From: Rhodothermia bacterium
Lineage (GTDB): Bacteria; Bacteroidota; Rhodothermia; Rhodothermales; JAAAOL01
NCBI GenBank assembly: GCA_030428385.1
Contig: JAUIDY010000010.1
Coordinates: 1-64,000, forward strand
Reading direction: 5' to 3'
DNA: 64,000 nt
Each line of letters starts with the position of its first letter. Within the stretch, counting starts at the first letter, position 1. Below the pieces are notes generated by a model. It had not been told where the DNA came from. It was given only the letters and a program-made list of their open reading frames with translations, and did no database searches. Made by a program: the position numbers and the translations under genes. Positions 1 to 64,000 of the stretch are shown piece by piece.

Positions 1-237
1 GGCGGCCCACCGATGGGCTGTCAAAAACCCGACGACCTTCTCATCCTTTGCCGCAACGAATATGCGCCGAGACTCCTGTCGAATCCACACAGGGAAATCA
101 TTATCCCAGCGTTTGCGGGCATCCTCAGACGGTCCGAAACGGGCGTCCAATCCGGCCTGCTGGTCTAGTAATGCTTGCCACAATTCGCCAACGTCTTGCT
201 GATCCTTTTTCGTTGCGCGGTGAACGGTGATCGCCAT
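1..237 (-). CDS. GNAT family N-acetyltransferase, N-terminal part (cut by window edge)
   Basis: An open frame of 79 codons begins at an ATG at 237 on the minus strand and runs off the window start without a stop. Its opening residues, MAITVHRATKKDQQDVGEL, have the usual first strand and helix of a GNAT acyl-CoA N-acetyltransferase, and RRIFVAAKDEKVVGFL fits the next beta hairpin. The acetyl-CoA-binding motif would lie outside the window. A GAGAGG sequence sits 5-10 bases before the ATG, a better ribosome site than most genes here have. It lies 81 bases downstream of asd on the same strand and may be cotranscribed with it. The substrate cannot be predicted. Confidence 0.75.
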   Translation of the reverse strand, partial: MAITVHRATKKDQQDVGELWQALLDQQAGLDARFGPSEDARKRWDNDFPVWIRQESRRIFVAAKDEKVVGFLTAHRWAA

Positions 238-318
238 CTGGTCCTCTCGAAGAAAGTTTTCGCATCAGTTGGGCCCCAAACGCGGATAATCTTCCCGAGT
301 GCCTTCGGCATGAGCGAA

Positions 319-1389
319 TCAGGCGGTCACGGCGGCGTGACGTGGTTTCAGGTAGCCTTTTTTCACCAGTAGTTCGGCGTTGAGAACCGCTCCACCTGCT
401 GCCCCACGCACGGTGTTATGAACCAACGCCACAAACTTCACATCCAGCACCTCACAATCGCGAATCCGGCCAATGGAAACCGTCATGCCACGGCCATGGG
501 CCGCATGGCGGCGTGGCTGGGGCTGATGCGGCGCGTCGAATACTTGCAAGAGTTGTTCAGGCTCGGTGGGCAAGTCGAGGTCGGCAATGGGGCTTTTGAA
601 ACCCAGAAACGCCGCACGTACTTCCTCGGGCGTAGCCGACGTGCGCAGCTTGGCCGAGATGCACAACATGTGCCCATCCAGCACCGGCACCCGGTTGCAC
701 TGAGGGCTCACCGTGATGTCAGCCATATCGATCCCAGCGTTGCCCAGCGTGCCAAGCAATTTTTTGGGTTCATTCACCAGCTTGTCCTCTTCCCCGCCAA
801 TAAACGGCACGACGTTGCCCAAAATATCGAGGGACGACACGCCGGGATACCCCGCGCCGGAGAGGGCTTGTAACGTCGTCACCTGGACAATTTCGACCCC
901 AAACGCGTCCATCAACGGCTTGAGGGCACACACTAACCCAACGGTGGAGCAGTTGGGGTTGGTAACGATAAATCCGTCGTCGCTGAAGGTTTGCGTGTCG
1001 ATGAGCGCGATATGGTCCGGGTTCACTTCCGGGATGAGCAGCGGGACGTTGTCCACCATCCGATAGTTGCGGGCATTGGAGATCACCGGATAGCCCGCCT
1101 CGGCGAACGAACGCTCCACCTCACCGGCAATACCACCCGGCAACCCAGAAAACACAAAGTCGCAGTCAATACCGGGCGTCCCATGCACGACCACTTGATC
1201 CGCGACCGAGGCCGGAATAGGCGTGCTTCCAATCCAGTTGGTGGCGTCTTTATACCGTTTACCTGCCGAGCGCTCGGATGCCGCAAGGGCGGTGATCTCG
1301 AACCACGGATGGCCATCGAGGATTTCCACGAACTTCTGTCCCACAGCGCCCGTGGCGCCCAGGATTCCTACACGATACTTCGTACGCAT
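319..1389 (-). CDS. asd: Aspartate-semialdehyde dehydrogenase
   Basis: This enzyme reduces aspartyl phosphate to aspartate semialdehyde with NADPH, the branch point to lysine/diaminopimelate, threonine and methionine. The 356-residue product has the N-terminal nucleotide loop GILGATGAVGQ (about residues 8-18), the catalytic cysteine C147 in TNPNCST and a catalytic-type histidine H240 in VPVLDGH. The spacing and wording (NPNCST, EEDKLVNEPKK) resemble the archaeal/fungal-type branch of the family. The length is normal and the ATG start is followed directly by the Rossmann strand, so the start is secure. It is cytoplasmic. The gene stands alone, with the GNAT gene downstream. Confidence 0.95.
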   Translation of the reverse strand: MRTKYRVGILGATGAVGQKFVEILDGHPWFEITALAASERSAGKRYKDATNWIGSTPIPASVADQVVVHGTPGIDCDFVFSGLPGGIAGEVERSFAEAGYPVISNARNYRMVDNVPLLIPEVNPDHIALIDTQTFSDDGFIVTNPNCSTVGLVCALKPLMDAFGVEIVQVTTLQALSGAGYPGVSSLDILGNVVPFIGGEEDKLVNEPKKLLGTLGNAGIDMADITVSPQCNRVPVLDGHMLCISAKLRTSATPEEVRAAFLGFKSPIADLDLPTEPEQLLQVFDAPHQPQPRRHAAHGRGMTVSIGRIRDCEVLDVKFVALVHNTVRGAAGGAVLNAELLVKKGYLKPRHAAVTA

Positions 1390-1457
1390 GATGGTTGGGG
1401 TAGCATGCGGTGATACAAAAAGACGAACTCAGGACGTTGGCACCGTGCCCTTATTAT

Positions 1458-1562
1458 TGTCATCACGAAGCTCCGAAGGAGCTGTGGTGATCTCACCCCG
1501 ACCGAGAAGAGCACCGCAGACGGGGTAAGATCGCCACGTCGCGAATGCTCCTCGCGATGACA
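1458..1562. repeat. Imperfect palindromic dispersed repeat, copy 1
   Basis: About 105 bp of intergenic DNA upstream of asd. The ends match in inverted orientation (TGTCATCACGAAG on the left; the right end reads TGTCATCGCGAGG on the other strand). An inner pair GTGGTGATCTCACCCCG / CGGGGTAAGATCGCCAC also folds back. A second copy lies at 56142-56247. It has the form of a MITE- or REP-like element and encodes nothing. Confidence 0.75.
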
Positions 1563-1685
1563 AATGCGAGGGTGCGTAAGTCCTAGAACGACTAAAATAC
1601 GACGACCCCACTCCGTAAACCGCTCCGTGCTCACCCGTTCACCGCGTCTTGGTGGAGAATTTACCGAACGCCGCCCCTCCGTCGT

Positions 1686-2024
1686 TCAGGTACAGAAGTA
1701 GGACACATCATCCCAGGCGGCGTTGGCCTGACCGCGAACGTAGTCGTCCTCGTCTTTCAGCGCACGTTTGACAGATTCGATGGCTTCGGCAGATAAGGCA
1801 CTGTTAAACCGACGGGCCAAGTGCCCGAGCCCCAGGATGGCATTGCCGCGTACTTCCGGCACGGCATGGTCCGCCAGAATGAGGCATATCGCCACTGCCT
1901 CGTCCATATGCGTTCCATGCAGGGCCACCCCAATAATTGCCTCGCTGATTCGTTCCACCTCGCCCTCCGCGATGAGCGCCCACACTCCCTGTGGCGTCCA
2001 TTCTGAAACTTCTTCATACTTCAT
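1686..2024 (-). CDS. Small HEAT-repeat protein
   Basis: A 112-residue protein starting MKYEEVSEWTPQGVWAL. It has two to three HEAT-like helical pairs (VPEVRGNAILGLGHLARRF, EDDYVRGQANAAWDDV), no signal peptide and no membrane segment. HEAT repeats are protein-binding solenoids; the partner is unknown. Its ATG overlaps the stop codon of the upstream DUF3999 gene in an ATGA tetranucleotide (2021-2024), so translation is probably coupled. An upstream start at 2126 exists but would overlap DUF3999 by about 100 bases and adds an unconvincing N-terminus. Small proteins of this HEAT type also occur as immunity proteins, but no toxin gene is seen here. Confidence 0.75.
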   Translation of the reverse strand: MKYEEVSEWTPQGVWALIAEGEVERISEAIIGVALHGTHMDEAVAICLILADHAVPEVRGNAILGLGHLARRFNSALSAEAIESVKRALKDEDDYVRGQANAAWDDVSYFCT

Positions 2025-3388
2025 GACGCCCGCTCCGCGTCGATCTGACGAATCAGTCGTATGGCAATGCCAATAAGCAGCAACATCCCCAATACCAACG
2101 TCCCCCAGAGCAAGACTTGACTCCATGGAACGTCCTCGGGGGGCGGTTGCAACTGGGCTTCTCCACCGAGGTCTACTACTTCGCCTACGGTAGCCAAAGT
2201 TCGATCTGCCAGCCCTCCGCCCTCGCCCGGCACCAGGCGTAGCAAATCTTCGGCATCAAACGCTGAGGAAGACACGGCGGGATTGCCAAACGCCAGCGTA
2301 AAAGGACCATCGCCCCGGGGCACAAACAAAACATATTCTGGCGTCCACCCCACTTCCAGAACGGGCGGGACGCTGCCAAATCCACCGCCTGCGGGGTCAA
2401 CTTCTAACAACCAATAATCGTCATTCCGGCGTGGAGCAATGGTGATGGGCGGTGACGAAAGTTCTTGCTCCTGCCGCTTCAACCGATACACCAATCCTTC
2501 ATACCGCGTCTGCCACGGCCCTTCGGGTTGATACGAAGCTTTTAAGGACACCCGTGCCACGGTGTTGGGATCATGCAAGGCGAAGGACAAGCGGTCCACT
2601 GGCAACACGCCCCGAAAGGCAAACCGGTACAGATGGTCACCCTCTGAAACCAACGGTAGCTGCGTCCACTGCGGCTGCACCTCCGACCGTTCGACCGTGG
2701 TCCCCATTACGGATTCCAAATGGGGGGGCGCATCGCCTTGCCACGTGATTCGTAAATACGGGGCTCTCCGAGGTGGAAAGGTTACGTCACTTCGATCCAA
2801 GGCATTGCCATCAAATCGCAGATGCGCAAGGGTCGCTGGGCGCCCCCAGCGCTGCCAGTTTTGCAGGTCGCTGCTCGTTTCGACGGTGACGTTGGTGAGA
2901 AAATCGGCCGTTGTGTCGGCCCATGCAAAACGCAGTGCCTGCAAGGGCTCCTCCACCGTGCTCGCATCCAGCAGGTAGGCCCGCACCGCGTCTGACCGCC
3001 GACGCGGGCGCTGTGAGACTTCGATCAAAGCCCCCGTTGCTGTTCGTTGCACCTGCACCTCCAACTGGGCCAACGGAACCTCGGAGCGGCCATACAGCGG
3101 GAATAGCGGCAGTTTGTGTGACTGCGGCAGGATGGGCGTGGCTACACCGCGCAGGTATACGGCGTGGGGCACCTCTTCCCCATTGGCATTAAACACCCGC
3201 AGGTCGCCGAGGTCTTTGCGCGTGATGGTATCGTAGACTTCCGGCGGAAGCAGCACCACCTGCAATGCCTCACCCTCGATGGGGTGGACCTGAACCCCAC
3301 GCGCAAAGTCATCTGGTGTGCGTTGCTGTGCGACCAGCGGCTGCGACAACAGCCATCCAACACTCAACCATAAAAGTAGACGCATCAT
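2021..3388 (-). CDS. DUF3999 family exported membrane protein
   Basis: A 455-residue protein with a signal peptide (MMRLLLWLSVGWLLSQPLVA, probable cleavage near residue 21), a long beta-rich extracytoplasmic region and one membrane segment near residues 422-442 followed by a short basic tail. This layout and the adjacent DUF2339 gene identify the DUF3999 family, whose function is unknown. Its ATG overlaps the DUF2339 stop by four bases (ATGA at 3385-3388), and its own stop overlaps the next gene in the same way, so the three genes form one tightly coupled unit. The pairing with DUF2339 recurs in many bacteria and suggests one cell-envelope complex; the role is inference. Confidence 0.85.
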   Translation of the reverse strand: MMRLLLWLSVGWLLSQPLVAQQRTPDDFARGVQVHPIEGEALQVVLLPPEVYDTITRKDLGDLRVFNANGEEVPHAVYLRGVATPILPQSHKLPLFPLYGRSEVPLAQLEVQVQRTATGALIEVSQRPRRRSDAVRAYLLDASTVEEPLQALRFAWADTTADFLTNVTVETSSDLQNWQRWGRPATLAHLRFDGNALDRSDVTFPPRRAPYLRITWQGDAPPHLESVMGTTVERSEVQPQWTQLPLVSEGDHLYRFAFRGVLPVDRLSFALHDPNTVARVSLKASYQPEGPWQTRYEGLVYRLKRQEQELSSPPITIAPRRNDDYWLLEVDPAGGGFGSVPPVLEVGWTPEYVLFVPRGDGPFTLAFGNPAVSSSAFDAEDLLRLVPGEGGGLADRTLATVGEVVDLGGEAQLQPPPEDVPWSQVLLWGTLVLGMLLLIGIAIRLIRQIDAERAS

Positions 3389-6240
3389 GCGGATTCCGGA
3401 GGATCAGGTTCAGGACGATGTGTGTCGGAGGTTTCCGTAGCGGGGGGTTCTACCGAATCCGGCGTAGCCACTGGAGGGGTTTCCTCGACAGGATCAGGGC
3501 GCTCCGGCGGGACTGGCGCAAAATAGCCCACCAGCAGCAACAGCACCCCTACCACCAGAAACGTCACAATCCGCGCTCCGGCTCCGATGCTGCTCAAATC
3601 TACGGCGAACAGCTTCACCACGGTCAGCCCAAGCAGCGCCGCCGCTGCGATCCACACGATGCGTCCGCCCCGCCGCGAGGCAATGACCATGGTTGTGACG
3701 CCCAGCACAGCCCAGAAAATCGTAAGCGCTGTCTGGAAGTTGGTCGACGCCATCAGCGTGTCGATTTCATAGGGCACGCCTGTCCAGAAATGTACGGTCC
3801 GCGCCAGCGAGGCGTTGAGCCACACAAAGGCCGTGAGTGAAAGCACCCACAACAGTCCCACCGTGGTCTGTTCTTTCCCAAAGTCATCCAGCAGACGGCG
3901 GCTTGTTCGGTACCACATCACCGCCACCAACAACCCCAGCGCGAGAACCAGATCGAGCGGGTTGGCGATGGGTATGTATGGCCACGGATCAGGGTCGGCG
4001 GCAAAAGAGAGGCTGAAATAGACCGACCACCACCATGCAAAAAACAGCAACGGAATGCTGCCCCACAGCAGATAGGCTTTTCGCCGTTCGCCCAGTGGCC
4101 ACCCCGAGCCGTTCGCCCCACGAACCGCGAGAAATACCAACAAGATGGGCATGGCTCCGATGCCTAAAAACGCCCATACCGTGTCTTGCGGGGCATAGCT
4201 GTCGGCCAGCCAATACAACTCCCAACTACCCAAAATAGACAGCAGCCAGAGCCCCGCCCCATGCAAGAGGTTGAGGATAGCCCCCGAGGCATCGCCTTCA
4301 AAGCGCCGCAGCACCACAAGATGCGCCAACAGCGCCAGCGGCCACGACACATAGCCGCCCCCCTGCAACGGATGATCCAACCCAAACGCGCTAATACCAC
4401 ACAAAAGGAAAAGCTCCATCAGCAACAGCAACGCCGGAATGCGCAAGCTCTGCCAGACCAGCCGTTTGCGCAAGACCGTGGCGAGCACGGCCGACAGAGC
4501 CAAAAACACAAGCACGCCATGAAAGGCGAGGTCATCGCTGTAGTCCCCCACCTCGCGCACGATCTCAGCAATGCCGCCGATGAGCCACCAGAGCGTGCCC
4601 GTCGCCAGGTAGACGTACGCTATCCCCGGCTCCCACTTCTTAACCTGTTCGCGCCGCGTTTGCACATAATAAGCGGTAAATAATGCCGACACGCTCAGCG
4701 CTATCATGCCGCAGAAATAGGGGTTGAGCACAGGCCACGTGGCACTAAAGGTTTCCAGGCTGACGATAAAGCTTCCGGCAGCAGCCAGCTGCAGCACGTA
4801 ACCTGCGAGGCGCACCAGCAAACGCTTCTGCCGAACACCTAGCCACACCAGCGCTGCCCCTTCCAGGGCCCATCCCGTCCCCGTCCACGTTGCATCTGCT
4901 GCAAATGGCAGGATCATCGTGGCCATGGCGATACCAATCCCAGCAAACGCCTCCACCAACATGCGGATCGTCTCCGGTGCCCGTTGATAGAGGAGCCACG
5001 CGGCCACCACGTAAAAGAGCCCAAAGCCAAACGCACTCCACGCGAGCCCGTAAGCGTATGCCTCCATCATCACCGCCTGCAACCCGAAGACAAAAACGGG
5101 CAACCCAAACACCAGCGTGCCATCTACCAGGTTGGTCATCTTGGGCAGGCGATGCCGGGCATGCAGCAACGCCACACCGAAATAGATCAGGAAGAACAGA
5201 ATCAGGAACGGCTCGGTCGAGCGAAAAAACGCAGGCTCGTACTGCTCCGCCATCCACAACCCGGCAATGCCGAAGGTGCAAAAGAATCCCACCAGATTCA
5301 GCGGTCGCCACGGTTTGAACCAGGCAATCGCCACCACGGCGGCGTTGAGCACGAGGTAATAGCTAAACAGGGCCACATGGCTCCCCTCGCCCGTGGACGC
5401 CAGCACCGGGGCAAAAAACCCACAAAGGAGGGCCAGCACGGCGAGGCTCTGCGCATTCTGCAACACCGCCACCAATGCGGTCAACACTGCCACGGCTACC
5501 AACAGACCAAATGCGATCCCACTGGGGATGAGTTCATATAGCCGAAAAGCAGCAAAGATGGAAAGGTAGAGCACCCCCACGCCGCCACCTTGCATGGCGA
5601 GGCCCACATCGGGGCGTTTTTCACGAAGCCGCCACCCCAGCCCCGTCAGCGCGATACCTGCCAGGGCGGTAGCCGCCAGCCGTAGTTCAATAGGGAAAAT
5701 GTCGTTGTCGACGGCGTATTTGACCAGGAAGGCAAAGCCAAAGAACAAAACCACCACTCCGACCCGAACCAGCGGGTTGCCTCCAAAGAGCAACGCCTTA
5801 AGCGGGGCCAACACATCTCTCGGAGGCGATACGGATTCCTCGGGCAACGGGACCCGAGGCCGTTCCTCCGCCAACGTGGGCGCTGCGGCGGGTTCGGGAG
5901 CAGCGCTTTCTGACGGGGCAGTAACCTGGGGCGGCAGCGGAGGTGGGACAGGTTCTGCTTCTGTTGGCTCACCCGTTACGGGCAGCGCTGTATCTATAGT
6001 ATCTGGCGCTTCAACGGCAGCGGCGGGCTGTGGGGCGGGCTTCGACGCAGCGGGCGGGGCGGCTCCCAATGTGGCCTTTGCCGTGAGCAGTTGGACCTGG
6101 GTTTCAAGTTCTTTCTGTCTTTTTTTGCTGTCTTGTTGGGCCCACAGCAGGTACCCAATCAACGCTCCGGGGATAAATCCCTCAATGCCAAGCAGGGCTC
6201 CCGTAAGCGCACCCACGATGAGGGGAAGGACGATTTGCAT
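3385..6240 (-). CDS. DUF2339 family polytopic membrane protein
   Basis: A very large membrane protein (951 residues from the chosen ATG). It opens with a short hydrophobic hairpin (MQIVLPLIVGALTGALLGIE), then a lysine-rich coiled stretch, a proline/alanine/glutamate-rich linker (about residues 45-140), and well over twenty hydrophobic segments to the C-terminus, which ends in another proline-rich acidic tail. This is the typical DUF2339 plan. An upstream ATG at 6324 would add 28 residues that resemble no known N-terminus; 6240 gives the membrane hairpin directly and is preferred. It is the first gene of the DUF2339-DUF3999-HEAT unit. The biochemical function is unknown. Confidence 0.85.
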   Translation of the reverse strand: MQIVLPLIVGALTGALLGIEGFIPGALIGYLLWAQQDSKKRQKELETQVQLLTAKATLGAAPPAASKPAPQPAAAVEAPDTIDTALPVTGEPTEAEPVPPPLPPQVTAPSESAAPEPAAAPTLAEERPRVPLPEESVSPPRDVLAPLKALLFGGNPLVRVGVVVLFFGFAFLVKYAVDNDIFPIELRLAATALAGIALTGLGWRLREKRPDVGLAMQGGGVGVLYLSIFAAFRLYELIPSGIAFGLLVAVAVLTALVAVLQNAQSLAVLALLCGFFAPVLASTGEGSHVALFSYYLVLNAAVVAIAWFKPWRPLNLVGFFCTFGIAGLWMAEQYEPAFFRSTEPFLILFFLIYFGVALLHARHRLPKMTNLVDGTLVFGLPVFVFGLQAVMMEAYAYGLAWSAFGFGLFYVVAAWLLYQRAPETIRMLVEAFAGIGIAMATMILPFAADATWTGTGWALEGAALVWLGVRQKRLLVRLAGYVLQLAAAGSFIVSLETFSATWPVLNPYFCGMIALSVSALFTAYYVQTRREQVKKWEPGIAYVYLATGTLWWLIGGIAEIVREVGDYSDDLAFHGVLVFLALSAVLATVLRKRLVWQSLRIPALLLLMELFLLCGISAFGLDHPLQGGGYVSWPLALLAHLVVLRRFEGDASGAILNLLHGAGLWLLSILGSWELYWLADSYAPQDTVWAFLGIGAMPILLVFLAVRGANGSGWPLGERRKAYLLWGSIPLLFFAWWWSVYFSLSFAADPDPWPYIPIANPLDLVLALGLLVAVMWYRTSRRLLDDFGKEQTTVGLLWVLSLTAFVWLNASLARTVHFWTGVPYEIDTLMASTNFQTALTIFWAVLGVTTMVIASRRGGRIVWIAAAALLGLTVVKLFAVDLSSIGAGARIVTFLVVGVLLLLVGYFAPVPPERPDPVEETPPVATPDSVEPPATETSDTHRPEPDPPESA

Positions 6241-6529
6241 TGTGGCGGACCGTGCATCATAGAGGGCGTAGAACCGCCGGGTAACCCCAATCAGGGCTGC
6301 GGAAAATGCAAGGCCCATCGACACTCAATGCCCATCGCCCTTGGCTCGGGCTCTTCAGCCCGTAGCACTCCAACGCCTCTTAAAATCGAGCACCGCTGGT
6401 CCACACAATCACCACTGCTCGCATCCCTGCCACGTTACCAGACAGTTTCTTCTTGATCCGCAATATACACGTTTGCGAAAAAGGGGAAACCGTGACTGGT
6501 TTTTCCTTCAGACCATTTTAATTTTTGTC

Positions 6530-7861
6530 TTACTCCTGGGTAAGCAACGCTTCGATGGCTTCCAGCGCACGCGGGTCGCCGCTTTGTCCGAGCCAGAAGA
6601 TGGCATCCTTCCGAACACTGGGGCTTGGATGTGTCTTCGAGATCTCAACCAGCGCCTCGATGCCTTCGCCATCATCCAACTGCGACAACGCAAAAACCGC
6701 CTGCTTCTGCACCTCGGTGGATTCGTCGTTTTCCACCAGATCGCCGAGCGCCTCCACCGCCCGCTCCGAGGCAATCTGTCCCAGCCAGAAAATGGCGTTC
6801 TCTCGGGTATCCGTGCTTCGGTGGTTACGGGCTATCTGAATCAGGCGTGTGACTGCCTCGTCGGTCTCCAACTGCGACAGCGCAAAGACTGCTTTTTCCC
6901 GTATGTCTTCGTTGGGGTCGTTGAGCGCCAATGCCTCCAGCACATCCACAGCTTCTTCCTCATCGCGCTGCCCGATCCAGAAAACGGCTTGCTCGCGCAC
7001 GTCCAAGTCATCAGCGTCGTTCGCCAGTTCCACCAGGGTGTCAAATGCCTGGGCGATGTCCGCCTGACTCAGTCCGAACACCGCGCTCTCGCGGACGTCG
7101 CCGGAGCGGTCGGTGCGGGCGGTTTGTTCGAGTAGCGCCACCGCGTCGGGGTCGTGCTGAAGACCCAGCCACATCGACGTCGCCTCACGGACATCATTCG
7201 CTGCGTCGCTTTGCAACACCGAGCGCATAAACGGCACGACCTGCGCAGGCATCTGGTGCACGCCCACGGCGGCGACCAGATGCTCCTTGGTATCATTCGT
7301 TGGCGCATGCGCGGCAAACCGTTCGGCGAGCCATTTGATGCTCGCGGCATCACCGGCACTCCCCAGCCAATAGATCGGCGCGGCATCCAGGTCAAACGAA
7401 AGCTCTACGTTCCCGATCATCACCTCTTCTACTTCGTTTGGGTTCGTTGACGAATAGCGGAGCATGATCGCCACGTCTTTATCTACCACAGGCCCGCCGT
7501 CGTTCGAAGACCACCGCATGGACCGTCCGCGTCTCTCGTTGCCATCGCTGTCCATGGCGGCCCGCCCCGCCAACACATCTTCGAGCGAAGGCCCTCGTCG
7601 TCCCCGCTGTTGCCCGAAGGTGCTGTAGCTGTGCCCGACAAACAACGTGTTGAGTTCCTTCATCTGGCGGGCAATGGCATATCCCACCCAGAAGCTACGT
7701 TCGCCACTCGCTTGTTCGAATGCCCAATCCATACGGCTATCAAATGATGCCGTGGCATCGGGATGATGAAGTATACTTTGGCTGTGGGCTATGGTTGCCA
7801 TTCCGAAGGCAATAAGTACCACGAGAAGTGACGTTAGGGGGTATGACTTAATGTTTTGCAT
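6530..7861 (-). CDS. Exported HEAT-repeat protein (second of the pair)
   Basis: A 443-residue protein with a signal peptide (hydrophobic core SLLVVLIAFGMATIA, probable cleavage after SQ near 28). A non-repeat N-terminal domain of about 140 residues is followed by about nine HEAT units of roughly 31 residues. The units alternate between two signatures, REKAVFALSQL and RENAIFWLGQI, so the real period is two units (about 62 residues). It is last in a row of sigma factor, anti-sigma factor, HEAT, HEAT, with 87 bases separating it from the previous HEAT gene. A periplasmic scaffold or sensor role tied to the sigma factor is inference. No catalytic motif is seen. Confidence 0.88.
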   Translation of the reverse strand: MQNIKSYPLTSLLVVLIAFGMATIAHSQSILHHPDATASFDSRMDWAFEQASGERSFWVGYAIARQMKELNTLFVGHSYSTFGQQRGRRGPSLEDVLAGRAAMDSDGNERRGRSMRWSSNDGGPVVDKDVAIMLRYSSTNPNEVEEVMIGNVELSFDLDAAPIYWLGSAGDAASIKWLAERFAAHAPTNDTKEHLVAAVGVHQMPAQVVPFMRSVLQSDAANDVREATSMWLGLQHDPDAVALLEQTARTDRSGDVRESAVFGLSQADIAQAFDTLVELANDADDLDVREQAVFWIGQRDEEEAVDVLEALALNDPNEDIREKAVFALSQLETDEAVTRLIQIARNHRSTDTRENAIFWLGQIASERAVEALGDLVENDESTEVQKQAVFALSQLDDGEGIEALVEISKTHPSPSVRKDAIFWLGQSGDPRALEAIEALLTQE

Positions 7862-7948
7862 GATTTTCTCGGCTAGATATTCCCTTTCAAGCTTGCGGGT
7901 TCACTGTCCAAAGCTTTCGCTTCAATAACGCTCTGCTATTCACACTCC

Positions 7949-9214
7949 TTACTGTCCCTGCACGATGTCGATCAGGGCCTGGCGGGCGCGGGCGTCATCG
8001 CTTTGCCCCAACCAGAACACGGCGTCTTTGCGGACCTGACTGTTGGGATGCGTTTTCGCTAAGTCGATCAACTTGGGCACCCCAATGTCGTCATCCAACT
8101 GGGAGTAGGTGAAGATGATTTGCTTCTGGATCTCGACTTCATCCTCTTCGGCCATGAGGCGCTCTAGCATGGGCAACACGTCCTCGTCGCCTTCCTGTCC
8201 GATCCAGAAAATGGCGTCTTTGCGTACCGCCAACTGTGGGTGCGTACGGGCATAGTCGGCCAGCACATCCAACCCTTCGTCGCCTACCTGCGCCAGAGAA
8301 AAGACCACCTTCTTGATCGTCTCCACATCGTTGGAATCCTGCCCAATGGCTTCCAGGGCCTCTACCGCGCCGGGGCCTCCTTCCTGCCCGATCCAGAAGA
8401 TGGCGTCGTGACGCACTTCTTCCTCTTCGTGCGTACGGGCGATCTGAATGAGGGGCGTAATGCCAATCTCATCGGACAGTTGCGCAAGAGCAAAGACCAC
8501 TTGTTTTTGAATCTCCACGCTGCGGTCGGTGCGGGCAATATCCTGGAGGGTTGCCACCACGTCGGAGCCGCCTTCTTGCCCAATCCAGAAGATGGCGTCT
8601 TTGCGAACCTGCACGTCGTCATCATTGCGAGCGATAGTCTCTAAATGGGCCATCGCTTCAGGCACGTCGAACTGCGAGAGTACGTAGACGATCTTCTTCT
8701 TGTACGTCGGGCTGTCGGTGCGCTCGTAAAAAGCCATCACACTCGCAAGGGCACTTTCATCGCCCATCTGCCACAGGGCATCGAGGGCGGCGAGGCGCAC
8801 TTCTTCATCGTCGTTCTGCTGCAAATCGCGCACGAAGTCGCGGTATTCGGGTTTGCCGTCGCGGGCGAGGCGCTGTGCCAGACGGACGAGGTTCGAATGG
8901 GCATCGTCGGACCACCGGCTGCCATTGTGCTCCTCCACAAATTCCCGGTAGCATTCGAACGTGCGTTCATCCGTGGCACCACGTTGCTCCTGGACATGGC
9001 AAATCCAGTAGGTCGCATCGTCTTCCCAGGGGCTGTCTCGGTAGTCGCGCAGCACGGTCCGCAGGGCCTGAAGCGCGGCATCCCAGTTTTCATCGAGGAC
9101 CAGGCCATAGGCTTCCTGGTAAGCATCGCTTGCGCTATCCTGGGCCTGCACATCGGTAGCAAGCACAAGGCCAACACAGGCCAGCAGGGCAAGGAAAAAA
9201 AGTGACTTTTTCAT
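7949..9214 (-). CDS. Exported HEAT-repeat protein with TPR-like N-terminus (first of the pair)
   Basis: A 421-residue protein with a clear signal peptide starting at the ATG at 9214 (MKKSLFFLALLACVGLVLA, cleavage near VQA-Q). An N-terminal TPR-like segment (about residues 27-110) is followed by HEAT units that alternate VRKDAIFWIGQ and IQKQVVFALAQL every 31 residues to the C-terminus. A GTG at 9235 overlaps the upstream anti-sigma stop as GTGA and would add seven residues. Coupled initiation there is possible, but the signal peptide favours the ATG. It is transcribed with the sigma and anti-sigma genes. The repeat signature is nearly the same as in the downstream gene, so the two are paralogues. 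Confidence 0.88.
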   Translation of the reverse strand: MKKSLFFLALLACVGLVLATDVQAQDSASDAYQEAYGLVLDENWDAALQALRTVLRDYRDSPWEDDATYWICHVQEQRGATDERTFECYREFVEEHNGSRWSDDAHSNLVRLAQRLARDGKPEYRDFVRDLQQNDDEEVRLAALDALWQMGDESALASVMAFYERTDSPTYKKKIVYVLSQFDVPEAMAHLETIARNDDDVQVRKDAIFWIGQEGGSDVVATLQDIARTDRSVEIQKQVVFALAQLSDEIGITPLIQIARTHEEEEVRHDAIFWIGQEGGPGAVEALEAIGQDSNDVETIKKVVFSLAQVGDEGLDVLADYARTHPQLAVRKDAIFWIGQEGDEDVLPMLERLMAEEDEVEIQKQIIFTYSQLDDDIGVPKLIDLAKTHPNSQVRKDAVFWLGQSDDARARQALIDIVQGQ

Positions 9215-9231
9215 GAGAGGTATCGGGTATA

Positions 9232-10089
9232 TCACAGCGGGGCCTGGCCCGTGCGGGGCACGGTGCGGTCGGCACGCTGATCGGTCAGTTGCATTTCGGT
9301 GAGGTTTATCTTGAGCAAGAGCGCCTGTTGATCTACCGAGCTTTGTACCTGCTCGATGGCGGGCACATCGGCCTGTGCTTCCAGCGCCGCGATTTCCTGA
9401 AGGATGCGTTCGAGTTCGGTGACGAGCTGCGTCAGCCGCTGCTGATCGGCCGCTCCGAGGTCCCGCTTGAGGGCATCGGCTTCTTCCACCAGCGTTCGCG
9501 CCACCGCCTGCTTGCGCGGCAGGTTGAGCCCTTCGGCGGTTTCCTGGGCCGGGTCGAAGTTAACCAGCCCCAGCAGGAGTACCTTGGACCGCCGCATATA
9601 CTGCTGGGCCCGCACCTCCACCGACGCCGGTTGCAGCGTCTCTGGCGTCAGTCGATCAAGCGGTGCGACTTGTTGCTGATCATCGGCGATAGGCGGTGCT
9701 TCGGGCCGGGCAAACAGCAACCAGCCAATCCCAATGCCAATGGCAAGCAACAACGCCGCCAGCACGCTGCTGCGCAGGTGAAACGGCATGTTCCGCCGAA
9801 CGGCGGCCCGGTCAGCACGCGGTTGTGGTTGCGGGGAGGCATCGTTCGCCATGCGTGTGATCAGGCGCTCGTGGTACGTGTCCCAATAACCTTCAGACAG
9901 CACAGGTCGGTGTGTTTCAGCCGTCACCTGAAGTGTTGCCTGAAGTGATTGCCATTCCTTCGCACAGATCGCACAGGTACCCACGTGTTCGACCAGCGCG
10001 TCGCGTTCGGCGTCGGTTGGCTCGCCAAACAACACCTCAGCCATCAACGCCTGTATGGATTCACTCGGTGATGTATTGCACCCTTTCAT
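9232..10089 (-). CDS. Membrane-anchored anti-sigma factor (zinc-finger ZAS type)
   Basis: A 285-residue protein. The N-terminal 50 residues carry the HxxxCxxC anti-sigma zinc motif (H35, C39, C42 in HVGTCAIC), expected to hold the ECF sigma factor. One membrane segment follows near residues 103-122 (LAALLLAIGIGIGWLLF), then a helical periplasmic domain rich in Q, A and E that is likely a coiled coil. Its start overlaps the sigma-factor stop by four bases (ATGA at 10086-10089). This is the standard sigma/anti-sigma pair. The signal sensed is unknown, but the HEAT proteins encoded just downstream are candidates for linked sensing or output. Confidence 0.9.
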   Translation of the reverse strand: MKGCNTSPSESIQALMAEVLFGEPTDAERDALVEHVGTCAICAKEWQSLQATLQVTAETHRPVLSEGYWDTYHERLITRMANDASPQPQPRADRAAVRRNMPFHLRSSVLAALLLAIGIGIGWLLFARPEAPPIADDQQQVAPLDRLTPETLQPASVEVRAQQYMRRSKVLLLGLVNFDPAQETAEGLNLPRKQAVARTLVEEADALKRDLGAADQQRLTQLVTELERILQEIAALEAQADVPAIEQVQSSVDQQALLLKINLTEMQLTDQRADRTVPRTGQAPL

Positions 10090-10700
10090 CGGTTCGTCCC
10101 TTTTTTTTCCGGGTTCGGAAGCCCCAACTCTTCGCGGTAAAACGACAGTGCATCACGCAGCTTTTGCACTGCACGGAAGAGCAAGGACTTAACGGTTCCT
10201 TCGGCCACGTCCATCAGACCCGCGACTTCTTTGACGGACAGGTCCTGAAAGTGCCGCAGCACAAACGCGGTTCGCTCGCGGGGCGAGAGTTTGCGCAAAG
10301 CGGCGTTTACATGCTGCCGCCGGATGTCGGCTTCTACTTCTTGTCCGGGCGCGCTATCGCGGGTGCCCATCAGGCTGAAGTCGTCCCACAGTTGCCGAAA
10401 GCGCAGGGCTTTTTTGCGCCGCCGGTTGAGGTAGGTGTTCACCGTGATCCGGTAGAGCCAACTATACGCCGATGCCTCCCCGCGAAAGGCATCGAGCGCC
10501 TTGTAGGCTTTGATAAATACTTCCTGTGACAGATCTTCGGCATCGTGGTGCTGACCCGTCAGGTCGAGCGCCAGGTAATACACCGCCCGCTGGTTCGCCT
10601 CGACGAGGCTGCGGAACGCCGCGTCGCGGGAGGCGGGCGCGGGCGTCTCGTCAAAAGCGTGCGGGGTGATGGTGGTCACAGGGGTGTCGGTCAACAACAT
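10086..10700 (-). CDS. ECF-type RNA polymerase sigma factor
   Basis: A 204-residue sigma-70 family protein with the two-domain ECF plan. Region 2 (about residues 25-95) includes DAEDLSQEVFIKAYKALD and SWLYRITVNTYLNRRR. Region 4 (about 130-185) includes LSPRERTAFVLRHFQ and a helix-turn-helix in LSVKEVAGLMDVAEGTVKS. Region 3 is absent, as expected. It heads the sigma/anti-sigma/HEAT/HEAT operon. A probable ECF promoter lies just upstream (10722-10754), which would make the operon autoregulated. The start at 10700 places region 2 at the usual distance from the N-terminus. Confidence 0.93.
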   Translation of the reverse strand: MLLTDTPVTTITPHAFDETPAPASRDAAFRSLVEANQRAVYYLALDLTGQHHDAEDLSQEVFIKAYKALDAFRGEASAYSWLYRITVNTYLNRRRKKALRFRQLWDDFSLMGTRDSAPGQEVEADIRRQHVNAALRKLSPRERTAFVLRHFQDLSVKEVAGLMDVAEGTVKSLLFRAVQKLRDALSFYREELGLPNPEKKGTNR

Positions 10701-10721
10701 AGGCTTCTCGCTTGCTCACCC

Positions 10722-10754
10722 ATAAAGACAGCGGGGCGGCGCCGGGGGTTTACA
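10722..10754 (-). promoter_or_regulatory. Candidate ECF-type promoter of the sigma/anti-sigma/HEAT operon
   Basis: On the minus strand a -35-like TGTAAAC (10754-10748) and a -10-like CTGTCTTTA (10731-10723) are separated by about 16 bases, with the sigma-factor ATG 22 bases beyond. Autoregulated ECF promoters commonly pair a TGTAAC-type -35 with a GTC-containing -10. The match is by eye. Confidence 0.45.
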
Positions 10755-10803
10755 CGGGCTGCTGTCTTTTTGTGACGCAGCAGCGAGAACGTCAAATAAA
10801 TAA

Positions 10804-10835
10804 AGCCGCTGCCCGCACGAATGCCAGCAGCGGCT
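10804..10835 (-). terminator. Probable rho-independent terminator of the DUF5916 gene
   Basis: AGCCGCTG (10804-10811) pairs with CAGCGGCT (10828-10835). On the minus strand the stem is followed by TTTATTTATTT. It lies about 180 bases beyond the stop of the 11015-13744 gene, so it may serve as a distal terminator. Confidence 0.6.
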
Positions 10836-10883
10836 CATAGAGCGCAGGTCAACAATCTAGGTGGTAGTGCTGCTTATGTGATG

Positions 10884-10952
10884 CGTGAAACGTAAAACGT
10901 GAACTTCTTTCCGAACGATGGTGCGGGGCACCCTCACGTTTTACGTTTCACG
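10884..10952. repeat. Perfect 19-bp inverted repeat built of heptamers
   Basis: CGTGAAACGTAAAACGTGA at 10884-10902 is exactly inverted at 10934-10952 with a 31-base loop. Each arm is itself made of seven-base units CGTGAAA / CGTAAAA. It sits between the DUF5916 stop and its terminator, so it would form a long hairpin in that transcript. No gene is present here. Confidence 0.8.
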
Positions 10953-11014
10953 TTTCAATCACCAAGCGGCACCTCCCTTATCAGTGACCAATGCTATAAC
11001 CAGGTCCTTTAAAC

Positions 11015-13744
11015 TTACCGGCTCAGCCAGTACGTCAGCTTCAGCACGAAGATATTATCAGGCTTGGAATCAACGAGGGTGCCGAGGTTGTCGTTGAATT
11101 GAAAAGTGCCGACGTTTTCGAACGCATCCCGGGTCTGTGTCCACACGAGGTAGAACGTGGATCCCGGACGGAATTCCCACCGCAGCACCGCAGTGCCACG
11201 CAGCGACTTAAAGTTGAAGTCAGGCTCTCCAAACGTAAAGGTCTCGGCCTCGCCATCGCCATCAGGATCGACCGTGTATTCATCCGATTCCTCGTTGAAC
11301 GAAACCGTGCCTACGTCCTGTCCAAACACGTTAAAGTCGTAGGTATTGGGCGTGGCGAGTTCCTTAAAGTCGAAGTAGTCGCCTGCCGAGATCAACGGCT
11401 GGGCAAACAGTTGAAGGCTCATCTCAGGCGTAAACGTCCAGTTCAGCCGAATGTCCGTTGAGAATGTCGTCTGGTCGATGGAGCCGAACACATAGCGATT
11501 GCCAAACGTGGCTGTGGCAAATGGATCCTCAAATTGGCCGACGTACTGAGCCTTCCCCTGCCGGAACGTGAGACCTGGTTCCACCGAAAGGGTCATGTTC
11601 GGGATAGGCCGCCACTCGGCCTCCACATCAATCCCTCGCCGATTGTTGCCCTCTTCGTCGGCAAACTGAAAGCCTTCAAATTCCCACACCAGCTTTTTCC
11701 GGTTGTCGGTTTCAAATCCGAAAAAGGCCGCATACCCTGCCGGGTTGGTCATCATGGGGCCGCCACGCGTCGAGCGAATGTCTTTGTTACGTGCATTTAA
11801 CTCCCCTCCCACAAACAAGAACATGTAGTTTTTGAGTTGCATCCATCCGTTCGACCACACACCCAACGCCGTCCGGTTGCCTGCAAAGTCGTAGCTGCGG
11901 TAGTGCGATGAATTCCACCGCGCGCGCCGGTAGATGCCTCTGGGCTCGGTCCACTGATACCCCACCACCGCATGGGCATTGATGATGTCCGTGCGCCACA
12001 TGAACCCGGCATCGTTGAGTTCAAAACCGGGGGAAATAAAGCCAACCGCTGCGTTCGTGTAGAACTTCCCACTCTGTTTGTTGAGCATAAACCGCCCCGC
12101 TGTTCCGGTCAGTGACGTGGCATCCGCATCCACGGATACATGGTCCGCATCGGGGCGTTGGAAATAATGCAATGAACTTCGCTGCAGGCTCTCGATCCGC
12201 TCGGCAGTACCATTTACCTGCGAGAGCCCCAACCAACCCGTGACGACCCACATGCGGTCCCGGTCGAGGAACGTCCAGCCATCAATCCCGCCCACGTACG
12301 CGCTTTCGTTTAACTGCGGCACCAGCCGGTCATCGTCGCCAAAGCTGCGAATCGTGGTCGTGGACATTCCCCCGATGGCACGGAATCCTTCGTCAAACTC
12401 GCGCTGTGCCCGAACGACCCCGTAGTAGGTCAGCGGTTCAACTTCGGCTGCAAACTCCTCTCCGTTGAACAAAACATCCGCTTCTCCCCGCCCCGTAATG
12501 GCCTGCACCGTACCGACATTCCATCCGTCACCCACTTTGCCGGTCAGTTTTGCGGCGCCTAGAATAGGCACGCCGTCCGGGACATCGGCGTAGTCGTGGT
12601 CAGGCAAACCGCCCTGCGGGGCCCGCCCGATGCGACGGGTGTAGAAAAAGTCGGGGTTTCCAAAATTAAAACCCCAGTTGCTGTTCGACCCACCCATTCC
12701 AAAATTAAAGATGGACGCCCCCTCGATAAAGAATGGGCGTTTTTCTGGGAAGAAGGTTTCCACATCGCTCAGGTTGACCACCGCGGGATCCACTTCCACC
12801 TGCCCAAAATCAGGATTTACGGTGCCATTCAGCGTAAGGTTTGGTGTGAGCCCCACTTTAAAGTCGGCACCAAAATCGGGCGCATACGTCGAGCCGTCGT
12901 TAAACGGATCGCCATCGGCATGGTCCGTAAACGCCGCCTTTCCTGTCACATAGGGCGTAACCTCGATCTGCCGAGGAGGCGTTATTTCCTCGATGCCCAC
13001 CATATCCGCAAACCGGGACACAAATCCGCTTTCAGCACGCGGTGTCATCACATAAAACACCCGTTCGTTGCGCCGGGCGATATAACGGCTAAAGTTTACC
13101 CCCCACACATACGCATCCTCTGCTTTAAACCGAAGCTGCGAATACGGAATCCGCATTTCTACCGACCACCCCTGCTCATGAATATGGGCTTTTCCTTGCC
13201 ATACCCCATCCCACGAATCATCGTCCCAGTTGTCATTAAAGAGAACACCGTCAGAAAGTGTACCTGCCGCGTTTACGCTAAAATAAAATCCCGTCCGACG
13301 ATCGTAGTAGGGATCCACACTGAAGATGAATCGGTCTGCATTCAGGTATGCATCACGCCGTCCCAAGCGCGCCACAATAGAGTCTGGTGCGGCATCGTAG
13401 AGTTGTGCCCCGATATAAATCGCTTCGTTGTCGTAAATCACCTGCACGGTGGTGCGTTCGGTAGCTGGATCGCCTTCGTCGGGGTCGCGCTGGGTGAACT
13501 GGTCGATGAAGGGCGCTTGCTGCCATGCCAAGTCATCCAATACGCCATCCAGGGAAACGTCTGCTTCCACCCGCATGGCTTCTACGCGTCGAGCAGGCCC
13601 CACCTTATCGTCCTCCCGTGCGTTGTTGTCGGCGCGGGGGTTTGCCAAGGTCAAAGGAACGGCTTCTTGTGCATAGAGCCTAGGTGAGGCACTGAAAACA
13701 AGCAGCAATGACAAACAGATGGAGAGGGCTCGTAGCGTTTGCAT
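11015..13744 (-). CDS. DUF5916 outer-membrane protein with CBM9-like N-terminal domain
   Basis: A 909-residue exported protein. After a signal peptide (LSICLSLLLVFSASPRLYA) comes a family 9 carbohydrate-binding-like domain (about residues 55-240: VSLDGVLDDLAW, IYIGAQLYD, SVEMRIPYSQLRF). A long region rich in alternating aromatic strands follows and ends in a C-terminal aromatic/arginine beta-signal (VLKLTYWLSR), consistent with an outer-membrane barrel. Proteins of this family are common in Bacteroidota and Gemmatimonadota; their substrate is unproven. The ATG at 13744 is preferred over the GTG two codons upstream. The gene is alone, with a long upstream gap facing the divergent tonB. Confidence 0.85.
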   Translation of the reverse strand: MQTLRALSICLSLLLVFSASPRLYAQEAVPLTLANPRADNNAREDDKVGPARRVEAMRVEADVSLDGVLDDLAWQQAPFIDQFTQRDPDEGDPATERTTVQVIYDNEAIYIGAQLYDAAPDSIVARLGRRDAYLNADRFIFSVDPYYDRRTGFYFSVNAAGTLSDGVLFNDNWDDDSWDGVWQGKAHIHEQGWSVEMRIPYSQLRFKAEDAYVWGVNFSRYIARRNERVFYVMTPRAESGFVSRFADMVGIEEITPPRQIEVTPYVTGKAAFTDHADGDPFNDGSTYAPDFGADFKVGLTPNLTLNGTVNPDFGQVEVDPAVVNLSDVETFFPEKRPFFIEGASIFNFGMGGSNSNWGFNFGNPDFFYTRRIGRAPQGGLPDHDYADVPDGVPILGAAKLTGKVGDGWNVGTVQAITGRGEADVLFNGEEFAAEVEPLTYYGVVRAQREFDEGFRAIGGMSTTTIRSFGDDDRLVPQLNESAYVGGIDGWTFLDRDRMWVVTGWLGLSQVNGTAERIESLQRSSLHYFQRPDADHVSVDADATSLTGTAGRFMLNKQSGKFYTNAAVGFISPGFELNDAGFMWRTDIINAHAVVGYQWTEPRGIYRRARWNSSHYRSYDFAGNRTALGVWSNGWMQLKNYMFLFVGGELNARNKDIRSTRGGPMMTNPAGYAAFFGFETDNRKKLVWEFEGFQFADEEGNNRRGIDVEAEWRPIPNMTLSVEPGLTFRQGKAQYVGQFEDPFATATFGNRYVFGSIDQTTFSTDIRLNWTFTPEMSLQLFAQPLISAGDYFDFKELATPNTYDFNVFGQDVGTVSFNEESDEYTVDPDGDGEAETFTFGEPDFNFKSLRGTAVLRWEFRPGSTFYLVWTQTRDAFENVGTFQFNDNLGTLVDSKPDNIFVLKLTYWLSR

Positions 13745-14281
13745 GGTCACAACGTTGCTCGCAATAGAGGGTGAGAAGGTGATGCCGAGGAAGGCTGTGG
13801 CCTCCAGAAAAGAAGGGAGGACAGAACGGGTGCTAGTATCATAGCATACCTGCCCTACGGGACGATTTTAGCGAAGATGCACGAGGTGCTAATTTTTTAT
13901 CATTTTATTTTTTTTCGCCCGGAAGCACCTCCAGGACCGCAAAACGAACGTGTAATCCGCTGGCTGTACCGAACCCGTGTCGCATCTATCTCAATAGACA
14001 CGTTTCCCCCTCTATTCGTTGACGCTGGCCCCTTCTCTTTTTAAAGAGAGTAACATTCGGTGGCCTGTTCAGGGGTTGTCCGCCCCCTCCGGTAGTCGCG
14101 GTCACTTCCGAGGGACCTCGCCCACTTATTCGTCTCGACGCCTTCCTATTACCCCCCCGGCGGAGTTGTCTCTTTAACTTTTGAAAATGTGTGGGCTGCA
14201 TCTTTGGAGCACCGTTTCCGTAGTTCAACCCTCGCTTGCAGTAAGACTTCACCAACCCGACCACTACCGCCATGCTTTGCC
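13745..14281. other. Long intergenic region between divergent genes
   Basis: About 540 bases without a convincing gene. It must hold the promoters of the DUF5916 gene (minus) and tonB (plus). Visible items are an AT-rich patch near 13890-13916, a TATGAT-like hexamer on the minus strand near 13840 and a perfect palindrome TCTCTTTTTAAAGAGA at 14035-14050. No riboswitch or tRNA was recognised. The short open frames here read as non-coding. Confidence 0.5.
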
Positions 14282-15061
14282 ATGAAGCGTTCATTTTTGA
14301 TAGGCAATTTCCTGCCCGGATATCTCACGCGGCTCCCTTATAACCAAAAGGCTGCCGTTCCCCATTTCACCCACTCAGACCTAAAACCTCGCCTCCAGAA
14401 CCGCGCCCACCGCACCGAACAACGACGTACGGCCTATCGGCTGCGGTTGTTGGGTGGTATGACGGGTGCGCTGGCCTTTTTAATTGCAGCCTTCCATGTA
14501 CCGCTCTATCAGGGACAGGAAATGAATTTTGTCCAGCCCGACATGGAGTTGGTGGCCATGCAAGAAATCATCCAGACCCAGCAAATTCAGCAGCCCCCGC
14601 CCCCACCGCGTCCTCCGATCCCTGTTGCTGTTCCTGACGATGTGGTGCTCGAAGATGACGAACTCTTCCTCGACGCCTCACTCGATCTTGACGAACCCCT
14701 TGCCAGTTTGCCACCGCCACCGGCTGAGGAGGAAGAAGAAGAGGACTTGCTCGACGATGAAATTTTTGTCACCGTTGAGGAAATGCCTGAAATGATTGGA
14801 GGTGTCGAAAGCCTCTATGCATCGCTCAGCTACCCCGAGGTGGCCCGCCGTGCCGGCATCGAAGGGACGGTGATTGTGCAACTCGTTGTGGAGCCTGACG
14901 GCAATCCTTCGAACCTACAGGTGGTGCGTTCGGCCAGCAAGGTGCTGGATGATGCTGCCCTCGAAGCGGTTCAGAATCAGCGTTTTAAACCGGCCAAGCA
15001 GCGGAACCGCCCCGTGCGCGTCCAAATGGGCATACCTGTCCGCTTCCGGCTCGTAAACTGA
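14282..15061 (+). CDS. tonB: Energy transducer TonB
   Basis: A 259-residue inner-membrane-anchored protein that would pass proton-motive force to outer-membrane receptors. It has a basic cytoplasmic N-terminus, one membrane helix (about residues 60-78, LLGGMTGALAFLIAAF), a periplasmic linker with QPPPPPRPP and PPPP stretches and a strongly acidic EEEEEED segment, and a C-terminal TonB fold (about 175-259: YPEVARRAGIEGTVIVQLVV, ALEAVQNQRFKPA). The ATG at 14282 is chosen. An upstream frame to 14189 adds residues of no clear sense. No ExbB/ExbD genes are nearby. The acidic linker is unusual, since most TonB linkers are Pro/Lys-rich. Confidence 0.88.
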   Translation: MKRSFLIGNFLPGYLTRLPYNQKAAVPHFTHSDLKPRLQNRAHRTEQRRTAYRLRLLGGMTGALAFLIAAFHVPLYQGQEMNFVQPDMELVAMQEIIQTQQIQQPPPPPRPPIPVAVPDDVVLEDDELFLDASLDLDEPLASLPPPPAEEEEEEDLLDDEIFVTVEEMPEMIGGVESLYASLSYPEVARRAGIEGTVIVQLVVEPDGNPSNLQVVRSASKVLDDAALEAVQNQRFKPAKQRNRPVRVQMGIPVRFRLVN

Positions 15062-15080
15062 GCACGGTTTCCTTGACGCC

Positions 15081-17405
15081 CTACATTGATTTTGTCAAGG
15101 CGATGGGCGCTTCGAGGACGGCATCAGGAATGGCAAACGCATTGACGAGGCCTACCGCGTACGGGCGGAGTTCGGCACACAGCGTGTTGACCTCCGCCCG
15201 GATGGCCTCCGACTGGCTGCTGCTGAAGTAACCATGTTCGAGGAACCAGGCACGGTCTTGCTCCAGGTGCCACAGCGCAAATAAGTCCGCCAACATCTTC
15301 AGGACCGGTTGCACGATGGATGGGCTAGTGCTGATGCTGGTACTGAACTGTTCAAGCACTTGCCGCAACACATGCGCGCGCGCCATGGTGATGAGATGGT
15401 CCTGCACCTCCATAAATGCCCGGTACGAGTCCATGCCCGCATCAATTCGCCCTTTGATACGCCGTGCGGCCGAACGAATCAGGTCCTGCTCGCGGTGCTG
15501 AAACGCTGAAAGCTGGAACTCGGCGTCCCGCAGATTGCCCGACGTTTCGGTGAGGCGCCGCACCAGCGGTAGCCGATCCAACAACCGATCTACCGCCTCA
15601 TCGGCCACGTACTTAACCATGCCGAACGCGTTCATGTCCTGAAACTGCTGCCGGTAATCGCTCAGCAGTCCTTTGGCGACTTGCAACAACAGCACCGTGT
15701 TGTCCCCTTCGAACGTGGTAAAAATGTCGGTATCGGCCTTGAGCAGCGCCAATCGGTTGACCGACAAATACCCTTGCCCCCCACACGCTTCGCGGCACGT
15801 CTGCAACGTGTGGGTGGTGTTCCACGAAGCGAGGGCTTTGAGACCAGCAGCCAGCCCTTCCATCTCTTGTCGTTTTTCCTCATCTGCCCGGTCGTGGGCA
15901 AACCGTTGCTGCAAATCGTTTACGGAGAAATGAAACGCATAGACGTTGGCAAGCAAGGGAAACAGCCGCCGCTGGTGGGTCAAATAATCAAGAATGGGCA
16001 CTTCCGCTTCGCCTTTGGGACCAAACTGCCGCCGCTGTGCGCCGTACCGAATGGCAATGGTCAGGCCTACCTTGCTGGCACTGAGTCCCGCCGCCGCAAT
16101 ACTGATCCGACCGCCAACGAGAGTACTCAGCATGGTGAAAAATCGCTTGCCTGCACTCGGGATGGAGCTGTGGTAATTCCCGTCAGCATCGACCTGGGCA
16201 AAACGGTCGAGCAGGTTATCTCGTGGCACGAAGACATTGTCAAACCACAGCCGCCCGTTGTCCACCCCGTTGAGGCCCATCTTGTGCCCACAGTCGTCGA
16301 TGCGAATACGCGGGCGCGGGTTGCCCTGTGCATCGCGGATAGGCACCAGAAACGCGTGGACCCCGTACTCCTCCTCGTTAATACTTAATTGTGCAAAAAC
16401 CGTCGCCATCTGCCCGTGTCGTGCGGCATTGCCGATGTATTCCTTCCGGGCAAAGTCAGAGGGCGTGTTGATTACAAAGCCATCGCGTTCGGCGTCGTAC
16501 CGCGCGGTGGTGAGCAGTTCCCTGACGTTGGAGCCATGCCCCAGTTCAGTCATCGCAAAACACCCTGGCAGCTTCAACGAGCCAATGTCCGCGAGGTATT
16601 TTGCGTGGTGCTTTTCCGTGCCCAGTTGATGCACGCTGCCGCCAAACAACCCAAACTGCACGCCATACTTGATGACCAGGCTCAGGTCGCCATACCCAAG
16701 TGTTTCAAAGGCTACCAAGAACTGCTCAAAATCTTCTGCTCCCCCGTGTGCTTCGGGATAAGCCAAGGCGCCAAGCCCTTGATCGGCCAGCAATTGCAAC
16801 CAGTACAGCACCCGTTCCCGGAACGCCGCCAGGTTCATGTCTGCATCGAGTCTGAAAACGGGATCGCTGAGCAACGTACGGACTTTTTTACGAAGCGCTG
16901 CTTGTGGACCATCCAGCATGGCAACGAGGGCGGCAACATCCAGGGATGCCGCTTCATCCGCCGTCGGGGCCTCGGGCCGATCTTCTAGCAACTCCCGGGA
17001 CGCTTCATGCCCCACAATCCCGAGCACATCCTCAATCTCATGCAGCGCCTCGGCCCCCTCTGGATGAACCGCCGGTTCTCCAACCAGACGCGCCATCTCC
17101 AGCCCCAATTCAGCCAGGGATTTGTCGGCGGCTTTCGGAATATGCTTGGACGCCCGCCGCATCGTCGAAAGCCACCGCTGATACAGGGCCGTAGAAGGTG
17201 GGTTTTGAGGGTCCATCCAGGCCGCCAACGTCTCCCGGTCGGCCTCTGAAAACCAGGGCAGCCGCTCAATCCGGTCGCCAATTTCTTCAATCTCGGAAGG
17301 CGTCATGATGCCATCGGCCCAGGCAATGTACATCAGCGGCAGCACCGCGAGCAGGCCACGTTGTTCTTTCGGGATCTGGAGTTCTTCGGATGGTAGCGCT
17401 TCCAT
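15081..17405 (-). CDS. Acyl-CoA oxidase/dehydrogenase with N-terminal TerB-like domain
   Basis: A 774-residue flavoprotein expected to oxidise acyl-CoA. Residues about 1-110 (LLAVLPLMYIAWADGIMTPSE) look like a TerB-type helical domain. Then comes an acyl-CoA oxidase-like catalytic body: FAMTELGHGSNV, the ARKEYIGNAARHGQMATVF loop, CGHKMGLNGVDNGR, and GGRISIAAAGLSASKVGL in the flavin-binding helices. It is longer than the roughly 390-residue dehydrogenases and closer to peroxisomal-type oxidases. No signal peptide is present after choosing the ATG at 17405; a longer frame reaches 17633 but overlaps the divergent gene's start. It is divergent from a wax ester/DGAT gene, suggesting joint control of lipid storage and breakdown. 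Confidence 0.85.
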   Translation of the reverse strand: MEALPSEELQIPKEQRGLLAVLPLMYIAWADGIMTPSEIEEIGDRIERLPWFSEADRETLAAWMDPQNPPSTALYQRWLSTMRRASKHIPKAADKSLAELGLEMARLVGEPAVHPEGAEALHEIEDVLGIVGHEASRELLEDRPEAPTADEAASLDVAALVAMLDGPQAALRKKVRTLLSDPVFRLDADMNLAAFRERVLYWLQLLADQGLGALAYPEAHGGAEDFEQFLVAFETLGYGDLSLVIKYGVQFGLFGGSVHQLGTEKHHAKYLADIGSLKLPGCFAMTELGHGSNVRELLTTARYDAERDGFVINTPSDFARKEYIGNAARHGQMATVFAQLSINEEEYGVHAFLVPIRDAQGNPRPRIRIDDCGHKMGLNGVDNGRLWFDNVFVPRDNLLDRFAQVDADGNYHSSIPSAGKRFFTMLSTLVGGRISIAAAGLSASKVGLTIAIRYGAQRRQFGPKGEAEVPILDYLTHQRRLFPLLANVYAFHFSVNDLQQRFAHDRADEEKRQEMEGLAAGLKALASWNTTHTLQTCREACGGQGYLSVNRLALLKADTDIFTTFEGDNTVLLLQVAKGLLSDYRQQFQDMNAFGMVKYVADEAVDRLLDRLPLVRRLTETSGNLRDAEFQLSAFQHREQDLIRSAARRIKGRIDAGMDSYRAFMEVQDHLITMARAHVLRQVLEQFSTSISTSPSIVQPVLKMLADLFALWHLEQDRAWFLEHGYFSSSQSEAIRAEVNTLCAELRPYAVGLVNAFAIPDAVLEAPIALTKSM

Positions 17406-17632
17406 GGCTGAAGATGGTTTGGTCCGTCGGTCGGACGAAGATAGAAAAGGCACACCGGGGAAGCGAGGCTGTGTTTGAGAAAGGGGGCGGATGAGCGTGG
17501 AGGAACGGAAGTAGGCCGGTATGGGAGCATTGAAAAGAGGAGTGCTTACCGGATCGACCACGTCCTGCACTTTTCGCGAGGTTGTGCGTTCTGTTTGATT
17601 ACTTTCACCCCATTCGCTTTCTACGACCACCA

Positions 17633-19018
17633 ATGGCGCACCGCATACCCTTGAGTGGAGCTGACCGGGCCTGGCTTCGCATGGAACACCCCACCAACCT
17701 GATGATGATCTCCGGGGTGTTGATGTTTGATAAGCCTATGACCACGGATACGTTCAAGGCCCTTCTGGAGGAGCGGCTCCTCATTTATCGGCGGTTTCGG
17801 CAGCGCATCGTGTATCAGCGGGGCACGCCGTATTGGGAAGACGACCCGTTGTTCGACCTCGACCGCCACGTCCATTCCCTCGCCCTTCCTGGCAAAGGCA
17901 GCCAGCAGGAACTGCAGGACCTCACCAGCGACTTGATGAGCACACCGCTCGACTATTCCAAGCCACTGTGGCAAATGCACCTGGCAGAAAACTATGAAGC
18001 GGGCGGTGCCCTCATAGTGCGGTTGCACCACTGCATCGGCGACGGCATCGCTCTCATCCATGTGCTGATCTCGATGGCCGATGAGTATTTCAATGCCGCA
18101 CAGGCTGCTCCCCTCACCAAACGCAACGCTGATTCAAAACCTGGCTTGCTAGGCGGCCTCTTGAAACCTGTCGCCAATGCTGTAACAACGACGATGGACG
18201 CCGCCGAGGCCGTTTTTGATGAAAGTGTAAGCCTCGTCTTCAACCCTAAACACCTGTTAAAACGAGCGAAACAGGGGATGAGCATCGGGGCGGCTACCAC
18301 ACGGCTGCTTCTTTTGCCTGCGGACTCTGACACGGTGCTCAAAGGCCCCCTGAGCGTTGGTAAAAAGGCCGCGTGGTCCCAGCCCATTCCTTTAAAAACC
18401 ATCAAGGCAATCGGCAAAAAGGCGGATGCCAAAATCAACGACGTTTTGGTGGCTGCCACCACCGGTGCCCTGCGGCACTATTTGCAAACCCGAGGTGATG
18501 CCGTTGACACCATTGAACTTCGCGCAACCATCCCCATCAACCTGCGACCACTAGAGGAAGCGCACAAATTAGGCAACCGCTTCGGGTTGGTTTTCCTTAC
18601 ACTCCCGGTTCACCTCGACGAGCCCGCGGAGCGCCTTCAGGAAGTCAAGCGGCGCATGGATAAACTCAAAGGATCTTCCGAAGCAGGCGTTATCTTCGGG
18701 CTACTTCAGATTGCAGGCAACAGCCCCGAAGGGGTACAAAACCAGTTGGTGGACCTGTTAGGCAAAAAAGCCTCGGCCGTTCTCACGAACGTGCCTGGTC
18801 CCCGCGAGACGCTACACCTGAAGGGGCATCAGATTACCGACGTGATGTTCTGGGTGCCGCAGGCGGGCAACCTGAGCCTTGGCATCAGCCTTCTCAGCTA
18901 TGACGGACATGTCTTGCTCGGCATCGCTGTGGATACCCACCTTATTCCCGATCCCGATGCCATTGTGGCGGCGTTTGAAGCAGAGTTTGAGGCGATGAAA
19001 ACGATCCTTCATACTTAA
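17633..19018 (+). CDS. Wax ester synthase/diacylglycerol acyltransferase (WS/DGAT) family
   Basis: A 461-residue O-acyltransferase that would join acyl-CoA to a fatty alcohol or diacylglycerol, making wax esters or triacylglycerol. The catalytic motif HHxxxDG is intact (H132, H133, D137, G138 in LHHCIGDG), and the second conserved segment TNVPGP (LTNVPGPRETLHL) is near residue 390. The N-terminal PLSGADRAWLRMEHP is characteristic. The ATG at 17633 fits the family start; an upstream frame adds 17 residues with no support. It is cytoplasmic or membrane-associated. It faces the acyl-CoA oxidase gene across about 230 bases and is followed by a convergent TetR regulator. Confidence 0.92.
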   Translation: MAHRIPLSGADRAWLRMEHPTNLMMISGVLMFDKPMTTDTFKALLEERLLIYRRFRQRIVYQRGTPYWEDDPLFDLDRHVHSLALPGKGSQQELQDLTSDLMSTPLDYSKPLWQMHLAENYEAGGALIVRLHHCIGDGIALIHVLISMADEYFNAAQAAPLTKRNADSKPGLLGGLLKPVANAVTTTMDAAEAVFDESVSLVFNPKHLLKRAKQGMSIGAATTRLLLLPADSDTVLKGPLSVGKKAAWSQPIPLKTIKAIGKKADAKINDVLVAATTGALRHYLQTRGDAVDTIELRATIPINLRPLEEAHKLGNRFGLVFLTLPVHLDEPAERLQEVKRRMDKLKGSSEAGVIFGLLQIAGNSPEGVQNQLVDLLGKKASAVLTNVPGPRETLHLKGHQITDVMFWVPQAGNLSLGISLLSYDGHVLLGIAVDTHLIPDPDAIVAAFEAEFEAMKTILHT

Positions 19019-19027
19019 GAGAGCCCA

Positions 19028-19615
19028 TTAGTCTTGCTCGATGATTGCGAGGGTCGCATCAATAATGTCTTGCAAATAGGCCGCATCCGTAATGACTTTC
19101 GCCATGGCCCGCAACCCAACGTGCGCGTTGGCAAAATAACGCGCCAGTTGTTGGGGATCGGCGTCTGCGCGCAATTCACCCCGCTCTTTCCCCTCTTGTA
19201 GCGCTGTCTCAAAAAGCACGACCATCACCTCCAGGGTGTCTTGTACCAACGTCTCTACCTCTTCATCCAGCGTACCCTTTTCCATCATCGCATTCACGAA
19301 GAAGCATCCTTTTCGTGCAGGATCCTGGGTCTCAATTTCAGCCACGGCCTCGAATACGCGGCGAAAGGCAACCTGCACGGGCGTAATGGAACGCATGGCT
19401 TCCCGTAAATACCCCTCTTTGCGAGACCGATACCGCTGAAGCGCTGCCAGATACAAGGCATGTTTGTCGCGATAGGTGTGATACAGGCTGCTGCGGTTTA
19501 TTCCCATAGCATCAACCAGGGCCTGCATGGATGTGCCCTCGTAGCCACACTCCCAAAACACCTCCATGGCGGGCACGAGCGTCTGTTCGGGATCAAATAT
19601 TTTGTTTCTTCCCAT
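19028..19615 (-). CDS. TetR/AcrR family transcriptional regulator
   Basis: A 195-residue repressor-like protein. The N-terminal helix-turn-helix (about residues 8-52) reads FDPEQTLVPAMEVFWECGYEGTSMQALVDAMGINRSSLYHTYRDK, split here into TSMQALVDAMG and INRSSLYHTYRDK. The C-terminal ligand domain is helical and of ordinary length. It ends nine bases from the convergent WS/DGAT gene. Its targets are unknown; the neighbouring lipid or dehalogenase genes are natural candidates. No operator could be assigned with confidence. Confidence 0.9.
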   Translation of the reverse strand: MGRNKIFDPEQTLVPAMEVFWECGYEGTSMQALVDAMGINRSSLYHTYRDKHALYLAALQRYRSRKEGYLREAMRSITPVQVAFRRVFEAVAEIETQDPARKGCFFVNAMMEKGTLDEEVETLVQDTLEVMVVLFETALQEGKERGELRADADPQQLARYFANAHVGLRAMAKVITDAAYLQDIIDATLAIIEQD

Positions 19616-19707
19616 CGTTTTACATCACCAATCCATTGATGCGACGTTAACCAACCATTACACATATCGTTCGTTCAACCCTGCACCAGGGTGCCATTTG
19701 TTAGATG

Positions 19708-19745
19708 AGAAAAAACCCTCCCGGCCCACCTAGACCGAAAGGGTT
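19708..19745 (-). terminator. Rho-independent terminator after the DinB gene
   Basis: On the minus strand AACCCTTTCGG and CCGGGAGGGTT form a stem followed directly by TTTTTT-rich sequence (19708-19713 region). It lies 33 bases past the DinB stop and ends the 22386-19778 gene group. Confidence 0.75.
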
Positions 19746-19777
19746 AGAAGCGTCAAAAAAATTTCCGCTGTTGTTCG

Positions 19778-20338
19778 TCAGGCTCCAACAAAACGTGGAG
19801 GCGAAATTCCTTTTAACCGAAGGTATACCACCATTTGTCCCCGATGATGGGTCAGGTGATCGCGGGTGAGGTAAAATAGCTTGGGCCCATTCGCCTGCAC
19901 CTGCCCTCCGAAAAGGGAAACCTTGCGGTTGTGGTCGGCTTCAGTATAGCCCGCCACCACTTCCGCCACGTATTCGAACGAAGATGCCAGCAACGGGATC
20001 ACTTCCTCTTTGGGCAAATTTTCCGTCTCCAGGGTATCGATGGGTGGCGTTTTGTCGGTGATTTTGCTCAAAAAGAAGCAGTTTACCTGCGCAATATGGA
20101 CGGCTTGTTCCGCAAACGAGCGCATCTCTTCTGCGGGACGAAACCCATAGTGTTCGGCCGGCATCGCCTCTAAACAAGCAAGGGTATACGTTTTGGCGCG
20201 ATCCCAAAGGCCCAGTACATCAAACGTGTTTGTGATATGCGGCTTGGGTCCCTCCAAGGGGGCTCCGAAAACGGCTACCGCGGCCATGCTCCCTTTGCTC
20301 AGAAAAGCACGGCGACTTGAAATTGCGGATTCATTCAT
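19778..20338 (-). CDS. DinB-family protein with twin-arginine-type signal
   Basis: A 186-residue protein. The N-terminus MNESAISSRRAFLSKGSMAA carries a twin-arginine (SRRAFL) export signal, unusual for a DinB protein. The four-helix DinB fold follows, with the metal-binding histidine set visible as QAVHIAQ and DHLTHHRGQ. DinB proteins are metal-dependent enzymes, often thiol transferases or hydrolases of unknown substrate. The start at 20338 gives the Tat signal directly; a frame from 20395 would overlap the upstream gene. It is last in a same-strand group after the degenerate metallo-beta-lactamase protein (47-base gap) and before a terminator. Confidence 0.82.
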   Translation of the reverse strand: MNESAISSRRAFLSKGSMAAVAVFGAPLEGPKPHITNTFDVLGLWDRAKTYTLACLEAMPAEHYGFRPAEEMRSFAEQAVHIAQVNCFFLSKITDKTPPIDTLETENLPKEEVIPLLASSFEYVAEVVAGYTEADHNRKVSLFGGQVQANGPKLFYLTRDHLTHHRGQMVVYLRLKGISPPRFVGA

Positions 20339-20384
20339 TGTTGTCTCTTTTCTGTCTTTGAACGTCATTCGTGTCGGTAGCGGA

Positions 20385-21404
20385 TCAGCTTGCATCCTGC
20401 TCTTGATGCAGCAGTTGATACACGTTCCGCAGGTTGATGAAGTGAAAAACCGTCAGAAAGTCGCGGTAGGGACCGTCGGTGTATTTCGTCCGGAACGCCT
20501 CTGAAAAAGCACCCGTCACCTCCTCTTCCGTCAGTCCGGTCTCCACCGCGTGCGCTGCCACTTGCAGCAACTCACTCAGGTAGCCCATGTACAAAGGAAC
20601 CGCTTCTCGCTCCGACGTGAGGCCCCCGTGCCCCGGGACAATGGTTTTTGCCTCCAGCGTTTCTGAAAAACGAGCGACGGCGTCCAGGTAGCGCGGAATG
20701 CGAGCCTGTCCAATGAGCAGCGGTACAATCCCTTCCCCCAGCATAAAATTACCCGTCCAGGCCACGTGGGCAGAAGGCGCATACACCACCAAATCACCTG
20801 GTGAATTGCCATACCCGAAATGGTAAATCTGCACCTGTATACCGCCGAGGTCAATGTCCATCTGCGCCCCATCCAAGATGACATCGGGCAGACGCGCCTC
20901 AACCTGATCTAGCAGGGAAGGATCTTTTACAAATGGCACCTTAATATTCTCGCGCAGCCGCTCAAACCGCGTGGCCATGAGATGCGCCGTGGCTTGGTGG
21001 GCAATAATTTTTGTCTCTGCCGGAAAGGCATAATTCCCAAACCAGTGGTCGCCGTTGTGGCTCGTGTTAACGAGATACAAAATGGGTTTGTCCGTCACCT
21101 CACGGACGGCCGCAATGATCTTGTCCGCAACGATACCATGAATATGGGAGTCGATGACAAGCACCCCCTTTTCCCCTACCACAAATCCGCTGTTATCAGA
21201 AAACGTGACCTGGTTGACCAGCGCATAAACTCCCTTGCCAAGCCGTTTCGTCTCGAAGGAAGCGTCTTCGGGATCCAGCACCCCGGACAATACCTCCAGG
21301 TTCTGGGCGAACCCTGTTGCTGGAAGTCCCCAAAAGCTCACGATGACAAGAACCCACCGCAACGGTGTACGAAGTATGTTTTTTAGATTCATCTTGATGC
21401 TCAT
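20385..21404 (-). CDS. Exported metallo-beta-lactamase-fold protein with degenerate metal site
   Basis: A 339-residue protein with a signal peptide (LRWVLVIVSFWGLPATGFA). The fold is clearly that of the MBL hydrolases: GVLVIDSHIHG strand, ILYLVNTSHNGDHWFGN, GNSPGDLVVY, AWTGNFML and IVPGHGG. The metal ligands are largely replaced: the HxHxDH motif reads SHNGDH (Ser and Asn at the first two histidine positions; D119 and H120 kept), the GHTPGD histidine is Asn (N200), and the bridging Asp of TGD is Asn (N219). The PGHG histidine (H259) remains. It may be catalytically altered or inactive. Starts at 21404 and 21392 are both possible. It lies 40 bases after the dehalogenase gene. Confidence 0.85.
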   Translation of the reverse strand: MSIKMNLKNILRTPLRWVLVIVSFWGLPATGFAQNLEVLSGVLDPEDASFETKRLGKGVYALVNQVTFSDNSGFVVGEKGVLVIDSHIHGIVADKIIAAVREVTDKPILYLVNTSHNGDHWFGNYAFPAETKIIAHQATAHLMATRFERLRENIKVPFVKDPSLLDQVEARLPDVILDGAQMDIDLGGIQVQIYHFGYGNSPGDLVVYAPSAHVAWTGNFMLGEGIVPLLIGQARIPRYLDAVARFSETLEAKTIVPGHGGLTSEREAVPLYMGYLSELLQVAAHAVETGLTEEEVTGAFSEAFRTKYTDGPYRDFLTVFHFINLRNVYQLLHQEQDAS

Positions 21405-21444
21405 CTGTTTTGGAATTAATGTTCCAAAATGGTTCAAAAAAAAG

Positions 21445-22386
21445 CTACGGGGCATGTTGCTGTAGCCATGCCACCATCGCCTTGCCAATACCATGTGGGT
21501 TTTCCTCCATGGGGTAATGAAAGCCAGGCCCCGAATGGAAGACGTCCAGGTTGGGGATAAGCGCTTGATGCCATGCTTGCTGTTCCTGATTTGATATCAC
21601 GCCCGGGGTGGCATAAACCATCAGCATGGGAATCGAGGAGGTGGGCAGCCATGCCTGATACGCCCGGATGAGGTGATCCACCACCTGCGGATCCCCGGCT
21701 ACGGGAACGGAGCGTGCAAACCGATAGGCAACCTCGCGGCGTTTTTCTTCCTTCAAAGGCTGAACAAAAAGCTCCCGTTCCTCCTCCGTTATCGTCCGTA
21801 CCAACCGGGGGCCATCACCAAACGCGTTTTGCACCACAATCAAGTCCCGCCCCACGTTGGGCATACGTATCGCCTGGAAAAAGGAACGGGCACTTTCGGG
21901 GAATGCCTCCCAGTTTGGAAGGGGCGCCAGAATGGCCTCCATCAGCACAACTCCTCTTACGTTTTCAGGATGTCGGCGTGCATAATCCAGCCCGATGACA
22001 GAGCCCCAGTCGTGAACCACCAAGGTGATGTTGGTCAACCCAAGCGCCTCGATAAACCCCTCCACATAGGCCACATGATCGCTGATTTCATACCCGATGT
22101 CGGGCACCTCTGACTTCCCCATCCCGATCAGGTCTACCGCCACGGCCCGGCCCACTTGTGCGGCATAGGGAATCAGGTTGCGCCAGACGTACACATGATC
22201 GGGGTTGCCATGCAAAAACAAGATGGGATCACCCGCTCCTTGCTCCACATAATGCATCCGGGATCCCAGCACGTCCACATATTGCGATTCATACGGAAAG
22301 TGGGAAGCAACGACGGGCAATTCCTGCGACTGTCCCATGCGCGCCACCAAGCCACATAGCACCAAGACCAAACACCAAGTTCTCAT
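21445..22386 (-). CDS. Haloalkane dehalogenase-like alpha/beta hydrolase with signal peptide
   Basis: A 313-residue protein that aligns by eye along its whole length with DhaA/LinB-type haloalkane dehalogenases. The catalytic set is complete: halide-binding N61 (LHGNP) and W127, nucleophile D126 (VHDWGS), acid E150 (VLMEAI) and base H290 (GFHYPMEENP). These enzymes hydrolyse carbon-halogen bonds to alcohols. Residues 1-20 (MRTWCLVLVLCGLVARMGQS) are an export signal, so it probably acts in the periplasm. The ATG at 22386 gives the signal peptide; an upstream frame adds 29 odd residues. It heads a group with the MBL-fold and DinB genes. Substrate range is unknown. Confidence 0.88.
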   Translation of the reverse strand: MRTWCLVLVLCGLVARMGQSQELPVVASHFPYESQYVDVLGSRMHYVEQGAGDPILFLHGNPDHVYVWRNLIPYAAQVGRAVAVDLIGMGKSEVPDIGYEISDHVAYVEGFIEALGLTNITLVVHDWGSVIGLDYARRHPENVRGVVLMEAILAPLPNWEAFPESARSFFQAIRMPNVGRDLIVVQNAFGDGPRLVRTITEEERELFVQPLKEEKRREVAYRFARSVPVAGDPQVVDHLIRAYQAWLPTSSIPMLMVYATPGVISNQEQQAWHQALIPNLDVFHSGPGFHYPMEENPHGIGKAMVAWLQQHAP

Positions 22387-22460
22387 GCGCCTGCTTGTTT
22401 TTGTGGGTGGATGAACATCGCTACGATCTTTTTGAAACGATTGTTTCAGTTCGATATCAA

Positions 22461-22500
22461 AAAAAGCCCACAATGAAAAAAATATCCCTTCGTGGGCTTT
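22461..22500 (-). terminator. Rho-independent terminator of the sugar operon
   Basis: AAAGCCCAC (22463-22471) pairs with GTGGGCTTT (22492-22500). On the minus strand the stem is followed by TTTTT. It starts 13 bases past the isomerase stop and closes the 29462-22513 operon. Confidence 0.85.
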
Positions 22501-22512
22501 AAACGGGCCAGA

Positions 22513-23523
22513 TTAGCCTTGCTTTTCTTTGTCGAACGCCGCATCAAACGCCACGGCCGACGGTGCGAAGTCGATGGCTTTGACGAACGCGGCAGACTCG
22601 GCGGCGCCATGCTCGCGGTCCATGCCGATGTCTTCCCACTCGACGGACAACGGCCCGTCGTAGCCTGCCCGGTTGAGCGCCCGGATGATCTCCTCAAAGT
22701 CTACGCTTCCCCGCCCAAGGGAGCGGAAGTCCCAGAACCGGTCGATGTGCCCGAAGTTGAGATGTCCGCCAAACACGCCCGCACGAGTCGGCTTGTCGCT
22801 CCACCACACGTCTTTCATGTGGACGTGGTAGATCCGATCGGCAAAGGCGTTGATAAAGGCCACATAGTCTACCCCCTGGTAGCCGAGGTGGCTGGGGTCG
22901 TAGTTAAAGCCAAAGGTCTTGCGTCCATCCAGCGCATCAATCGCCCGCTGCGCCGACGAAATGTCGAAGGCAATCTCCGTCGGGTGCACTTCGAGACCGA
23001 ACACAATTCCTTCCTCATCGAACACATCCAGGATGGGATTAAAGCGATCAGCGAAGTCCTGAAAGCCGTTGTCGATGGTGTCGGGTGCGACAGGCGGGAA
23101 TGAATACAGGAGGTGCCAGATGCTACTGCCCGTGAAGCCGTTAACGACATTGACGCCCAGCTTGGCAGCAGCGCGCGCGGTGTCTTTTAATTCATCGGCG
23201 GCCCGCTCGCGCACGCCTTCAGGATCGCCATCGCCCCACACGTGCGGCGGCAGGATGGCCTCATGGCGGCTGTCGATGTTGTCGCATATGCCCTGCCCGA
23301 CAAGGTGGTTGGAGATGGCCCACACCTTGAGGCCGTATTTGGCAAGCAGGTCGTGCCGTCCCTGACAATAATCGGGGTCAGAAAGCGCCTGCTGTACATC
23401 AAAATGATCGCCCCAGCAGGCCAATTCGAGGCCGTCGTAGCCCCACGAGGCGGCTTTTTCGGCGATGGTTTCCAGCGTAAGATCGGCCCATTGGCCGGTA
23501 AAAAGGGTGACAGGTCTGCTCAT
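22513..23523 (-). CDS. Sugar phosphate isomerase/epimerase family protein (TIM barrel)
   Basis: A 336-residue AP-endonuclease-2-type TIM barrel related to xylose isomerase-like sugar isomerases/epimerases. Metal-ligand-type residues occur on successive strands: [26 protein letters not shown] and LSVEWED. The opening [18 protein letters not shown] and [13 protein letters not shown] are typical. There is no export signal. It is last in the six-gene sugar operon, 47 bases after the Gfo/Idh gene, with a terminator directly behind. In related clusters such proteins handle 3-keto sugars or inositol-like substrates; the exact substrate is not shown by the sequence. Confidence 0.9.
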
Positions 23524-23570
23524 GAGAACGCACTATTAAAATCAGAGTATGGAGTAAGAGTTTGCGAGAA

Positions 23571-24734
23571 TCAGCCGTTGTAACTGGCATCAATCCAGCC
23601 TTGCTGGCGACCGCTTTCGAGGGCCGTGAGGATAAAGTGTACGCCGCGCACGCCGTCATCCACCGTCGGGAAGTCGGTGTCGAACGGGCCGGGGTCTTCC
23701 CCTGTGATTTTGGCCACCATGGTGCGTCCGGCATTGCGATAAATGTTCGCAAAGGCCTCGAAGAAGGCTTCGGGATGGCCCGACGGCAAGCGGGTGTTGT
23801 GTACCGCCACATCGGACAGGTAGGCGTTGCCGCGCTTCAGGACTTCAAGCGGACGGTCGAGGTAGCGCACGATAAGTTCGTTTGGATCTTCCTGATGCCA
23901 CTCCAGCGAGGCCGTAGTTCCGTAGACACGGATGCGCAGGTTGTTCTCCTGCCCCACGGAGATCTGCGAGCAGTGCAAGATGCCACGAGCGCCACCTTCA
24001 TAGTGGATCAGCAGGTTGGCATCGTCATCAATGTTGCGACCCGGCACCATCGACGACACGTCGGCGCACATGGACTCCATTTCCAATCCGGTGATGTATT
24101 GTGCGAGGTTTTCGGCATGCGAGCCGATATCGCCGAGCGCTCCGGCACCGGCCAGCTTGGGATTGGTGCGCCATTCCGCTTGCTTGTTGCCGCTGTCTTC
24201 GAGCGGCGTTGCCAGCCAGCCCTGCGAATACTCAACGACGATCTTGCGGACGGTGCCGATGTCGCCATTGGCCACCATGTGCCGAGCGTGCTTGACGAGC
24301 GGATAGCCAGTGTAGTTGTGCGTCAGCGCAAAGACCACATCATGCTTTTTTACCAAGTCACGGAGCGCTTCGGCGTCTTCCAGCGTCGTCGTCATTGGTT
24401 TGTCGCATACGACATGAAAGCCGTGCTCAATGAACGTTTTGGCGATGGCGTAGTGGTTGAAATTCGGCGTGACGATGGAGACAAAGTCGATGCGTTCGCC
24501 TTCGGGCAGGGCGGCTTCTTTTTCCGCCATCTCTTCGTAGGAACCGTAGACGCGGGCGGGATCCAACTTCAGTTCTTCGCCTTGCTGCCGTGACTTTTCA
24601 GGAGACGACGAAAAGGCACCGGCCACGAGGTCCATCTCGCCATCCAGCGCCGCCGCCTTCCGGTGAACGCCACCAATAAATGAGCCTGGCCCTCCGCCGA
24701 CCATGCCATAACGTAGTTTTCGATTTAAACCCAT
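23571..24734 (-). CDS. Gfo/Idh/MocA family NAD(P)-dependent oxidoreductase
   Basis: A 387-residue dehydrogenase. The N-terminal Rossmann motif is GMVGGGPGSFIGG (about residues 10-22). The family lysine sits in VVCDKPMTTTLEDA, and the ELARxL-like helix and GALGDIGSHAENLAQYITG hold the catalytic-type histidine. There is no signal peptide, so it is cytoplasmic. It lies 46 bases after the permease and 47 before the isomerase. Members oxidise or reduce sugar hydroxyls and are regular partners of ThuA, GMC and isomerase genes in 3-keto sugar clusters. Substrate unknown. Confidence 0.92.
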   Translation of the reverse strand: MGLNRKLRYGMVGGGPGSFIGGVHRKAAALDGEMDLVAGAFSSSPEKSRQQGEELKLDPARVYGSYEEMAEKEAALPEGERIDFVSIVTPNFNHYAIAKTFIEHGFHVVCDKPMTTTLEDAEALRDLVKKHDVVFALTHNYTGYPLVKHARHMVANGDIGTVRKIVVEYSQGWLATPLEDSGNKQAEWRTNPKLAGAGALGDIGSHAENLAQYITGLEMESMCADVSSMVPGRNIDDDANLLIHYEGGARGILHCSQISVGQENNLRIRVYGTTASLEWHQEDPNELIVRYLDRPLEVLKRGNAYLSDVAVHNTRLPSGHPEAFFEAFANIYRNAGRTMVAKITGEDPGPFDTDFPTVDDGVRGVHFILTALESGRQQGWIDASYNG

Positions 24735-24780
24735 GGGTGAGAGGTTGTTAGGTATGTGGGTGAGTAGGAATCAGCTATAA

Positions 24781-26019
24781 TTAGGCGGTATCCGGCATCT
24801 CTTTCGACACGTCGTCCTTGAACATCAGCGTAAAGAACAGTAACACCGCCCCCGCAAACGCTGCCGGAATCCACCAGAAGTTTTGCCACGTTTCCGGCGT
24901 CAGCGCCGTGGCGTCGCCGAGAAAGCCGTTGTAGACTTCGCCGGCAATCTGCGCTCCGATAAACATCCCCACGCCGTAGGTCACAAAAACGAGCAAGCCC
25001 TGCGCCTGACTCCGTATCGCCGCCGTGGATTTTTTATCGACGTAAATCTGCCCAGTGACAAAGAAGAAGTCGTAGCAGATGCCGTGGAGCAGGATGCCGA
25101 TGACGATCATCCAGAACACACCGGCAGGCGCCGCAACGGCAAACAACGCATAGCGCAACACCCACGCGCCCATGCCTACGACCAGCATCCACTTCACGCC
25201 GAGCCGCACAAAGAACAACGGCATCAGCACCATAAACGCGACCTCCGACATCTGCCCAAGCGACATCGTAGCGGCGGGATTTTCAAAGCCTGCGGCGTTT
25301 ACAAAGATCGGGGCAAAGTTGTAGTACGCCGCCAGCGGGATACAAATCAGGAAAGAGCTCGCGAGGAAGATATAAAACGCCTTGCTTTTTAACTGATCGA
25401 GCGCATCGAGGCCAATGATGCTGCGCACCGACACCTTTTCGCCCGCAGCGGCAGGCGGCGTATGCGGCAAGCTGAAGCTGTAGAGGCCCAGCAAAATGCT
25501 GGCACCAGCCGTAGCATACATCGGCAAGGCCGTTTCGTCAGGTAGCACACCTTCTACGAATTGTCCCAACACAAAGCTGATGAACAACCCGGCCACGATC
25601 CATCCCAGCGTCCCAAATACACGAATCAGTGGGAACTGCTTTTCTTGATCGGTAATGTGGTGAAACGCTAGCGAATTGGAAAGCCCCAGCGTTGGCATAT
25701 AGCACAGGTTGTATACCAAGAGCAACACGATAAACAGTACCGGATTCGCTACCGTCGAAGGCACCAGAAACATGACGACGCCACCGAGTAGATGGAGCAC
25801 ACCCAGCACTTTCTCGGCGGCAAAATAGCGATCGGCGATGAGGCCGAGGAAAAACGGGGCCACGATGGCGGCAACGGGGTTGACGGTGTACGGCCAGTGT
25901 GTCAGGTCGGCCATGCCGTTGGCAGCCATGTAATTCCCGACGGTCACATACCACGCGCCCCAGATGAAGAACTGCAAAAACATCATGACGCTGAGACGCG
26001 CCGGAATAGATCGATTCAT
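24781..26019 (-). CDS. MFS permease, nucleoside:H+ symporter (NupG-like) type
   Basis: A 412-residue integral membrane protein with about twelve hydrophobic segments. The opening MNRSIPARLSVMMFLQFFIWGAWYVTVG (quoted in part: LSVMMFLQFFIWGAWYVT) and the VFGTLGWIVAGL segment are typical of the NupG/XapB nucleoside symporter family within the MFS. In Bacteroidota such genes are often misnamed nucleoside transporters while lying in sugar catabolic operons. Here it sits between the GMC oxidoreductase and Gfo/Idh genes, so a sugar, glycoside or oxidised sugar is a more likely cargo. This is inference from context. Confidence 0.88.
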   Translation of the reverse strand: MNRSIPARLSVMMFLQFFIWGAWYVTVGNYMAANGMADLTHWPYTVNPVAAIVAPFFLGLIADRYFAAEKVLGVLHLLGGVVMFLVPSTVANPVLFIVLLLVYNLCYMPTLGLSNSLAFHHITDQEKQFPLIRVFGTLGWIVAGLFISFVLGQFVEGVLPDETALPMYATAGASILLGLYSFSLPHTPPAAAGEKVSVRSIIGLDALDQLKSKAFYIFLASSFLICIPLAAYYNFAPIFVNAAGFENPAATMSLGQMSEVAFMVLMPLFFVRLGVKWMLVVGMGAWVLRYALFAVAAPAGVFWMIVIGILLHGICYDFFFVTGQIYVDKKSTAAIRSQAQGLLVFVTYGVGMFIGAQIAGEVYNGFLGDATALTPETWQNFWWIPAAFAGAVLLFFTLMFKDDVSKEMPDTA

Positions 26020-26171
26020 AAAACGGTCGGCTTGGGGTGGTGAGGGTTGTTCGCCGGGGGAATCACAGAAATATAAACCGTGGATGATACGGATTCAGGC
26101 TACAGAAGGCGGCTTCCGATTTTTTTGCCCCTGCCGCTTCATCCACGGGTTTGGTTCAATCGTAGTTCGTA

Positions 26172-27905
26172 CTAAATCGCCCCGTCTTGCATCTGCCGTG
26201 TAGCAAAGTCGACGGCACGTGCGGTAAGGGCCATGTAGGTGATCGACGGGTTCTGGCACGCCGATGAAGTCATGCACGCGCCGTCGGTGACGAACACGTT
26301 CGGCACTTCGTGCAACTGATTGTTGCCATTAAGCACCGATGTCTGCGGATTGCGGCCCATGCGGGCGGTGCCCATCTCATGGATGCCAAGGCCCGGCTCG
26401 GCTCCTAGTTCACCTTCCTGAAAACGGTCATAGGTCTGCACATTAGCAAAGCCCGCAGCCTCCAACATCTCTCCGGCCGTTTCGCGGGCGTCTGCACGCA
26501 TCGCGAACTCGTTGTCGCCCCAGGTGCAGTGGATGCGGATCTGAGGCAGACCATACGCGTCGGTCTCTTCCGCCAAGGCGATGTAGTTTTCGTGACGCGG
26601 CAGGCATTCACCAAACGCGGTCACGCCCATGCTCCATGGCCCGGCATCGCGCAGAGAGTTTTTGAATTCGGCCCCGAATCCGGCCTCGCCAAAGCCCCGC
26701 GACCAGTTGCTGCGGCTGGCGCCGCCCTGAAAGCCGTAGCCCCGCACAAAGTCCGTTCTGCGCGTGGCAGCATCGCCGAGGTTGCGATACCGGGGGATGT
26801 AGCAGGCATTGGGGCGGTTGCCCTGATAGTATCGATCTTCTAATCCTTCAAGTACCCCAAAAGCGCCGACACGGAAGTGGTGATCCATCAGGTTGTGCCC
26901 CAGTTCACCGCTCGCATTGCCAAGTCCGGTCGGGAAACGCGGGGTCTTGGTATTGAGCAGGATTTGCGTCGATGCCATGGTGGAGGCACACAGAAACACC
27001 ACCCGGGCGTAGACCTCGCTCATCTCCTTCGTCTGTGTGTCGATAACGCGGACTCCTGTCGCCCGGTCGGTTTCTTCGTCGTAGATGACGCTGTGGACGA
27101 GGCTATTGGCACGAAGCGTCAGGTTGCCCGTTGCTTGGGCCGCAGGCAGCGTGGAACTATGGCTGGAGAAGTACGAACCTGTCGAGCAGCCTCGGGCGCA
27201 GGGCCCACAGTAGTGGCACGGCGCGCGTCCGTTGTGCGGTTCGGTCAGGATGGCCACCCGCCCAATAGTCACCTTACGCTCGGGAAAAGTGTCCTCAACA
27301 CCCGCCTTAAAGTGTTTCTCAGCGGCGTTCATCTCCATCGGCTTGAGGAACTGGCCGTCGGGCAGGTGGGCGAGCCCTTCGGCCTGCCCCGAGACGCCGA
27401 TGAACCGCTCCACATAGTCATACCATGGCGCAACATCAGCATAGCGGATGGGCCAATCGACGCCGTGCCCATCGCGCAGGTTGGCTTCAAAATCGAGGTC
27501 ACTCCAACGGTACACTTGCCGTCCCCAAATGAGCGAGCGACCGCCCACCCGACCGCCCCGAATCCAGGTAAACGGCGTGTCTTCGATGTACGGGTTGTCC
27601 GCATCGGGCAGGAAGAAGTGCTTGGTTGTCTGGTCGAACTGCCCTGTCCGGCTCTGGATGGCAAAATCGCGCTGGGCTTCGGCCTCGGGCACGTTTTCTC
27701 GGCCAAAGGGCAATTCCCACGTCTGCTTGTGCTCGGTGATGTAATCAGTGGGGTGGTTCAGCGGTGTACCACGCTCCAGTACAAGCGTTCGCAGGCCTTT
27801 TTCGCAGAGCTCTTTCGCAGCCCATCCGCCGGAAACCCCGGAGCCAACAACGATGGCGTCAAATTCTTCGTTTTGCTGGTAATACATATAATCCAGGTCG
27901 TTCAA
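26172..27905 (-). CDS. GMC family FAD-dependent oxidoreductase (gluconate/glucoside dehydrogenase type)
   Basis: A 577-residue flavoprotein. The FAD dinucleotide motif VVGSGVSGGWAAKEL is at residues 19-33, the GMC signature region RGGRVGGRSLIWGRQVYR near 136, a four-cysteine-like patch CHYCGPCARGC near 230, and the C-terminal HEMGTARMG and SSACQNPSITYMALTAR segments carry the catalytic His/Asn-type residues. It lacks its own export signal, as expected for the large subunit that rides with a signal-bearing subunit 3, encoded 65 bases upstream. Family relatives oxidise gluconate or the C3 hydroxyl of glucosides and pass electrons to a cytochrome or quinone. Confidence 0.92.
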   Translation of the reverse strand: MNDLDYMYYQQNEEFDAIVVGSGVSGGWAAKELCEKGLRTLVLERGTPLNHPTDYITEHKQTWELPFGRENVPEAEAQRDFAIQSRTGQFDQTTKHFFLPDADNPYIEDTPFTWIRGGRVGGRSLIWGRQVYRWSDLDFEANLRDGHGVDWPIRYADVAPWYDYVERFIGVSGQAEGLAHLPDGQFLKPMEMNAAEKHFKAGVEDTFPERKVTIGRVAILTEPHNGRAPCHYCGPCARGCSTGSYFSSHSSTLPAAQATGNLTLRANSLVHSVIYDEETDRATGVRVIDTQTKEMSEVYARVVFLCASTMASTQILLNTKTPRFPTGLGNASGELGHNLMDHHFRVGAFGVLEGLEDRYYQGNRPNACYIPRYRNLGDAATRRTDFVRGYGFQGGASRSNWSRGFGEAGFGAEFKNSLRDAGPWSMGVTAFGECLPRHENYIALAEETDAYGLPQIRIHCTWGDNEFAMRADARETAGEMLEAAGFANVQTYDRFQEGELGAEPGLGIHEMGTARMGRNPQTSVLNGNNQLHEVPNVFVTDGACMTSSACQNPSITYMALTARAVDFATRQMQDGAI

Positions 27906-27970
27906 GTCTACAGGTCACAAGTCCACAGGCCTCTCCTTCTCGCTTTCCACCACCCCCCTGCTGATGAAAA

Positions 27971-28549
27971 TCACGCCCAGGCGTGACCGATGTCGGCATA
28001 GGGAATGTCGCCCAGGAACGTGCCCATCGGGTTGAGTTTTAGTTCTTGCGTAGCCCCCACCTCGGAGGTATAGTAGCCAAGCAAGGTCATCCCCTTCAGC
28101 CCCTGGTAAAAGGTTCGTAAGGCGCCCGGGGTGTCCCCGGAGGACGTGCCGCCATAAACTTGGGCATCAAGGTTAGTGACGACCTCAAGCTGCTGTTCTG
28201 GCGTCAGGGCCGTCGCGGCACTTCCAAATTGGGCCTGGGCGTAGGTCTCAAGGGCAGCCATGCCTTCGGTAAAGACTTGTTTGTCTTCGTCTGTAAACCA
28301 GCCCGCCAGCAAGCCATCAATAAAGGTAGGGACGCCTGCTTCACGGGCGCCGGGCGTGTCGGTGGCGGGGATAATGATGTCAACCAGCGCCCCAACGAGG
28401 TCAAACTCATCGGGGGTCATGACTTCGGGAACGAACGACGTGGAAGACGGCGTGGGCCGGCACCCCGCCAGCATCCCAGCGGCCACGGGCACGGCAAATG
28501 CCCCACCCACAAACAACGCCACCCGTTCGAGTGCTTCTCTTCGTGTCAT
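27971..28549 (-). CDS. Gluconate 2-dehydrogenase subunit 3 family protein
   Basis: A 192-residue small subunit. The N-terminus begins MTRREALERVALFVGGAF (twin-arginine type) and contains a lipobox-like VAAGMLAGC, so it is exported and perhaps lipid-anchored. The body has the family features FDLVGALVDIIIPATDTPGA and GVPTFIDGLLAGW. It probably carries the GMC large subunit across the membrane by the Tat route and stabilises it. It is second in the minus-strand operon, between ThuA and the GMC gene. Confidence 0.92.
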   Translation of the reverse strand: MTRREALERVALFVGGAFAVPVAAGMLAGCRPTPSSTSFVPEVMTPDEFDLVGALVDIIIPATDTPGAREAGVPTFIDGLLAGWFTDEDKQVFTEGMAALETYAQAQFGSAATALTPEQQLEVVTNLDAQVYGGTSSGDTPGALRTFYQGLKGMTLLGYYTSEVGATQELKLNPMGTFLGDIPYADIGHAWA

Positions 28550-28664
28550 ACTAATTGGGTTTATGCCATCAGCCTTGCAGCATTCGGCATGGTGAAACAG
28601 ACGTCGGGGGAAGGATCAGGCAGCACGGAGCATCCTGATGAAGCCATGTAGCGGGTGTTAGAGG

Positions 28665-29462
28665 TCAGTCAAGCCCGGAATAATCGGGGAGGTGGCCTTC
28701 GCCAATCACGTACTGAAAACCGCCCCACAGATGGGAAAGGAACAGCGGGTTGGTGTAGGTGGCTTCGGCATGGCCGAGGTTGGTGTAAAACACACGTCCA
28801 CCATCGTATTCGTGATACCACGCGATGGGATGCGGCTCCTCAGAAGGATTTTCGTCCGGCTTTTTGTACGTGGTCTCATCCAACGTGAGCAGCACCGAAA
28901 CATTGGGGTTTATGTCTTTGTGGTCGTACCACTCGTCAGTATGGGTAAACGTGGCAGGCAGGTCTTTGGTGGAGGGATGATTGGCATCAGCGACGGTGAG
29001 CGTGGCTTCGCGGACATTGGGGTTGTTCGGGTGCCCATCGAAGTAGCCGCCGACAAGTTTTCCATACCAGGGCCAGTCGTATTCAGTGTCGCTGGCGGCA
29101 TGGATGCCCACATAGTTGCCGCCCGCCTTGATGTATCGCTCAAACGCCGCCTGCTGGGTGTCGTCGAGCACATCCTGCGTGGTGCTCAGAAAGACCACGA
29201 CGTGGTACGTCTTTAGTGTTTCGTCGGTAAACAGGGACGCATCCTCGGTAGTGGTCACCTTAAATCCTTTTTCGGTGCCCAGCTTGCGGATGGCTTCCTG
29301 CCCCGTTTCGATGGAGGCGTGCCGATAACCCGCCGTTTTAGAGAACACCAGCACGTTGGCTTCCATGGTATGAGATGATTGAATCTCAGGCGTGGGCCAT
29401 GCCACAGCCGCGACGAGGATGACAACCAGTGGAAGGATAAATGCTAAAAGCCGGGCATTCAT
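28665..29462 (-). CDS. Exported ThuA-domain protein
   Basis: A 265-residue protein with a signal peptide (MNARLLAFILPLVVILVAAVAW) and a ThuA (glutamine-amidotransferase-like) domain: VLVFSKTAGYRHASI, VVVFLSTTQDVLD, NYVGIHAASDTEYDWPWYG, TDEWYDHKD and GRVFYTNLGHAE. ThuA/ThuB of rhizobia take part in making 3-keto disaccharides such as 3-ketotrehalose, and ThuA domains recur beside GMC and Gfo/Idh genes. The ATG at 29462 is chosen because it gives the signal peptide; upstream in-frame sequence is implausible. It is the first gene of the sugar operon and divergent from the TolB-like gene. Confidence 0.88.
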   Translation of the reverse strand: MNARLLAFILPLVVILVAAVAWPTPEIQSSHTMEANVLVFSKTAGYRHASIETGQEAIRKLGTEKGFKVTTTEDASLFTDETLKTYHVVVFLSTTQDVLDDTQQAAFERYIKAGGNYVGIHAASDTEYDWPWYGKLVGGYFDGHPNNPNVREATLTVADANHPSTKDLPATFTHTDEWYDHKDINPNVSVLLTLDETTYKKPDENPSEEPHPIAWYHEYDGGRVFYTNLGHAEATYTNPLFLSHLWGGFQYVIGEGHLPDYSGLD

Positions 29463-29877
29463 GGTGAACCTCAAAAAAAAGACAACGGGTGGAATATGCG
29501 CTCCTGTTAAGCCTGTCTCGTAATATTCCAACCGCAAAGCGTGGAAGAATAAACAGCATGTGGGGAAACAGACACCGGAAGCAGCATAGGATCCGCAGAA
29601 AAACGAGGTGGCGGGCGCATTTTTTAACGGACAAGGATTATTAATTTCGGGAAAACGAAGCCGGGTAGCAACTCCATTCACAGGCCGGGTGGACCAGCCA
29701 ACCCGGAAGCGGTTCCCCAAATACGGCAACCGCTTTCCTGGCCGATTGTGGGGATTTTTCCAAACTGAGCCCTACTTGAAACAGCGCCGGAGGTGCGCTA
29801 CTTTGGGGCGCTCCCGTTGCTCAGGACATCTTATCTCTTCAGCTGCGGTTTTTCCCTCACCATACCCCCATCGACCC
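29463..29877. other. Divergent intergenic region between ThuA and TolB-like genes
   Basis: About 415 bases holding the promoters of the sugar operon (minus) and the TolB-like gene (plus). An open frame continues upstream of the TolB-like start but carries no signal peptide or family similarity and is taken as non-coding. No hairpin, operator or RNA element was recognised. Confidence 0.45.
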
Positions 29878-31401
29878 ATGAAACGCTCAAGTTGTGTCTG
29901 GCTCAGACTGTGCGGCGGGCTTCTCCTTCTTCTCGCGCTGGTGGCACCCCCCAGCGTTGCACAAAATGCCGTTGGTGTCTTTGACAACCACACCGATGTT
30001 GGCGATGTGCAACACGCTGGCGATACGTCCTACGATCCCCTCAAGCAAGAATACCTGCTCTCGGGCTCAGGAGCCAACATTTGGTTTGACAACGACGAGT
30101 TTCAGTTCGCCTGGAAGCGTCTTACGGGCGACTTTATTGTGCGGGCGGACGTGCGTTTTCTGGGTGAAGGGGTAGACCCGCATCGCAAAATCGGCTGGAT
30201 GGCCCGCGCCAGCCTCGACCCCCGCGCTGCCTACGCGGATGCCACCGTGCATGGCGACGGGCTCACGTCGCTCCAGTACCGCCGGGCACGCGGTGCCGAC
30301 ACCGAACAAGTTGAACTCGACCTCACCGGCGCAGATGTGCTTCAACTGGCGCGTAAAGGCAACACCTACATCATGTCCGCCGCCAAATTCGGCGAACCGT
30401 TTACGACGGTCCACGTCGAGGACATGAACCTAGGCGAAGAGGTGTACGTGGGCCTCTTCATGTGCTCGCACAACGACGAGGTCGTCGAACGGGCCGTTTT
30501 CCGCAACGTGCGCATCATCAAACCGATTCACGACGACTTCCAGCCGTACCAGGATTATATCGGCGGCAACCTCGAAATCCTCGATGTCGAGACGGGCCAT
30601 CGCACCATCGTCCACCGCTCTCCCGACGCCATTCAAGCCCCCAACTGGACGCCAGACGGCCAGACGCTGATCTTTAACAACAACGGACGGCTTTACAACT
30701 TCGACCTCCCAACGCGGGTGGTGACAGAATTAAACACCGATTTCGCCACACGCAACAACAACGATCATGTGCTTTCCTTCGATGGCACCATGCTCGCGAT
30801 CAGCCACCACGCCGAGGATGACGAAGGGCGCTCGAACATCTATACGCTCCCCGTCACGGGCGGCACCCCCAAGCGCATCACCCAAGCGGGACCGTCCTAC
30901 TTGCACGGTTGGTCGCCCGATGCCAAGTTCCTGACCTACACCGCGTCTCGGGATGGCGGGCCGTATAACATCTATAAAATACCGGTGGATGGCGGCAGCG
31001 AAATTAAACTCACCGATCTGGAAACGCTGGATGATGGCCCTGAATATTCACCGGATGGGCGGCACATCTATTTCAACTCGGCGCGGACAGGCACGATGGA
31101 ATTGTGGCGGATGCGGGACAATGGCCGCAACCAGGAGCAGCTTACCGATGACGAATTCAACAACTGGTTTCCGCACATCTCGCCGGACGGCCAGTGGATC
31201 GTCTTTCTTTCCTACCTACCCGACGTTGATGCCGCCGACCACCCGTGGTACAAACACGTCTACCTGCGCAAGATGCCCGTCTCGGGCGGTGAACCCGAGG
31301 TCATCGCCTATGTGTACGGCGGTCAAGGAACCATCAACGTCCCCTCGTGGTCGCCCGACGGTTCACGGGTGGCGTTTGTGAGCAACACGGACGGCAACTA
31401 G
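29878..31401 (+). CDS. Exported TolB-like beta-propeller protein with lectin-like N-terminal domain
   Basis: A 507-residue protein. A signal peptide (LRLCGGLLLLLALVAPPSVA) is followed by a concanavalin-like/DUF1349-type domain (about residues 30-220: FQFAWKRLTGDFIVRADV, KIGWMARASLD) and then a six-bladed WD40-like TolB propeller of PD40 repeats (ILDVETGHRTIVHRS, YSPDGRHIYFNSARTG, ISPDGQWIVFLSY, WSPDGSRVAFVSN). It probably binds a glycan or senses a substrate outside the cytoplasm. It is divergent from the 3-keto sugar operon. The ATG at 29878 gives the signal peptide directly. Confidence 0.88.
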   Translation: MKRSSCVWLRLCGGLLLLLALVAPPSVAQNAVGVFDNHTDVGDVQHAGDTSYDPLKQEYLLSGSGANIWFDNDEFQFAWKRLTGDFIVRADVRFLGEGVDPHRKIGWMARASLDPRAAYADATVHGDGLTSLQYRRARGADTEQVELDLTGADVLQLARKGNTYIMSAAKFGEPFTTVHVEDMNLGEEVYVGLFMCSHNDEVVERAVFRNVRIIKPIHDDFQPYQDYIGGNLEILDVETGHRTIVHRSPDAIQAPNWTPDGQTLIFNNNGRLYNFDLPTRVVTELNTDFATRNNNDHVLSFDGTMLAISHHAEDDEGRSNIYTLPVTGGTPKRITQAGPSYLHGWSPDAKFLTYTASRDGGPYNIYKIPVDGGSEIKLTDLETLDDGPEYSPDGRHIYFNSARTGTMELWRMRDNGRNQEQLTDDEFNNWFPHISPDGQWIVFLSYLPDVDAADHPWYKHVYLRKMPVSGGEPEVIAYVYGGQGTINVPSWSPDGSRVAFVSNTDGN

Positions 31402-31460
31402 GAAATAAGTCGGGATGGCTGCCATACCATCCAGGGTATTCGCGAACCTTTACCTACGAA

Positions 31461-31510
31461 AAAAGGGCCCCGTCGGCGAGCACTTGCTCCAATCGACGGG
31501 GTCCTTTTTT
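31461..31510 (+). terminator. Strong, probably bidirectional, rho-independent terminator
   Basis: GGGCCCCGTCG (31465-31475) pairs with CGACGGGGTCC (31494-31504, one G-T), followed by TTTTTT; A-runs flank the left arm. It lies 60 bases past the TolB-like stop and insulates the electron-transfer cluster. The remaining bases up to 31719 hold no gene; a small GGGGCT/ACCCCT hairpin lies just before etfB. Confidence 0.85.
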
Positions 31511-31719
31511 CTATGGATTGTGCCGGATTTTTCTCCTGTCTTCGCCTTTGGAAAAATTTCGTTTGTCTCGAAAGATAGGCTTTGTACTTTCCCCGTTATC
31601 CGGCCCCGCGCAGGCACCCACAACAATATTGGTCCAACATAAGGATTGAGCCCCAAAAGGGAATGTTTTTGATGCTTCTGCGAGGGGCTGAACCCCTACA
31701 TTGAATAGACGGATGACGT

Positions 31720-32475
31720 ATGAAAATCGCCGTTTGTATAAAACAAGTTCCCGACATCACCGCGCCCCTTCATATTCAGAACGGGGCGCTCGTCTTCGAT
31801 ACCAACCGGATGGTATTGAACGCCTATGATGCATCGGCGGTGGAAGCCGCCCTCGTCCTGTTGGAAAACAGGGAAGGGTCGATTCACCTGTTTCTTCTTG
31901 GACCCGACCGGGCTAAAGAAACCATCCGAAAAGCCCTGGCGATGGGCGCCCATGAGGCCACCCATTTGCTCGTTCCGGATGATGCGGCACTCGATGCGTA
32001 CCTGTCGGCCTCCTTGCTTGCCGAGCAGTTAAAGCAGCACACCTTCGATATCCTGCTCTGTGGCAAACAATCGCAGGACACCGATGCGGGCCTCACCGGG
32101 ACCATGTTAGCCGAGCATCTGGCTCTGCCCTACGCGACCAATGCCGTGGGCCTCACGCTTGAAGACGACCTGGTGGTGGCAACCCGACAGGGAGATGCCG
32201 GACAGGAAATCATGGCATTGGAGACACCGTGCTTGGTGACGTGCTCGAACGATATGAACAACCCCCGGATTCCGAGTATCAAGGGGATTATGCAGTCCAA
32301 GCGGAAGCCCGTTCAGACCATTTCCGTCACACCCGATGCCACGCCATCCACCCAGGTGATGGGCTACGAGCCCCTGCCAGAACGAACGCCGGGTGTGCAG
32401 TGGGAAGGTGAACCGCTCGAACTTGCCCGCCGCCTCGTGCACCACCTGAATGACGAAGCGCGGGTGTTATCGTAA
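31720..32475 (+). CDS. etfB: Electron transfer flavoprotein beta subunit (FixA/EtfB)
   Basis: A 251-residue subunit opening MKIAVCIKQVPDITAPL, with the AMP/FAD-binding loop region CGKQSQDTDAGLTGTML near residues 107-123 and the family signature VTCSNDMNNPRIPSIKGIM near 180-198. It pairs with the alpha subunit encoded 72 bases downstream to accept electrons from acyl-CoA dehydrogenases. Because separate FixC- and FixX-like genes follow, it belongs to the FixABCX arrangement rather than a lone ETF. Whether it bifurcates electrons to ferredoxin cannot be settled by eye. It is cytoplasmic and first in the cluster. Confidence 0.93.
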   Translation: MKIAVCIKQVPDITAPLHIQNGALVFDTNRMVLNAYDASAVEAALVLLENREGSIHLFLLGPDRAKETIRKALAMGAHEATHLLVPDDAALDAYLSASLLAEQLKQHTFDILLCGKQSQDTDAGLTGTMLAEHLALPYATNAVGLTLEDDLVVATRQGDAGQEIMALETPCLVTCSNDMNNPRIPSIKGIMQSKRKPVQTISVTPDATPSTQVMGYEPLPERTPGVQWEGEPLELARRLVHHLNDEARVLS

Positions 32476-32547
32476 CCGCTCTTTTGTGCCTCCTCTTTTG
32501 GTAGGGCGTGTCTCCAAACACGCTTGAATTCCATAGATTCTGAACCC

Positions 32548-33534
32548 ATGTCCAAAATACTTACATACCTGGCTGTCCAGGACGGAAAAATAAAACGTGC
32601 CTCGCTGGAGGTGCTCTCCCATTGCCGGGCACTGGCCCAAGAACACGGATGGACCGTCGAAAGCGTGCTCCTTCACCCCGATGCGCGTTCGCTGGCTACC
32701 ACCGCGCAGCAATATGGAGCGGAGACCGTGTATTACATGGATCACCCGCAGTTGCAGGCCCACCTGAACGCACCCTTCCTTGCTGCACTCCATGCCGTCA
32801 TCACCCACGCAAACCCCCATGTCGTCGCCTTTGCTTCGAGCGAAGCCGTGAAAGACATGCTGGGAGCGCTTGCGGTTCGCACCCAGGCCGCCGTCCTCTC
32901 TGATGTCGCCTCCTTCCACATAATCGCAGGAGGCGTGGAGGCAAAACGGCCCGTCATGGCGTCGAAGCTTATTGCGCGCACACAGGCACAGGGAGCACGG
33001 GTGTTGGTGTCGGTTCGCGCGGGTGCCTATACCGCCGAAGAAGCACCCACCGAGGCCGCCCTTGTCCCTCTCCCCTTTACGTTCGACGTCGACACGTTGA
33101 AGCAGCAGGTTCGGGAGGTGGTGCAAGATGCCCTCGGAACCCTTGATCTTTCGGAAACACAGGTGGTGGTGGCTGCCGGACGCGGCGTAAAAGATGAGGC
33201 GGGCAAAGCGCTTGTCACCCAGTTGGCAGACACCCTGGGGGCAGCGATTGGCGCCTCCCGCGCCGTGGTAGAAAGCGGGCTTTTCCCAGCCAGCGCCCAG
33301 GTCGGACAAACGGGCAAAGTGGTTTCTCCCGATCTCTATATTGCTGTGGGCATCTCGGGGGCTATCCAGCATGTGGCGGGAATGCAAAACAGCCGCGTGA
33401 TTGTTGCCATTAACAAGGACGGCGACGCGCCCATTTTTAACTATGCCACGTATGGCCTCGTCGGCGATTTGTACGCCGTGCTGCCCCCTCTCATCAACGA
33501 AATAAAACAGGTTCTACCCACGACACCTGAATAG
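32548..33534 (+). CDS. etfA: Electron transfer flavoprotein alpha subunit (FixB/EtfA)
   Basis: A 328-residue subunit. The N-terminal domain starts [19 protein letters not shown]. The C-terminal FAD domain carries [46 protein letters not shown] and [19 protein letters not shown], all standard for EtfA. No N-terminal ferredoxin domain is present. The ATG at 32548 is preferred over a frame extending to 32524. It lies five bases before fixC, so the two are cotranslated or at least cotranscribed. Confidence 0.95.
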
Positions 33535-33539
33535 TCCTG

Positions 33540-34865
33540 ATGGAAGACAAATTCGATTGTATCATCGTTGGGGGCGGAATAGCGGGGTTAAGCGCAGCCA
33601 TGGTCTGCGCGCAAAACAACCTCCGGTTTCTGCTCGTCGAGCGCGGGGAGTTTTGTGGAGCCAAAAATGTGTCGGGCGGGGTGCTCTGGGGAACGGAGCT
33701 TGCTCGGCTCGTGCCCGACTACTGGAAAGCGCCCGATGCGGGCTTCGAACGCTTCATCCGGCACCGCCGCCTCACCTTCATGGATGAACAATCAGCGTTC
33801 TCGCTCGACTTCAAATCCGACCACTTTGATCAGCCGCCCTATGCAGGCATTACGGTCCTGCGGGCCAAATTTGACAACTGGCTGGCCAGCAAGGTAGAAG
33901 CCGCCATCGAAGCCAGTGCCTTTGCCGATGAGTCGTTCCTCGTACCTGACGTATTGGTCGAAGAGCTGTTGCTGGAGTCGGGTGCCGTGGTGGGCATCCG
34001 GGCGGGCGAAGAGACGTTTTATGCCGACTGTGTCATTCTGGCCGAAGGCGTGAACAACCTGCTGACCCGACAGATTGGGCTGCAACCGGAATACGTCCCG
34101 GCGGACTACGTGGCGGTGGGCGTAAAAGAAGTGATTCGGTTCGACCAAAAGGTGCTGGAAGACCGGTTCCAGTTGCAGGACCGCAGCGGTCTTTCGAACG
34201 AATTCGTGGGGTTTGCGAGCCAGGGCGTCGAAGGGGGTGGTTTTTTATACACCAACCTCGACACCGTCTCGGTAGGGCTGGTGCTGGGCATGAAGGATTT
34301 ACGCGAAAAAGGAGGCCCCAAACCCTACGACCTCCTCGACACGTTCAAACGCCATCCCGCCGTGGCCGATATGCTGCGAGGCGGCGAGTCCCTCGAATAC
34401 GCCGCCCACGTGGTATCAACGGGCGACATCCGGGCGCTTCCCAAAGAGGTCTACGCCGACGGCGTCCTGGTAACAGGTGAAGCTGCCGGGTTGCTGCTCA
34501 ACAGCGGCAAAGCCATCCAGGGCATGGACTACGCCATGCATTCGGGCATCCTTGCCGCCGAGGCAGTTGCGGCGGCGAAGCAAGACGAGGACTTTAGTGC
34601 AGCATCCCTAAAACGCTACCGGGATGCGCTCGACGCCAGCTACCTCATGCAGGACATGCGCGGATTTCAGGATGCGGTACACCTGCTGCATAGCCCGGCC
34701 ATGTTTCAGGCGGTCCCCAATTTGTTTTGCGACTTTGGGCGGCAGTTTTTTACCATCGACAATGCGCCGACGCGCAAAGCTTCCGCGATGCTAAAGGACA
34801 GCATCCGCAAACACTCCTCTTTTCTGGAGATGATGAAGCTCGGATTTAAAGCCCGCAAGCTCTAG
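33540..34865 (+). CDS. fixC: FixC-like ETF:quinone oxidoreductase flavoprotein subunit
   Basis: A 441-residue FAD protein with the dinucleotide motif IIVGGGIAGLSAAMVC (residues 8-23) and GAKNVSGGVLWG, typical of FixC and the flavin domain of ETF-QO. It lacks the C-terminal iron-sulfur domain of single-chain ETF-QO; that part is supplied by the separate FixX gene downstream. C-terminal GEAAGLLLNSGKAIQGMDYAM is conserved in FixC. It passes electrons from the flavoprotein pair to the quinone pool at the membrane. The gap to fixX is 47 bases. Confidence 0.93.
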   Translation: MEDKFDCIIVGGGIAGLSAAMVCAQNNLRFLLVERGEFCGAKNVSGGVLWGTELARLVPDYWKAPDAGFERFIRHRRLTFMDEQSAFSLDFKSDHFDQPPYAGITVLRAKFDNWLASKVEAAIEASAFADESFLVPDVLVEELLLESGAVVGIRAGEETFYADCVILAEGVNNLLTRQIGLQPEYVPADYVAVGVKEVIRFDQKVLEDRFQLQDRSGLSNEFVGFASQGVEGGGFLYTNLDTVSVGLVLGMKDLREKGGPKPYDLLDTFKRHPAVADMLRGGESLEYAAHVVSTGDIRALPKEVYADGVLVTGEAAGLLLNSGKAIQGMDYAMHSGILAAEAVAAAKQDEDFSAASLKRYRDALDASYLMQDMRGFQDAVHLLHSPAMFQAVPNLFCDFGRQFFTIDNAPTRKASAMLKDSIRKHSSFLEMMKLGFKARKL

Positions 34866-34912
34866 GTCTCTCTTCCCATGTGTAGTATTCTACTGCCTTT
34901 ACCTACGCTGTT

Positions 34913-35206
34913 ATGACTATTGCTGAACGTCTCGGAACCGTCTCGTATCGCAACCAGGGACGCAACGACGCCTCGGCGCATATCCACGTCGACACGGACA
35001 TCTGCAACAGCCGTTGTCCGCATAAAGGAACCACCTATATGTGCCCGGCCAACTGCTACACCGTGGACGCCGAAGGATTGGTCCATTTTCAGGTGGAAGA
35101 TTGTATCGAGTGTGGCACCTGCATGTATGCCTGTGACCAGGGCGCAGTGACCTGGAAGTATCCCGACCCCGAACAAGGACTGGGGGTGACCTGGAACCTT
35201 GGCTAA
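34913..35206 (+). CDS. fixX: FixX-like ferredoxin subunit
   Basis: A 97-residue ferredoxin-like protein. Cysteines are arranged as ICNSRC, YMCPANC and CIECGTCMYAC, the last forming the 4Fe-4S binding loop, with a final cluster residue donated by the preceding group. The family opening and the DAEGLVHFQVEDCIECG stretch match FixX. It completes the FixABCX set and acts as the iron-sulfur partner of FixC. It is cytoplasmic. It is followed 55 bases later by glutaryl-CoA dehydrogenase, a likely electron donor to this chain. Confidence 0.93.
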   Translation: MTIAERLGTVSYRNQGRNDASAHIHVDTDICNSRCPHKGTTYMCPANCYTVDAEGLVHFQVEDCIECGTCMYACDQGAVTWKYPDPEQGLGVTWNLG

Positions 35207-35261
35207 GGGGGCAGACACCCTTTATCGCCCTTGCTCATCCACGAACAAACGAAAAAAATAG

Positions 35262-36470
35262 ATGCCTAAATACGCTTTTAACGCCGACGACGCCTACCTC
35301 TTCGAGTCGATGCTCGGAGAAGAGGACCGGTTGATCATGGAATCGGCCCGTGAGTATGCCCAATCCCGCCTCGAACCCCGGGCCCTTGAAGGTAACCAGG
35401 ACGAGGTGTTTCATGACGCTATTCCCCAGGAAATGGGCGAACTGGGGCTCCTGGGCGCTACCATCCCGGAAGCGTATGGCGGCGGCGGGGTCAGCTACAC
35501 CGCCTATGGCCTGATTGCCCGCGAGTTGGAGCGGGTTGACTCCGGCTATCGCTCCTTTAGCTCGGTGCAATCATCGCTGGTGATGCACCCGATTCATGTG
35601 TTTGGCACCGAGGAGCAACGTCAGCGGTTTTTGCCCCGCCTGGCAACCGCCGAACTGATTGGCTGCTTCGGGCTTACCGAACCCAATCATGGCTCAGATC
35701 CCGGTTCCATGGAAACCACGGCTCAGCGGGTGGACGGCGGCTGGGTGCTGAATGGCGCTAAAATGTGGATCACCAACTCCCCCGTTGCGGATGTGGCGGT
35801 GGTGTGGGCCAAGGAAAAAGGAACGCCTGACGAAGGCACCATCCGAGGTTTTCTCGTCGAACGTGCCTTCGATGGCTTTGAAACCCCCGTTACCCACAAC
35901 AAAATGTCGCTGCGCGCCTCGCTGACCGGGGAGATTGTACTCGACGACTGCTTCGTTCCCGATGCCAATGTGTTCCCCGAAGTCCGGGGGCTGAAAGGGC
36001 CGTTTACGTGCCTTAACAGTGCCCGCTACGGCATCGTCTGGGGAGCGCTGGGTGCAGCAGAGAACTGCTACCACCGGGCGCGGCGGTATGTGATGGAGCG
36101 TCACCAATTTGGATACCCTCTTGGCGCCATGCAGTTGGTGCAAACCAAACTCGCCGACATGATCACCACCATCACGCAGATGCAGCTGCTCGCCTGGCGG
36201 CTGGGCCAGTTGAAGGACCAGGGACAGGCCGCACCGGCCATGATTTCGTTGGGCAAACGCAATAACTGCGGCCGTGCGCTAGAAATCGCCCGGACGGCGC
36301 GCGACATGCTCGGCGGAAACGGAATTACGGGCGAATACCGGGTGGTGCATCACATGGTAAACCTGGAAAGTGTAAACACCTACGAAGGCACGTATGATAT
36401 TCATGGCCTCATCCTGGGCCGTGAGATTACCGGCCTTCAATCCTTCGTACCCCGGGGAAACAACATGTAA
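35262..36470 (+). CDS. gcdH: Glutaryl-CoA dehydrogenase-type acyl-CoA dehydrogenase
   Basis: A 402-residue flavoenzyme that would dehydrogenate and decarboxylate glutaryl-CoA to crotonyl-CoA, giving electrons to the adjacent ETF. Conserved elements are [19 protein letters not shown] and [10 protein letters not shown] in the middle domain, [19 protein letters not shown], the [14 protein letters not shown] helix and the catalytic base E375 in [15 protein letters not shown], typical of GcdH. Length is normal and there is no export signal. Its place directly behind fixX supports a joint role in lysine/tryptophan or aromatic breakdown. It is convergent with the lipoprotein hydrolase gene. Confidence 0.92.
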
Positions 36471-36537
36471 TTTAAACCCGCCTGACAACGCCCGATTGGC
36501 GGCTGGAAAACTCGTGATCACCCCTGCACGAAAGATT

Positions 36538-37986
36538 TTAAAGCACGCCTTGTTCGCGCAACCAGGCCACCCAATCTGACCAGATATCGTGGAAGGTGCC
36601 GGTACGGGTATCGCGCAGGTCATGACCGGCAAAAGGGTAAAGCACGTAGTCATACGGAAGCCCCGCCGCCTGGAAACGGTGCATGTTCAACGTATCCAGC
36701 CGAACCGGAATGCTGCGGTCGTTCTCCCCAAAAAGCCAGATGCTGGGAACCGTGAGTTCTTGAAGAAGCGGAAGGGGGTCATAGCCGGGCATACCAATAA
36801 AGCTATCCAGTTGCGGGTACACGTCGTCCAACGGCGTCGTTGTCCCTGCGGCGAGGTTGCTGTAGAAAATCTCCATGCCCACGCTCACGGTCGGACCGGA
36901 CCAAATCATCAGGTACGACACCAAGTCCGTTTCGGTGGTGGCAAGCGGTGCAATCCATCCACCCTGGCTGTTGGCTGCCAACCCCAGCCGCGTGGTATCG
37001 ATATTGGGAAGACGGCTCAAAAAACGAAGTGCCGCGGCGGCATCGGAGGCTAGTAGCCGTAACTGAGCGGGACTATTCGAGGTGCTAACGCCTGTGTACG
37101 TCCCTGTGGAGGCCCCGACACCACGCTTGTCATACCGCAGCACCGCCATGCCATGAGGAACCAGGGGGTCCGTCACGCCCCGCTGGCCGTTTCGAGTGAC
37201 CTGACCGGAGCCATGCACGAACACTAAAGCCGGGAAGGGCCCTTCGCCTGTATTTGGAAGGTCCAGTTCATAGCGCAGCTGTACGTTTCCATTCAGAAAA
37301 AACCGATCGCCAATCACCTCGACGGCTACTTCGTCAGTGACATCGCCAGCGGTGGCCTGAATCATTGTGGTTCCGAATCCTGTTGCCACCACGCGTCCCG
37401 TTGCATCTACGGTGGCCACCTGCGGATTGGTCGTAGACCAGACAATCGAGACATCCGTCACCGGACTACCCAAGGCATCCGCAGGCTCTGCTTCCACCTG
37501 CCGCTCATCACCCGGAAGCTCTACCACCAGCGGCCCGGTCTGTGCAATCACGCGTGCGACCTGCTGGGCAACCGTGACTTCGATGGTTCCTGAGAGATCG
37601 TTTACCGTGGCGGTCACCGTCGCCGTGCCATTGCCTACGGCCCGCACCGACGCTGTTGCTGGCGTTGACGATGGGAGCAATTGAAGCACCGAGGCATCCG
37701 AGACTGCCCAGGTCACATTTTCCAACCGCACGCCATTTCCCATCGCATTTTTTCCCGTGGCGGTCAGTTCCAACACCCCCAATAGCGACGTGATAGAGGC
37801 ACCAGGGGCCGAGATTTCCAGCGTGGCCAACCCAAAATCATCCCCGGGCTCTTCTTCCAGCGTATTAGTCCCTCCGTCGCAACCTGCAAGAACCAGCAAT
37901 ACGACCAATACACCCCTCCATTCCACGATTGGCCTATTCCAGGTGGACGCGTTCCAGAGCCACGGGAATTGCTTTCTTTTGGTCAT
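36538..37986 (-). CDS. Lipoprotein alpha/beta hydrolase with bacterial Ig-like domains
   Basis: A 482-residue surface or periplasmic lipoprotein. A signal with lipobox VLAGC (lipidated Cys near residue 36) precedes two Ig-like BIG2-type repeats (about 50-225: TWAVSDASVLQLL, IVWSTTNPQVATVDATG, RVVATGFGTTMIQATAG) and an alpha/beta hydrolase domain (about 240-482). The hydrolase has the oxyanion loop VFVHGSGQV, nucleophile serine in LAANSQGGW, acid in GENDRSIP and histidine in FAGHDLRD, resembling acyl-peptide/dienelactone-type esterases. The substrate is unknown. The Ig-like domains likely place the enzyme on the surface or in a matrix. It is a single gene. Confidence 0.85.
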   Translation of the reverse strand: MTKRKQFPWLWNASTWNRPIVEWRGVLVVLLVLAGCDGGTNTLEEEPGDDFGLATLEISAPGASITSLLGVLELTATGKNAMGNGVRLENVTWAVSDASVLQLLPSSTPATASVRAVGNGTATVTATVNDLSGTIEVTVAQQVARVIAQTGPLVVELPGDERQVEAEPADALGSPVTDVSIVWSTTNPQVATVDATGRVVATGFGTTMIQATAGDVTDEVAVEVIGDRFFLNGNVQLRYELDLPNTGEGPFPALVFVHGSGQVTRNGQRGVTDPLVPHGMAVLRYDKRGVGASTGTYTGVSTSNSPAQLRLLASDAAAALRFLSRLPNIDTTRLGLAANSQGGWIAPLATTETDLVSYLMIWSGPTVSVGMEIFYSNLAAGTTTPLDDVYPQLDSFIGMPGYDPLPLLQELTVPSIWLFGENDRSIPVRLDTLNMHRFQAAGLPYDYVLYPFAGHDLRDTRTGTFHDIWSDWVAWLREQGVL

Positions 37987-38276
37987 CGTACCTCACTCTC
38001 TAGGGTTTTCCGAACCATAAGTATTTCCTCCACACCTAGATCGTCAAGGGAAAAAGAAATCCATACAACGTCGCTCCTTTTCATTGATTTTCGACAAGGA
38101 GAACCCTCTGCCCTAACGCCCAGCGCCTCCTCAGCCTATTGTTAGGCTTGCCTCTGTGGTAAAAAATATCGAGAATGAAGGCGTACCCCATCCAGTAGCG
38201 AGCCACCGACACGTCTGTTCGCTTGCTCCAAGAGCAATTCGAACCCGGGGTCTATCCCCTCATCCCCTCAACTGCT

Positions 38277-39773
38277 ATGTCGCTCGACCTCCAAACCCTC
38301 GTCGGTAAGCCAATCGACCACTTCTGCCAGAATGGCTTCACCGCCTCCAACATCAACCATTGCGCTCATTTTGTCTCTCACGCGCTCGAGCTGTCGTTTT
38401 CTTACCACTGTCAGGAGCATACGGCAGGCTCCGCCCAAGGAGCCAACATCCGGGTGCATGAGGTATTTGCCCAATGCCCTTTGGTCGGAGCCTGGTCCGA
38501 TGCTGACCTTACGCAGATGCAACTCATCTTCGTGACGCGAGCCACGCACGTAGACCTTGGTCGCAAAGAAATGGTCAACCACCCGCAGAAGCACATCGGC
38601 ATTTTTAAAGACGGGATGGTGTACCATTATTCCAACTCGCGCGATAAGGTGGTCAAACAACCTGTGGACGACTTTTTCGACACGTTTGAAGCGATTTATG
38701 TTGGAACGCAAGGGTTGTTCTTTGGCCTCATCCCTGGCTCGGACCTCGATCTGCGCGTTGATTTGGAGTCACCCGGAGCCGTAGCCGGAAAACCGTTTGT
38801 TGTCACGCAGCAGGACAACCATTATATCGCCGCCGCTGCTACCGAGCCCGCCTTTTACCTGGGGCACCCGGTGCGGTATCATGGGCGCCGAGGACTGTAT
38901 CATCCGCCGGGCAGGTACCACGGTCCCGTGTACCGGGCTGCCGACTACCATGATCGGTATGATCACTGGGCTTATGTGGTGGAGGCCATCGGGCATTGCG
39001 AGGGCCAGAATCATTTTAACCTGATCAATACCTACGACCGCGCCGCGTTCACGTTTGGCTTTGTGCAGTTTGCCGCCCACACCCCCAACGACAACCTGAT
39101 CCTGCTTTTCCGAGAACTGCTACGTCTGCCTGACGCCAAGGACTATTTCCCGGAGCTTGAGCTACGCAACGAGCAGGTGTGCCGAATCAATGAGAACGGA
39201 AGCATCACCCATTTAGAACAGGTACAAGCTGGCGAGTTGGGCGGGTTTATGCATTACCTGAATCCCCATTCAGAACAGGTGGATGACCAGGAGTTGTTGC
39301 ATGCCGCACGGCTGACCCACTGGGTCCAAAACAGCAGCGACGCACAGGCGGCACAGGTCAAAGCGGCCATCGCAATCACCTCGCGCAAGGTGATGGAACG
39401 GTACCATCGGTGGTACGACCTGGAAGGGCGCAGCGACCTCCTCGTGACGATCATTTGTGACATCCATCACCAAGGACGAGCCAGCCGGGCAACGGTGGAA
39501 GAAGCCCTGGCACAACCCCAGCCGGTGCAAGCCTTGTTGCGGGTGAACCACAGCCAGTGGCGCGACCGCAATGAACGGCTTGAGCAAATCACCCAGCGCA
39601 TGGTTGCCGATGGATGGCTGGGGAAAAAGGTCTACGATCCCGCCAACAACGTATTTATTACGCCGCCATCTATGGATTCGCTCGTGGTGGACGTTGCGGC
39701 GTTGCCGCCGCTTCCGCCGAATCCGCTTCCGGTCTCGCCGCCTACGCCCCCCCAGGCATTACGCCTTCCCTAA
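38277..39773 (+). CDS. Signal-less protein with NlpC/P60-like and lysozyme-like segments
   Basis: A 498-residue protein of unknown role. Residues about 1-150 resemble a papain-like NlpC/P60 amidase: a cysteine in NINHCAHFVSHAL (C29) and a histidine followed by a strand in QKHIGIFKDGMVYHYSN (H106). Residues about 230-330 resemble a lysozyme-like hydrolase: a possible catalytic glutamate E242 in GHCEGQNHFNLINTYDRA, then FTFGFVQFAAHTP. The C-terminus is a proline-rich tail (LPPLPPNPLPV). There is no signal peptide or membrane segment. A TTG at 38223 could extend it, but the ATG at 38277 is preferred. Family calls are by motif only; it could be an injected effector, an endolysin or an intracellular enzyme. 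Confidence 0.7.
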   Translation: MSLDLQTLVGKPIDHFCQNGFTASNINHCAHFVSHALELSFSYHCQEHTAGSAQGANIRVHEVFAQCPLVGAWSDADLTQMQLIFVTRATHVDLGRKEMVNHPQKHIGIFKDGMVYHYSNSRDKVVKQPVDDFFDTFEAIYVGTQGLFFGLIPGSDLDLRVDLESPGAVAGKPFVVTQQDNHYIAAAATEPAFYLGHPVRYHGRRGLYHPPGRYHGPVYRAADYHDRYDHWAYVVEAIGHCEGQNHFNLINTYDRAAFTFGFVQFAAHTPNDNLILLFRELLRLPDAKDYFPELELRNEQVCRINENGSITHLEQVQAGELGGFMHYLNPHSEQVDDQELLHAARLTHWVQNSSDAQAAQVKAAIAITSRKVMERYHRWYDLEGRSDLLVTIICDIHHQGRASRATVEEALAQPQPVQALLRVNHSQWRDRNERLEQITQRMVADGWLGKKVYDPANNVFITPPSMDSLVVDVAALPPLPPNPLPVSPPTPPQALRLP

Positions 39774-39793
39774 CGGGACGCGGGCTGGCTCCT

Positions 39794-40765
39794 CTATTGC
39801 GACCATGCTGTGGGCTCGCGGTCCCAGCGGTGTTTTTTTAGTTCGGCGTGCACGGCTGCATCAAGCGGCCCGGCATCACTCGTGGCGATGTTGGCGCGGA
39901 CGTGCGGCAGCTTGCGCATGCCTGGAATGATGGTGCTGACCGTGGGGTTGGCGAGAATAAACCGCAGCGCCATCTCAGCCATGGTCATCTCTGCCGGAAC
40001 GAGCGGTTTGATGGCATCGGCGTGATCGACGCTGGAGTTGAGGTTTTCGGGGACAAAATACGTGCTGCGCCAGTCATCCTCCGGCCAGGTGCTCTCTTTG
40101 GTCAGCTTGCCGGTGAGCGTGCCTTCGTCAAACGGGACACGGGCGATCACGGCTACGTTCATTTCGTCGCACGCGGGAAACAGTTCGTCTTCCGGGTTCT
40201 GGTCGAAGATGTTGTAGATGAGTTGCACGGCATCGATGAGGCCGCTGCGTACGGTTTTGACGCCGTTCCATGGCTCCCAGCGGTTCATGCTGATACCCAC
40301 AGCACGGATCAGCCCTTGGCGTTTCAGATCATCCATCGTGTTCGCCCAACGGTCGTCGTCCACCCAACTATCTTCCCAGGTGTGGAACTGCATCAGGTCG
40401 TACTGCTCAATGCCTGCGTTTTCGAGGCTGCGGTTTACATACTCGACGATATGGTCCGGCGGATAGCAATCATCGAGCGAAAATTCGCGCTGGCTCGGCC
40501 ATTTCCAGTTCTTTGGCGGAATTTTGGTGGCGGTGTACAACTTCTTGTCGGGGTTGGCGCGGAGCAGCCTGCCGAGCAGGGCTTCGCTACGTCCTTCGCC
40601 ATAGCCCCAGGCCGTGTCGAAAAAATTGCAGCCCAGGTCCACGCCCAGTTGCAAGGCTTCCATTGAGGCGGTGTCGTCGGATCCTGTCCATCCGCCCATG
40701 CCCCACATGCCATAGCCTATTTCGCTGACGTTCCAGTCGGTGCGTCCAAACCGGCGATACTTCAT
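39794..40765 (-). CDS. Aldo/keto reductase
   Basis: A 323-residue NADPH-dependent oxidoreductase with the TIM-barrel AKR plan. The catalytic tetrad is visible: Asp and Tyr in FDTAWGYGEGRSE, Lys in YTATKIPP, and His in LMQFHTWED. The opening MKYRRFGRTDWNVSEIGYG is typical. There is no export signal. It converges with the preceding gene with a 20-base gap. Its upstream side (40766-40967) contains heptamer-like repeat tracts. Substrate unknown; sugars or aldehydes are usual. Confidence 0.93.
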   Translation of the reverse strand: MKYRRFGRTDWNVSEIGYGMWGMGGWTGSDDTASMEALQLGVDLGCNFFDTAWGYGEGRSEALLGRLLRANPDKKLYTATKIPPKNWKWPSQREFSLDDCYPPDHIVEYVNRSLENAGIEQYDLMQFHTWEDSWVDDDRWANTMDDLKRQGLIRAVGISMNRWEPWNGVKTVRSGLIDAVQLIYNIFDQNPEDELFPACDEMNVAVIARVPFDEGTLTGKLTKESTWPEDDWRSTYFVPENLNSSVDHADAIKPLVPAEMTMAEMALRFILANPTVSTIIPGMRKLPHVRANIATSDAGPLDAAVHAELKKHRWDREPTAWSQ

Positions 40766-40845
40766 GGTGTGTTGTGTTGATTGAGGGGTGACTTCATTGC
40801 GGTCGGGAAGCTACGGATTGTAGCCGACGAATGGAAGAAGGGGTT

Positions 40846-40970
40846 TGGAGTATGGGAGTGTGAGAGGTTGGGGATGTGGGAGTAGGAGAGTCTGGGAGAA
40901 ATAGCGCATTGTGTTGGTTTTTCTTTTCTCCACGCCCCCTCTCCCCCTTTCGCCTACTCTCCCTTCCCTA
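40846..40970. repeat. Heptamer-like low-complexity tracts (purine then pyrimidine)
   Basis: A purine-rich tract at about 40846-40900 with units such as GTATGGGA, GTGTGAGA and TGTGGGA, followed by a pyrimidine-rich tract at about 40921-40970 with CCCCCTCTCCC and CTACTCTCCC. On opposite strands both read as degenerate CTCCCAC-type units of about seven bases. Similar tracts occur near 45975-46050 and 58600-58675. Confidence 0.6.
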
Positions 40971-43532
40971 CCGGTTCCATTTCTCCAGAATGCGACGAAG
41001 CAGAACCCCTATGGGTGTTGGGGTGGCGCCCTGCTGCACATTGGCAGCGGCAATCTCGAAGGCGTAACGCCACTGCGAACGCAGCACCCGGTACGCCTCC
41101 CACACACTGTTTTTGGGGTCGTAGATGTGGGTGGCTTCGGAGGCGACGCCGTTTAGCTCCACAATTTTGAAGTTCTGGCCCTGTTGAAAATCATCCACCG
41201 AGGGCGTGCGGATATCGTAGCGTCCGAAGAAGAATCCATCCACGGTCTGACTGATTCGGTCGATGGCATCGGTAAGAGCCGGGGTCACCAGATGCCCGCC
41301 GTCGAGAAAAATCGCGCCGCGTGCGTGGGTGCCGAGTTCAACCAGTTGCACCGTCTCACCCTCCGGAAGCACTTCATACCGCCGCCCTGCCTGCACATGC
41401 AGGTACCAGTCGGCCATACACACCGCCCGGGGGTCGTCCAGAATCAGCCGCTCCAACGTGTGAACGCCATCGCCCGTCAGGACGGGCATCCGCTTTTCCG
41501 TTACGGAAAAAATGTGACCTTTGTCCTCGTCGGGGTGACGGATATAAAAAACGCCAAACTCGTGCCCGGGCGCATACGCCTGCACAATCACCACGCCTGT
41601 TTCGTGCTCAAAATATGTCCGTACGTCCTCAACCGAACGCGCCACCACCACCCCCGCCCCGCGCTCGCCGATGTCGGGTTTGAGCACCACCGGGTAGTCC
41701 AGTTGGTGTTGGCTCATGAATTGGTGCACCGCTTCCACCCGTTCTGCCTCCGTCTCCTTTGGTGGAATGATGGCAAACTGCGCCAGGAAGTCGCCCGCTC
41801 CGTTCAGGCTTTGCAAGATGGCGGCCTTCGACTCGCCCACAAAACCGCCGTATTCGATGCCGGGGTTGACGGCGGTGAACAGCGTCAGCGAGCGGTGGCG
41901 TAGCATCAGGTACGCGAGGTAGATCAGCACCGGCGGATAAAACAGCCATGGCGGCCAGAACTCCCAGTGCCGCAGGCGCTTCCACCGACCGATCAGGCGG
42001 CGGCGGCCCGCGTGGCTAAAGAGCGGCACTACCAACTTGAGCAGCAACCAGAGGGCCAGAATCAGCCCGAGCAACGCCCACAATGCATACCGTTCAAATG
42101 TCTCGAACAGGTCGAAGGCAGCCTCGCCTAAAAACATGGAGATACCCACGAGGAAGGGCGTCCACAACAGCGCAGCGATTAGGAAATAACCAGCAAACAC
42201 GCGCAACTTCATCCCCAGCGCCCCCGCGCCTACGTACGTGGGCAGCCGGGTGCCCGGAATGACACGGCTCAGCAGAACAACCACGGGACCGCGTTGCTTT
42301 AGCCACACGCTGGCATCCTCCACCTTTTCCTCCGAGATGATCCACGACAGCGGTTTGCGACGCAGCGCTGGTTTGCCCACCCATCGCCCGATAAAAAACA
42401 AGCCGATGTCGCCCACAAAAATGCCTAAGAAAGCGCCCGCCGTTGCCGCCACAAACCCCAATGTACCATTGGCCACCAACAGCCCGGCCCCGATACACGC
42501 AAGGTCTTCACTCGCGAAGGTGGCCAGGGCCAGCAACAGCATCAGCACCACCACGGCCATCCCGGTCACCCGGCGCCCTTCGATGGAGGGCGGCACGGCA
42601 GCGGCCTCCACCCGCTCGGGCGAAGCGTCGGCACGGTGAAGAGCCGCTCCGTTTTCGACGCGCGCCACGAACGTTGCCAGGGGATCCACCAGCACGCTGG
42701 GTTCCAGAAACACGACCCCATGACCATGCTCCTCCAACGTGACCAACTCGCTCTGCGGAACGATGCGGGCATGTTCTTCGGCGGCGGCGTACGGGACCAG
42801 TTCGTCGTCCCGGCTGTGCAGGATCAGCATGGGCGGCTCGAAGCGATTCAGGATGTCGCGCAGGGGCCGCTGGTCCGTGTCGTAGAAGTTGCGGGCGTAG
42901 GGGACGCTTAAGATGGCGTCGTCGAGCCAGCCAAAATGGGGCGTGGCTTCATGAAGGAGCCACAACGCGGTGAGTTGTGCTCCATGGATGGCATGGTTGA
43001 GGTGGTAGTTGCCCAGCAGTTCCAGTTCTTGCACGCCGATGCCGGCCAGCATCACCACCGAGGCCACCCGGTTGGGGGCCTGATTATACACTTCCAGCGC
43101 CACCCCGCTGCCCATGCTGTATCCCACCAGATGCACCTGCCCAATATCCAGCGTCTCCAGCCAAGCCACCACATACTGCGCATGGGCCGCGACAGAATAA
43201 TCGGGAACGGAGTGCCCCGAGCCGCCAAAACCAGGAAGATCGGGAATGAGGAGGCGCAAGGAATCGGGCAGCGCGTGCGCCAGATCCATCATCGACGATG
43301 AAGCAACGGGGCTGCCGTGCAACAGCACAACCACAGGACCATCGGTGGCTCCCACTTCGGCATAGGAAAAGGGAACTCCTTCTTCCTCCATGTCCCCCAC
43401 TACGGGGAGTGAAAGCGTGTGCTGATCAGGACGTGGGAAGTGATCGGGAGCGTTGCGCCGGACAAGGTGCGACGCCATCAGCAACGCCACGTAGGCTCCC
43501 AGCCATACCCATCGCCAGCGTATCCGTCGCAT
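40968..43532 (-). CDS. Three-part fusion: alpha/beta hydrolase - DedA (VTT) membrane domain - ATP-grasp ligase
   Basis: An 854-residue membrane protein. Residues about 1-25 are a membrane anchor. Residues 50-295 are an alpha/beta hydrolase with LHGSP, nucleophile S139 in GYSMGSG, acid in SRDDELVP and base in EEHGHGVVF. Residues about 325-505 are a DedA/VTT domain (several hydrophobic helices, FIGRWVGKPALRRK, LSRVIPGTRLPTYVGAG). Residues about 525-830 are an ATP-grasp domain with a hydrophobic lead-in (EFWPPWLFYPPVLIY), K618 in VVLKPDIGERGAGV, and FGRYDIR and VELNGVASEATHIYDP for metal and nucleotide. Each part exists as a separate family; the function of the combination is unknown. DinB lies 21 bases upstream. 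Confidence 0.88.
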   Translation of the reverse strand: MRRIRWRWVWLGAYVALLMASHLVRRNAPDHFPRPDQHTLSLPVVGDMEEEGVPFSYAEVGATDGPVVVLLHGSPVASSSMMDLAHALPDSLRLLIPDLPGFGGSGHSVPDYSVAAHAQYVVAWLETLDIGQVHLVGYSMGSGVALEVYNQAPNRVASVVMLAGIGVQELELLGNYHLNHAIHGAQLTALWLLHEATPHFGWLDDAILSVPYARNFYDTDQRPLRDILNRFEPPMLILHSRDDELVPYAAAEEHARIVPQSELVTLEEHGHGVVFLEPSVLVDPLATFVARVENGAALHRADASPERVEAAAVPPSIEGRRVTGMAVVVLMLLLALATFASEDLACIGAGLLVANGTLGFVAATAGAFLGIFVGDIGLFFIGRWVGKPALRRKPLSWIISEEKVEDASVWLKQRGPVVVLLSRVIPGTRLPTYVGAGALGMKLRVFAGYFLIAALLWTPFLVGISMFLGEAAFDLFETFERYALWALLGLILALWLLLKLVVPLFSHAGRRRLIGRWKRLRHWEFWPPWLFYPPVLIYLAYLMLRHRSLTLFTAVNPGIEYGGFVGESKAAILQSLNGAGDFLAQFAIIPPKETEAERVEAVHQFMSQHQLDYPVVLKPDIGERGAGVVVARSVEDVRTYFEHETGVVIVQAYAPGHEFGVFYIRHPDEDKGHIFSVTEKRMPVLTGDGVHTLERLILDDPRAVCMADWYLHVQAGRRYEVLPEGETVQLVELGTHARGAIFLDGGHLVTPALTDAIDRISQTVDGFFFGRYDIRTPSVDDFQQGQNFKIVELNGVASEATHIYDPKNSVWEAYRVLRSQWRYAFEIAAANVQQGATPTPIGVLLRRILEKWNR

Positions 43533-43553
43533 CCGGTTGGTGAGGATCGGGCG

Positions 43554-44081
43554 CTAGCGGTTTGAGGGGGCGGCGGTACGCATGCGATAGGCCAGCGTGG
43601 ACGGCGCAACGCCGAAGTCGGGAGGCAGTTCGTGGCCCTGCATCCGTACCATCATGGCAATCAGCGCAAAATGATGAATGGTGTGGGCCTGCACGTACTG
43701 AAGTTCACGCAGCAGCGTCGATTCGGTCCACGCCACTTCCACCCGGGGATCCGACGTGATTTTTACTTTCACCGGCTCGTCCTCTTTGCCCAGCGACTGA
43801 AGTTGATCCATCAGTTCTTCCGTCAGCCGCAGCGCAAAGAGGCGGTCCTGCTCGATGCGGCGGTCGCGGTCGCGGCCATCATAATCAATGGTGCCTGCGG
43901 GGGCTCCCTGTAGCAAGCACACGTAGTGTTCCAGCACATGCCGCAGGTGCGCACCGATGCTGCTGTCATATATCGGCGGGGAGGTGTGTCGGTAGCTGGT
44001 ATCCGACAGCGCGGTAAGCAATGCGACGCCCTGCTGAAGTGCGAGGACGTTGTGTTCGACAAGCGTTGAGACCGTACGCAT
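43554..44081 (-). CDS. DinB-family protein
   Basis: A 175-residue four-helix DinB-like protein. The metal-binding histidines appear as GAHLRHVLEHY (first helix pair) and QAHTIHHFALI (third helix), as in the DinB/YfiT superfamily of metal-dependent hydrolases and thiol transferases. Unlike the other DinB gene in this window it has no export signal. It is followed by the three-part fusion with only 21 bases between, so the two are probably cotranscribed. Substrate unknown. Confidence 0.88.
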   Translation of the reverse strand: MRTVSTLVEHNVLALQQGVALLTALSDTSYRHTSPPIYDSSIGAHLRHVLEHYVCLLQGAPAGTIDYDGRDRDRRIEQDRLFALRLTEELMDQLQSLGKEDEPVKVKITSDPRVEVAWTESTLLRELQYVQAHTIHHFALIAMMVRMQGHELPPDFGVAPSTLAYRMRTAAPSNR

Positions 44082-44275
44082 AAAGAGCTAGAAATAATCG
44101 CGTAATTCGTCGAATCGAAGAAGCCGAATACCACATTAATCGGGCACTAAACTAACACCTCCTACCCGTATTATCCAGCCAGCCTTCTTGTATCTCCGAG
44201 TTTGCGGTTTGTTACACATAGATGAAAAAACCTGGACGTACGTACCAAGTAGTGTCCTGGCATCGGCCCGGTCGT

Positions 44276-45082
44276 TTACCCGGAGCGCGACCGGTACCGG
44301 AAAAAGGTCGCCATGGCACCATCCAGTTGCTCGGCATCAAATAGGGCCAGGTAATCGATGGTTTTGAAGGCGCGGTCCAGCGCGGGGGGGCCGCAAATCT
44401 TAGCCCCAATCTTGAGATAGACCCGCATGAGCCGTGGCACGTTCGCCTGCTTTGCGTCAGGCTTCGTTTCCACGCAGTCACAGGCATGATCGGGGTGGGG
44501 CAAGACCTGCAGGGTGGGATGCACATGTCCCTGTTGCTCCAGAAACGCCAACACATCGGCTCCTTCGCACGGGTCCTGGCTCGTCAGCGAGCAGCAGCCA
44601 AACAGGTACCGCCTGTGGTTGTGCGTTAGATAGGCTCCGATGCCCTGCCACAGCAGATACAGCACCGGCAGGCTGCGGTGCGCCTTCGCAATACTCGCCC
44701 GTCCTAACTCCACCGACGCCGCCATCACCGAGGACGGCCAGGTTGAAAAATCAAACTCCGTGGCGGAATAAAAACCCCGTCCGGCTTGCGCCATTTCCTG
44801 CACCTGTAAGCGGTACGTGCCTACCGCCTCCCCACTTTTTTTCTCGACAACCATCAGGTGGTGGCATTGCGCATCGAACGGGTCTTCGTCGCGTTGGGTG
44901 GCAAAAGAAGCGGCCAATCCTTCACCGAGTTCCACATTAAACACCTCGAAGCGGAGCCGAAGCAGTTGGTCAATTTCTTCGGCGGTTGTAGCAAAACGTG
45001 CCTCGTAGGCCCCTGCCTGAAACTGCACCGGCGGCAACAGTTCTGGAAAGGGCACGGCAAAGATGGAGGACGAGGAGGGCAT
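44276..45082 (-). CDS. OlsB/hemolysin-like GNAT-fold N-acyltransferase
   Basis: A 268-residue protein with the acyl-ACP-type N-acyltransferase plan. It has ARFATTAEEIDQLLRLRFEVF near residue 29, VGTYRLQVQ in the GNAT core and AASVELGRASIAKAHRS before the acyl-carrier site, followed by YLFGCCSLTSQDP. Relatives make lyso-ornithine lipid or other N-acyl amino acids. The start at 45082 is preferred over a frame to 45163 that would overlap the upstream gene. The next genes downstream are DinB and the DedA/ATP-grasp fusion, so an envelope-lipid role for the neighbourhood is plausible but unproven. Confidence 0.8.
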   Translation of the reverse strand: MPSSSSIFAVPFPELLPPVQFQAGAYEARFATTAEEIDQLLRLRFEVFNVELGEGLAASFATQRDEDPFDAQCHHLMVVEKKSGEAVGTYRLQVQEMAQAGRGFYSATEFDFSTWPSSVMAASVELGRASIAKAHRSLPVLYLLWQGIGAYLTHNHRRYLFGCCSLTSQDPCEGADVLAFLEQQGHVHPTLQVLPHPDHACDCVETKPDAKQANVPRLMRVYLKIGAKICGPPALDRAFKTIDYLALFDAEQLDGAMATFFRYRSRSG

Positions 45083-45104
45083 GTCCGAGGGGGAGGTTGG
45101 GGAG

Positions 45105-45923
45105 TTAATGCATGCGGGTAAACTGCAACGCGGAGCGGCGTTGCATAAGTTGATGTTCAGCAATCTGATGAAACGTATCTGGCTCGGCGCGGAGCACCAG
45201 CAGGTCTCCGTGGCGTTCTACATCACCTGTTATTTCAACCGGGACGGCAATCAGGTCGAGGATTTCCTGATTGATACTGCGTCCATCGGTGCCTTGGAGC
45301 AGAAAATACGCCGCGCGTCCTTCGGCATCACGCACCGCCAATACGGGCGGAATGCCCCCACTGATGCACCGCGTCGCACAAGCTTTGTGGATTTTTAAGT
45401 TGCCGGGGTTCATCACGCCGAAAAAACACTTGCTATCGACGATTTCACCGACGAGCGTGTGCGTTCCCAGGCTTACGTTTTGCATGGACGGAGCGCCACA
45501 CGACGCATCCAGCACCGCCACCGTCCCCGGCACCACCTCGATCATGGTCTGGTTGTCGCGGTAAATCAGCGTGCCGTCGAATTGTACACATTGCCCGTCC
45601 ATCCCGCCCACCGCATCGTGGGCTCCGTGTTTGCCCTGCCCGACGAGATAATACCCCGATACCGAAGCCGTCTCTCCCGGTCGCGAGACCAATAACATCG
45701 GATACGGCTCCTCGCTGATCATACCCTCAAACGTGCGCACCGCGCCGAACTCGAACACGCTCGGATAAAAGCCGTCCTGCGTGGTCACCAATACCACCGA
45801 CACCGCCAGCGCCATCCCAACCAGCAGCGGCACCCAGCGCTTTAGAAAGCGCGCATGGCGCGTCGGCGCTTGTTCCTGCCAGCCGATGTAGAGATCGTTG
45901 TTGTTATGGTCATTGGTGGTCAT
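45105..45923 (-). CDS. Membrane-anchored conserved protein of a Rieske/ferric-reductase cluster
   Basis: A 272-residue protein. A basic N-terminus and one membrane segment (RWVPLLVGMALAVSVVLVTT) anchor a periplasmic domain. The C-terminal part is highly patterned: VGEIVDSKCFFGVMNPG, then KACATRCISGGIPPVLAV, four or more cysteines and a histidine that could bind metal or a cofactor, then a small OB-like stretch. I know this only as a conserved family of unknown function found beside Rieske/ferric-reductase genes. It follows that gene here, 113 bases away. An ATG three codons upstream (45932) lies inside a hairpin repeat. Confidence 0.75.
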   Translation of the reverse strand: MTTNDHNNNDLYIGWQEQAPTRHARFLKRWVPLLVGMALAVSVVLVTTQDGFYPSVFEFGAVRTFEGMISEEPYPMLLVSRPGETASVSGYYLVGQGKHGAHDAVGGMDGQCVQFDGTLIYRDNQTMIEVVPGTVAVLDASCGAPSMQNVSLGTHTLVGEIVDSKCFFGVMNPGNLKIHKACATRCISGGIPPVLAVRDAEGRAAYFLLQGTDGRSINQEILDLIAVPVEITGDVERHGDLLVLRAEPDTFHQIAEHQLMQRRSALQFTRMH

Positions 45924-45927
45924 GGAG

Positions 45928-45954
45928 GTCATTAACGGACTGTGTCCGTGTCAT
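45928..45954. repeat. 27-bp hairpin repeat, copy 1
   Basis: Core GTCATTAACGGACTGTGTCC followed by GTGTCAT. The centre ACGGACacaGTCCGT (other strand) is a perfect six-base stem with a three-base loop. It differs by one base from copies at 54742-54768 and 58550-58576. It lies immediately upstream of the 45105-45923 gene. Confidence 0.85.
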
Positions 45955-45969
45955 TTGTTCGTCATTCTG

Positions 45970-46036
45970 CTTTGTCTCTCGTCATCTTGATCCCCCTCCC
46001 TCCTTTCTTGTCTCTCTCCTAATCCCGTTTCCCCAA
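45970..46036. repeat. Pyrimidine-rich heptamer-like tract
   Basis: An intergenic stretch dominated by C and T with units such as CCCTCCCTCC, TCTCTCTCC and (just inside the next gene end) CACTCTCCC. It resembles the tracts at 40921-40970 and 58600-58675. It has no coding content. Confidence 0.5.
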
Positions 46037-47086
46037 TCACCCACTCTCCCTTGCCTTTATGAGCGACGGTTCCACACGCGTTCCTGCGGGATTCGGTGTT
46101 GCAGACACCAACACCGTCTGCCCTTCAAGTTTTGTTTGAAACGTCGGGATGCGTTCGTTAAAGGGCGGTGGCGACGCTCCCGTTTCGGGAATGTACTGAT
46201 AGCCGTGCCACGGGCAGGTGATGAAGCCATCCAACACGCATCCTTCGCCAAGTGGGCCGTTCTGGTGCTGACAGACATTAGACACCGCCGCGATTTTACC
46301 GTCGTATTTAAACACGGCCACCCGCTCTCCGGCAATAGTCACAACTTTCGCCCGTTTTTCCGGAATCTCGTCAACCAGACACACCGAGACGAAGCCTTCC
46401 TCCGGGGCTGCGTCTACCGGACGATCCCGCTTGTTCTCTCGGAATCCGGCAACCAGTTGCAGTCCGATCACCAGCACAAAGCCTACCGCCACCAGCACCG
46501 ACGGCACAACACCGGCCTGATCCTGCAACGCTCCGAGCACCACATGCGCAACGACCAGGGCATAGGCGATATACACCAGCATATGAAGCCGTTTCCATGT
46601 GGGCGCGGTGAGGTTGTGGAGCCAGAAATCGTGGCTCGTGGCCGCCATCAAAAACAGGATAAACAGGGCCAACACACCGAGTTGCTCGAAGGGAAACTGC
46701 GCGAGGCTGCTGAAATTGGTATTGCTGACAAGCAGGCTAACAAAGGGATTGACATCACCGAGTGCGTGAAACTGGATGATGGAGAAGACCGCATGTCCGA
46801 GGGCCAGCACAAACATGGTCACGCCCATGTGGCGGCGGTTGTAGAGCAGGGGCAGAAAACGGTCGTCAAGCCGCGCCAGGGGCCCGATCATCAGGATGAC
46901 GTGCAGCAGCACAAAAGCCGCCAGGGCCAACGCCCGAATGATCAACGTCTCAGCGGTGACGTTGGGAAACAGCACCGCACCCAGCCCGATGAACACCGCC
47001 AGAAACCCCACCACCCCACCGAGCAGGATGGCATCGTAGCGTTTCTTCTGGCGGTTCCACTGCACCGCTTGATAACCGACACCCAT
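46037..47086 (-). CDS. Ferric-reductase-like membrane protein fused to a Rieske 2Fe-2S domain
   Basis: A 349-residue fusion. Residues about 20-215 hold six or seven membrane helices of the ferric-reductase type with heme-ligand histidines (VLLHVILMIGP, VLALGHAVFS, WKRLHMLVYIAY, ALVVAHVVLG). Residues about 235-330 are a Rieske domain with the CxH...CxxH ligands in NVCQHQNGPLGEG and TCPWHGYQY. It would move electrons across the membrane between heme and iron-sulfur centres; the external partner is unknown, perhaps the patterned-cysteine protein encoded next. It is third in a same-strand group of four. Confidence 0.9.
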   Translation of the reverse strand: MGVGYQAVQWNRQKKRYDAILLGGVVGFLAVFIGLGAVLFPNVTAETLIIRALALAAFVLLHVILMIGPLARLDDRFLPLLYNRRHMGVTMFVLALGHAVFSIIQFHALGDVNPFVSLLVSNTNFSSLAQFPFEQLGVLALFILFLMAATSHDFWLHNLTAPTWKRLHMLVYIAYALVVAHVVLGALQDQAGVVPSVLVAVGFVLVIGLQLVAGFRENKRDRPVDAAPEEGFVSVCLVDEIPEKRAKVVTIAGERVAVFKYDGKIAAVSNVCQHQNGPLGEGCVLDGFITCPWHGYQYIPETGASPPPFNERIPTFQTKLEGQTVLVSATPNPAGTRVEPSLIKARESG

Positions 47087-47172
47087 GGTTTTTTCTGTGT
47101 TCGTTCGAGAGGGAGCGTTTGGGGGAAAGGAAAAGAGTGAGGGTATGGGTGTTTTGCTTTTACACGATTGGG

Positions 47173-47682
47173 CTATTCTGCTTCGATGGTCGGAGTAGGT
47201 TGCCGGGTGGTGAGCGGAGCGACATCGATAACTTCTTGACGAGCGAGACTGAACAAGATCAAAAAGCCGTCAGTGCGCAACGCCGCCTCCGGTAATGCGC
47301 CACGTACCGTCTCTGTGCCATCCAGCGACGACACCAAAAAGCTGTCGCCCGGCAACATGCCGGCGGGCTGCTGGGGCGCCCAATAGACCAGCACATCGGG
47401 AAGTTTCAGGCTCGCCTGCGGGGTCAGTTCCACAGCAAGATGCGTGGCAGGCGTAGCATCGCCGAATACCCGCGTAGTGATGGGTGCCACGGTCCAAAGA
47501 TCATCAGCCTCCAGGATTTGATGGGCGAGTGACGGTTGTGCCAACGAGACGACGGCCTCCGGCAGTTGCTCCATCACTGGAATCGGCTCGCGGGCCATCA
47601 GCCCCGCCACAAAGACCAGCGGAATTACCACGGCCAACACGGCCATCATCGCCCGATGTCGAATACGTAAGGGTCGGATCAT
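47173..47682 (-). CDS. Exported hypothetical protein of the Rieske cluster
   Basis: A 169-residue protein with an N-terminal membrane segment or signal (MMAVLAVVIPLVFVAGLMA) and a beta-rich periplasmic domain containing VLVYWAPQQPAGMLPGDSF and DGFLILFSLARQEVIDV. No catalytic motif is seen and I do not recognise the family. Its ATG overlaps the stop of the upstream small membrane protein (ATGA at 47679-47682), so the two are coupled. It is followed 86 bases later by the ferric-reductase/Rieske gene and is probably part of the same membrane redox unit. Confidence 0.8.
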   Translation of the reverse strand: MIRPLRIRHRAMMAVLAVVIPLVFVAGLMAREPIPVMEQLPEAVVSLAQPSLAHQILEADDLWTVAPITTRVFGDATPATHLAVELTPQASLKLPDVLVYWAPQQPAGMLPGDSFLVSSLDGTETVRGALPEAALRTDGFLILFSLARQEVIDVAPLTTRQPTPTIEAE

Positions 47683-47957
47683 GACGCTCCCTCCGATGAT
47701 GTGACACGGGCGGCTTCCCGATGCGGTGTACGTTCCTCTGGCGGCGTACCCGTGCCTCGCAGCACCCGGCGCAACAGCAGGGGCCACAAGGCCACCGTCC
47801 CCGGAAAAATCAAAAGCCGGAAGCCCAAGGTTGCTTCCTGGGCGCTATGGTCTACCTTCGCCACACCACGGGTCACAAAATATAAGGCAAACGCCACCCC
47901 CAGGAGCAAATACATTCCGAGAAGACGCACCAGCCAGGTAGCCACAAGCAGCGACAT
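47679..47957 (-). CDS. Small membrane protein of the Rieske cluster
   Basis: A 92-residue protein with two hydrophobic segments (LVATWLVRLLGMYLLLGVAFALYFV and LGFRLLIFPGTVALWPLL, each quoted within limits) and a charged C-terminal tail. No family is recognised. The ATG at 47957 is chosen because it begins just before the first membrane segment; a frame to 48038 adds 27 residues. Its stop overlaps the start of the next gene by four bases. It is the first gene of the four-gene redox group on this strand. Confidence 0.7.
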   Translation of the reverse strand: MSLLVATWLVRLLGMYLLLGVAFALYFVTRGVAKVDHSAQEATLGFRLLIFPGTVALWPLLLRRVLRGTGTPPEERTPHREAARVTSSEGAS

Positions 47958-48110
47958 GAAACGGCCAAAAGGGTGAAAGGAGGCACATGGAATAAGATAC
48001 AACATCTCCGCACCGACCTGCCAGCAGGAACCGATCATGACATTGCAACAAACGCCCTTAATTACGCAACCCGTCCAACGGATGTATCACAGAAAACTAA
48101 TTTCTATGGA

Positions 48111-48614
48111 TTAAGGACCAATCCGCACATTCACTTTAAAAGCCTTTCCCCTAGGATCAAAACTATTCGTAGAATCCGGCAAGAAGCGTGTTTGTGCAAA
48201 TCCAGAAATTACCGGACGAATTAGGCTGTCTGCCCATCTTTCTGTAGCAGAAGTCGTGGTGAAATAAATACCTAAGTCACTAAAAAGCTTTGCCCTATCA
48301 ATCCGTATCTCCTGTGCATACCCTAGATCATCCACTTGAAATGTAGCCACTACATCTTCGCAAAACCCAGCCCTGAAGACAGGGCCCGTATTATCAATTC
48401 GTGCCCTCAGCGAATCAAAACTAGGATGATGAACCCATGTGTACGTGCTATCAATCAAATGATAACTACTAATGTCGACACGACAATAAAAAGGCTCATA
48501 TCCACAAACGTAGACGGTAGGAGCAGAAACGTCCGGCTTTCTTATTAATGTGCATCCTGCCAAAAAAACAAGCCAGAGTGGCACAAGGAAGAAATATTGG
48601 GCACCCTTATTCAC
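48111..48614 (-). CDS. Putative lipoprotein with TonB-C-like domain, low GC
   Basis: A 167-residue product from a GTG at 48614, which gives a textbook lipoprotein signal (MNKGAQYFFLVPLWLVFLAGC); an ATG at 48662 would add 16 residues before it. The C-terminal part (DDLGYAQEIRIDRAKL, RPVISGFAQTRFLPD, AFKVNVRIG) has the pattern of a TonB C-terminal or related fold. The gene and its flanks are clearly more AT-rich than its neighbours, a possible sign of recent transfer or weak constraint. It is a single gene and its function is unknown. Confidence 0.65.
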   Translation of the reverse strand: MNKGAQYFFLVPLWLVFLAGCTLIRKPDVSAPTVYVCGYEPFYCRVDISSYHLIDSTYTWVHHPSFDSLRARIDNTGPVFRAGFCEDVVATFQVDDLGYAQEIRIDRAKLFSDLGIYFTTTSATERWADSLIRPVISGFAQTRFLPDSTNSFDPRGKAFKVNVRIGP

Positions 48615-48726
48615 GTCTTGGAATCTGCCAATACCTATGAGTTTATGGTCATCCCAAATCATGGAACGTCTATAAAAACATAGTCTCTCCGTGCTTGAAA
48701 AACAATGCCATTATTAGCTATTCGGC

Positions 48727-49515
48727 TTACGTATCCACCTTCCCAAAACGGCGGTCGCGGTCCTGGAAATTGCGGATGGCCGAGTAGAGTTGCTGGCGGC
48801 GGAAGTCGGGCCAGAACACATCCGTGATGTACAGTTCGGCGTAGGCGATTTGCCAGAGCAAAAAGTTGGAGATGCGGTATTCGCCGCCCGTGCGAATGAG
48901 CAGGTCGGGGTCGGGCATGTCGGCGAGCGCATGGCTGATGTCCTCCTCCGTAATGTCGGCGGGCGTGAGGGTGCCTTGCTGGACTTGCGCGGCGAGGTCT
49001 TGCATGGCCTGCGTAATTTCCCAGCGCCCACTATACGACAGCGCCAGCGTGAGCGTCATGCGGGAGTTGTTCGCCATCTCGTCCATCGCTGCGTTCAACT
49101 CGCGCAGGGCCGACTTGGGCAGCTTCGCTACATCGCCAATCGAGCGCAGGCGGATGTTGTTCTCGTGCAGGCGCGCCCGCTCCCGACGGATGGTGTGGAG
49201 CAGCAGCTTCATCAGCGCATTCACTTCGCGTTCGGGGCGCTGCCAGTTTTCGGTGCTGAACGTGTAGAGCGTCAGGTATTTCACGCCTACCTGCGCACAC
49301 GCCTCCACGATGTCGCGCACCGACTCGACGCCCTCGTGGTGTCCTTTCACCCGCGCATTGCCCCGTGCCCTCGCCCAGCGCCCGTTGCCATCCATAATGA
49401 TGGCGATGTGGTTGGGGATTTCGCCGCGCCGTTGAAGCGCCGCCTGTTCCTCGGCATCCTCCCTCGTTTGCGCCTTGCCCGTCAAGGATACGGGCGACAC
49501 GGTTTCTGCTGTCAT
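48727..49515 (-). CDS. uppS: Isoprenyl transferase (undecaprenyl diphosphate synthase type)
   Basis: A 262-residue cis-prenyltransferase that would build undecaprenyl diphosphate, the lipid carrier for cell wall and glycans. The catalytic motif IAIIMDGNGRWARARG is near residues 37-52, then GHHEGVESVRDIV and YTLYTFSTENW-type segment (LTLYTFSTENWQRP), and the C-terminal DLLIRTGGEYRISNFLLWQ and DVFWPDF substrate-binding motifs. The N-terminal 30 residues are a longer than usual polar extension. It is cytoplasmic. RseP and Dxr genes follow upstream on the same strand, a common isoprenoid/envelope grouping. Confidence 0.95.
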   Translation of the reverse strand: MTAETVSPVSLTGKAQTREDAEEQAALQRRGEIPNHIAIIMDGNGRWARARGNARVKGHHEGVESVRDIVEACAQVGVKYLTLYTFSTENWQRPEREVNALMKLLLHTIRRERARLHENNIRLRSIGDVAKLPKSALRELNAAMDEMANNSRMTLTLALSYSGRWEITQAMQDLAAQVQQGTLTPADITEEDISHALADMPDPDLLIRTGGEYRISNFLLWQIAYAELYITDVFWPDFRRQQLYSAIRNFQDRDRRFGKVDT

Positions 49516-49572
49516 CTCAATGCGTGGCTGGGTACCAGAAGAAGGGGTGTCCTGCGTGTTTTCCGCAAGCGA

Positions 49573-50922
49573 TCACAGCCGCAGGATGTCGTTGAAGATC
49601 AGGAAGACCATCAGCGAGAGCAACAGCACCATGCCCACCTGTTGCAACACCATGCGCACCTTCAGCGACGGCTCCCGGCGGGTGATTCCTTCGTAGATCA
49701 GGAAGACGAGGTGGCCGCCGTCCAATGCTGGAATCGGGAGGATGTTGACGATGGCGAGGGTGATGGACAACATTGCTACAATAAACCAGAACTGCCGTGC
49801 CCCTTGCTCAGCGGCCTGCCGCGTAACCACCGCCACTGCAATCGGACCGCCGATGTTTTCGCGGAAGTTTTCCTGCCCCGTGAAGACCCGCTTCAGGTTG
49901 GTGGTGATCAGCTTGGTATTCAACCATGTGTCTACCATACCTGCCACCATTGCTTCGCCCAAGCCAAACTCTTCGGACCGCATTGCCCAGGTAATCCCAA
50001 CGAGGTACTGCCCGCTGGCGTCATCTTGCCGTGGGGTAATGGTAGCAACGTGCAAATTGCTGCTATCAGCGGCCAGCGACTGGTCGCCAGGACGCACCCA
50101 TGCCACCTGCATCGGCGTACCTTCGGAGGCGCGTATCGCCCGGGTCATTTGAATCCAGAACGGCACGGCCTCCTGGTTGATCGCGATAATCCGGTCGCCC
50201 GGCTGGAGTCCGGCTTCTTCCGCAGGGGAATCGGGCATGATGGTACCCACCATACTCGGCGTCGTGTCGATGCCCAGCGACCCCGCCCGCGTCAGTTGGG
50301 TCATGATGTCGTCCGGGCCTTGCAGCGTCAGCGTTTGCCCGTTGCGGTCCACGGTAAAGGTAGGCGTGTCGGACAACAACGCGTCGAGGCTTTCGAGGCC
50401 GCTATATGGGTCGTAGGGCGTGCCACTAATCTGCAGAATACGATCACCCGTCCGCAACCCAATGTCGTACGCGAGCGAGCTATCGGCGACGAACACCGAG
50501 CCGTCGTCGGTAGCCACGGGCTGCGTCTCGCCATAGGCAAATTTTAGCGCCGCAAAGATTAGCGCTGCGAGGATGACATTAAATATGACCCCGGCGGTGA
50601 TAACAATGATGCGTTGCCAGACCGGCTTGGCCCGGAATTCCCACGGCTCCGGCTCGTTGTTGAGCATGTCCGTGTCGAGGCTTTCATCCACCATGCCCAC
50701 AATCTTGACGTAGCCGCCAAGGGGCGTGGCACCGAGTTGGTATTCCGTCTCCCCAATGGTTTTGCTGAAGATCTTGGGTGGAAAGCCAATGGAAAAGCGC
50801 TCAACGCGCATCTTGAAGAACTTGGCTGCCAGGAAGTGGCCCATCTCGTGGACAAAGACCAGAATGGTAATGGCCAGCAATACCCAGCCCACATACGACA
50901 GAATTTCTAAAACAGACTCCAT
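49573..50922 (-). CDS. rseP: RIP metalloprotease RseP (site-2 protease)
   Basis: A 449-residue intramembrane zinc protease that cleaves anti-sigma factors and leftover signal peptides. The zinc motif HExxH is in VFVHEMGHFLAAKFF (about residues 24-38), the second ligand motif in IPALDGGHLVFLIYEG near 395, and two PDZ-like regions lie between (GLRTGDRILQISG and AEEAGLQPGDRIIAINQE). Four membrane segments are visible. The ZAS anti-sigma factor encoded elsewhere in this window is a possible substrate. It lies between uppS and dxr on the same strand. Confidence 0.95.
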   Translation of the reverse strand: MESVLEILSYVGWVLLAITILVFVHEMGHFLAAKFFKMRVERFSIGFPPKIFSKTIGETEYQLGATPLGGYVKIVGMVDESLDTDMLNNEPEPWEFRAKPVWQRIIVITAGVIFNVILAALIFAALKFAYGETQPVATDDGSVFVADSSLAYDIGLRTGDRILQISGTPYDPYSGLESLDALLSDTPTFTVDRNGQTLTLQGPDDIMTQLTRAGSLGIDTTPSMVGTIMPDSPAEEAGLQPGDRIIAINQEAVPFWIQMTRAIRASEGTPMQVAWVRPGDQSLAADSSNLHVATITPRQDDASGQYLVGITWAMRSEEFGLGEAMVAGMVDTWLNTKLITTNLKRVFTGQENFRENIGGPIAVAVVTRQAAEQGARQFWFIVAMLSITLAIVNILPIPALDGGHLVFLIYEGITRREPSLKVRMVLQQVGMVLLLSLMVFLIFNDILRL

Positions 50923-51074
50923 GAACTTGCTGCATCAGCGAACAGAGGCTCGCTTTATTAAATATGGAAGGGTGAAGCAGCGCGTATCAGCGTGGTTGCA
51001 GAGCGGCGTGTGTACTTCACAGGACAAATCTTCTGATATCAAGGTATTGGCCCCATCGTAAAGGAGCGGCTCGT

Positions 51075-52271
51075 TCAATGGACAACCGCGCGGGCGTGTT
51101 CCAATACAAGCCGACGGGCGGCGGCATCGGCCTGAACGAGGGCGTCGTATGTAGCTTCGGTGACAGGCAAGGCATCGAGGGCGGCCTCGATCATGCGGGG
51201 AATTTCCACGAAACGAAGTTGTTCGTTCAAAAACAAGGCAACGGCTTGCTCGTTGGCCGCATTTAATACCGCGGGTGCCGTCCCTCCCTTTCGCAAAACC
51301 GCGTAGGCAAGTTGCAGGCTGGGAAATTTTTCAACATCGGGCATTTCGAAATCAAGCGCCCGCAACGTCGTCCAGTCGATCCGCTCGTGGGGGGCGGGCC
51401 ACCGCTGTGGATAGCTGAGCGCATACTGGATGGGCACCTTCATGTCGGGCACGCCAAGTTGGGCCTTCGTCGAGCCGTCCGTAAACTCCACCATCGAATG
51501 AATGATGGACTGTGGATGAACCAGCACATCGATCTGATCGGCTCCCAGATCAAACAACCACCGGGCTTCGATCACCTCCAGGCCTTTGTTCATCATCGTC
51601 GCCGAGTCCACCGTGATTTTCGCCCCCATCGACCAGTTGGGATGCTGCAGCGCTTCGGCCAGCGTGATCCGTGCAAAGTCTTCTTTCGGACGGGTTCGAA
51701 ATGGCCCACCGGACGCCGTGAGAATCAGCCGACGTACGCTGTGGGCAGTTTCACCCACCAGGCACTGAAAAATGGCTGAATGCTCGCTGTCTACCGGGAT
51801 CAGCGTGGCGTTGTGTGTATGCAGGAGTTGGTTGACCAAAGCCCCCGCCACCACCAGCGTTTCTTTGTTGGCCAGCGCGATCCGTTTTCCGGCCCGGATG
51901 GCTGCCAGCACCGGCTCCAGCCCTGCAAACCCTACCACCGCTGCCACCACCGTATCCACCTCTGGCAGGGTCGATGCCTCACACAAACCTTCGGAGCCCA
52001 TGAGCACCCGTATTCCGGTGCCTGCGAGGGCTTCCTCCACGGTCTTTCGGGCGGTTTCGTCGCCCAGCACCACACAGTTGGGGCGAAATTCCAGCGCCTG
52101 CGCGACGAGCAAATCGGCGTTGGCGTGTGCCGTAAGCGCGTGGACGCGCAACCGATCTGGGAAAAGCCGTACTATATCCAGCGTCTGCGTCCCTATCGAA
52201 CCGGTGGCCCCGAGAATACTAAGTCCACGGGGTGCTCCGTTGATCGGATGAGACGCATCGGAAGAAATCAT
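51075..52271 (-). CDS. dxr: 1-Deoxy-D-xylulose 5-phosphate reductoisomerase
   Basis: A 398-residue enzyme of the MEP pathway converting DXP to MEP with NADPH. The N-terminal nucleotide motif is LSILGATGSIGTQTLDIV, then ANKETLVVAGALV, PVDSEHSAIFQCL and TASGGPFRT, and NWSMGAKITVDSATMMNKGLE with the metal-binding residues. The ATG at 52271 is chosen; a frame to 52322 adds 17 residues ahead of the Rossmann strand. It feeds isoprenoid precursors to UppS, whose gene lies downstream beyond rseP. Confidence 0.96.
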   Translation of the reverse strand: MISSDASHPINGAPRGLSILGATGSIGTQTLDIVRLFPDRLRVHALTAHANADLLVAQALEFRPNCVVLGDETARKTVEEALAGTGIRVLMGSEGLCEASTLPEVDTVVAAVVGFAGLEPVLAAIRAGKRIALANKETLVVAGALVNQLLHTHNATLIPVDSEHSAIFQCLVGETAHSVRRLILTASGGPFRTRPKEDFARITLAEALQHPNWSMGAKITVDSATMMNKGLEVIEARWLFDLGADQIDVLVHPQSIIHSMVEFTDGSTKAQLGVPDMKVPIQYALSYPQRWPAPHERIDWTTLRALDFEMPDVEKFPSLQLAYAVLRKGGTAPAVLNAANEQAVALFLNEQLRFVEIPRMIEAALDALPVTEATYDALVQADAAARRLVLEHARAVVH

Positions 52272-52447
52272 GGGTGCCAGTGCCAGTTGAAATGCGGATA
52301 ACCTAGCGCGACAAACGGACAACGCCGGGTTTTGCTTCCCGCGGATCCAATTCGTAACAAGCCGCCCTTCGGCTGAAACTTACGATTCCGGTACTAATAG
52401 GAAAGCCCATGTTTCCCGATAATTGTTTTCGCTTTCTTGAAACGGGC

Positions 52448-54373
52448 ATGACCAGATTTTTTTCCAGGCCTGCTGTTGGTCGGAGCGTGGGGCTTTTTGC
52501 GCTTCTGCTTGGCGTAGGGCTGGCCCTGTTGCCACTCGATACGGCGGTGGCACAAACCGCCACGGTCCTCCGCTCCCAGGCCCGGGGCGTCGACAGTACG
52601 CTGGTGGGACGTTATACGCTGGCGGAATCGTACCTGCGGGCCGGGCAGTTCGACCGCGCCATCGCCCTGCTCGAAGACCTGTATGACGCCAGTCCGGCCA
52701 CCTATGCCTTCTACGACCGGCTCAAAGAAGCGTACGAAAGCGTCAAACGGTACGACGACGCCATTGCCCTGGTAGACACCAAGATCGAACAGTCGCCCCA
52801 ATCGACCTTGCTCCTTTCCGAACGTGCCCGCATCCTTTATCTCAAGGGCGACGAGGCCGGAGCCCTGGCTGCCTGGGATGCCACGCTGGATACCGCCAAC
52901 GACCCCAACCGCCACCGCATCGTCTACAATGCCATGGCCGATGTGCGGTTGCTCGAACAGGCGGCGGCGGTGCTGGAGCGGGGACGCGTGGACCTGAACA
53001 ACCCCATGGCCTATCAAACCGAACTGGCGTACCTGCACAGCCTGACGGGCCAGCATGAGAAGGCGGTGGAGGAATATATCGCGATGTTGACGGAGAACCA
53101 GGAAAAACTAAGCTTCGTCCGCAACCGCCTCAGCCGGTTTATGGAACAAGCCGGGGCACTGGAGGCCAGCATTGCTGCCTGTGAACGCGCCGTGCGCCAG
53201 GATCCCTTGAACCGCGCCCACCGCGAATTGCTAGCCTGGCTGTACACCGAAGCCGAAGATTATCAACAGGCGTTTAATGCGTACCGCGCCATCGACCGGC
53301 TGGAAAAGGAAGACGGGCGGGTGCTCTTCACCTTCGCCCAGCGTGCCGCCGATGCGGGCGCGTACGACGTGGCCTCCAAAGCCTACGATGAAGTGTTGCA
53401 GCGTCACCCCAATGCCCTGGTGACACCGCAGGCGCAGATGGGACTTGGCGAGATGCACGAACGCTGGGCCGAGCAAACCTACGAGCGGGTCTATGACAAC
53501 CAGGGCAACCGGGTAGAAGCCCCGCATTATGAAGCCGCCCTCGACGCCTACCGCACGTTCCTGCAACAATATCCGACACACGACTATTTCCCTGAGGTGC
53601 TGCGCCGCATTGCCGGACTTCAACAAGATGTGTTTTTCAACTTCGGCGAGGCCGAAGCCACGCTACAGGAAATCACCGAGCGTTATCCCACCACGATGAC
53701 GGCCAACCACGCCCGCTATGACCTCGGGCGTATCGCGCTCTCGCGGGGCAACCTCGACGCCGCTGGGCTGCTCTTCTCCCGGCTGGTGGACGAACTGCGG
53801 CTGGGCGAACTGGCAGAGTTGGCACGGTACGAGCAGGCGCTGATTCATTTCTACAAAGGCGAACTCGACGCGGCCAGCACGCTCGTTTCGGTACTCGACG
53901 AAAACACGTCTACGGACGTTGCCAACGACGCCATTGAACTTAAGGTCTTGATCGCCTCGAACCCTGGCCCCGACTCCCTCAACGCCCCGCTGCTACACTA
54001 CGCCGAGGCCGCGCTGCAAATCCGCCAGCGTCGCCCGACCGAAGCACTGGGCACCCTCGACGCCCTCATTCAGGAATTTGGTCAACATTCCCTCGCCGAC
54101 GACGCCCGCTTTTTGCGTGCCGAGGCGCTGGAGGAAGCCGGGCGCACCGACGAAGCCCTGGCGGCCTTTGGTGAACTCCCGCTGATTCATCCCGACAGCC
54201 CCCTCGCTGACCGCGCCCTGTTCCAGGCCGCGTACCTCCAATGGCGCGCGCTTGGTGATGCCCAAGGTGCCCTCGAAACCTATACGCGCCTCCTCACACA
54301 ATACCCGGGCTCTCTCCTCGTCCCCGACGCCCGCCAGCAGATCCGCCGCCTGCGGGGCGATGCCGATAGTTGA
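52448..54373 (+). CDS. Exported TPR-repeat protein
   Basis: A 641-residue protein with a signal peptide (RSVGLFALLLGVGLALLPL, cleavage near VAQ) followed by TPR-like helical repeats over its whole length (LAESYLRAGQFDRAIALLEDL, YDVASKAYDEVLQRHPNAL, FGEAEATLQEITERYPTTM, ARFLRAEALEEAGRTDEAL, FQAAYLQWRALGDAQGALETY; each seen within the repeats). The repeats with xxxYP endings resemble BamD/YbgF-type periplasmic scaffolds. The partner is unknown. An ATG at 52409 would add 13 residues; the internal ATG gives the cleaner signal peptide. It is divergent from dxr. Confidence 0.88.
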   Translation: MTRFFSRPAVGRSVGLFALLLGVGLALLPLDTAVAQTATVLRSQARGVDSTLVGRYTLAESYLRAGQFDRAIALLEDLYDASPATYAFYDRLKEAYESVKRYDDAIALVDTKIEQSPQSTLLLSERARILYLKGDEAGALAAWDATLDTANDPNRHRIVYNAMADVRLLEQAAAVLERGRVDLNNPMAYQTELAYLHSLTGQHEKAVEEYIAMLTENQEKLSFVRNRLSRFMEQAGALEASIAACERAVRQDPLNRAHRELLAWLYTEAEDYQQAFNAYRAIDRLEKEDGRVLFTFAQRAADAGAYDVASKAYDEVLQRHPNALVTPQAQMGLGEMHERWAEQTYERVYDNQGNRVEAPHYEAALDAYRTFLQQYPTHDYFPEVLRRIAGLQQDVFFNFGEAEATLQEITERYPTTMTANHARYDLGRIALSRGNLDAAGLLFSRLVDELRLGELAELARYEQALIHFYKGELDAASTLVSVLDENTSTDVANDAIELKVLIASNPGPDSLNAPLLHYAEAALQIRQRRPTEALGTLDALIQEFGQHSLADDARFLRAEALEEAGRTDEALAAFGELPLIHPDSPLADRALFQAAYLQWRALGDAQGALETYTRLLTQYPGSLLVPDARQQIRRLRGDADS

Positions 54374-54451
54374 GGCATGCGGGATGCGGTGAGAGGGAAG
54401 AGAAGGTGAATCGAGGAGCCGAGGAGTTGACGTATTAACGACGGTTTGACG

Positions 54452-54745
54452 ATGACCAGTTATCTTGCACGGACAGATGGAGCAAAAAAGAGAGGGATTC
54501 TCGACAAACGGGAAGGCGACCTCCGCAAAGAGATTTTGCGCAAGGCTTCGCCGGAACGAATACGCTGATGCGCTGAGCGGGTCCGTCAGGCTCAACTGGG
54601 GCTGATCAAGGCACTTAAGCATCATGCGCAGGCTTACCAAGCAGAGGAAGAGCGCTCTCCGAAGACAAATGAGCGGCTCGAAGAACAGTGGAATAACTGG
54701 AACGAACTTGATGCTGCGGAAATTATTGCGATTTACCAGAAATGA
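54452..54745 (+). pseudogene. Small gene interrupted by an in-frame TGA
   Basis: A frame of 98 codons from the ATG at 54452 to the TGA at 54743-54745 is broken once by a TGA at 54566-54568. Before the break it reads MTSYLARTDGAKKRGILDKR and on to SPERIR; after it, AERVRQAQLGLIKALKHHAQ to AAEIIAIYQK. Both halves are charged, helical and similar in composition, suggesting one small coiled or helical protein with a nonsense mutation. A selenocysteine reading is unlikely (no nearby stem-loop of that kind was recognised). The final stop overlaps the 27-bp hairpin repeat. No family is recognised. Confidence 0.55.
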
Positions 54746-54768
54746 CACGGACGCAGTCCGTTAATGAC
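54742..54768. repeat. 27-bp hairpin repeat, copy 2
   Basis: Reads ATGACACGGACGCAGTCCGT then TAATGAC, the reverse complement of the copy at 58550-58576. It starts inside the stop of the interrupted small gene and lies 44 bases before the start of the next gene; CATGAC follows four bases later, as at copy 1. Confidence 0.85.
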
Positions 54769-54812
54769 TATCCATGACGCTGGCAACGCCAACGCCTTAC
54801 AACCCCAAACCC

Positions 54813-56072
54813 ATGCGATATATAGCCTTTCTCCTGCTCTTGCTCGTTCCTGCAATGGGAGTACAAGCGCAGGACGTGCTCATTCCGATGGACACCCGCC
54901 AGTCCAACCACCTGAAGGCCTATGGCGTGGCGTATTGGGTGTTGCAGCAGGGCGTGAACATCGACTGGTTGCTGAACTATCGCGGCGGCTCGTTTTTGAT
55001 GCAGTCATTCCCGGCATTGGAGCAGGAACTGGCCATTCGCGGCGTCTATTTTGAGAAAGTCAGCGGGGCGCAGGCGGCCACCATTATTTCGGAAGTCGAG
55101 AGCGACGCGACGAACACCGCCGTCGTTCGGCTGGAGAAAGAACCCCGCATCGCCGTCTACGCGCCGCAGCAGACGCTGCCGTGGGACGACGCCGTACTCC
55201 TCGCCCTCACCTACGCCGAGGTGCCCTATGAGATGATTTACGACGACGCCATCATGAACGGCGAACTCAGCAAATACGACTGGGTGCACCTCCACCACGA
55301 GGACTTCACGGGGCAGTTTGGCAAGTTTATCCAGTACCGCAACATGCCGTGGTACATCGAGCAACAGCGTGAGGCCGAAAAGGCGGCGCGGCGGCACGGC
55401 TACCGCAAAGCCAGCGAGTTGAAGCTGGCGGTGGCACAGACCATCAAGCAGTACGTGGCGCAGGGCGGCTTCCTGTTCGCCATGTGTTCCGGCACCGACA
55501 CGTTCGACATCGCCCTCGCCGCGCACAGCACCGACATCGTGCCCACCGACTACGACGGCGACCCGATCAACCAGGACGCGCTCGACAACCTCGACTACAC
55601 CAACACGTTCGCCTTCACCGACTTCACCCCGACGTTTAACCCGTTGGAGTATGAACACAGCAACATCGACGCAGGCGCGCCGCCGCCTCAATTGCGCAAC
55701 CCAGCGGTGGATTTCTTCACCCTTTTTGAGTTCAGCGCCAAGTGGGACCCTGTGCCGACGATGCTCACGCAGAACCACGTCGCCACCGTAAAAGGTTTCG
55801 TGGGTCAAACCACCAGTTTCCGCAAGCAGTTCGTGAAACCCAACGTCGTGATTATGGCCGAGGCCCCGGGCCGCGACGAAGTGAAATACCTCCACGGCTC
55901 CTTCGGCGAGGGCACGTTTACGTTCTACGCAGGCCATGACCCCGAAGACTACCAGCACTACGTCAACGACCCGCCCACCGACCTGAACCTGCACAAAAAC
56001 TCGCCCGGCTACCGCCTCATCCTGAACAACATCCTTTTCCCAGCGGCGAAAAAGAAGAAGCAGAAGACATGA
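54813..56072 (+). CDS. Secreted conserved protein often annotated as asparagine synthetase B
   Basis: A 419-residue protein with a signal peptide (MRYIAFLLLLLVPAMGVQA). Family features are NHLKAYGVAYWVLQQGVNIDWL, LLNYRGGSFLMQSFPALE, YDWVHLHHEDFTGQFGK, GGFLFAMCSGTDTFDIALAA and EVKYLHGSFGEGTFTFYAGHDPE, all as short stretches. The MCSGTDTF loop looks like a class-I-amidotransferase-type cysteine elbow. Relatives in Bacteroidota are commonly named asparagine synthetase B, but no synthetase (ATP-pyrophosphatase) motif is seen here and the protein is exported, so that name is doubtful. The ATG at 54813 gives the signal peptide. Confidence 0.82.
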   Translation: MRYIAFLLLLLVPAMGVQAQDVLIPMDTRQSNHLKAYGVAYWVLQQGVNIDWLLNYRGGSFLMQSFPALEQELAIRGVYFEKVSGAQAATIISEVESDATNTAVVRLEKEPRIAVYAPQQTLPWDDAVLLALTYAEVPYEMIYDDAIMNGELSKYDWVHLHHEDFTGQFGKFIQYRNMPWYIEQQREAEKAARRHGYRKASELKLAVAQTIKQYVAQGGFLFAMCSGTDTFDIALAAHSTDIVPTDYDGDPINQDALDNLDYTNTFAFTDFTPTFNPLEYEHSNIDAGAPPPQLRNPAVDFFTLFEFSAKWDPVPTMLTQNHVATVKGFVGQTTSFRKQFVKPNVVIMAEAPGRDEVKYLHGSFGEGTFTFYAGHDPEDYQHYVNDPPTDLNLHKNSPGYRLILNNILFPAAKKKKQKT

Positions 56073-56141
56073 GGCGTTGGCTGTCAGCTATCGGCTCTCG
56101 GCTTTTGGATGGTGATGGAATTTCGCAAGCCACCCTTCCTA

Positions 56142-56247
56142 CGTCATCACGAAGAATCGCAGATCCTGTGGTGATCTCATCCCGGCAGGAAAGCGCACCA
56201 CAGACAGGATGAGTTTGTCTTATCGCCTATGGCTTCTCGCGATGACG
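56142..56247. repeat. Imperfect palindromic dispersed repeat, copy 2
   Basis: About 106 bp between the previous gene and the thioesterase gene. Terminal inverted ends read CGTCATCACGAAG and (other strand) CGTCATCGCGAG. It shares the order GTCATCACGAAG, CTGTGGTGATCTCA, a GCACC-CAGAC block and CTCGCGATGAC with the copy at 1458-1562. The rest of the 320-base gap shows no gene. Confidence 0.75.
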
Positions 56248-56392
56248 CGATGGTTATCAGTATATCCTCCGCGGACAGTCCTGTGACTTGCCGAGTTTAA
56301 AGACCTGCAACCAATTTTGCTAAACTTCGCAGGTTGAGAGCTATGGTAGCGCTAGATTCCAAGATTCTCTTCAAATCCAACCCACGACACCT

Positions 56393-56929
56393 GTGGAAAC
56401 ATCTATAAAAACCCTGGCCAACTCGCGCTGCGTGATGACCGAGATTGTCTTGCCCAACGACATCAATGGGCTGGGCAACCTGATGGGCGGGCGGTTGCTG
56501 TATTTGATGGACAAATGTGCCGCCATCTCGGCGCAGCGCCATGCGAATATGGTGTGCGTGACGGCCTCGGTGGATTCGGTCGAATTTAAATCACCGATTT
56601 ACCAAAACGAGGTGGTGGTAATTGAAAGCTGGGTCAACCGTGCCTTCCGTACTTCGATGGAAGTGGAACTGCGCGTTGTAGCTGAAAATCCGCTTGACCA
56701 AACATCACGGCTGTGCAATCGGGCGTACTATACGTTCGTCGGCCTTAACGACGAAGGCATCCCCACCCCCGTACCCGCCATCCATCCCGAAACTGACGAC
56801 GAACGCCACAACTACGAAAGCGCCGCCAAACGCCGCGAGGTACGACTGCTGCTATCGGGCCGCCTCTCGCTGAACGACGCCAAACACATCAAAGAAGATA
56901 TCCTCGCGACGATGACGGCCTCGGAATAA
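56393..56929 (+). CDS. Acyl-CoA thioesterase (hotdog fold)
   Basis: A 178-residue cytoplasmic acyl-CoA hydrolase of the YciA/BACH-like group. The hotdog helix region is TEIVLPNDINGLGNLMGGRLLYLMDKCAAI, seen as LPNDINGLGNLMGGRLL, followed by VDSVEFKSPIYQNEVV and ESWVNRAFRTSMEVEL. A GTG start at 56393 is chosen because relatives keep the preceding TLANSRCVMTEIV stretch; an ATG at 56435 would remove it. It hydrolyses acyl-CoA to free acid and CoA. It is a single gene. Confidence 0.9.
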   Translation: METSIKTLANSRCVMTEIVLPNDINGLGNLMGGRLLYLMDKCAAISAQRHANMVCVTASVDSVEFKSPIYQNEVVVIESWVNRAFRTSMEVELRVVAENPLDQTSRLCNRAYYTFVGLNDEGIPTPVPAIHPETDDERHNYESAAKRREVRLLLSGRLSLNDAKHIKEDILATMTASE

Positions 56930-57020
56930 ACGAGGATGGCGCTACCTGCCCCTACTCCGGCGAATCCCTGCGTTGTAATTCTCGTAGTTGACTCTTCTCG
57001 TTCATCCCATCGATACGAAA

Positions 57021-57482
57021 ATGCATCGGTTTGTTGTTCGCACATTGTGTCTCGCAGTTCTGCTCCTGTTTTCCTTTTCCGCCCCTGCCCTTGCGCAACG
57101 TCCGCCGGGTGACTTTGGTGTGGGCGGTGTCATCGGCGATCCCAGTGGCATCTCGCTGAAGTTCTACCAGCGCTCCGACTTTTCCTACGATTTCCTCGTT
57201 GCGTGGGACCTCAACGACTTCCTTTTTCTCAACGCCCACGGCTTGTTCGAGCGCCCGCTCCAGAATGCACCGTTTCGGTTTTTCTACGGCCCCGGCGGCT
57301 ACATCGGCATCCTCGATCGGGGCCGCGACAACGATGTGGTGCTGGGTATCAGCGGCAACTTTGGGCTCAGCTATTTTATCGAGCAGTTCGACATCTTTGT
57401 GCAGGTGACGCCTCGCTTTAACGTCGTCCCGTCCACCGACGGCGACCTCGGTGCGGGGATTGGGGTGCGCTTTTATCCGTAG
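57021..57482 (+). CDS. Small exported beta-barrel-like outer-membrane protein
   Basis: A 153-residue protein with a signal peptide (TLCLAVLLLFSFSAPALA). The mature part is made of short alternating strands with glycine and aromatic residues (GVGGVIGDPSGISLKFY, FSYDFLVAWDL, FYGPGGYIGILDRG, IFVQVTPRFNVVP) and ends in the aromatic VRFYP, consistent with a small outer-membrane barrel. The function is unknown. The ATG at 57021 is chosen for the signal peptide over a frame starting at 56988. Confidence 0.78.
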   Translation: MHRFVVRTLCLAVLLLFSFSAPALAQRPPGDFGVGGVIGDPSGISLKFYQRSDFSYDFLVAWDLNDFLFLNAHGLFERPLQNAPFRFFYGPGGYIGILDRGRDNDVVLGISGNFGLSYFIEQFDIFVQVTPRFNVVPSTDGDLGAGIGVRFYP

Positions 57483-57569
57483 GCGTTGTGCAGTACCTTG
57501 CAAAACAGAATGCCTCGCACGGCGTTCAGGAAGAATAACGTTCATTGTGACGCGTGAATCCGTAGTCTC

Positions 57570-58496
57570 ATGTTATACCGTCGTGTCCTCATTACCGGAG
57601 CCAATGGCCTGCTCGGCCAGGCGTTGGTGGCCCACCTGAGCCGCCAGCCGGAATACGATGTGCTTGCCACGGGGCGCGACACCTTTCCCCGTTTTGCCAA
57701 CGCATCGTGCGGCTACACGGCGCTCGACATCACGGCTCCGCAAGAGGTACAACGCCTCATGCAAGACTTCACACCCGATGTGGTGATTAACTGCGCGGCG
57801 ATGACGCAGGTGGACCGCTGCGAAAAAGAACGCGACCTATGCTGGCGCGTCAACGCGGAAGCCGTGGAGCACCTCGCCCGTGCCTGCCGACGCATCGGCG
57901 CACGGCTGATTCAGGTCTCCACCGACTTTGTCTTCGATGGTGCCGACGGCCCCTACCGCGAGGACGCCCGACCCGACCCGGTGAACTTCTACGGCAAATC
58001 GAAGCTCGCCGCCGAGAATGTCACCCGCGACGCAGGGATAGATGGCTGGGCCATTGCGCGCACCGTGCTTGTCTATGGCACCGCGCACAACCTGTCGCGC
58101 TCCAACATCGCGCTGTGGGTCATCGACAAGCTGAGCAAGGGCGAACCGATCCAGGTAGTCACCGACCAGTGGCGCTCACCCACCTACGTCAACGACCTCG
58201 CCAATGGCATTGAGCGGATCGTGCGCTTTGGCAAAACGGGCATTTTCCACCTTTCGGGCCGGGAAATGGTGAGCGTGTACGACTTCGCCTGCACCATCGC
58301 CCACGTCTTCGACCTCGACGCCTCTCTGATCAGCCCCACTGACCACACCCACTTCCAGCAACCCGCCCCACGCCCGCCTCGGACCGGCTTTATTATTCTC
58401 AAGGCCGAAACCGAACTCGGCTACAAGCCCCACCCCATCGAAGACGCCCTCCGCCACCTCGGCACCCGCCTTGGCCTTCCGACACCCACGTCATAG
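57570..58496 (+). CDS. rfbD: dTDP-4-dehydrorhamnose reductase-like SDR (RmlD/RfbD family)
   Basis: A 308-residue short-chain dehydrogenase of the extended type. It has the NAD(P) motif LITGANGLLGQALVAHL (about residues 6-22), NCAAMTQVDRCEKE, the STDFVFDGADGPY stretch, catalytic Tyr/Lys in NFYGKSKLAAE and SPTYVNDLANGIERIV. This matches RmlD, which makes dTDP-rhamnose, although no other rml genes are nearby, so a related 4-keto reductase or a methionine adenosyltransferase regulatory-type homologue is possible. It is cytoplasmic. Confidence 0.85.
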   Translation: MLYRRVLITGANGLLGQALVAHLSRQPEYDVLATGRDTFPRFANASCGYTALDITAPQEVQRLMQDFTPDVVINCAAMTQVDRCEKERDLCWRVNAEAVEHLARACRRIGARLIQVSTDFVFDGADGPYREDARPDPVNFYGKSKLAAENVTRDAGIDGWAIARTVLVYGTAHNLSRSNIALWVIDKLSKGEPIQVVTDQWRSPTYVNDLANGIERIVRFGKTGIFHLSGREMVSVYDFACTIAHVFDLDASLISPTDHTHFQQPAPRPPRTGFIILKAETELGYKPHPIEDALRHLGTRLGLPTPTS

Positions 58497-58549
58497 GCAC
58501 GAGCAGCCTGCGGCGGTATCCATGGAAGGCTACGCCTTTGTCATGAATG

Positions 58550-58576
58550 GTCATTAACGGACTGCGTCCGTGTCAT
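58550..58576. repeat. 27-bp hairpin repeat, copy 3
   Basis: Reads GTCATTAACGGACTGCGTCC then GTGTCAT; exact reverse complement of copy 2. It is in the gap between rfbD and serS, and is followed by TTTATTGTCATTC, also partly shared with copy 1. Confidence 0.85.
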
Positions 58577-58597
58577 TTATTGTCATTCTTCCACACC

Positions 58598-58675
58598 GTT
58601 TCACTCCCAAACTCTCACACTCCCTCTCCCCCATTCTCCCTCTCCCCTAAAACCCCTTCCCTCTTACCCCAATTG
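58598..58675. repeat. Pyrimidine-rich heptamer-like tract
   Basis: A low-complexity C/T stretch with units such as ACTCCCAA, ACTCTCAC, ACTCCCTC and TCTCCCCC, about seven bases each, upstream of serS. It resembles the tracts at 40846-40970 and 45970-46036. No gene is present. Confidence 0.6.
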
Positions 58676-58769
58676 TTAATTCTCCATGCAAGATGACGGC
58701 AGGTGGTGCCTTCGTCGGGTGCAATGCGTTTTATGCGGTCCGGTTATTTCGGCCTGACAGTTTTTTCCT

Positions 58770-60047
58770 ATGCTTGATATCCAGCTTATCCGTACCGAAC
58801 CCGAGCGCGTCCGCGAGGCGATGCAAAACAAGGGCTATGCCGACACAACTCCCATCGACGGCGTGCTGACCCACGATGTGCTACGCCGCGAAAGGCTGAC
58901 CGAACTGCAAGACGCCCAGGCCCGCTCAAACACGGTGTCGAAGGAAATCGGGAAGCTGATGGGGCAAGGCAAGCGCGAAGAAGCGCAGGAACGCATCGCC
59001 GAGACAGGGCGGCTGAAAGCCCGTATCAAAGAACTCGAAGAAGAAGTGCGCACCATCGAGGCGACGCTGCACGACCTCCTGCTCGAAATCCCGAACATTC
59101 CGCATGAAAGCGTCCCGGTCGGTCGCACGCCCGCCGACAACGTGGTGGCTGCGGAAATTGGCGACAAGCCGGTGTTTGACTTTGAGCCGCTGCCGCACTG
59201 GGACCTCATCGAGAAGCACGGGCTCGTTGATTTTGAGCGCGGCGCAAAGGTCACGGGCGCAGGCTTCCCGTTTTACAAGGGCAAAGGGGCGCGGCTGCAA
59301 CGGGCGCTGATCCAACTTTTCCTCGATCTGGCATCCGAGCACGGCGGCTACGAAGAGTTGCAAGCCCCGCTCGTCGTTAATGCCGACAGCGCCACCGGCA
59401 CCGGGCAGCTTCCGGACAAAGAGGACCAGATGTACGAGGCCCAGCGTGACGGGCTCTACCTGATCCCCACCGCCGAAGTCCCGGTGACCAACCTGTACCG
59501 CGACGAAATCCTCGACGAGGCCGACCTGCCGGTGAAGTTCTGCGCCTACACGCCCTGTTTCCGCCGCGAGGCGGGTTCCTACGGCAAGGACGTGCGGGGC
59601 CTCAACCGCCTGCATCAGTTCGACAAGGTCGAGTTGGTACATTTTGTCCACCCTGACACCAGCTACGACGCCCTCGAAACACTCCGCGAAGACGCCGAGC
59701 GGGCGTTGCAGACGCTCGGCCTCCCCTACCGCCGCCTGCTGATGTGCACCGGCGACATGGGCTTCACCCAGTCTAAAAAATATGACCTGGAAGTGTGGAG
59801 CGCCGGCCAAGAGCGCTGGCTCGAAGTGTCGTCTATTTCTAACTTTGAGGCGTTTCAGGCGCGGCGCATGCAGATCCGCTACCGCCCCGCCGAAGGCGGC
59901 AAGCCGACGCTGCTCCATACCCTCAATGGCAGCGGACTTGCACTCCCGCGCATTGTCGCGGCTTTGCTCGAAAACAACCAGGACGCAAACGGCACCATTC
60001 ACCTGCCCGAAGCCCTGCATCGCTACACCGGCTTCACCAGCATCTAG
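58770..60047 (+). CDS. serS: Serine--tRNA ligase
   Basis: A 425-residue class II aminoacyl-tRNA synthetase. The N-terminal 100 residues form the tRNA-binding coiled coil (LDIQLIRTEPERVREAM, KEIGKLMGQGKREEAQE). Motif 2 is FRREAGSYGKDVRGLNRLHQF and motif 3 is GSGLALPRIVAALLENNQ, both intact (the first slightly over-long, quoted here as FRREAGSYGKDVRG). Length is normal. The gene stands alone; 273 bases of repeat-bearing sequence precede it. Confidence 0.97.
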   Translation: MLDIQLIRTEPERVREAMQNKGYADTTPIDGVLTHDVLRRERLTELQDAQARSNTVSKEIGKLMGQGKREEAQERIAETGRLKARIKELEEEVRTIEATLHDLLLEIPNIPHESVPVGRTPADNVVAAEIGDKPVFDFEPLPHWDLIEKHGLVDFERGAKVTGAGFPFYKGKGARLQRALIQLFLDLASEHGGYEELQAPLVVNADSATGTGQLPDKEDQMYEAQRDGLYLIPTAEVPVTNLYRDEILDEADLPVKFCAYTPCFRREAGSYGKDVRGLNRLHQFDKVELVHFVHPDTSYDALETLREDAERALQTLGLPYRRLLMCTGDMGFTQSKKYDLEVWSAGQERWLEVSSISNFEAFQARRMQIRYRPAEGGKPTLLHTLNGSGLALPRIVAALLENNQDANGTIHLPEALHRYTGFTSI

Positions 60048-60163
60048 CCTTTTTCTGCCGAAAGCCCAAATTCAGCCGCTACTTTCACATTCTTCCACGT
60101 TGTAGAAACATGTCCGCGCATCCGTTTGCTGGATGATTTTTTGCTGGCTGTTTCTACCTTCGT

Positions 60164-61711
60164 ATGCGGTTTGTTGTGCAAACCCTTGTGCCTTATTCAG
60201 GGCTTTGGGACCGTCGCCGTGCTACCCATTTGATCCGCCGCCAGGGGTTTGGTGCGCTCAAACGTGAGGTGGATCAGGCCTTTAATGATGGCTCGGCAAC
60301 CGCCGCCGTGGCCCGGCTTATCCAAACGGCCCAGGCCGACCCGCTGCCGGAACCGCCGTCGTGGTATCAAGGCGGAGGTGGCTCGGAGGTGGAGCAGGTG
60401 TATGACCTGCAACGCGACTGGTTCGAGGCCATGCGCACGAAGGGCCTCATCGAGAAGATGACGCTGTTCTGGACCAACCACTTCGCGGTACAATGGTCGG
60501 TGAACGCAGGCAAAGTCTCCAACAGCGTTGGTCCGCTCACCTACGATTATTACAAGCTGCTGCGGCTGCATGCGCTGGGCAATTTCCGCTCGCTCGTCCA
60601 CAACATGGGCCGCAACGCCGCGATGCTCGTCTACCTCGACGGCTACGTAAACGAGGTGGGCCATGCAAATGAAAACTTCGCCCGCGAGTTGCTGGAACTG
60701 TTCACGATGGGGCAATACGCCGCTAACGGTTCGGAGAACTACACCGAGACCGATATCAAAGAGCTGGCGCGGGCGCTGACGGGCTGGGTAGTCACCAGCA
60801 GCAACCGGGGTTCGTTCGATCCGGGGCGGCATGATGGCGGCACCAAAACGGTATTCGGCCAATCCGGCGCGTTCGACTACGACGCCGTGCTCGATCTGAT
60901 CTTCGACGCCCGCGCCGATGCCATCGCGATGTTTGTGTGCCGCAAGCTCTATTGCTTTTTTGTGCAGCCGATGCCGGATGAAGCCGTGGTGCGTGCCTTA
61001 GCCGATGTTTTTTTGGCAAACGATTTCGAGATCGCGCCGGTGATTCAGACACTGCTCAGCAGCGATCATTTTTATCAGGAGACATTTATCGCGTCCCGCA
61101 TCAAAAGCCCGCTGGAATTGATCATTGGGTTTCTGCGCGAAGCGGAGTTGGCTCCCACGCAGGATTTGCTCGAAGAAGTGCGCGAAATGCTGTCTCCAAC
61201 GGCACTCAACCAGGAGCCGTTTAATCCGCCCAACGTCGCCGGTTGGCCTGGATTAAATCCGCCCGCTGCCGACGGACAGCCGGGGCACTATGCCTGGCTC
61301 AGCACGGGCACCCTCCCCGACCGCTGGCAACACCTCGAAGCCCTCATCATTGGCGAAGCAGGTGCGAGTTACGACCCTTTCGACCTCGTGCAAAAGCGCT
61401 CCGATCCTTCCGACCCGTTGCGCATACCCACGGATCTTGCCGAGACGTTCCTGTCCGTCCCGCTCCACGAAGCCGGGATTCACGAGATTCGCGAGCCGTT
61501 TGGCGGCAACCCCGAGTTTCCTCCCCCGCCGCAGTTTCTCGACGGCCCCGCGCACGCCGTCAACCTGACGAAAATCATGCTCAACACGACCCCACACTAC
61601 GAATGGCCGCGTTTTGACGAGCAAAACCCCGCCCATGTCGCCGAAGCGCGTGCCTTGCTGCGGCGCTACATCACCTACCTTGTCCAGCTCCCCGAATACC
61701 AACTGACGTGA
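60164..61711 (+). CDS. DUF1800 family protein
   Basis: A 515-residue protein with the DUF1800 layout: WDRRRATHLIRRQGFG near residue 17, MTLFWTNHFAVQWSVNAGKV, GHANENFARELLELFTMG, YTETDIKELARALTGW, FVCRKLYCFFVQPMPDE and EPFNPPNVAGWPG (each a known conserved block). No clear signal peptide is seen at its N-terminus. DUF1800 genes are nearly always followed by a DUF1501 gene, as here (41 bases from stop to the next ATG). The function of the pair is unknown; an export-linked or surface role is usual inference. Confidence 0.9.
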   Translation: MRFVVQTLVPYSGLWDRRRATHLIRRQGFGALKREVDQAFNDGSATAAVARLIQTAQADPLPEPPSWYQGGGGSEVEQVYDLQRDWFEAMRTKGLIEKMTLFWTNHFAVQWSVNAGKVSNSVGPLTYDYYKLLRLHALGNFRSLVHNMGRNAAMLVYLDGYVNEVGHANENFARELLELFTMGQYAANGSENYTETDIKELARALTGWVVTSSNRGSFDPGRHDGGTKTVFGQSGAFDYDAVLDLIFDARADAIAMFVCRKLYCFFVQPMPDEAVVRALADVFLANDFEIAPVIQTLLSSDHFYQETFIASRIKSPLELIIGFLREAELAPTQDLLEEVREMLSPTALNQEPFNPPNVAGWPGLNPPAADGQPGHYAWLSTGTLPDRWQHLEALIIGEAGASYDPFDLVQKRSDPSDPLRIPTDLAETFLSVPLHEAGIHEIREPFGGNPEFPPPPQFLDGPAHAVNLTKIMLNTTPHYEWPRFDEQNPAHVAEARALLRRYITYLVQLPEYQLT

Positions 61712-61752
61712 TGTCTTGGGTTAATCCTTAACGAGCCCGCTTGTCACCCACC

Positions 61753-63399
61753 ATGCACGACCACCATCCTTCCTGCACTCATTCCCACCACCGCGTGGGC
61801 AGCCGCCTCGAAGACGGCGCGGCGCACGCGGACGACCATGCCCGGTGGTCGCGGCGCGACTTTCTGGCACGGATGGGCCTCGCTAGCGTGGGGATGGGTT
61901 TTGCAGTCAGCGGCGTGCCTGTTCATGCTTACAGCCACGCTCCCCTGCTGGAAGCGTTGGGCGCGCTGGAGACCAACCGCGTGCTGGTGATCCTGCAACA
62001 AAGCGGTGGCAACGACGGCCTGAACATGGTGGTCCCCGTCTCCAACGACATCTACTACCGCGCCCGTCCCACCATCGCCATTCAGAAACAAGAGGCGTTT
62101 TTGTTTGATGACAACACGGGCCTGCACCCGGCGATGCAGGCGGGCCTCGAACCGCTGTGGGGCGAAGGGCGCATGGCCGTGATACACAATGTGGGCTACG
62201 AAAACTCGACGCGCTCCCACTTCGAAGGCACCGTTAACTGGGTGACTGCGCGAGATCAAGGCGGCACCGATGGCACGGGGTGGACCGGTCGTTTTCTCGA
62301 AGACACGTTCCTCAACGGCCCTCCGCTGGAGCACCCGCTGGCGGTGCGTGTTGGCGGTGCGTCGGCATCGTTGTTCTTGAGCAATGCGGGCAACCTGGGC
62401 GTCACCTTTGCCGATGCCCAGCAGTTCGAGCAGTTTGTTGCCCTGGGCGGCTATTACGACGTGGACAATGTGCCGCAAACGGTCTACGGGGAGGCGCTGT
62501 CCTTTGTCCGCTCGGTCACGAATGCATCGTTTCGCTACGTCGAGTCCGTGCAAAATGCAGTGTCGGACACCCAGAACCTGTACGACGCCTACCCGAACAG
62601 CAGCCTGTCGAACAGCCTGGGCGTCGTCGCCCGCATGATTCGTGGCCAACTCGGTGCACGGGTGTACGCCGTCTCCATCGGCGGCTTCGACACCCACTCG
62701 AACCAGGGCGGAGCCGAGGGACAGCACGCCAACCGCCTCGCAGAACTCGCGAACGCGGTCCACGCCTTCTACGAAGACCTAAAAGCCGATGGCCTCGACG
62801 AGCACGTCCTCACCATGACGTTTTCCGAGTTTGGGCGCACCCTTGACGAAAACGGCTCGAACGGCACCGACCACGGGGCCGGCGCACCGATGTTGCTCTT
62901 TGGCACCGGCCTTAACGGTGGGCTCTATGGCACCGCCTCTCCCCTAACCGACGACGCCTTGTATGGCGGCGACCCTCGTTTCACCACAGACTACAGAGCC
63001 GTGTATTATACCTTGCTGCAAGACTGGTTTGGCCTTCCCGACGAACAGATCGCTTCGGTGCTGGGGCGGCCTTATGACAACCTGGGCTTTGTGGACCCGA
63101 GCGTGGGTGTCGGGCTCGAAGCCCCCGATCCAACGGCGGCGTTTCACCTCGCTCCAAACTATCCCAACCCCTTTAAGCAGGCGACAACGATCCAGTACGC
63201 CCTTCGCCAAGCGGGTCACGTCCAACTTCGCATCTACGACGTGCAGGGACGACTCGTCTCTACGTTGATCGATGAAGTGCAGCCACGAGGGGCGCATACG
63301 CTATTTTTTACGGCGGGCGCGTTGCCCAGCGGCACCTACCTCTATCGCCTCGATACGGCCGGGCAAACACAAACCCGCCAGATGACCCTTGTGAAGTAA
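61753..63399 (+). CDS. DUF1501 family protein with Tat signal and T9SS type A sorting tail
   Basis: A 548-residue exported protein. The N-terminus has a long His-rich lead (HDHHPSCTHSHHRVG) and then a twin-arginine signal (SRRDFLARMGLASVGMGF). The DUF1501 body contains LVILQQSGGNDGLNMVVPV, GYENSTRSHFEGTVNW and MTFSEFGRTLDENGSNGTDHG (seen as short blocks), reminiscent of alkaline-phosphatase-superfamily proteins. The C-terminal 80 residues (LAPNYPNPFKQATTIQYAL, IYDVQGRLVSTLID, LPSGTYLYRLDT) are a type IX secretion sorting domain. An upstream TTG at 61741 is less likely than this ATG. Confidence 0.9.
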   Translation: MHDHHPSCTHSHHRVGSRLEDGAAHADDHARWSRRDFLARMGLASVGMGFAVSGVPVHAYSHAPLLEALGALETNRVLVILQQSGGNDGLNMVVPVSNDIYYRARPTIAIQKQEAFLFDDNTGLHPAMQAGLEPLWGEGRMAVIHNVGYENSTRSHFEGTVNWVTARDQGGTDGTGWTGRFLEDTFLNGPPLEHPLAVRVGGASASLFLSNAGNLGVTFADAQQFEQFVALGGYYDVDNVPQTVYGEALSFVRSVTNASFRYVESVQNAVSDTQNLYDAYPNSSLSNSLGVVARMIRGQLGARVYAVSIGGFDTHSNQGGAEGQHANRLAELANAVHAFYEDLKADGLDEHVLTMTFSEFGRTLDENGSNGTDHGAGAPMLLFGTGLNGGLYGTASPLTDDALYGGDPRFTTDYRAVYYTLLQDWFGLPDEQIASVLGRPYDNLGFVDPSVGVGLEAPDPTAAFHLAPNYPNPFKQATTIQYALRQAGHVQLRIYDVQGRLVSTLIDEVQPRGAHTLFFTAGALPSGTYLYRLDTAGQTQTRQMTLVK

Positions 63400-63415
63400 G
63401 GAAAACGGTGGTGGC

Positions 63416-64000
63416 ATGAGCAAACGATTCCCGACGCGTCTCTTTTTACATCGCACGGCCCCTATCCTGGCCTTGCTACTGCTGCTTGTAGCTGGCTGCG
63501 ACACGATGGGCAGCGGCGACGAAACCCAAAGCGACAACTTGTTTCCGGTCGTCGTAGACGGTCGCTGGGGCTACATCAATGGCGAGGGGCGCATCACCAT
63601 CACGCCGCGTTTCGATCATGCGGAAGACTTTTCCAATGGCCGCGCCGCTGTTCTGGTGGGGCAAGATTGGGGCTACATCGACGCCTCCGGGGCTTTTGCC
63701 ATTGCCCCGCAATACCGCATCGCTAGCGATTTCGCCAGCAACCGCGCCGCCGTACGCGGGCAAGGCTTCGGCGATCCGTACGTCTTTATCGATCGCGACG
63801 GCACCCCCGTGGGGGGCGCGGGCTTCGATGTCGCGCGGCCTTTTACCGAAGACCGGGCGGCGGTTCGGACCGAAGGTGGGCAGTGGGGCTTTGTTGATCC
63901 CTCCGGCACCCTCGTCATTCCGGCTCAGTTCAGCGATGTGCGGTCGTTCTCGGAGGGTTTGGCAGCGGTAGAAACGGCGGGCGGTTGGGCCTTCGTCGAC
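63416..64000 (+). CDS. WG-repeat lipoprotein, partial (cut by window end)
   Basis: An open frame of 195 codons from the ATG at 63416 that runs off the window without a stop. The signal peptide ends in a lipobox (LALLLLLVAGC, Cys near residue 28). WG (tryptophan-glycine) repeats follow with period about 45: VVDGRWGYINGEGRI, VGQDWGYIDASGAFA, EGGQWGFVDPSGTLV and AGGWAFVD. WG proteins are surface or periplasmic beta-repeat proteins, usually of unknown binding role. It is 16 bases after the DUF1501 stop and may be cotranscribed. Confidence 0.85.
   Translation, partial: MSKRFPTRLFLHRTAPILALLLLLVAGCDTMGSGDETQSDNLFPVVVDGRWGYINGEGRITITPRFDHAEDFSNGRAAVLVGQDWGYIDASGAFAIAPQYRIASDFASNRAAVRGQGFGDPYVFIDRDGTPVGGAGFDVARPFTEDRAAVRTEGGQWGFVDPSGTLVIPAQFSDVRSFSEGLAAVETAGGWAFVD

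Follow-up and report, generated by a model that had tools for sequence, protein, structure and literature searches.

The closest described counterpart of the locus reported here is the RpoE-RseA-RseB system of E. coli, in which an ECF sigma factor, a membrane anti-sigma factor and a periplasmic partner are encoded in one autoregulated operon; there RseB, bound to RseA's periplasmic domain, has to be dislodged before DegS can cleave (PMC8103513). ECF sigma factors are characterized by an adjoining anti-sigma gene and an autoregulated promoter that has AAC in its -35 element and a CGT-like -10 element (PMC8103513). Two further points of reference are the RsiW-type class I anti-sigma factors (ZAS), with an H-x3-C-x2-C motif in the N-terminal domain, and the alphaRep proteins, artificial HEAT-repeat binders whose regular superhelix serves as a binding surface. 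For the majority of ECF sigma factors, neither the signal nor the receptor on the outside is known.

The window, a 64,000-nucleotide stretch of DNA from a Rhodothermia bacterium, contains a four-gene cassette, all on the minus strand, that encodes in order an ECF sigma factor, a membrane anti-sigma factor (ASF) of the zinc-finger type and two HEAT-repeat proteins, HEAT-A and HEAT-B. The best explanation, for which the chances appear evenly balanced, is that these genes form an autoregulated signalling operon in which HEAT-A would be the periplasmic partner of the ASF and its sensor arm, an RseB-like role performed by an unrelated fold. Comparison among loci shows that the sigma factor, the ASF and a protein predicted to combine TPR and HEAT repeats make up a conserved core, and no published description of such a cassette was found.

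The sigma gene (10086..10700, minus strand) encodes 204 aa with regions 2 and 4 only, joined by a short linker, as in ECF (group IV) factors; it matches Pfam Sigma70_r2 (9.7e-19, aa 32-98) and r4_2 (1.5e-16, aa 132-181), and scores 115.8 bits against the TIGR02937 sigma70-ECF model (cut-off 42.9). Gene calls and Pfam thus agree with the preliminary description, which had an ECF sigma factor, a ZAS anti-sigma factor and two HEAT genes in succession. Its claim that overlaps couple the first three genes stands for the sigma gene and the ASF gene (9232..10089, minus strand, 285 aa), whose 4-nt overlap is firm, and hinges on the start codon for the ASF and HEAT-A genes. With the GTG at 9235, HEAT-A (7949..9235, minus strand, 428 aa) overlaps the ASF gene by 4 nt, and with the alternative ATG at 9214 (MKKSLFF...) a 17-nt gap follows the ASF gene. 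HEAT-B (6530..7861, minus strand, 443 aa) starts 87 nt after the end of HEAT-A. Scans for terminators and sigma-70 promoters gave matches no more frequent than in shuffled sequences.

A predicted autoregulatory ECF promoter, TGTAAAC-N18-GTCT (10726..10754, minus strand), ends 25 nt upstream of the sigma ATG, and the locus therefore has, in silico, both features of ECF systems named above, an anti-sigma gene alongside (the 4-nt ASF overlap) and an own-type promoter (GYMAAC-N18-GTCY upstream). Of 71 cassettes, 41, including that of the window, have this motif ahead of sigma; it is absent from the other 30 upstream regions, many of which belong to KSB1-type cassettes. When spacers from 12 to 24 were scanned, a spacer of 18 gave 41 matches and every other spacer 0-2; 200 dinucleotide shuffles gave a mean of 0.135 matches (maximum 3), and the control set, regions upstream of ECFs without a solid ASF-C (the conserved periplasmic domain of the ASF, described below), had the motif in 2 of 31. 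Because the motif was derived from the very 71 upstream regions in which it was counted, the spacer spectrum and the 2/31 control outweigh the shuffles. Comparison shows that most cassettes share this ECF-type promoter, which is predicted to be autoregulatory. Since it would be sigma's own promoter and lies ahead of sigma, the downstream HEAT genes would also be part of sigma's output.

This arrangement is what would be expected if the HEAT proteins were solely outputs, that is, periplasmic scaffolds or chaperone-like binders made once sigma is free, having no contact with the ASF and located in the operon because sigma controls it. A promoter ahead of sigma would drive the entire operon and make the HEAT genes predicted targets, autoregulation fits HEAT proteins as outputs equally well, and the number of extra HEAT genes is variable, as expected of accessory outputs. 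For reasons that emerge from the survey below, this alternative is considered somewhat unlikely.

Other candidate targets of sigma were sought with the same motif in strict and loose forms. In the 15 cassette genomes, the strict motif had 17 matches vs 3 in the control; six of the 17 are the cassettes' own promoters, and a seventh was inferred at a contig end. In the remaining 94 genomes it had 17 matches vs 14 in the control, and two of these genomes (G010 and G096) have a related sigma gene close to a motif site. The loose motif gave 51 matches vs 36 in the control in 14 genomes; cassette promoters account for 8-9 of the 51, and a large regulon was rejected on account of this small excess outside the operon. 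Sigma's targets may include MacB/FtsX (ADOP-like) permeases, although two permease-associated motif sites (L260, L261) lie in genomes that have no ASF match. A window site at 14023-13996, located 245 nt upstream of a DUF5916 gene, was dismissed as a variant site that is not above chance alone; the window contains four variant sites where simple arithmetic predicts about one.

The ASF consists of an N-terminal domain (aa 1-84), a likely transmembrane segment within aa 103-126 (the hydropathy peak begins at aa 109), a periplasmic part (aa 157-275) and a tail ending in Leu285. As proposed in the preliminary description, H35, C39 and C42 are of the ZAS type, and all three are invariant across 17 aligned ASFs; together with a predicted helical sigma-binding fold, this H-x3-C-x2-C motif places the ASF in class I. 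Its zf-HC2 score lies above the cut-off of 22.2 bits in the genome search (23.4) and below it in the protein scan (20.5), and the N-domain resembles RsiW in 5wuq with a Foldseek probability of 0.99 but an E of 0.54. The resemblance to RsiW-type factors does not extend to the periplasmic part or to its partner. In 29 aligned loci, and in the AF2 helices (157-176, 190-210, 217-234 and 242-275), a conserved four-helix periplasmic domain could be delimited, here called ASF-C (9286..9615, minus strand). No Pfam family matches ASF-C above its cut-off; PF07586 (HXXSHH) matches aa 183-253 of the ASF at 25.3 bits, below its cut-off of 30. A fold search with the ASF returned nothing at E<=0.001, and its periplasmic part matched generic helical bundles only, while a plasmid search with the ASF as query gave no match.

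HEAT-A and HEAT-B are probably exported, judging from their hydrophobic N-termini. Both match HEAT_2 (8.9e-52 and 1.4e-36, respectively). The preliminary description had them built of alternating 31-residue units; the period is instead 32, paired as 64, with lags of 64 and 127/128 scoring above 32 in both proteins. The alternation itself is borne out in HEAT-A, where units of the same parity are 44% identical vs 24% otherwise (the best of 35 partitions of seven units), and is weaker in HEAT-B (40% vs 32%, with 2 of 10 partitions of five units equally good). The IFWIGQ/VFALAQL signatures were discarded as a defining feature, as HEAT-A proteins of several other cassettes have ALYALGN-type units, and array length differs among cassettes. 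The anticipated regular superhelix is supported by the AlphaFold2 model of HEAT-A (mean pLDDT 89.5) and by alphaRep structures, its top PDB matches by both sequence and fold; tandem HEAT_2/HEAT_PBS units over the cut-off and the predicted alpha superhelix make HEAT-A a HEAT-repeat protein. It differs from alphaRep in being natural and probably exported and in having alternating unit types and a TPR-like N-terminal domain, here called HAN (aa 30-130; 8846..9148, minus strand). This domain contains a YbgF-type TPR region (aa 36-123, 52.3 bits), and curated cut-offs place HEAT-A outside YbgF/CpoB (TIGR02795, 52.3 vs 90.1 bits; PRK10803, 41.6 vs 383). TPR_6 or YfiO matches, some below cut-off, occur in 9/9 HAN proteins checked. 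An impression that many HAN proteins lack a HEAT array arose from an in-house HEAT model that found zero units in 17/48 frames; Pfam HEAT_2 matched 8/9 of the HAN proteins checked at E<=0.01 (one was slightly below the cut-off), so the in-house model undercounts. In HEAT-B, an N-terminal region of about aa 25-215 precedes the array. The maps of 25 cassettes extend ~0.9 kb or more beyond HEAT-A; by count, 18 of these have another HEAT gene after it, and the number of extra HEAT genes varies from cassette to cassette.

The cassette occurs in the window's order, in further families of its phylum, in KSB1 and in Gemmatimonadota. Among 77 distinct ASF-C loci from these phyla, the gene next to ASF-C encodes HAN in 74, three of them in Gemmatimonadota; related loci among the 77 are not independent events. 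The loci came from ASF or ASF-C searches in which adjacency was no criterion, with the exception of L030-L036, which were found through HEAT-A. Two of the three loci without HAN are at contig ends (L018, L175), and the genuine exception (L067/L093) has a weak ASF-C match. Comparison thus shows ASF-C and the predicted TPR-like domain of HEAT-A to be near-inseparable neighbours, and the co-occurrence of HEAT genes with ECF/ZAS pairs foreseen in the preliminary description is borne out, lending strong support to a functional link. In a reverse search of 99 relatives, 17 strong HAN matches were obtained (E<=1.2e-20; the next was 7e-9), 15 of which are the cassettes; of the other two, one begins at a contig edge, and the one in G010 comes after a sigma gene and an ASF whose N-domain differs and whose C-region is similar by eye. 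The ASF of L036 has an N-domain other than zf-HC2 but keeps both ASF-C and its HAN-HEAT neighbour; the pairing thus outlasts exchange of the sigma-binding domain. A mirror-tree analysis (partial correlation, 66 sets) was rejected as proof of contact, since sigma and HAN, which are not expected to touch, scored 0.41 vs 0.36 for ASF-C and HAN.

A neighbourhood arising by chance or slow rearrangement, with no functional link, might be suspected from the patchy distribution of the cassette, as the single genome of the same family that was searched (G001, 83% complete) gave no match to the ASF; such an origin is highly improbable, given that gene order is kept in distant phyla and the promoter is shared, and the survey already contradicts it. 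The survey also bears on HEAT proteins as outputs only, because an output need not track a single ASF domain, yet HAN follows ASF-C in 74/77 loci and is kept despite the exchanged N-domain in L036.

Further evidence against that alternative comes from the many ASFs without ASF-C to which HEAT repeats are fused. Among 34 ASF frames classed as having no ASF-C, 22 contain HEAT_2 within the ASF itself, the 34 being all ASF N-domain frames in loci L093-L123, L050 and L052, which were hand-selected from hit lists and include the weak-match L093; a first test had used loci chosen by ORF length. These zf-HC2 ASFs of the same phylum resemble the cassette in combining an ECF sigma factor, a zf-HC2 anti-sigma factor and HEAT repeats beyond the membrane, and differ in having HEAT on the ASF and no ASF-C. 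Maps of their loci showed no adjoining separate TPR-HEAT protein, and the gene following the ASF contains DUF4097 in 14 of 27. In one family (f13), the sigma factor nests inside the cassette clade and the ASF is of the fused-HEAT form. The preliminary description left open whether the HEAT proteins are the periplasmic sensor or a regulated output; the near one-to-one tie to ASF-C and the fusion of HEAT to related ASFs favour a partner or sensor role for HEAT-A, and with the HEAT genes under the predicted sigma promoter, the answer may be both.

Beyond ASF-C, the ASF continues as a variable tail whose last residue is usually aliphatic. The last residue is V/I/L/M/F in 60 of 76 ASFs with ASF-C, compared with only 4-22% at positions -2 to -12, and in 12 of 48 without ASF-C (Fisher 3e-9, kinship not corrected). 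The preference persists among representatives under 45% identity (27/32) and among ASFs in which start-codon overlap cannot account for it (50/61). Since conservation past the variable linker is confined to the final position, and the TPR domain occurs as a near-obligate neighbour in three phyla, the TPR-HEAT protein may clamp the free aliphatic C-terminal carboxylate of the ASF. The clamp would be loosened, and sigma freed, by a ligand bound along the HEAT superhelix; this proposal is tentative and itself rather unlikely. Hydrophobic C-termini serve as PDZ ligands, and the same enrichment at the last residue could mark a tag recognized by a periplasmic protease of the PDZ type (DegS/DegP/Prc-like), with HEAT-A shielding or presenting the tail so that protease access is the point of control. 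This is slightly less probable still, as the tail tracks ASF-C and HAN, not anti-sigma factors generally.

The RseB fold differs from TPR-HEAT, and by Pfam and fold matches HEAT-A consists of TPR and HEAT rather than the RseB fold. The cassette ASF further departs from the E. coli system in its zinc-finger N-domain, four-helix periplasmic domain and aliphatic C-terminus. In the favoured model, whose binding, signal and direction of control we infer, HEAT-A would reside in the periplasm bound to the periplasmic domain of the ASF, its TPR groove perhaps gripping the free aliphatic C-terminus, while the long HEAT superhelix would act as the ligand-binding arm. An envelope component or misfolded protein that met this arm would alter the complex and lead to inactivation of the ASF, probably by proteolysis as for RseA. 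Freed sigma would then transcribe its own operon, including the HEAT genes, and a few targets, perhaps among them the permeases. Additional, co-regulated binding arms would come from HEAT-B and from the remaining accessory HEAT proteins.

The cassette names a receptor candidate, the ASF domain that it would bind, a residue that may be gripped and a promoter that would report output. If the partner and sensor model is true, a set of exported HEAT proteins so far named by their repeats alone would gain a function. If the clamp also proves true, it would amount to a modular receptor serving ECF switches from the outside, in which the HEAT array would be the exchangeable specificity element.

The proposed sigma/anti-sigma/HEAT/HEAT order on one strand is borne out, and Pfam and NCBIfam back each gene assignment. 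The minus strand encodes, in turn, the ECF sigma factor at 10086-10700, the membrane anti-sigma factor (ASF) at 9232-10089, and the HEAT-repeat proteins HEAT-A (7949-9235) and HEAT-B (6530-7861); the four genes are flanked by DUF2339 on the downstream side and by DUF5916 on the upstream side. The ASF residues H35, C39 and C42 are as claimed, all three being invariant in 17 relatives. Of the start/stop overlaps thought to couple the first three genes, the sigma and ASF genes do share 4 nt, while ASF and HEAT-A overlap only if HEAT-A uses its GTG start; an alternative ATG lies 21 nt inside. HEAT-A plainly shows the alternation ascribed to the HEAT units, HEAT-B less strongly. The period is 32 residues and not 31, and lags of two and four units score above the single lag. 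Both HEAT proteins have hydrophobic N-termini, and the hydropathy peak of ASF begins at aa 109.

The regular superhelix that the paired repeats had been taken to imply agrees with the AlphaFold2 model of HEAT-A, which is a predicted continuous helical repeat (mean pLDDT 89.5) with alphaRep binders as its closest PDB matches. The predicted fold of the ASF N-domain resembles RsiW bound to SigW (5wuq; Foldseek probability 0.99, TM 0.71 on target), but with an E-value of 0.54. The conserved, predicted periplasmic domain of ASF (ASF-C) is modeled as four helices with middling confidence (mean pLDDT 76.9 over the whole ASF). No Pfam family passes its cut-off in ASF-C; PF07586 (HXXSHH) reaches 25.3 bits at aa 183-253, against a cut-off of 30.

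ASF-C is the distinguishing feature of the cassette ASFs. The ASF profile matched 156/296 genomes of the phylum at E<=1e-5, and among the matches listed only 15 reach the profile end, the others covering the zinc-finger part. At E<=0.001, ASF matches were found in 23/99 order-level genomes, and HEAT-A comes after the strongest of these wherever the contig continues (contig C314 of G016 ends within ASF); ASF-C itself was found at this threshold in 47/82 genomes of the KSB1-type phylum. A survey of HEAT genes beside ECF/anti-sigma pairs, as the preliminary description had proposed, located the TPR-like N-domain of HEAT-A (HAN) in the next gene at 74 of 77 distinct ASF-C loci. The remaining three are L018 and L175, at contig ends, and L067/L093, with a weak ASF-C match (5e-5). 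The reverse search with HAN in the 99 genomes gave 17 strong matches, comprising 15 cassettes, one contig edge and G010, in which the genes before HAN encode a sigma factor and an ASF whose N-domain differs and whose ASF-C-like stretch was recognized by eye. Searching named genomes with HEAT-A yielded one locus in Rhodothermales, four in KSB1 and two in Gemmatimonadota, with sigma, ASF and HEAT genes again in order as far as the contigs show. The ASF of L036 has an N-domain of a different kind, making two cases, with G010, of an exchanged N-domain.

Other genes were observed near two cassettes. Behind one Gemmatimonadota cassette, a frame at L036:7772-9232 resembles, by eye, an M48-type lipoprotein peptidase. 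Upstream of another (L048:607-4250) lie a gene that appears BlaI-like by eye and two HEAT-unit frames of 722 and 341 aa, the first of which, as a guess from its neighbor, might be a BlaR1-type receptor.

On a tree of 117 sigma factors, the joint presence of ASF-C and HAN required 9 changes versus 36.6 with shuffled labels, and is therefore strongly clustered, yet does not form one clean clade; at least four of the 9 changes are forced by well-supported branches, and L029, one row labeled as being without ASF-C, is cut by its contig. Because family f13, in which HEAT is fused to ASF, sits within the order's ASF-C clade (enclosing 18-row fork supported 100/99), the fusion seems to have taken the place of the ASF-C and HEAT-A pair in this family.

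HEAT-fused anti-sigma factors, often followed by DUF4097, are a second architecture of the same idea. Among 34 ASF frames in which ASF-C was taken to be absent (a set that includes the weak L093), the same protein carries HEAT_2 in 22 (e.g., L050:5493-6578 and L102:4025-4999) and zf-HC2 in 29, and DUF4097 occurs in genes next to ASF-C-free ASFs in 14/27 cases. At L130:1495-2706 (G365), a long linker connects the ASF N-domain with TPR-like sequence (HAN match 4e-4); the two partners may be naturally fused in this protein. Zinc-finger anti-sigma domains also head frames of 884 and 908 aa (L097:4481-7132 and L099:5506-8229), and two members of the ASF-C-free set have carboxypeptidase-regulatory and YfbK/von Willebrand domains, which the L097 sequence fits.

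Of the ASFs with ASF-C, 60/76 end in V, I, L, M or F (Leu285 in the window), whereas these residues make up 4-22% at positions -2 to -12; the same ending was found in 12/48 ASFs without ASF-C and 19/73 sigma factors. This bias was found in 27/32 representatives (<45% identity) and in 50/61 ASFs free of codon constraint by start-codon overlap, and the Ile and Leu residues are encoded by several different codons. A C-terminus of this kind, free and aliphatic, may be a ligand of a TPR groove or of a PDZ domain.

The motif GYMAAC-N18-GTCY precedes the sigma gene in 41/71 regions (200 dinucleotide shuffles: mean 0.135, maximum 3) and in 2/31 of the ASF-C-free set. Because it was derived from the same 71 regions in which it was counted, a better control than the shuffles is the spacer spectrum: among spacers of 12-24, 18 was found in 41 regions and each other length in 0-2. 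The window's copy, the predicted promoter TGTAAAC-N18-GTCT, lies at 10754-10726 (minus strand). The motif agrees with the AAC/CGT form given for ECF promoters in PMC8103513. From these counts and this ECF-like form, the sigma factor is predicted, very probably correctly, to drive its own operon, including the HEAT genes.

Permeases are a lead as further targets. TGTAAAC-N18-GTCY occurs five times in the window's genome (control, 3), and motif totals overall show little excess. Two non-operon sites there lie 36 and 44 nt before MacB_PCD plus FtsX frames of 794 and 805 aa, which, like the protein at L228, align with almost the whole of TIGR03434 (ADOP) but score 294 to 319 bits, below its cut-off of 622. 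Like sites precede permease genes at L193, L203 (= L228), L227 (frame interrupted), L260 and L261, those other than L203 being identified from sequence only; L260 and L261 come from genomes without an ASF match. Permease sites are 7 among 57 inspected, with 8/57 preceding sigma genes, and lie 27-66 nt from the first possible start (the likelier start is ~100-120 nt off for L193 and L203). Assuming ~55 MacB_PCD genes, ~1 in 2,000 random sites would fall within 120 nt before one; matches to the MacB_PCD domain number 110 in this genome, usually with a pair in each gene. Many of them lie in runs of adjacent ADOP-like permease frames 800-900 aa long (e.g., C42, C47, C50, C123 and C193). A like site precedes a DUF5916 gene at L192, and a variant, GTCAAC-N18-GTCT, lies at 13996-14023 (minus strand), 245 nt before the window's DUF5916 gene (11015-13750).

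No account of such a cassette was found in the literature searched, although the main ECF re-classification might contain an entry. The cassette is a real, conserved module, which is predicted to be, very probably, autoregulated and for which a putative physical sensor model is likely.

Follow-up and report, generated by a model that had tools for sequence, protein, structure and literature searches.

We asked whether a single gene of a Rhodothermia bacterium truly encodes an alpha/beta hydrolase, a DedA membrane domain and an ATP-grasp ligase in one chain, and what such a protein might do. The gene lies in the window, the 64,000-nucleotide stretch of DNA that we analysed, and runs on the minus strand from 43532 to 40968 as a single open ATG-to-stop frame of 854 codons (Table 1). 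An earlier note on this DNA had described an uninterrupted frame with these three domains, though not its strand, and both the open reading frame and Pfam, which places all three, bear it out. That note held that a chimera, a frameshift at the domain borders or a census in which the parts never co-occur would overturn its reading. Full-length homologues rule out a chimera or frameshift: seven of 60 related genomes carry one with the same architecture, at 47–54% identity (E 1e-298 to 1e-246) and with no internal stops. Homologues of the same architecture, at 37–53% identity, occur throughout the class and in about nine to ten phyla. Across 30 fusions (the window protein and 29 homologues from the all-genome scan), 16 residues are invariant, namely S139, D243, H271, E342, D343, D375, R423 and R429 in the hydrolase and DedA parts and the eight ATP-grasp residues given in Table 1; in the DedA and ATP-grasp domains the key residues show no variation across all 47 aligned fusions. 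The full-chain structure prediction that the note had suggested, run with AlphaFold on the alignment of the 30 fusions, gave a mean pLDDT of 88.0 and a pTM of 0.66. The three-domain architecture appears undescribed in the literature that we searched for ATP-grasp with DedA or with ornithine lipid, where we found no description of it.

Table 1. Coordinates of the fusion gene, its parts and its neighbours in the window
Feature	Position	Strand	Basis or remark
Triple-fusion gene, alpha/beta hydrolase + VTT/DedA + ATP-grasp, 854 aa	40968..43532	-	Frame, Pfam, homologues, AlphaFold
ATP-grasp domain (residues 551–835): K618, R624, E658, K680, R771, D773, E792, N794	41028..41882	-	Pfam, alignment, fold match
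Basic loop and aromatic/proline-rich helices (residues 507–545)	41898..42014	-	Hydropathy, AlphaFold, alignment
VTT/DedA domain (residues 325–504); loop 1 E342/D343, loop 2 R423/P426/R429, both re-entrant	42021..42560	-	Pfam, alignment, AlphaFold; fold PMC7818093
Alpha/beta hydrolase domain (residues 50–293), Ser139/Asp243/His271	42654..43385	-	Pfam, alignment, fold match
N-terminal hydrophobic helix (residues 2–27), probable membrane anchor	43452..43529	-	Hydropathy; helix pLDDT about 90
DinB-like gene, 175 aa	43554..44081	-	Ends 21 bases ahead of fusion start
OlsB-like N-acyltransferase, 295 aa, PF13444	44276..45163	-	Best NCBIfam OlsB NF052555, E 9e-39
N3, 275 aa, family without a name, Cys-rich motif	45105..45932	-	Same cluster in several phyla
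N2, ferric-reductase-like membrane domain and Rieske [2Fe-2S] in one protein	46037..47086	-	Same cluster in several phyla
N18, small protein of no known family, upstream cluster member	47173..47787	-	112 bits

Each of the three parts could be assigned to a superfamily. Pfam matches residues 66–164 to Abhydrolase_1 (PF00561; E 1e-24, 88 bits against a cut-off of 25.8), and the fold together with the Ser-acid-His triad places this part among the alpha/beta hydrolases, with esterases and the lipase ABHD6 as nearest folds. The fusion has the fold, the triad and an N-terminal hydrophobic helix in common with these enzymes but differs from them in that its hydrolase sits in a larger protein and in that the catalytic serine is gone in one lineage. 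Residues 349–464 match VTT_dom (PF09335; E 2e-17, 64 bits against 33.9), and the invariant E342, D343, R423, P426 and R429 together with a fitting helix pattern identify a DedA/VTT domain, which falls outside UptA (NF052604, 53.8 bits against a cut-off of 250). As at E39, R130 and R136 of YqjA (PMC7818093), loop 1 of the fusion is acidic and loop 2 holds two arginines six residues apart, whereas the position of YqjA D51 is apparently non-acidic (GAGLL); unlike in the translocases YqjA and UptA, the VTT domain is joined to two enzymes. Residues 582–653 match RimK ATP-grasp (E 5.5e-5, 23.3 bits against 21), and K618, K680, D773, E792 and N794, invariant in 47 fusions, place the C-terminal part in the ATP-grasp superfamily. 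Of the residues picked out in the earlier note, Ser139, His271, Lys618 and the VELNGVASE motif (791–799, containing E792 and N794) stand, and the acid is Asp243 instead of 242.

The ATP-grasp part, modelled alone, reached a pLDDT of 90.7 and a pTM of 0.88. Its nearest solved folds are cyanophycin synthetase (Foldseek E 3e-12), GshAB, Ddl and LysX, all of them amino-acid ligases. The first three are closest by both profile and fold, at 10–22% identity among the structures listed, and differ from the fusion's ligase, which is membrane-tethered and has other partner domains. Cyanophycin synthetase itself was rejected as an assignment, with 39.4 bits against an equivalog cut-off of 850 over residues 582–697 only. 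In public plasmid records two ATP-grasps of the family (L184:6926-8038 and L187:7911-8996) are labelled D-alanine--D-alanine ligase; such labels on family members, for example in Salinivibrio, are probably wrong.

We then considered, from sequence and secondary structure, how the chain may lie in the membrane. Hydropathy places basic loops after residues 390 and 504, and the helices that AlphaFold predicts at 325–340/342–354 and 401–424/429–438 fit two re-entrant loops. A plain four-TM hydropathy reading would bring hydrolase and ligase together on one face of the membrane; we tentatively prefer the re-entrant one, because the helix breaks at 341 and 425–428 match the published DedA fold. Given the basic loops and the re-entrant DedA fold, the hydrolase would lie on the membrane side opposite the ATP-grasp, with the N-terminus of helix 2–27 probably in the cytoplasm. 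Residues 507–545 probably attach the ATP-grasp in-plane at the cytoplasmic face; many standalone relatives retain the E(F/Y)WP motif of this region and also keep a hydrophobic N-terminal segment.

The domain search and architecture census proposed in the earlier note gave the three Pfam domains above and 59 triple fusions among 118 ATP-grasp rows; what the note had seen is genuine and reaches further than it had assumed. The other rows comprise 27 VTT-ATP-grasp forms, 29 ATP-grasps alone (some of them truncated by contig ends), two TANGO2-ATP-grasp forms and one hydrolase-ATP-grasp form. Within the class, 47 genomes have a strong ATP-grasp match, nearly all in frames of 810–925 codons. The scan of species genomes returned at least 560 ATP-grasp relatives, of which the best 80 were kept, and the sample is therefore biased to close relatives. 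Triple fusions occur in Acidobacteriota, Verrucomicrobiota, Calditrichota, Gemmatimonadota, Planctomycetota, Thermodesulfobacteriota, Myxococcota, Krumholzibacteriota and, in the wide sense, Bacteroidota, with the reservation that many sources are metagenome bins whose phylum labels may be wrong; two fusion-bearing records, CP011806.1 and CP036296.1, are chromosome-scale. In a tree of the ATP-grasp domain the window protein groups outside its own order, near Verrucomicrobiota and Spirochaetota sequences, in a neighbourhood nested within a larger, mostly Acidobacteriota set (support 87 to 92, none starred). Transfer of the operon is possible, since the window protein groups away from its own order.

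The neighbours of the fusion recur in a conserved order, with OlsB-like, OlsA-like and DinB-like genes followed by the fusion as the last gene, often together with a bacterial TANGO2. The order OlsB-like, OlsA-like, (DinB), fusion holds in 16 to 17 of the 18 full loci of the class. Among 92 loci with at least 3.5 kb of upstream sequence, DinB is nearby in 69, with the putative metal-site histidines conserved in this DinB-like family, and OlsB or OlsF in 50, including 38 of the 50 triple fusions. OlsF, an enzyme built differently from OlsBA but serving the same lipid, takes their place near the fusion or the VTT-ATP-grasp form in L106, L093, L117, L123 and L147, all outside the class. Across 240 genomes of the class, 43 have both the ATP-grasp and an OlsB-like gene, 4 the ATP-grasp only, 33 OlsB only and 160 neither (Fisher 4.6e-22, which overstates independence because the class genomes are related). 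Co-occurrence of ATP-grasp and OlsF in Bacteroidota is moderate and confounded by ancestry (24/40 against 70/255, Fisher 9e-5), and most sampled standalone Bacteroidota copies, like those of Komagataeibacter and Azospirillum, have no Ols gene nearby. The neighbours are relatives of the Ols enzymes: the OlsB-like protein belongs to PF13444 and scores 133.6 bits against the OlsB equivalog cut-off of 320, and the OlsA-like relative (PF01553) has OlsA as its first match (E 5.5e-42), below cut-off. The headgroup may therefore differ from that of ornithine lipid. A partner ATP-grasp, DedA or DinB of OlsBA or OlsF systems is undescribed in the literature searched. In one further genome (G232, L070:6392-7326) only two short frames are left of the fusion, and OlsB, OlsA and DinB are all missing; this locus is a decaying operon whose genes were lost together.

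Proteobacteria carry split forms of the same set. Vibrio sp. THAF191d has separate genes in the order VTT, ATP-grasp, DinB, TANGO2, DoxX and OlsF; Salinivibrio has VTT, ATP-grasp, a DinB-like hypothetical and NRDE/TANGO2; and in Variovorax OlsB adjoins the ATP-grasp. In Paracoccus denitrificans PD1222 three genes side by side encode the ATP-grasp (PDEN_RS24485), the alpha/beta hydrolase (PDEN_RS25810) and, on the opposite strand, the VTT protein (PDEN_RS24475). Such separate adjacent versions are as expected from a functional fusion. The Paracoccus hydrolase, whose similarity is weak (about 30 bits), has no evident signal peptide as annotated, a point in favour of a cytoplasmic location in that species.

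These observations make the fusion a strong candidate for the missing machinery of amino-acid-lipid elongation and export. We give about even odds (roughly 0.5) to the main lines of the scheme, a membrane-bound aminolipid headgroup ligase and exporter, an assignment to synthesis and export that we infer from gene context. In the inner leaflet, OlsB-like and OlsA-like enzymes, or OlsF, would build an amino-acid lipid that is N-acylated and carries an acyloxyacyl group, the same N-acyl, O-acyl lipid type as expected of the known OlsBA and OlsF systems. Held at the membrane face, the cytoplasmic ATP-grasp would spend ATP on activating a carboxylate, most probably the lipid's own free alpha-carboxylate, and couple it to an amino acid or to an amine, for example taurine. 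The result would be an aminolipid of the peptide type, as cerilipin and flavolipin are, and the likeliest chemistry is an ATP-dependent amide bond formed at the carboxylate of the aminolipid. The DedA domain would bring this lipid to the outer leaflet, with protons as the probable driving force, and the periplasmic hydrolase may remove an ester-linked acyl chain or otherwise trim the lipid in lineages that keep the Ser-Asp-His triad. Known peptide-type aminolipids bear Gly-Ser (flavolipin, lipid 654; PMC10191378), Orn-taurine (cerilipin; PMC12493201, PMC4484230) or Gly-Ser-Orn (PMC8433624), and all require an amide ligation on an aminolipid carboxylate that the fusion's ligase could supply. 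For the Gly-Ser route of flavolipin the addition of the second amino acid is reported as unknown, and flavolipin-type lipids act on host Toll-like receptors (PMC10191378). A review of aminolipids mentions neither 'export' nor 'flippase'. The fusion matters because the ligases for flavolipin- and cerilipin-type lipids appear to be unknown, and the conserved ATP-grasp next to OlsBA or OlsF offers a specific candidate for the role. If the scheme is true, the partner domains would also tell what class of substrate a member of the DedA family moves.

Several other readings of the locus were weighed against this scheme. The ATP-grasp product could instead be soluble, for example a low-molecular-weight thiol or a dipeptide, with DinB, DoxX and TANGO2 serving stress or metals and the lipid link secondary. 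DinB relatives include thiol transferases, glutathione synthetase is among the fold neighbours of the ATP-grasp, and the family's clusters in Bacteroidota hold DoxX, DinB, TANGO2 and YHS proteins without Ols genes. We nevertheless consider a soluble product unlikely, given the hydrophobic N-terminal segment that even standalone ATP-grasps keep and a VTT domain fused or adjacent to the ATP-grasp in many phyla, often with OlsBA or OlsF nearby. It is also rather improbable that the hydrolase domain is an acyltransferase that supplies or replaces O-acylation, the remainder being as in the main scheme. The precedent is OlsI (Sinac_1601), an alpha/beta hydrolase that is the ornithine-lipid O-acyltransferase of planctomycetes (PMC12493201) and that we liken to the fusion by its description, and the window operon lacks an OlsA-like gene between OlsB and DinB. 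However, most fusions do have such a partner (the operon includes an OlsA-like gene for 36 of 50 triple fusions), and in the window genome one lies on contig C141, away from the fusion and beside a second OlsB-like gene (L165:6972-8577).

The earlier note had named undecaprenyl phosphate or phosphatidylethanolamine as the lipid. DedA proteins have been tied to undecaprenyl phosphate transport and UptA models do match weakly, yet the UptA score is far under its cut-off, and linkage to two kinds of aminolipid synthase recurs in many phyla. Recycling or turnover of either lipid, with the aminolipid genes as mere neighbours, is thus a poor prospect, and the lipid is probably an ornithine-lipid-type aminolipid, because OlsB/OlsA-like or OlsF genes share the cluster. 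The note's sequence of modifying, flipping and trimming a lipid agrees with one conserved unit whose domain order fits the proposed topology (PMC7818093), but trimming cannot be universal: many loci have only VTT and ATP-grasp or the ATP-grasp alone, and in a Balneolaceae-like branch of the class, so called by its inferred family, Ser139 is lost in 9/9 sampled proteins and His271 in 6/9. With the DedA and ATP-grasp sites intact there, the hydrolase of this branch appears to have turned into a pseudo-enzyme while the ligase and translocase have not. That the fusion is a scaffold whose hydrolase is a lipid-binding adaptor and not an enzyme would suit this branch, where the cap residues E169, N179 and R225 are invariant despite the lost serine, but is very improbable given that all 30 fusions of the wider alignment, among them the window protein, keep the whole triad.

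TANGO2 would link the preferred aminolipid scheme to human disease. A TANGO2 homologue (PF05742, E 1e-14) with conserved Cys2 and NRDE motif is present in 41 of the 92 well-flanked loci, and none was found in the window genome. An anti-correlation suggesting TANGO2 as a substitute for the hydrolase (Fisher 3e-4) vanished once ancestry was considered, and we do not claim it. Human TANGO2, which underlies a severe metabolic disease, has an unknown substrate that is thought to be a fatty-acid derivative (PMC13044924); since TANGO2 recurs in the operon, bacteria offer a direct test. Bacterial TANGO2 is a Cys-Ntn hydrolase, and if the scheme is true, the disease protein would gain its first defined lipid substrate class. 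The broader claim of an undescribed, widespread pathway that makes and exports peptide-type aminolipids through one fused ligase-translocase-hydrolase, commonly with bacterial TANGO2, is tentative.

Further upstream, N18, N2 and N3 form a cluster that is also found in Acidobacteriota, Gemmatimonadota and others, and N2 travels with N3 across several phyla. N3 has no Pfam match, and its Cys-rich motif is highly conserved (DsKC.lGVM.PG..k.Hr.CA.rC..GG.pp). Two Bacteroidota genomes fuse TANGO2 to the ATP-grasp (L170:5884-7674 and L171:5917-7686), which ties the TANGO2 family directly to this ligase in function. In another Bacteroidota genome (L174:6280-9175) a TANGO2 gene is flanked by two ATP-grasp genes, a pair that looks as if it served two successive ligations.
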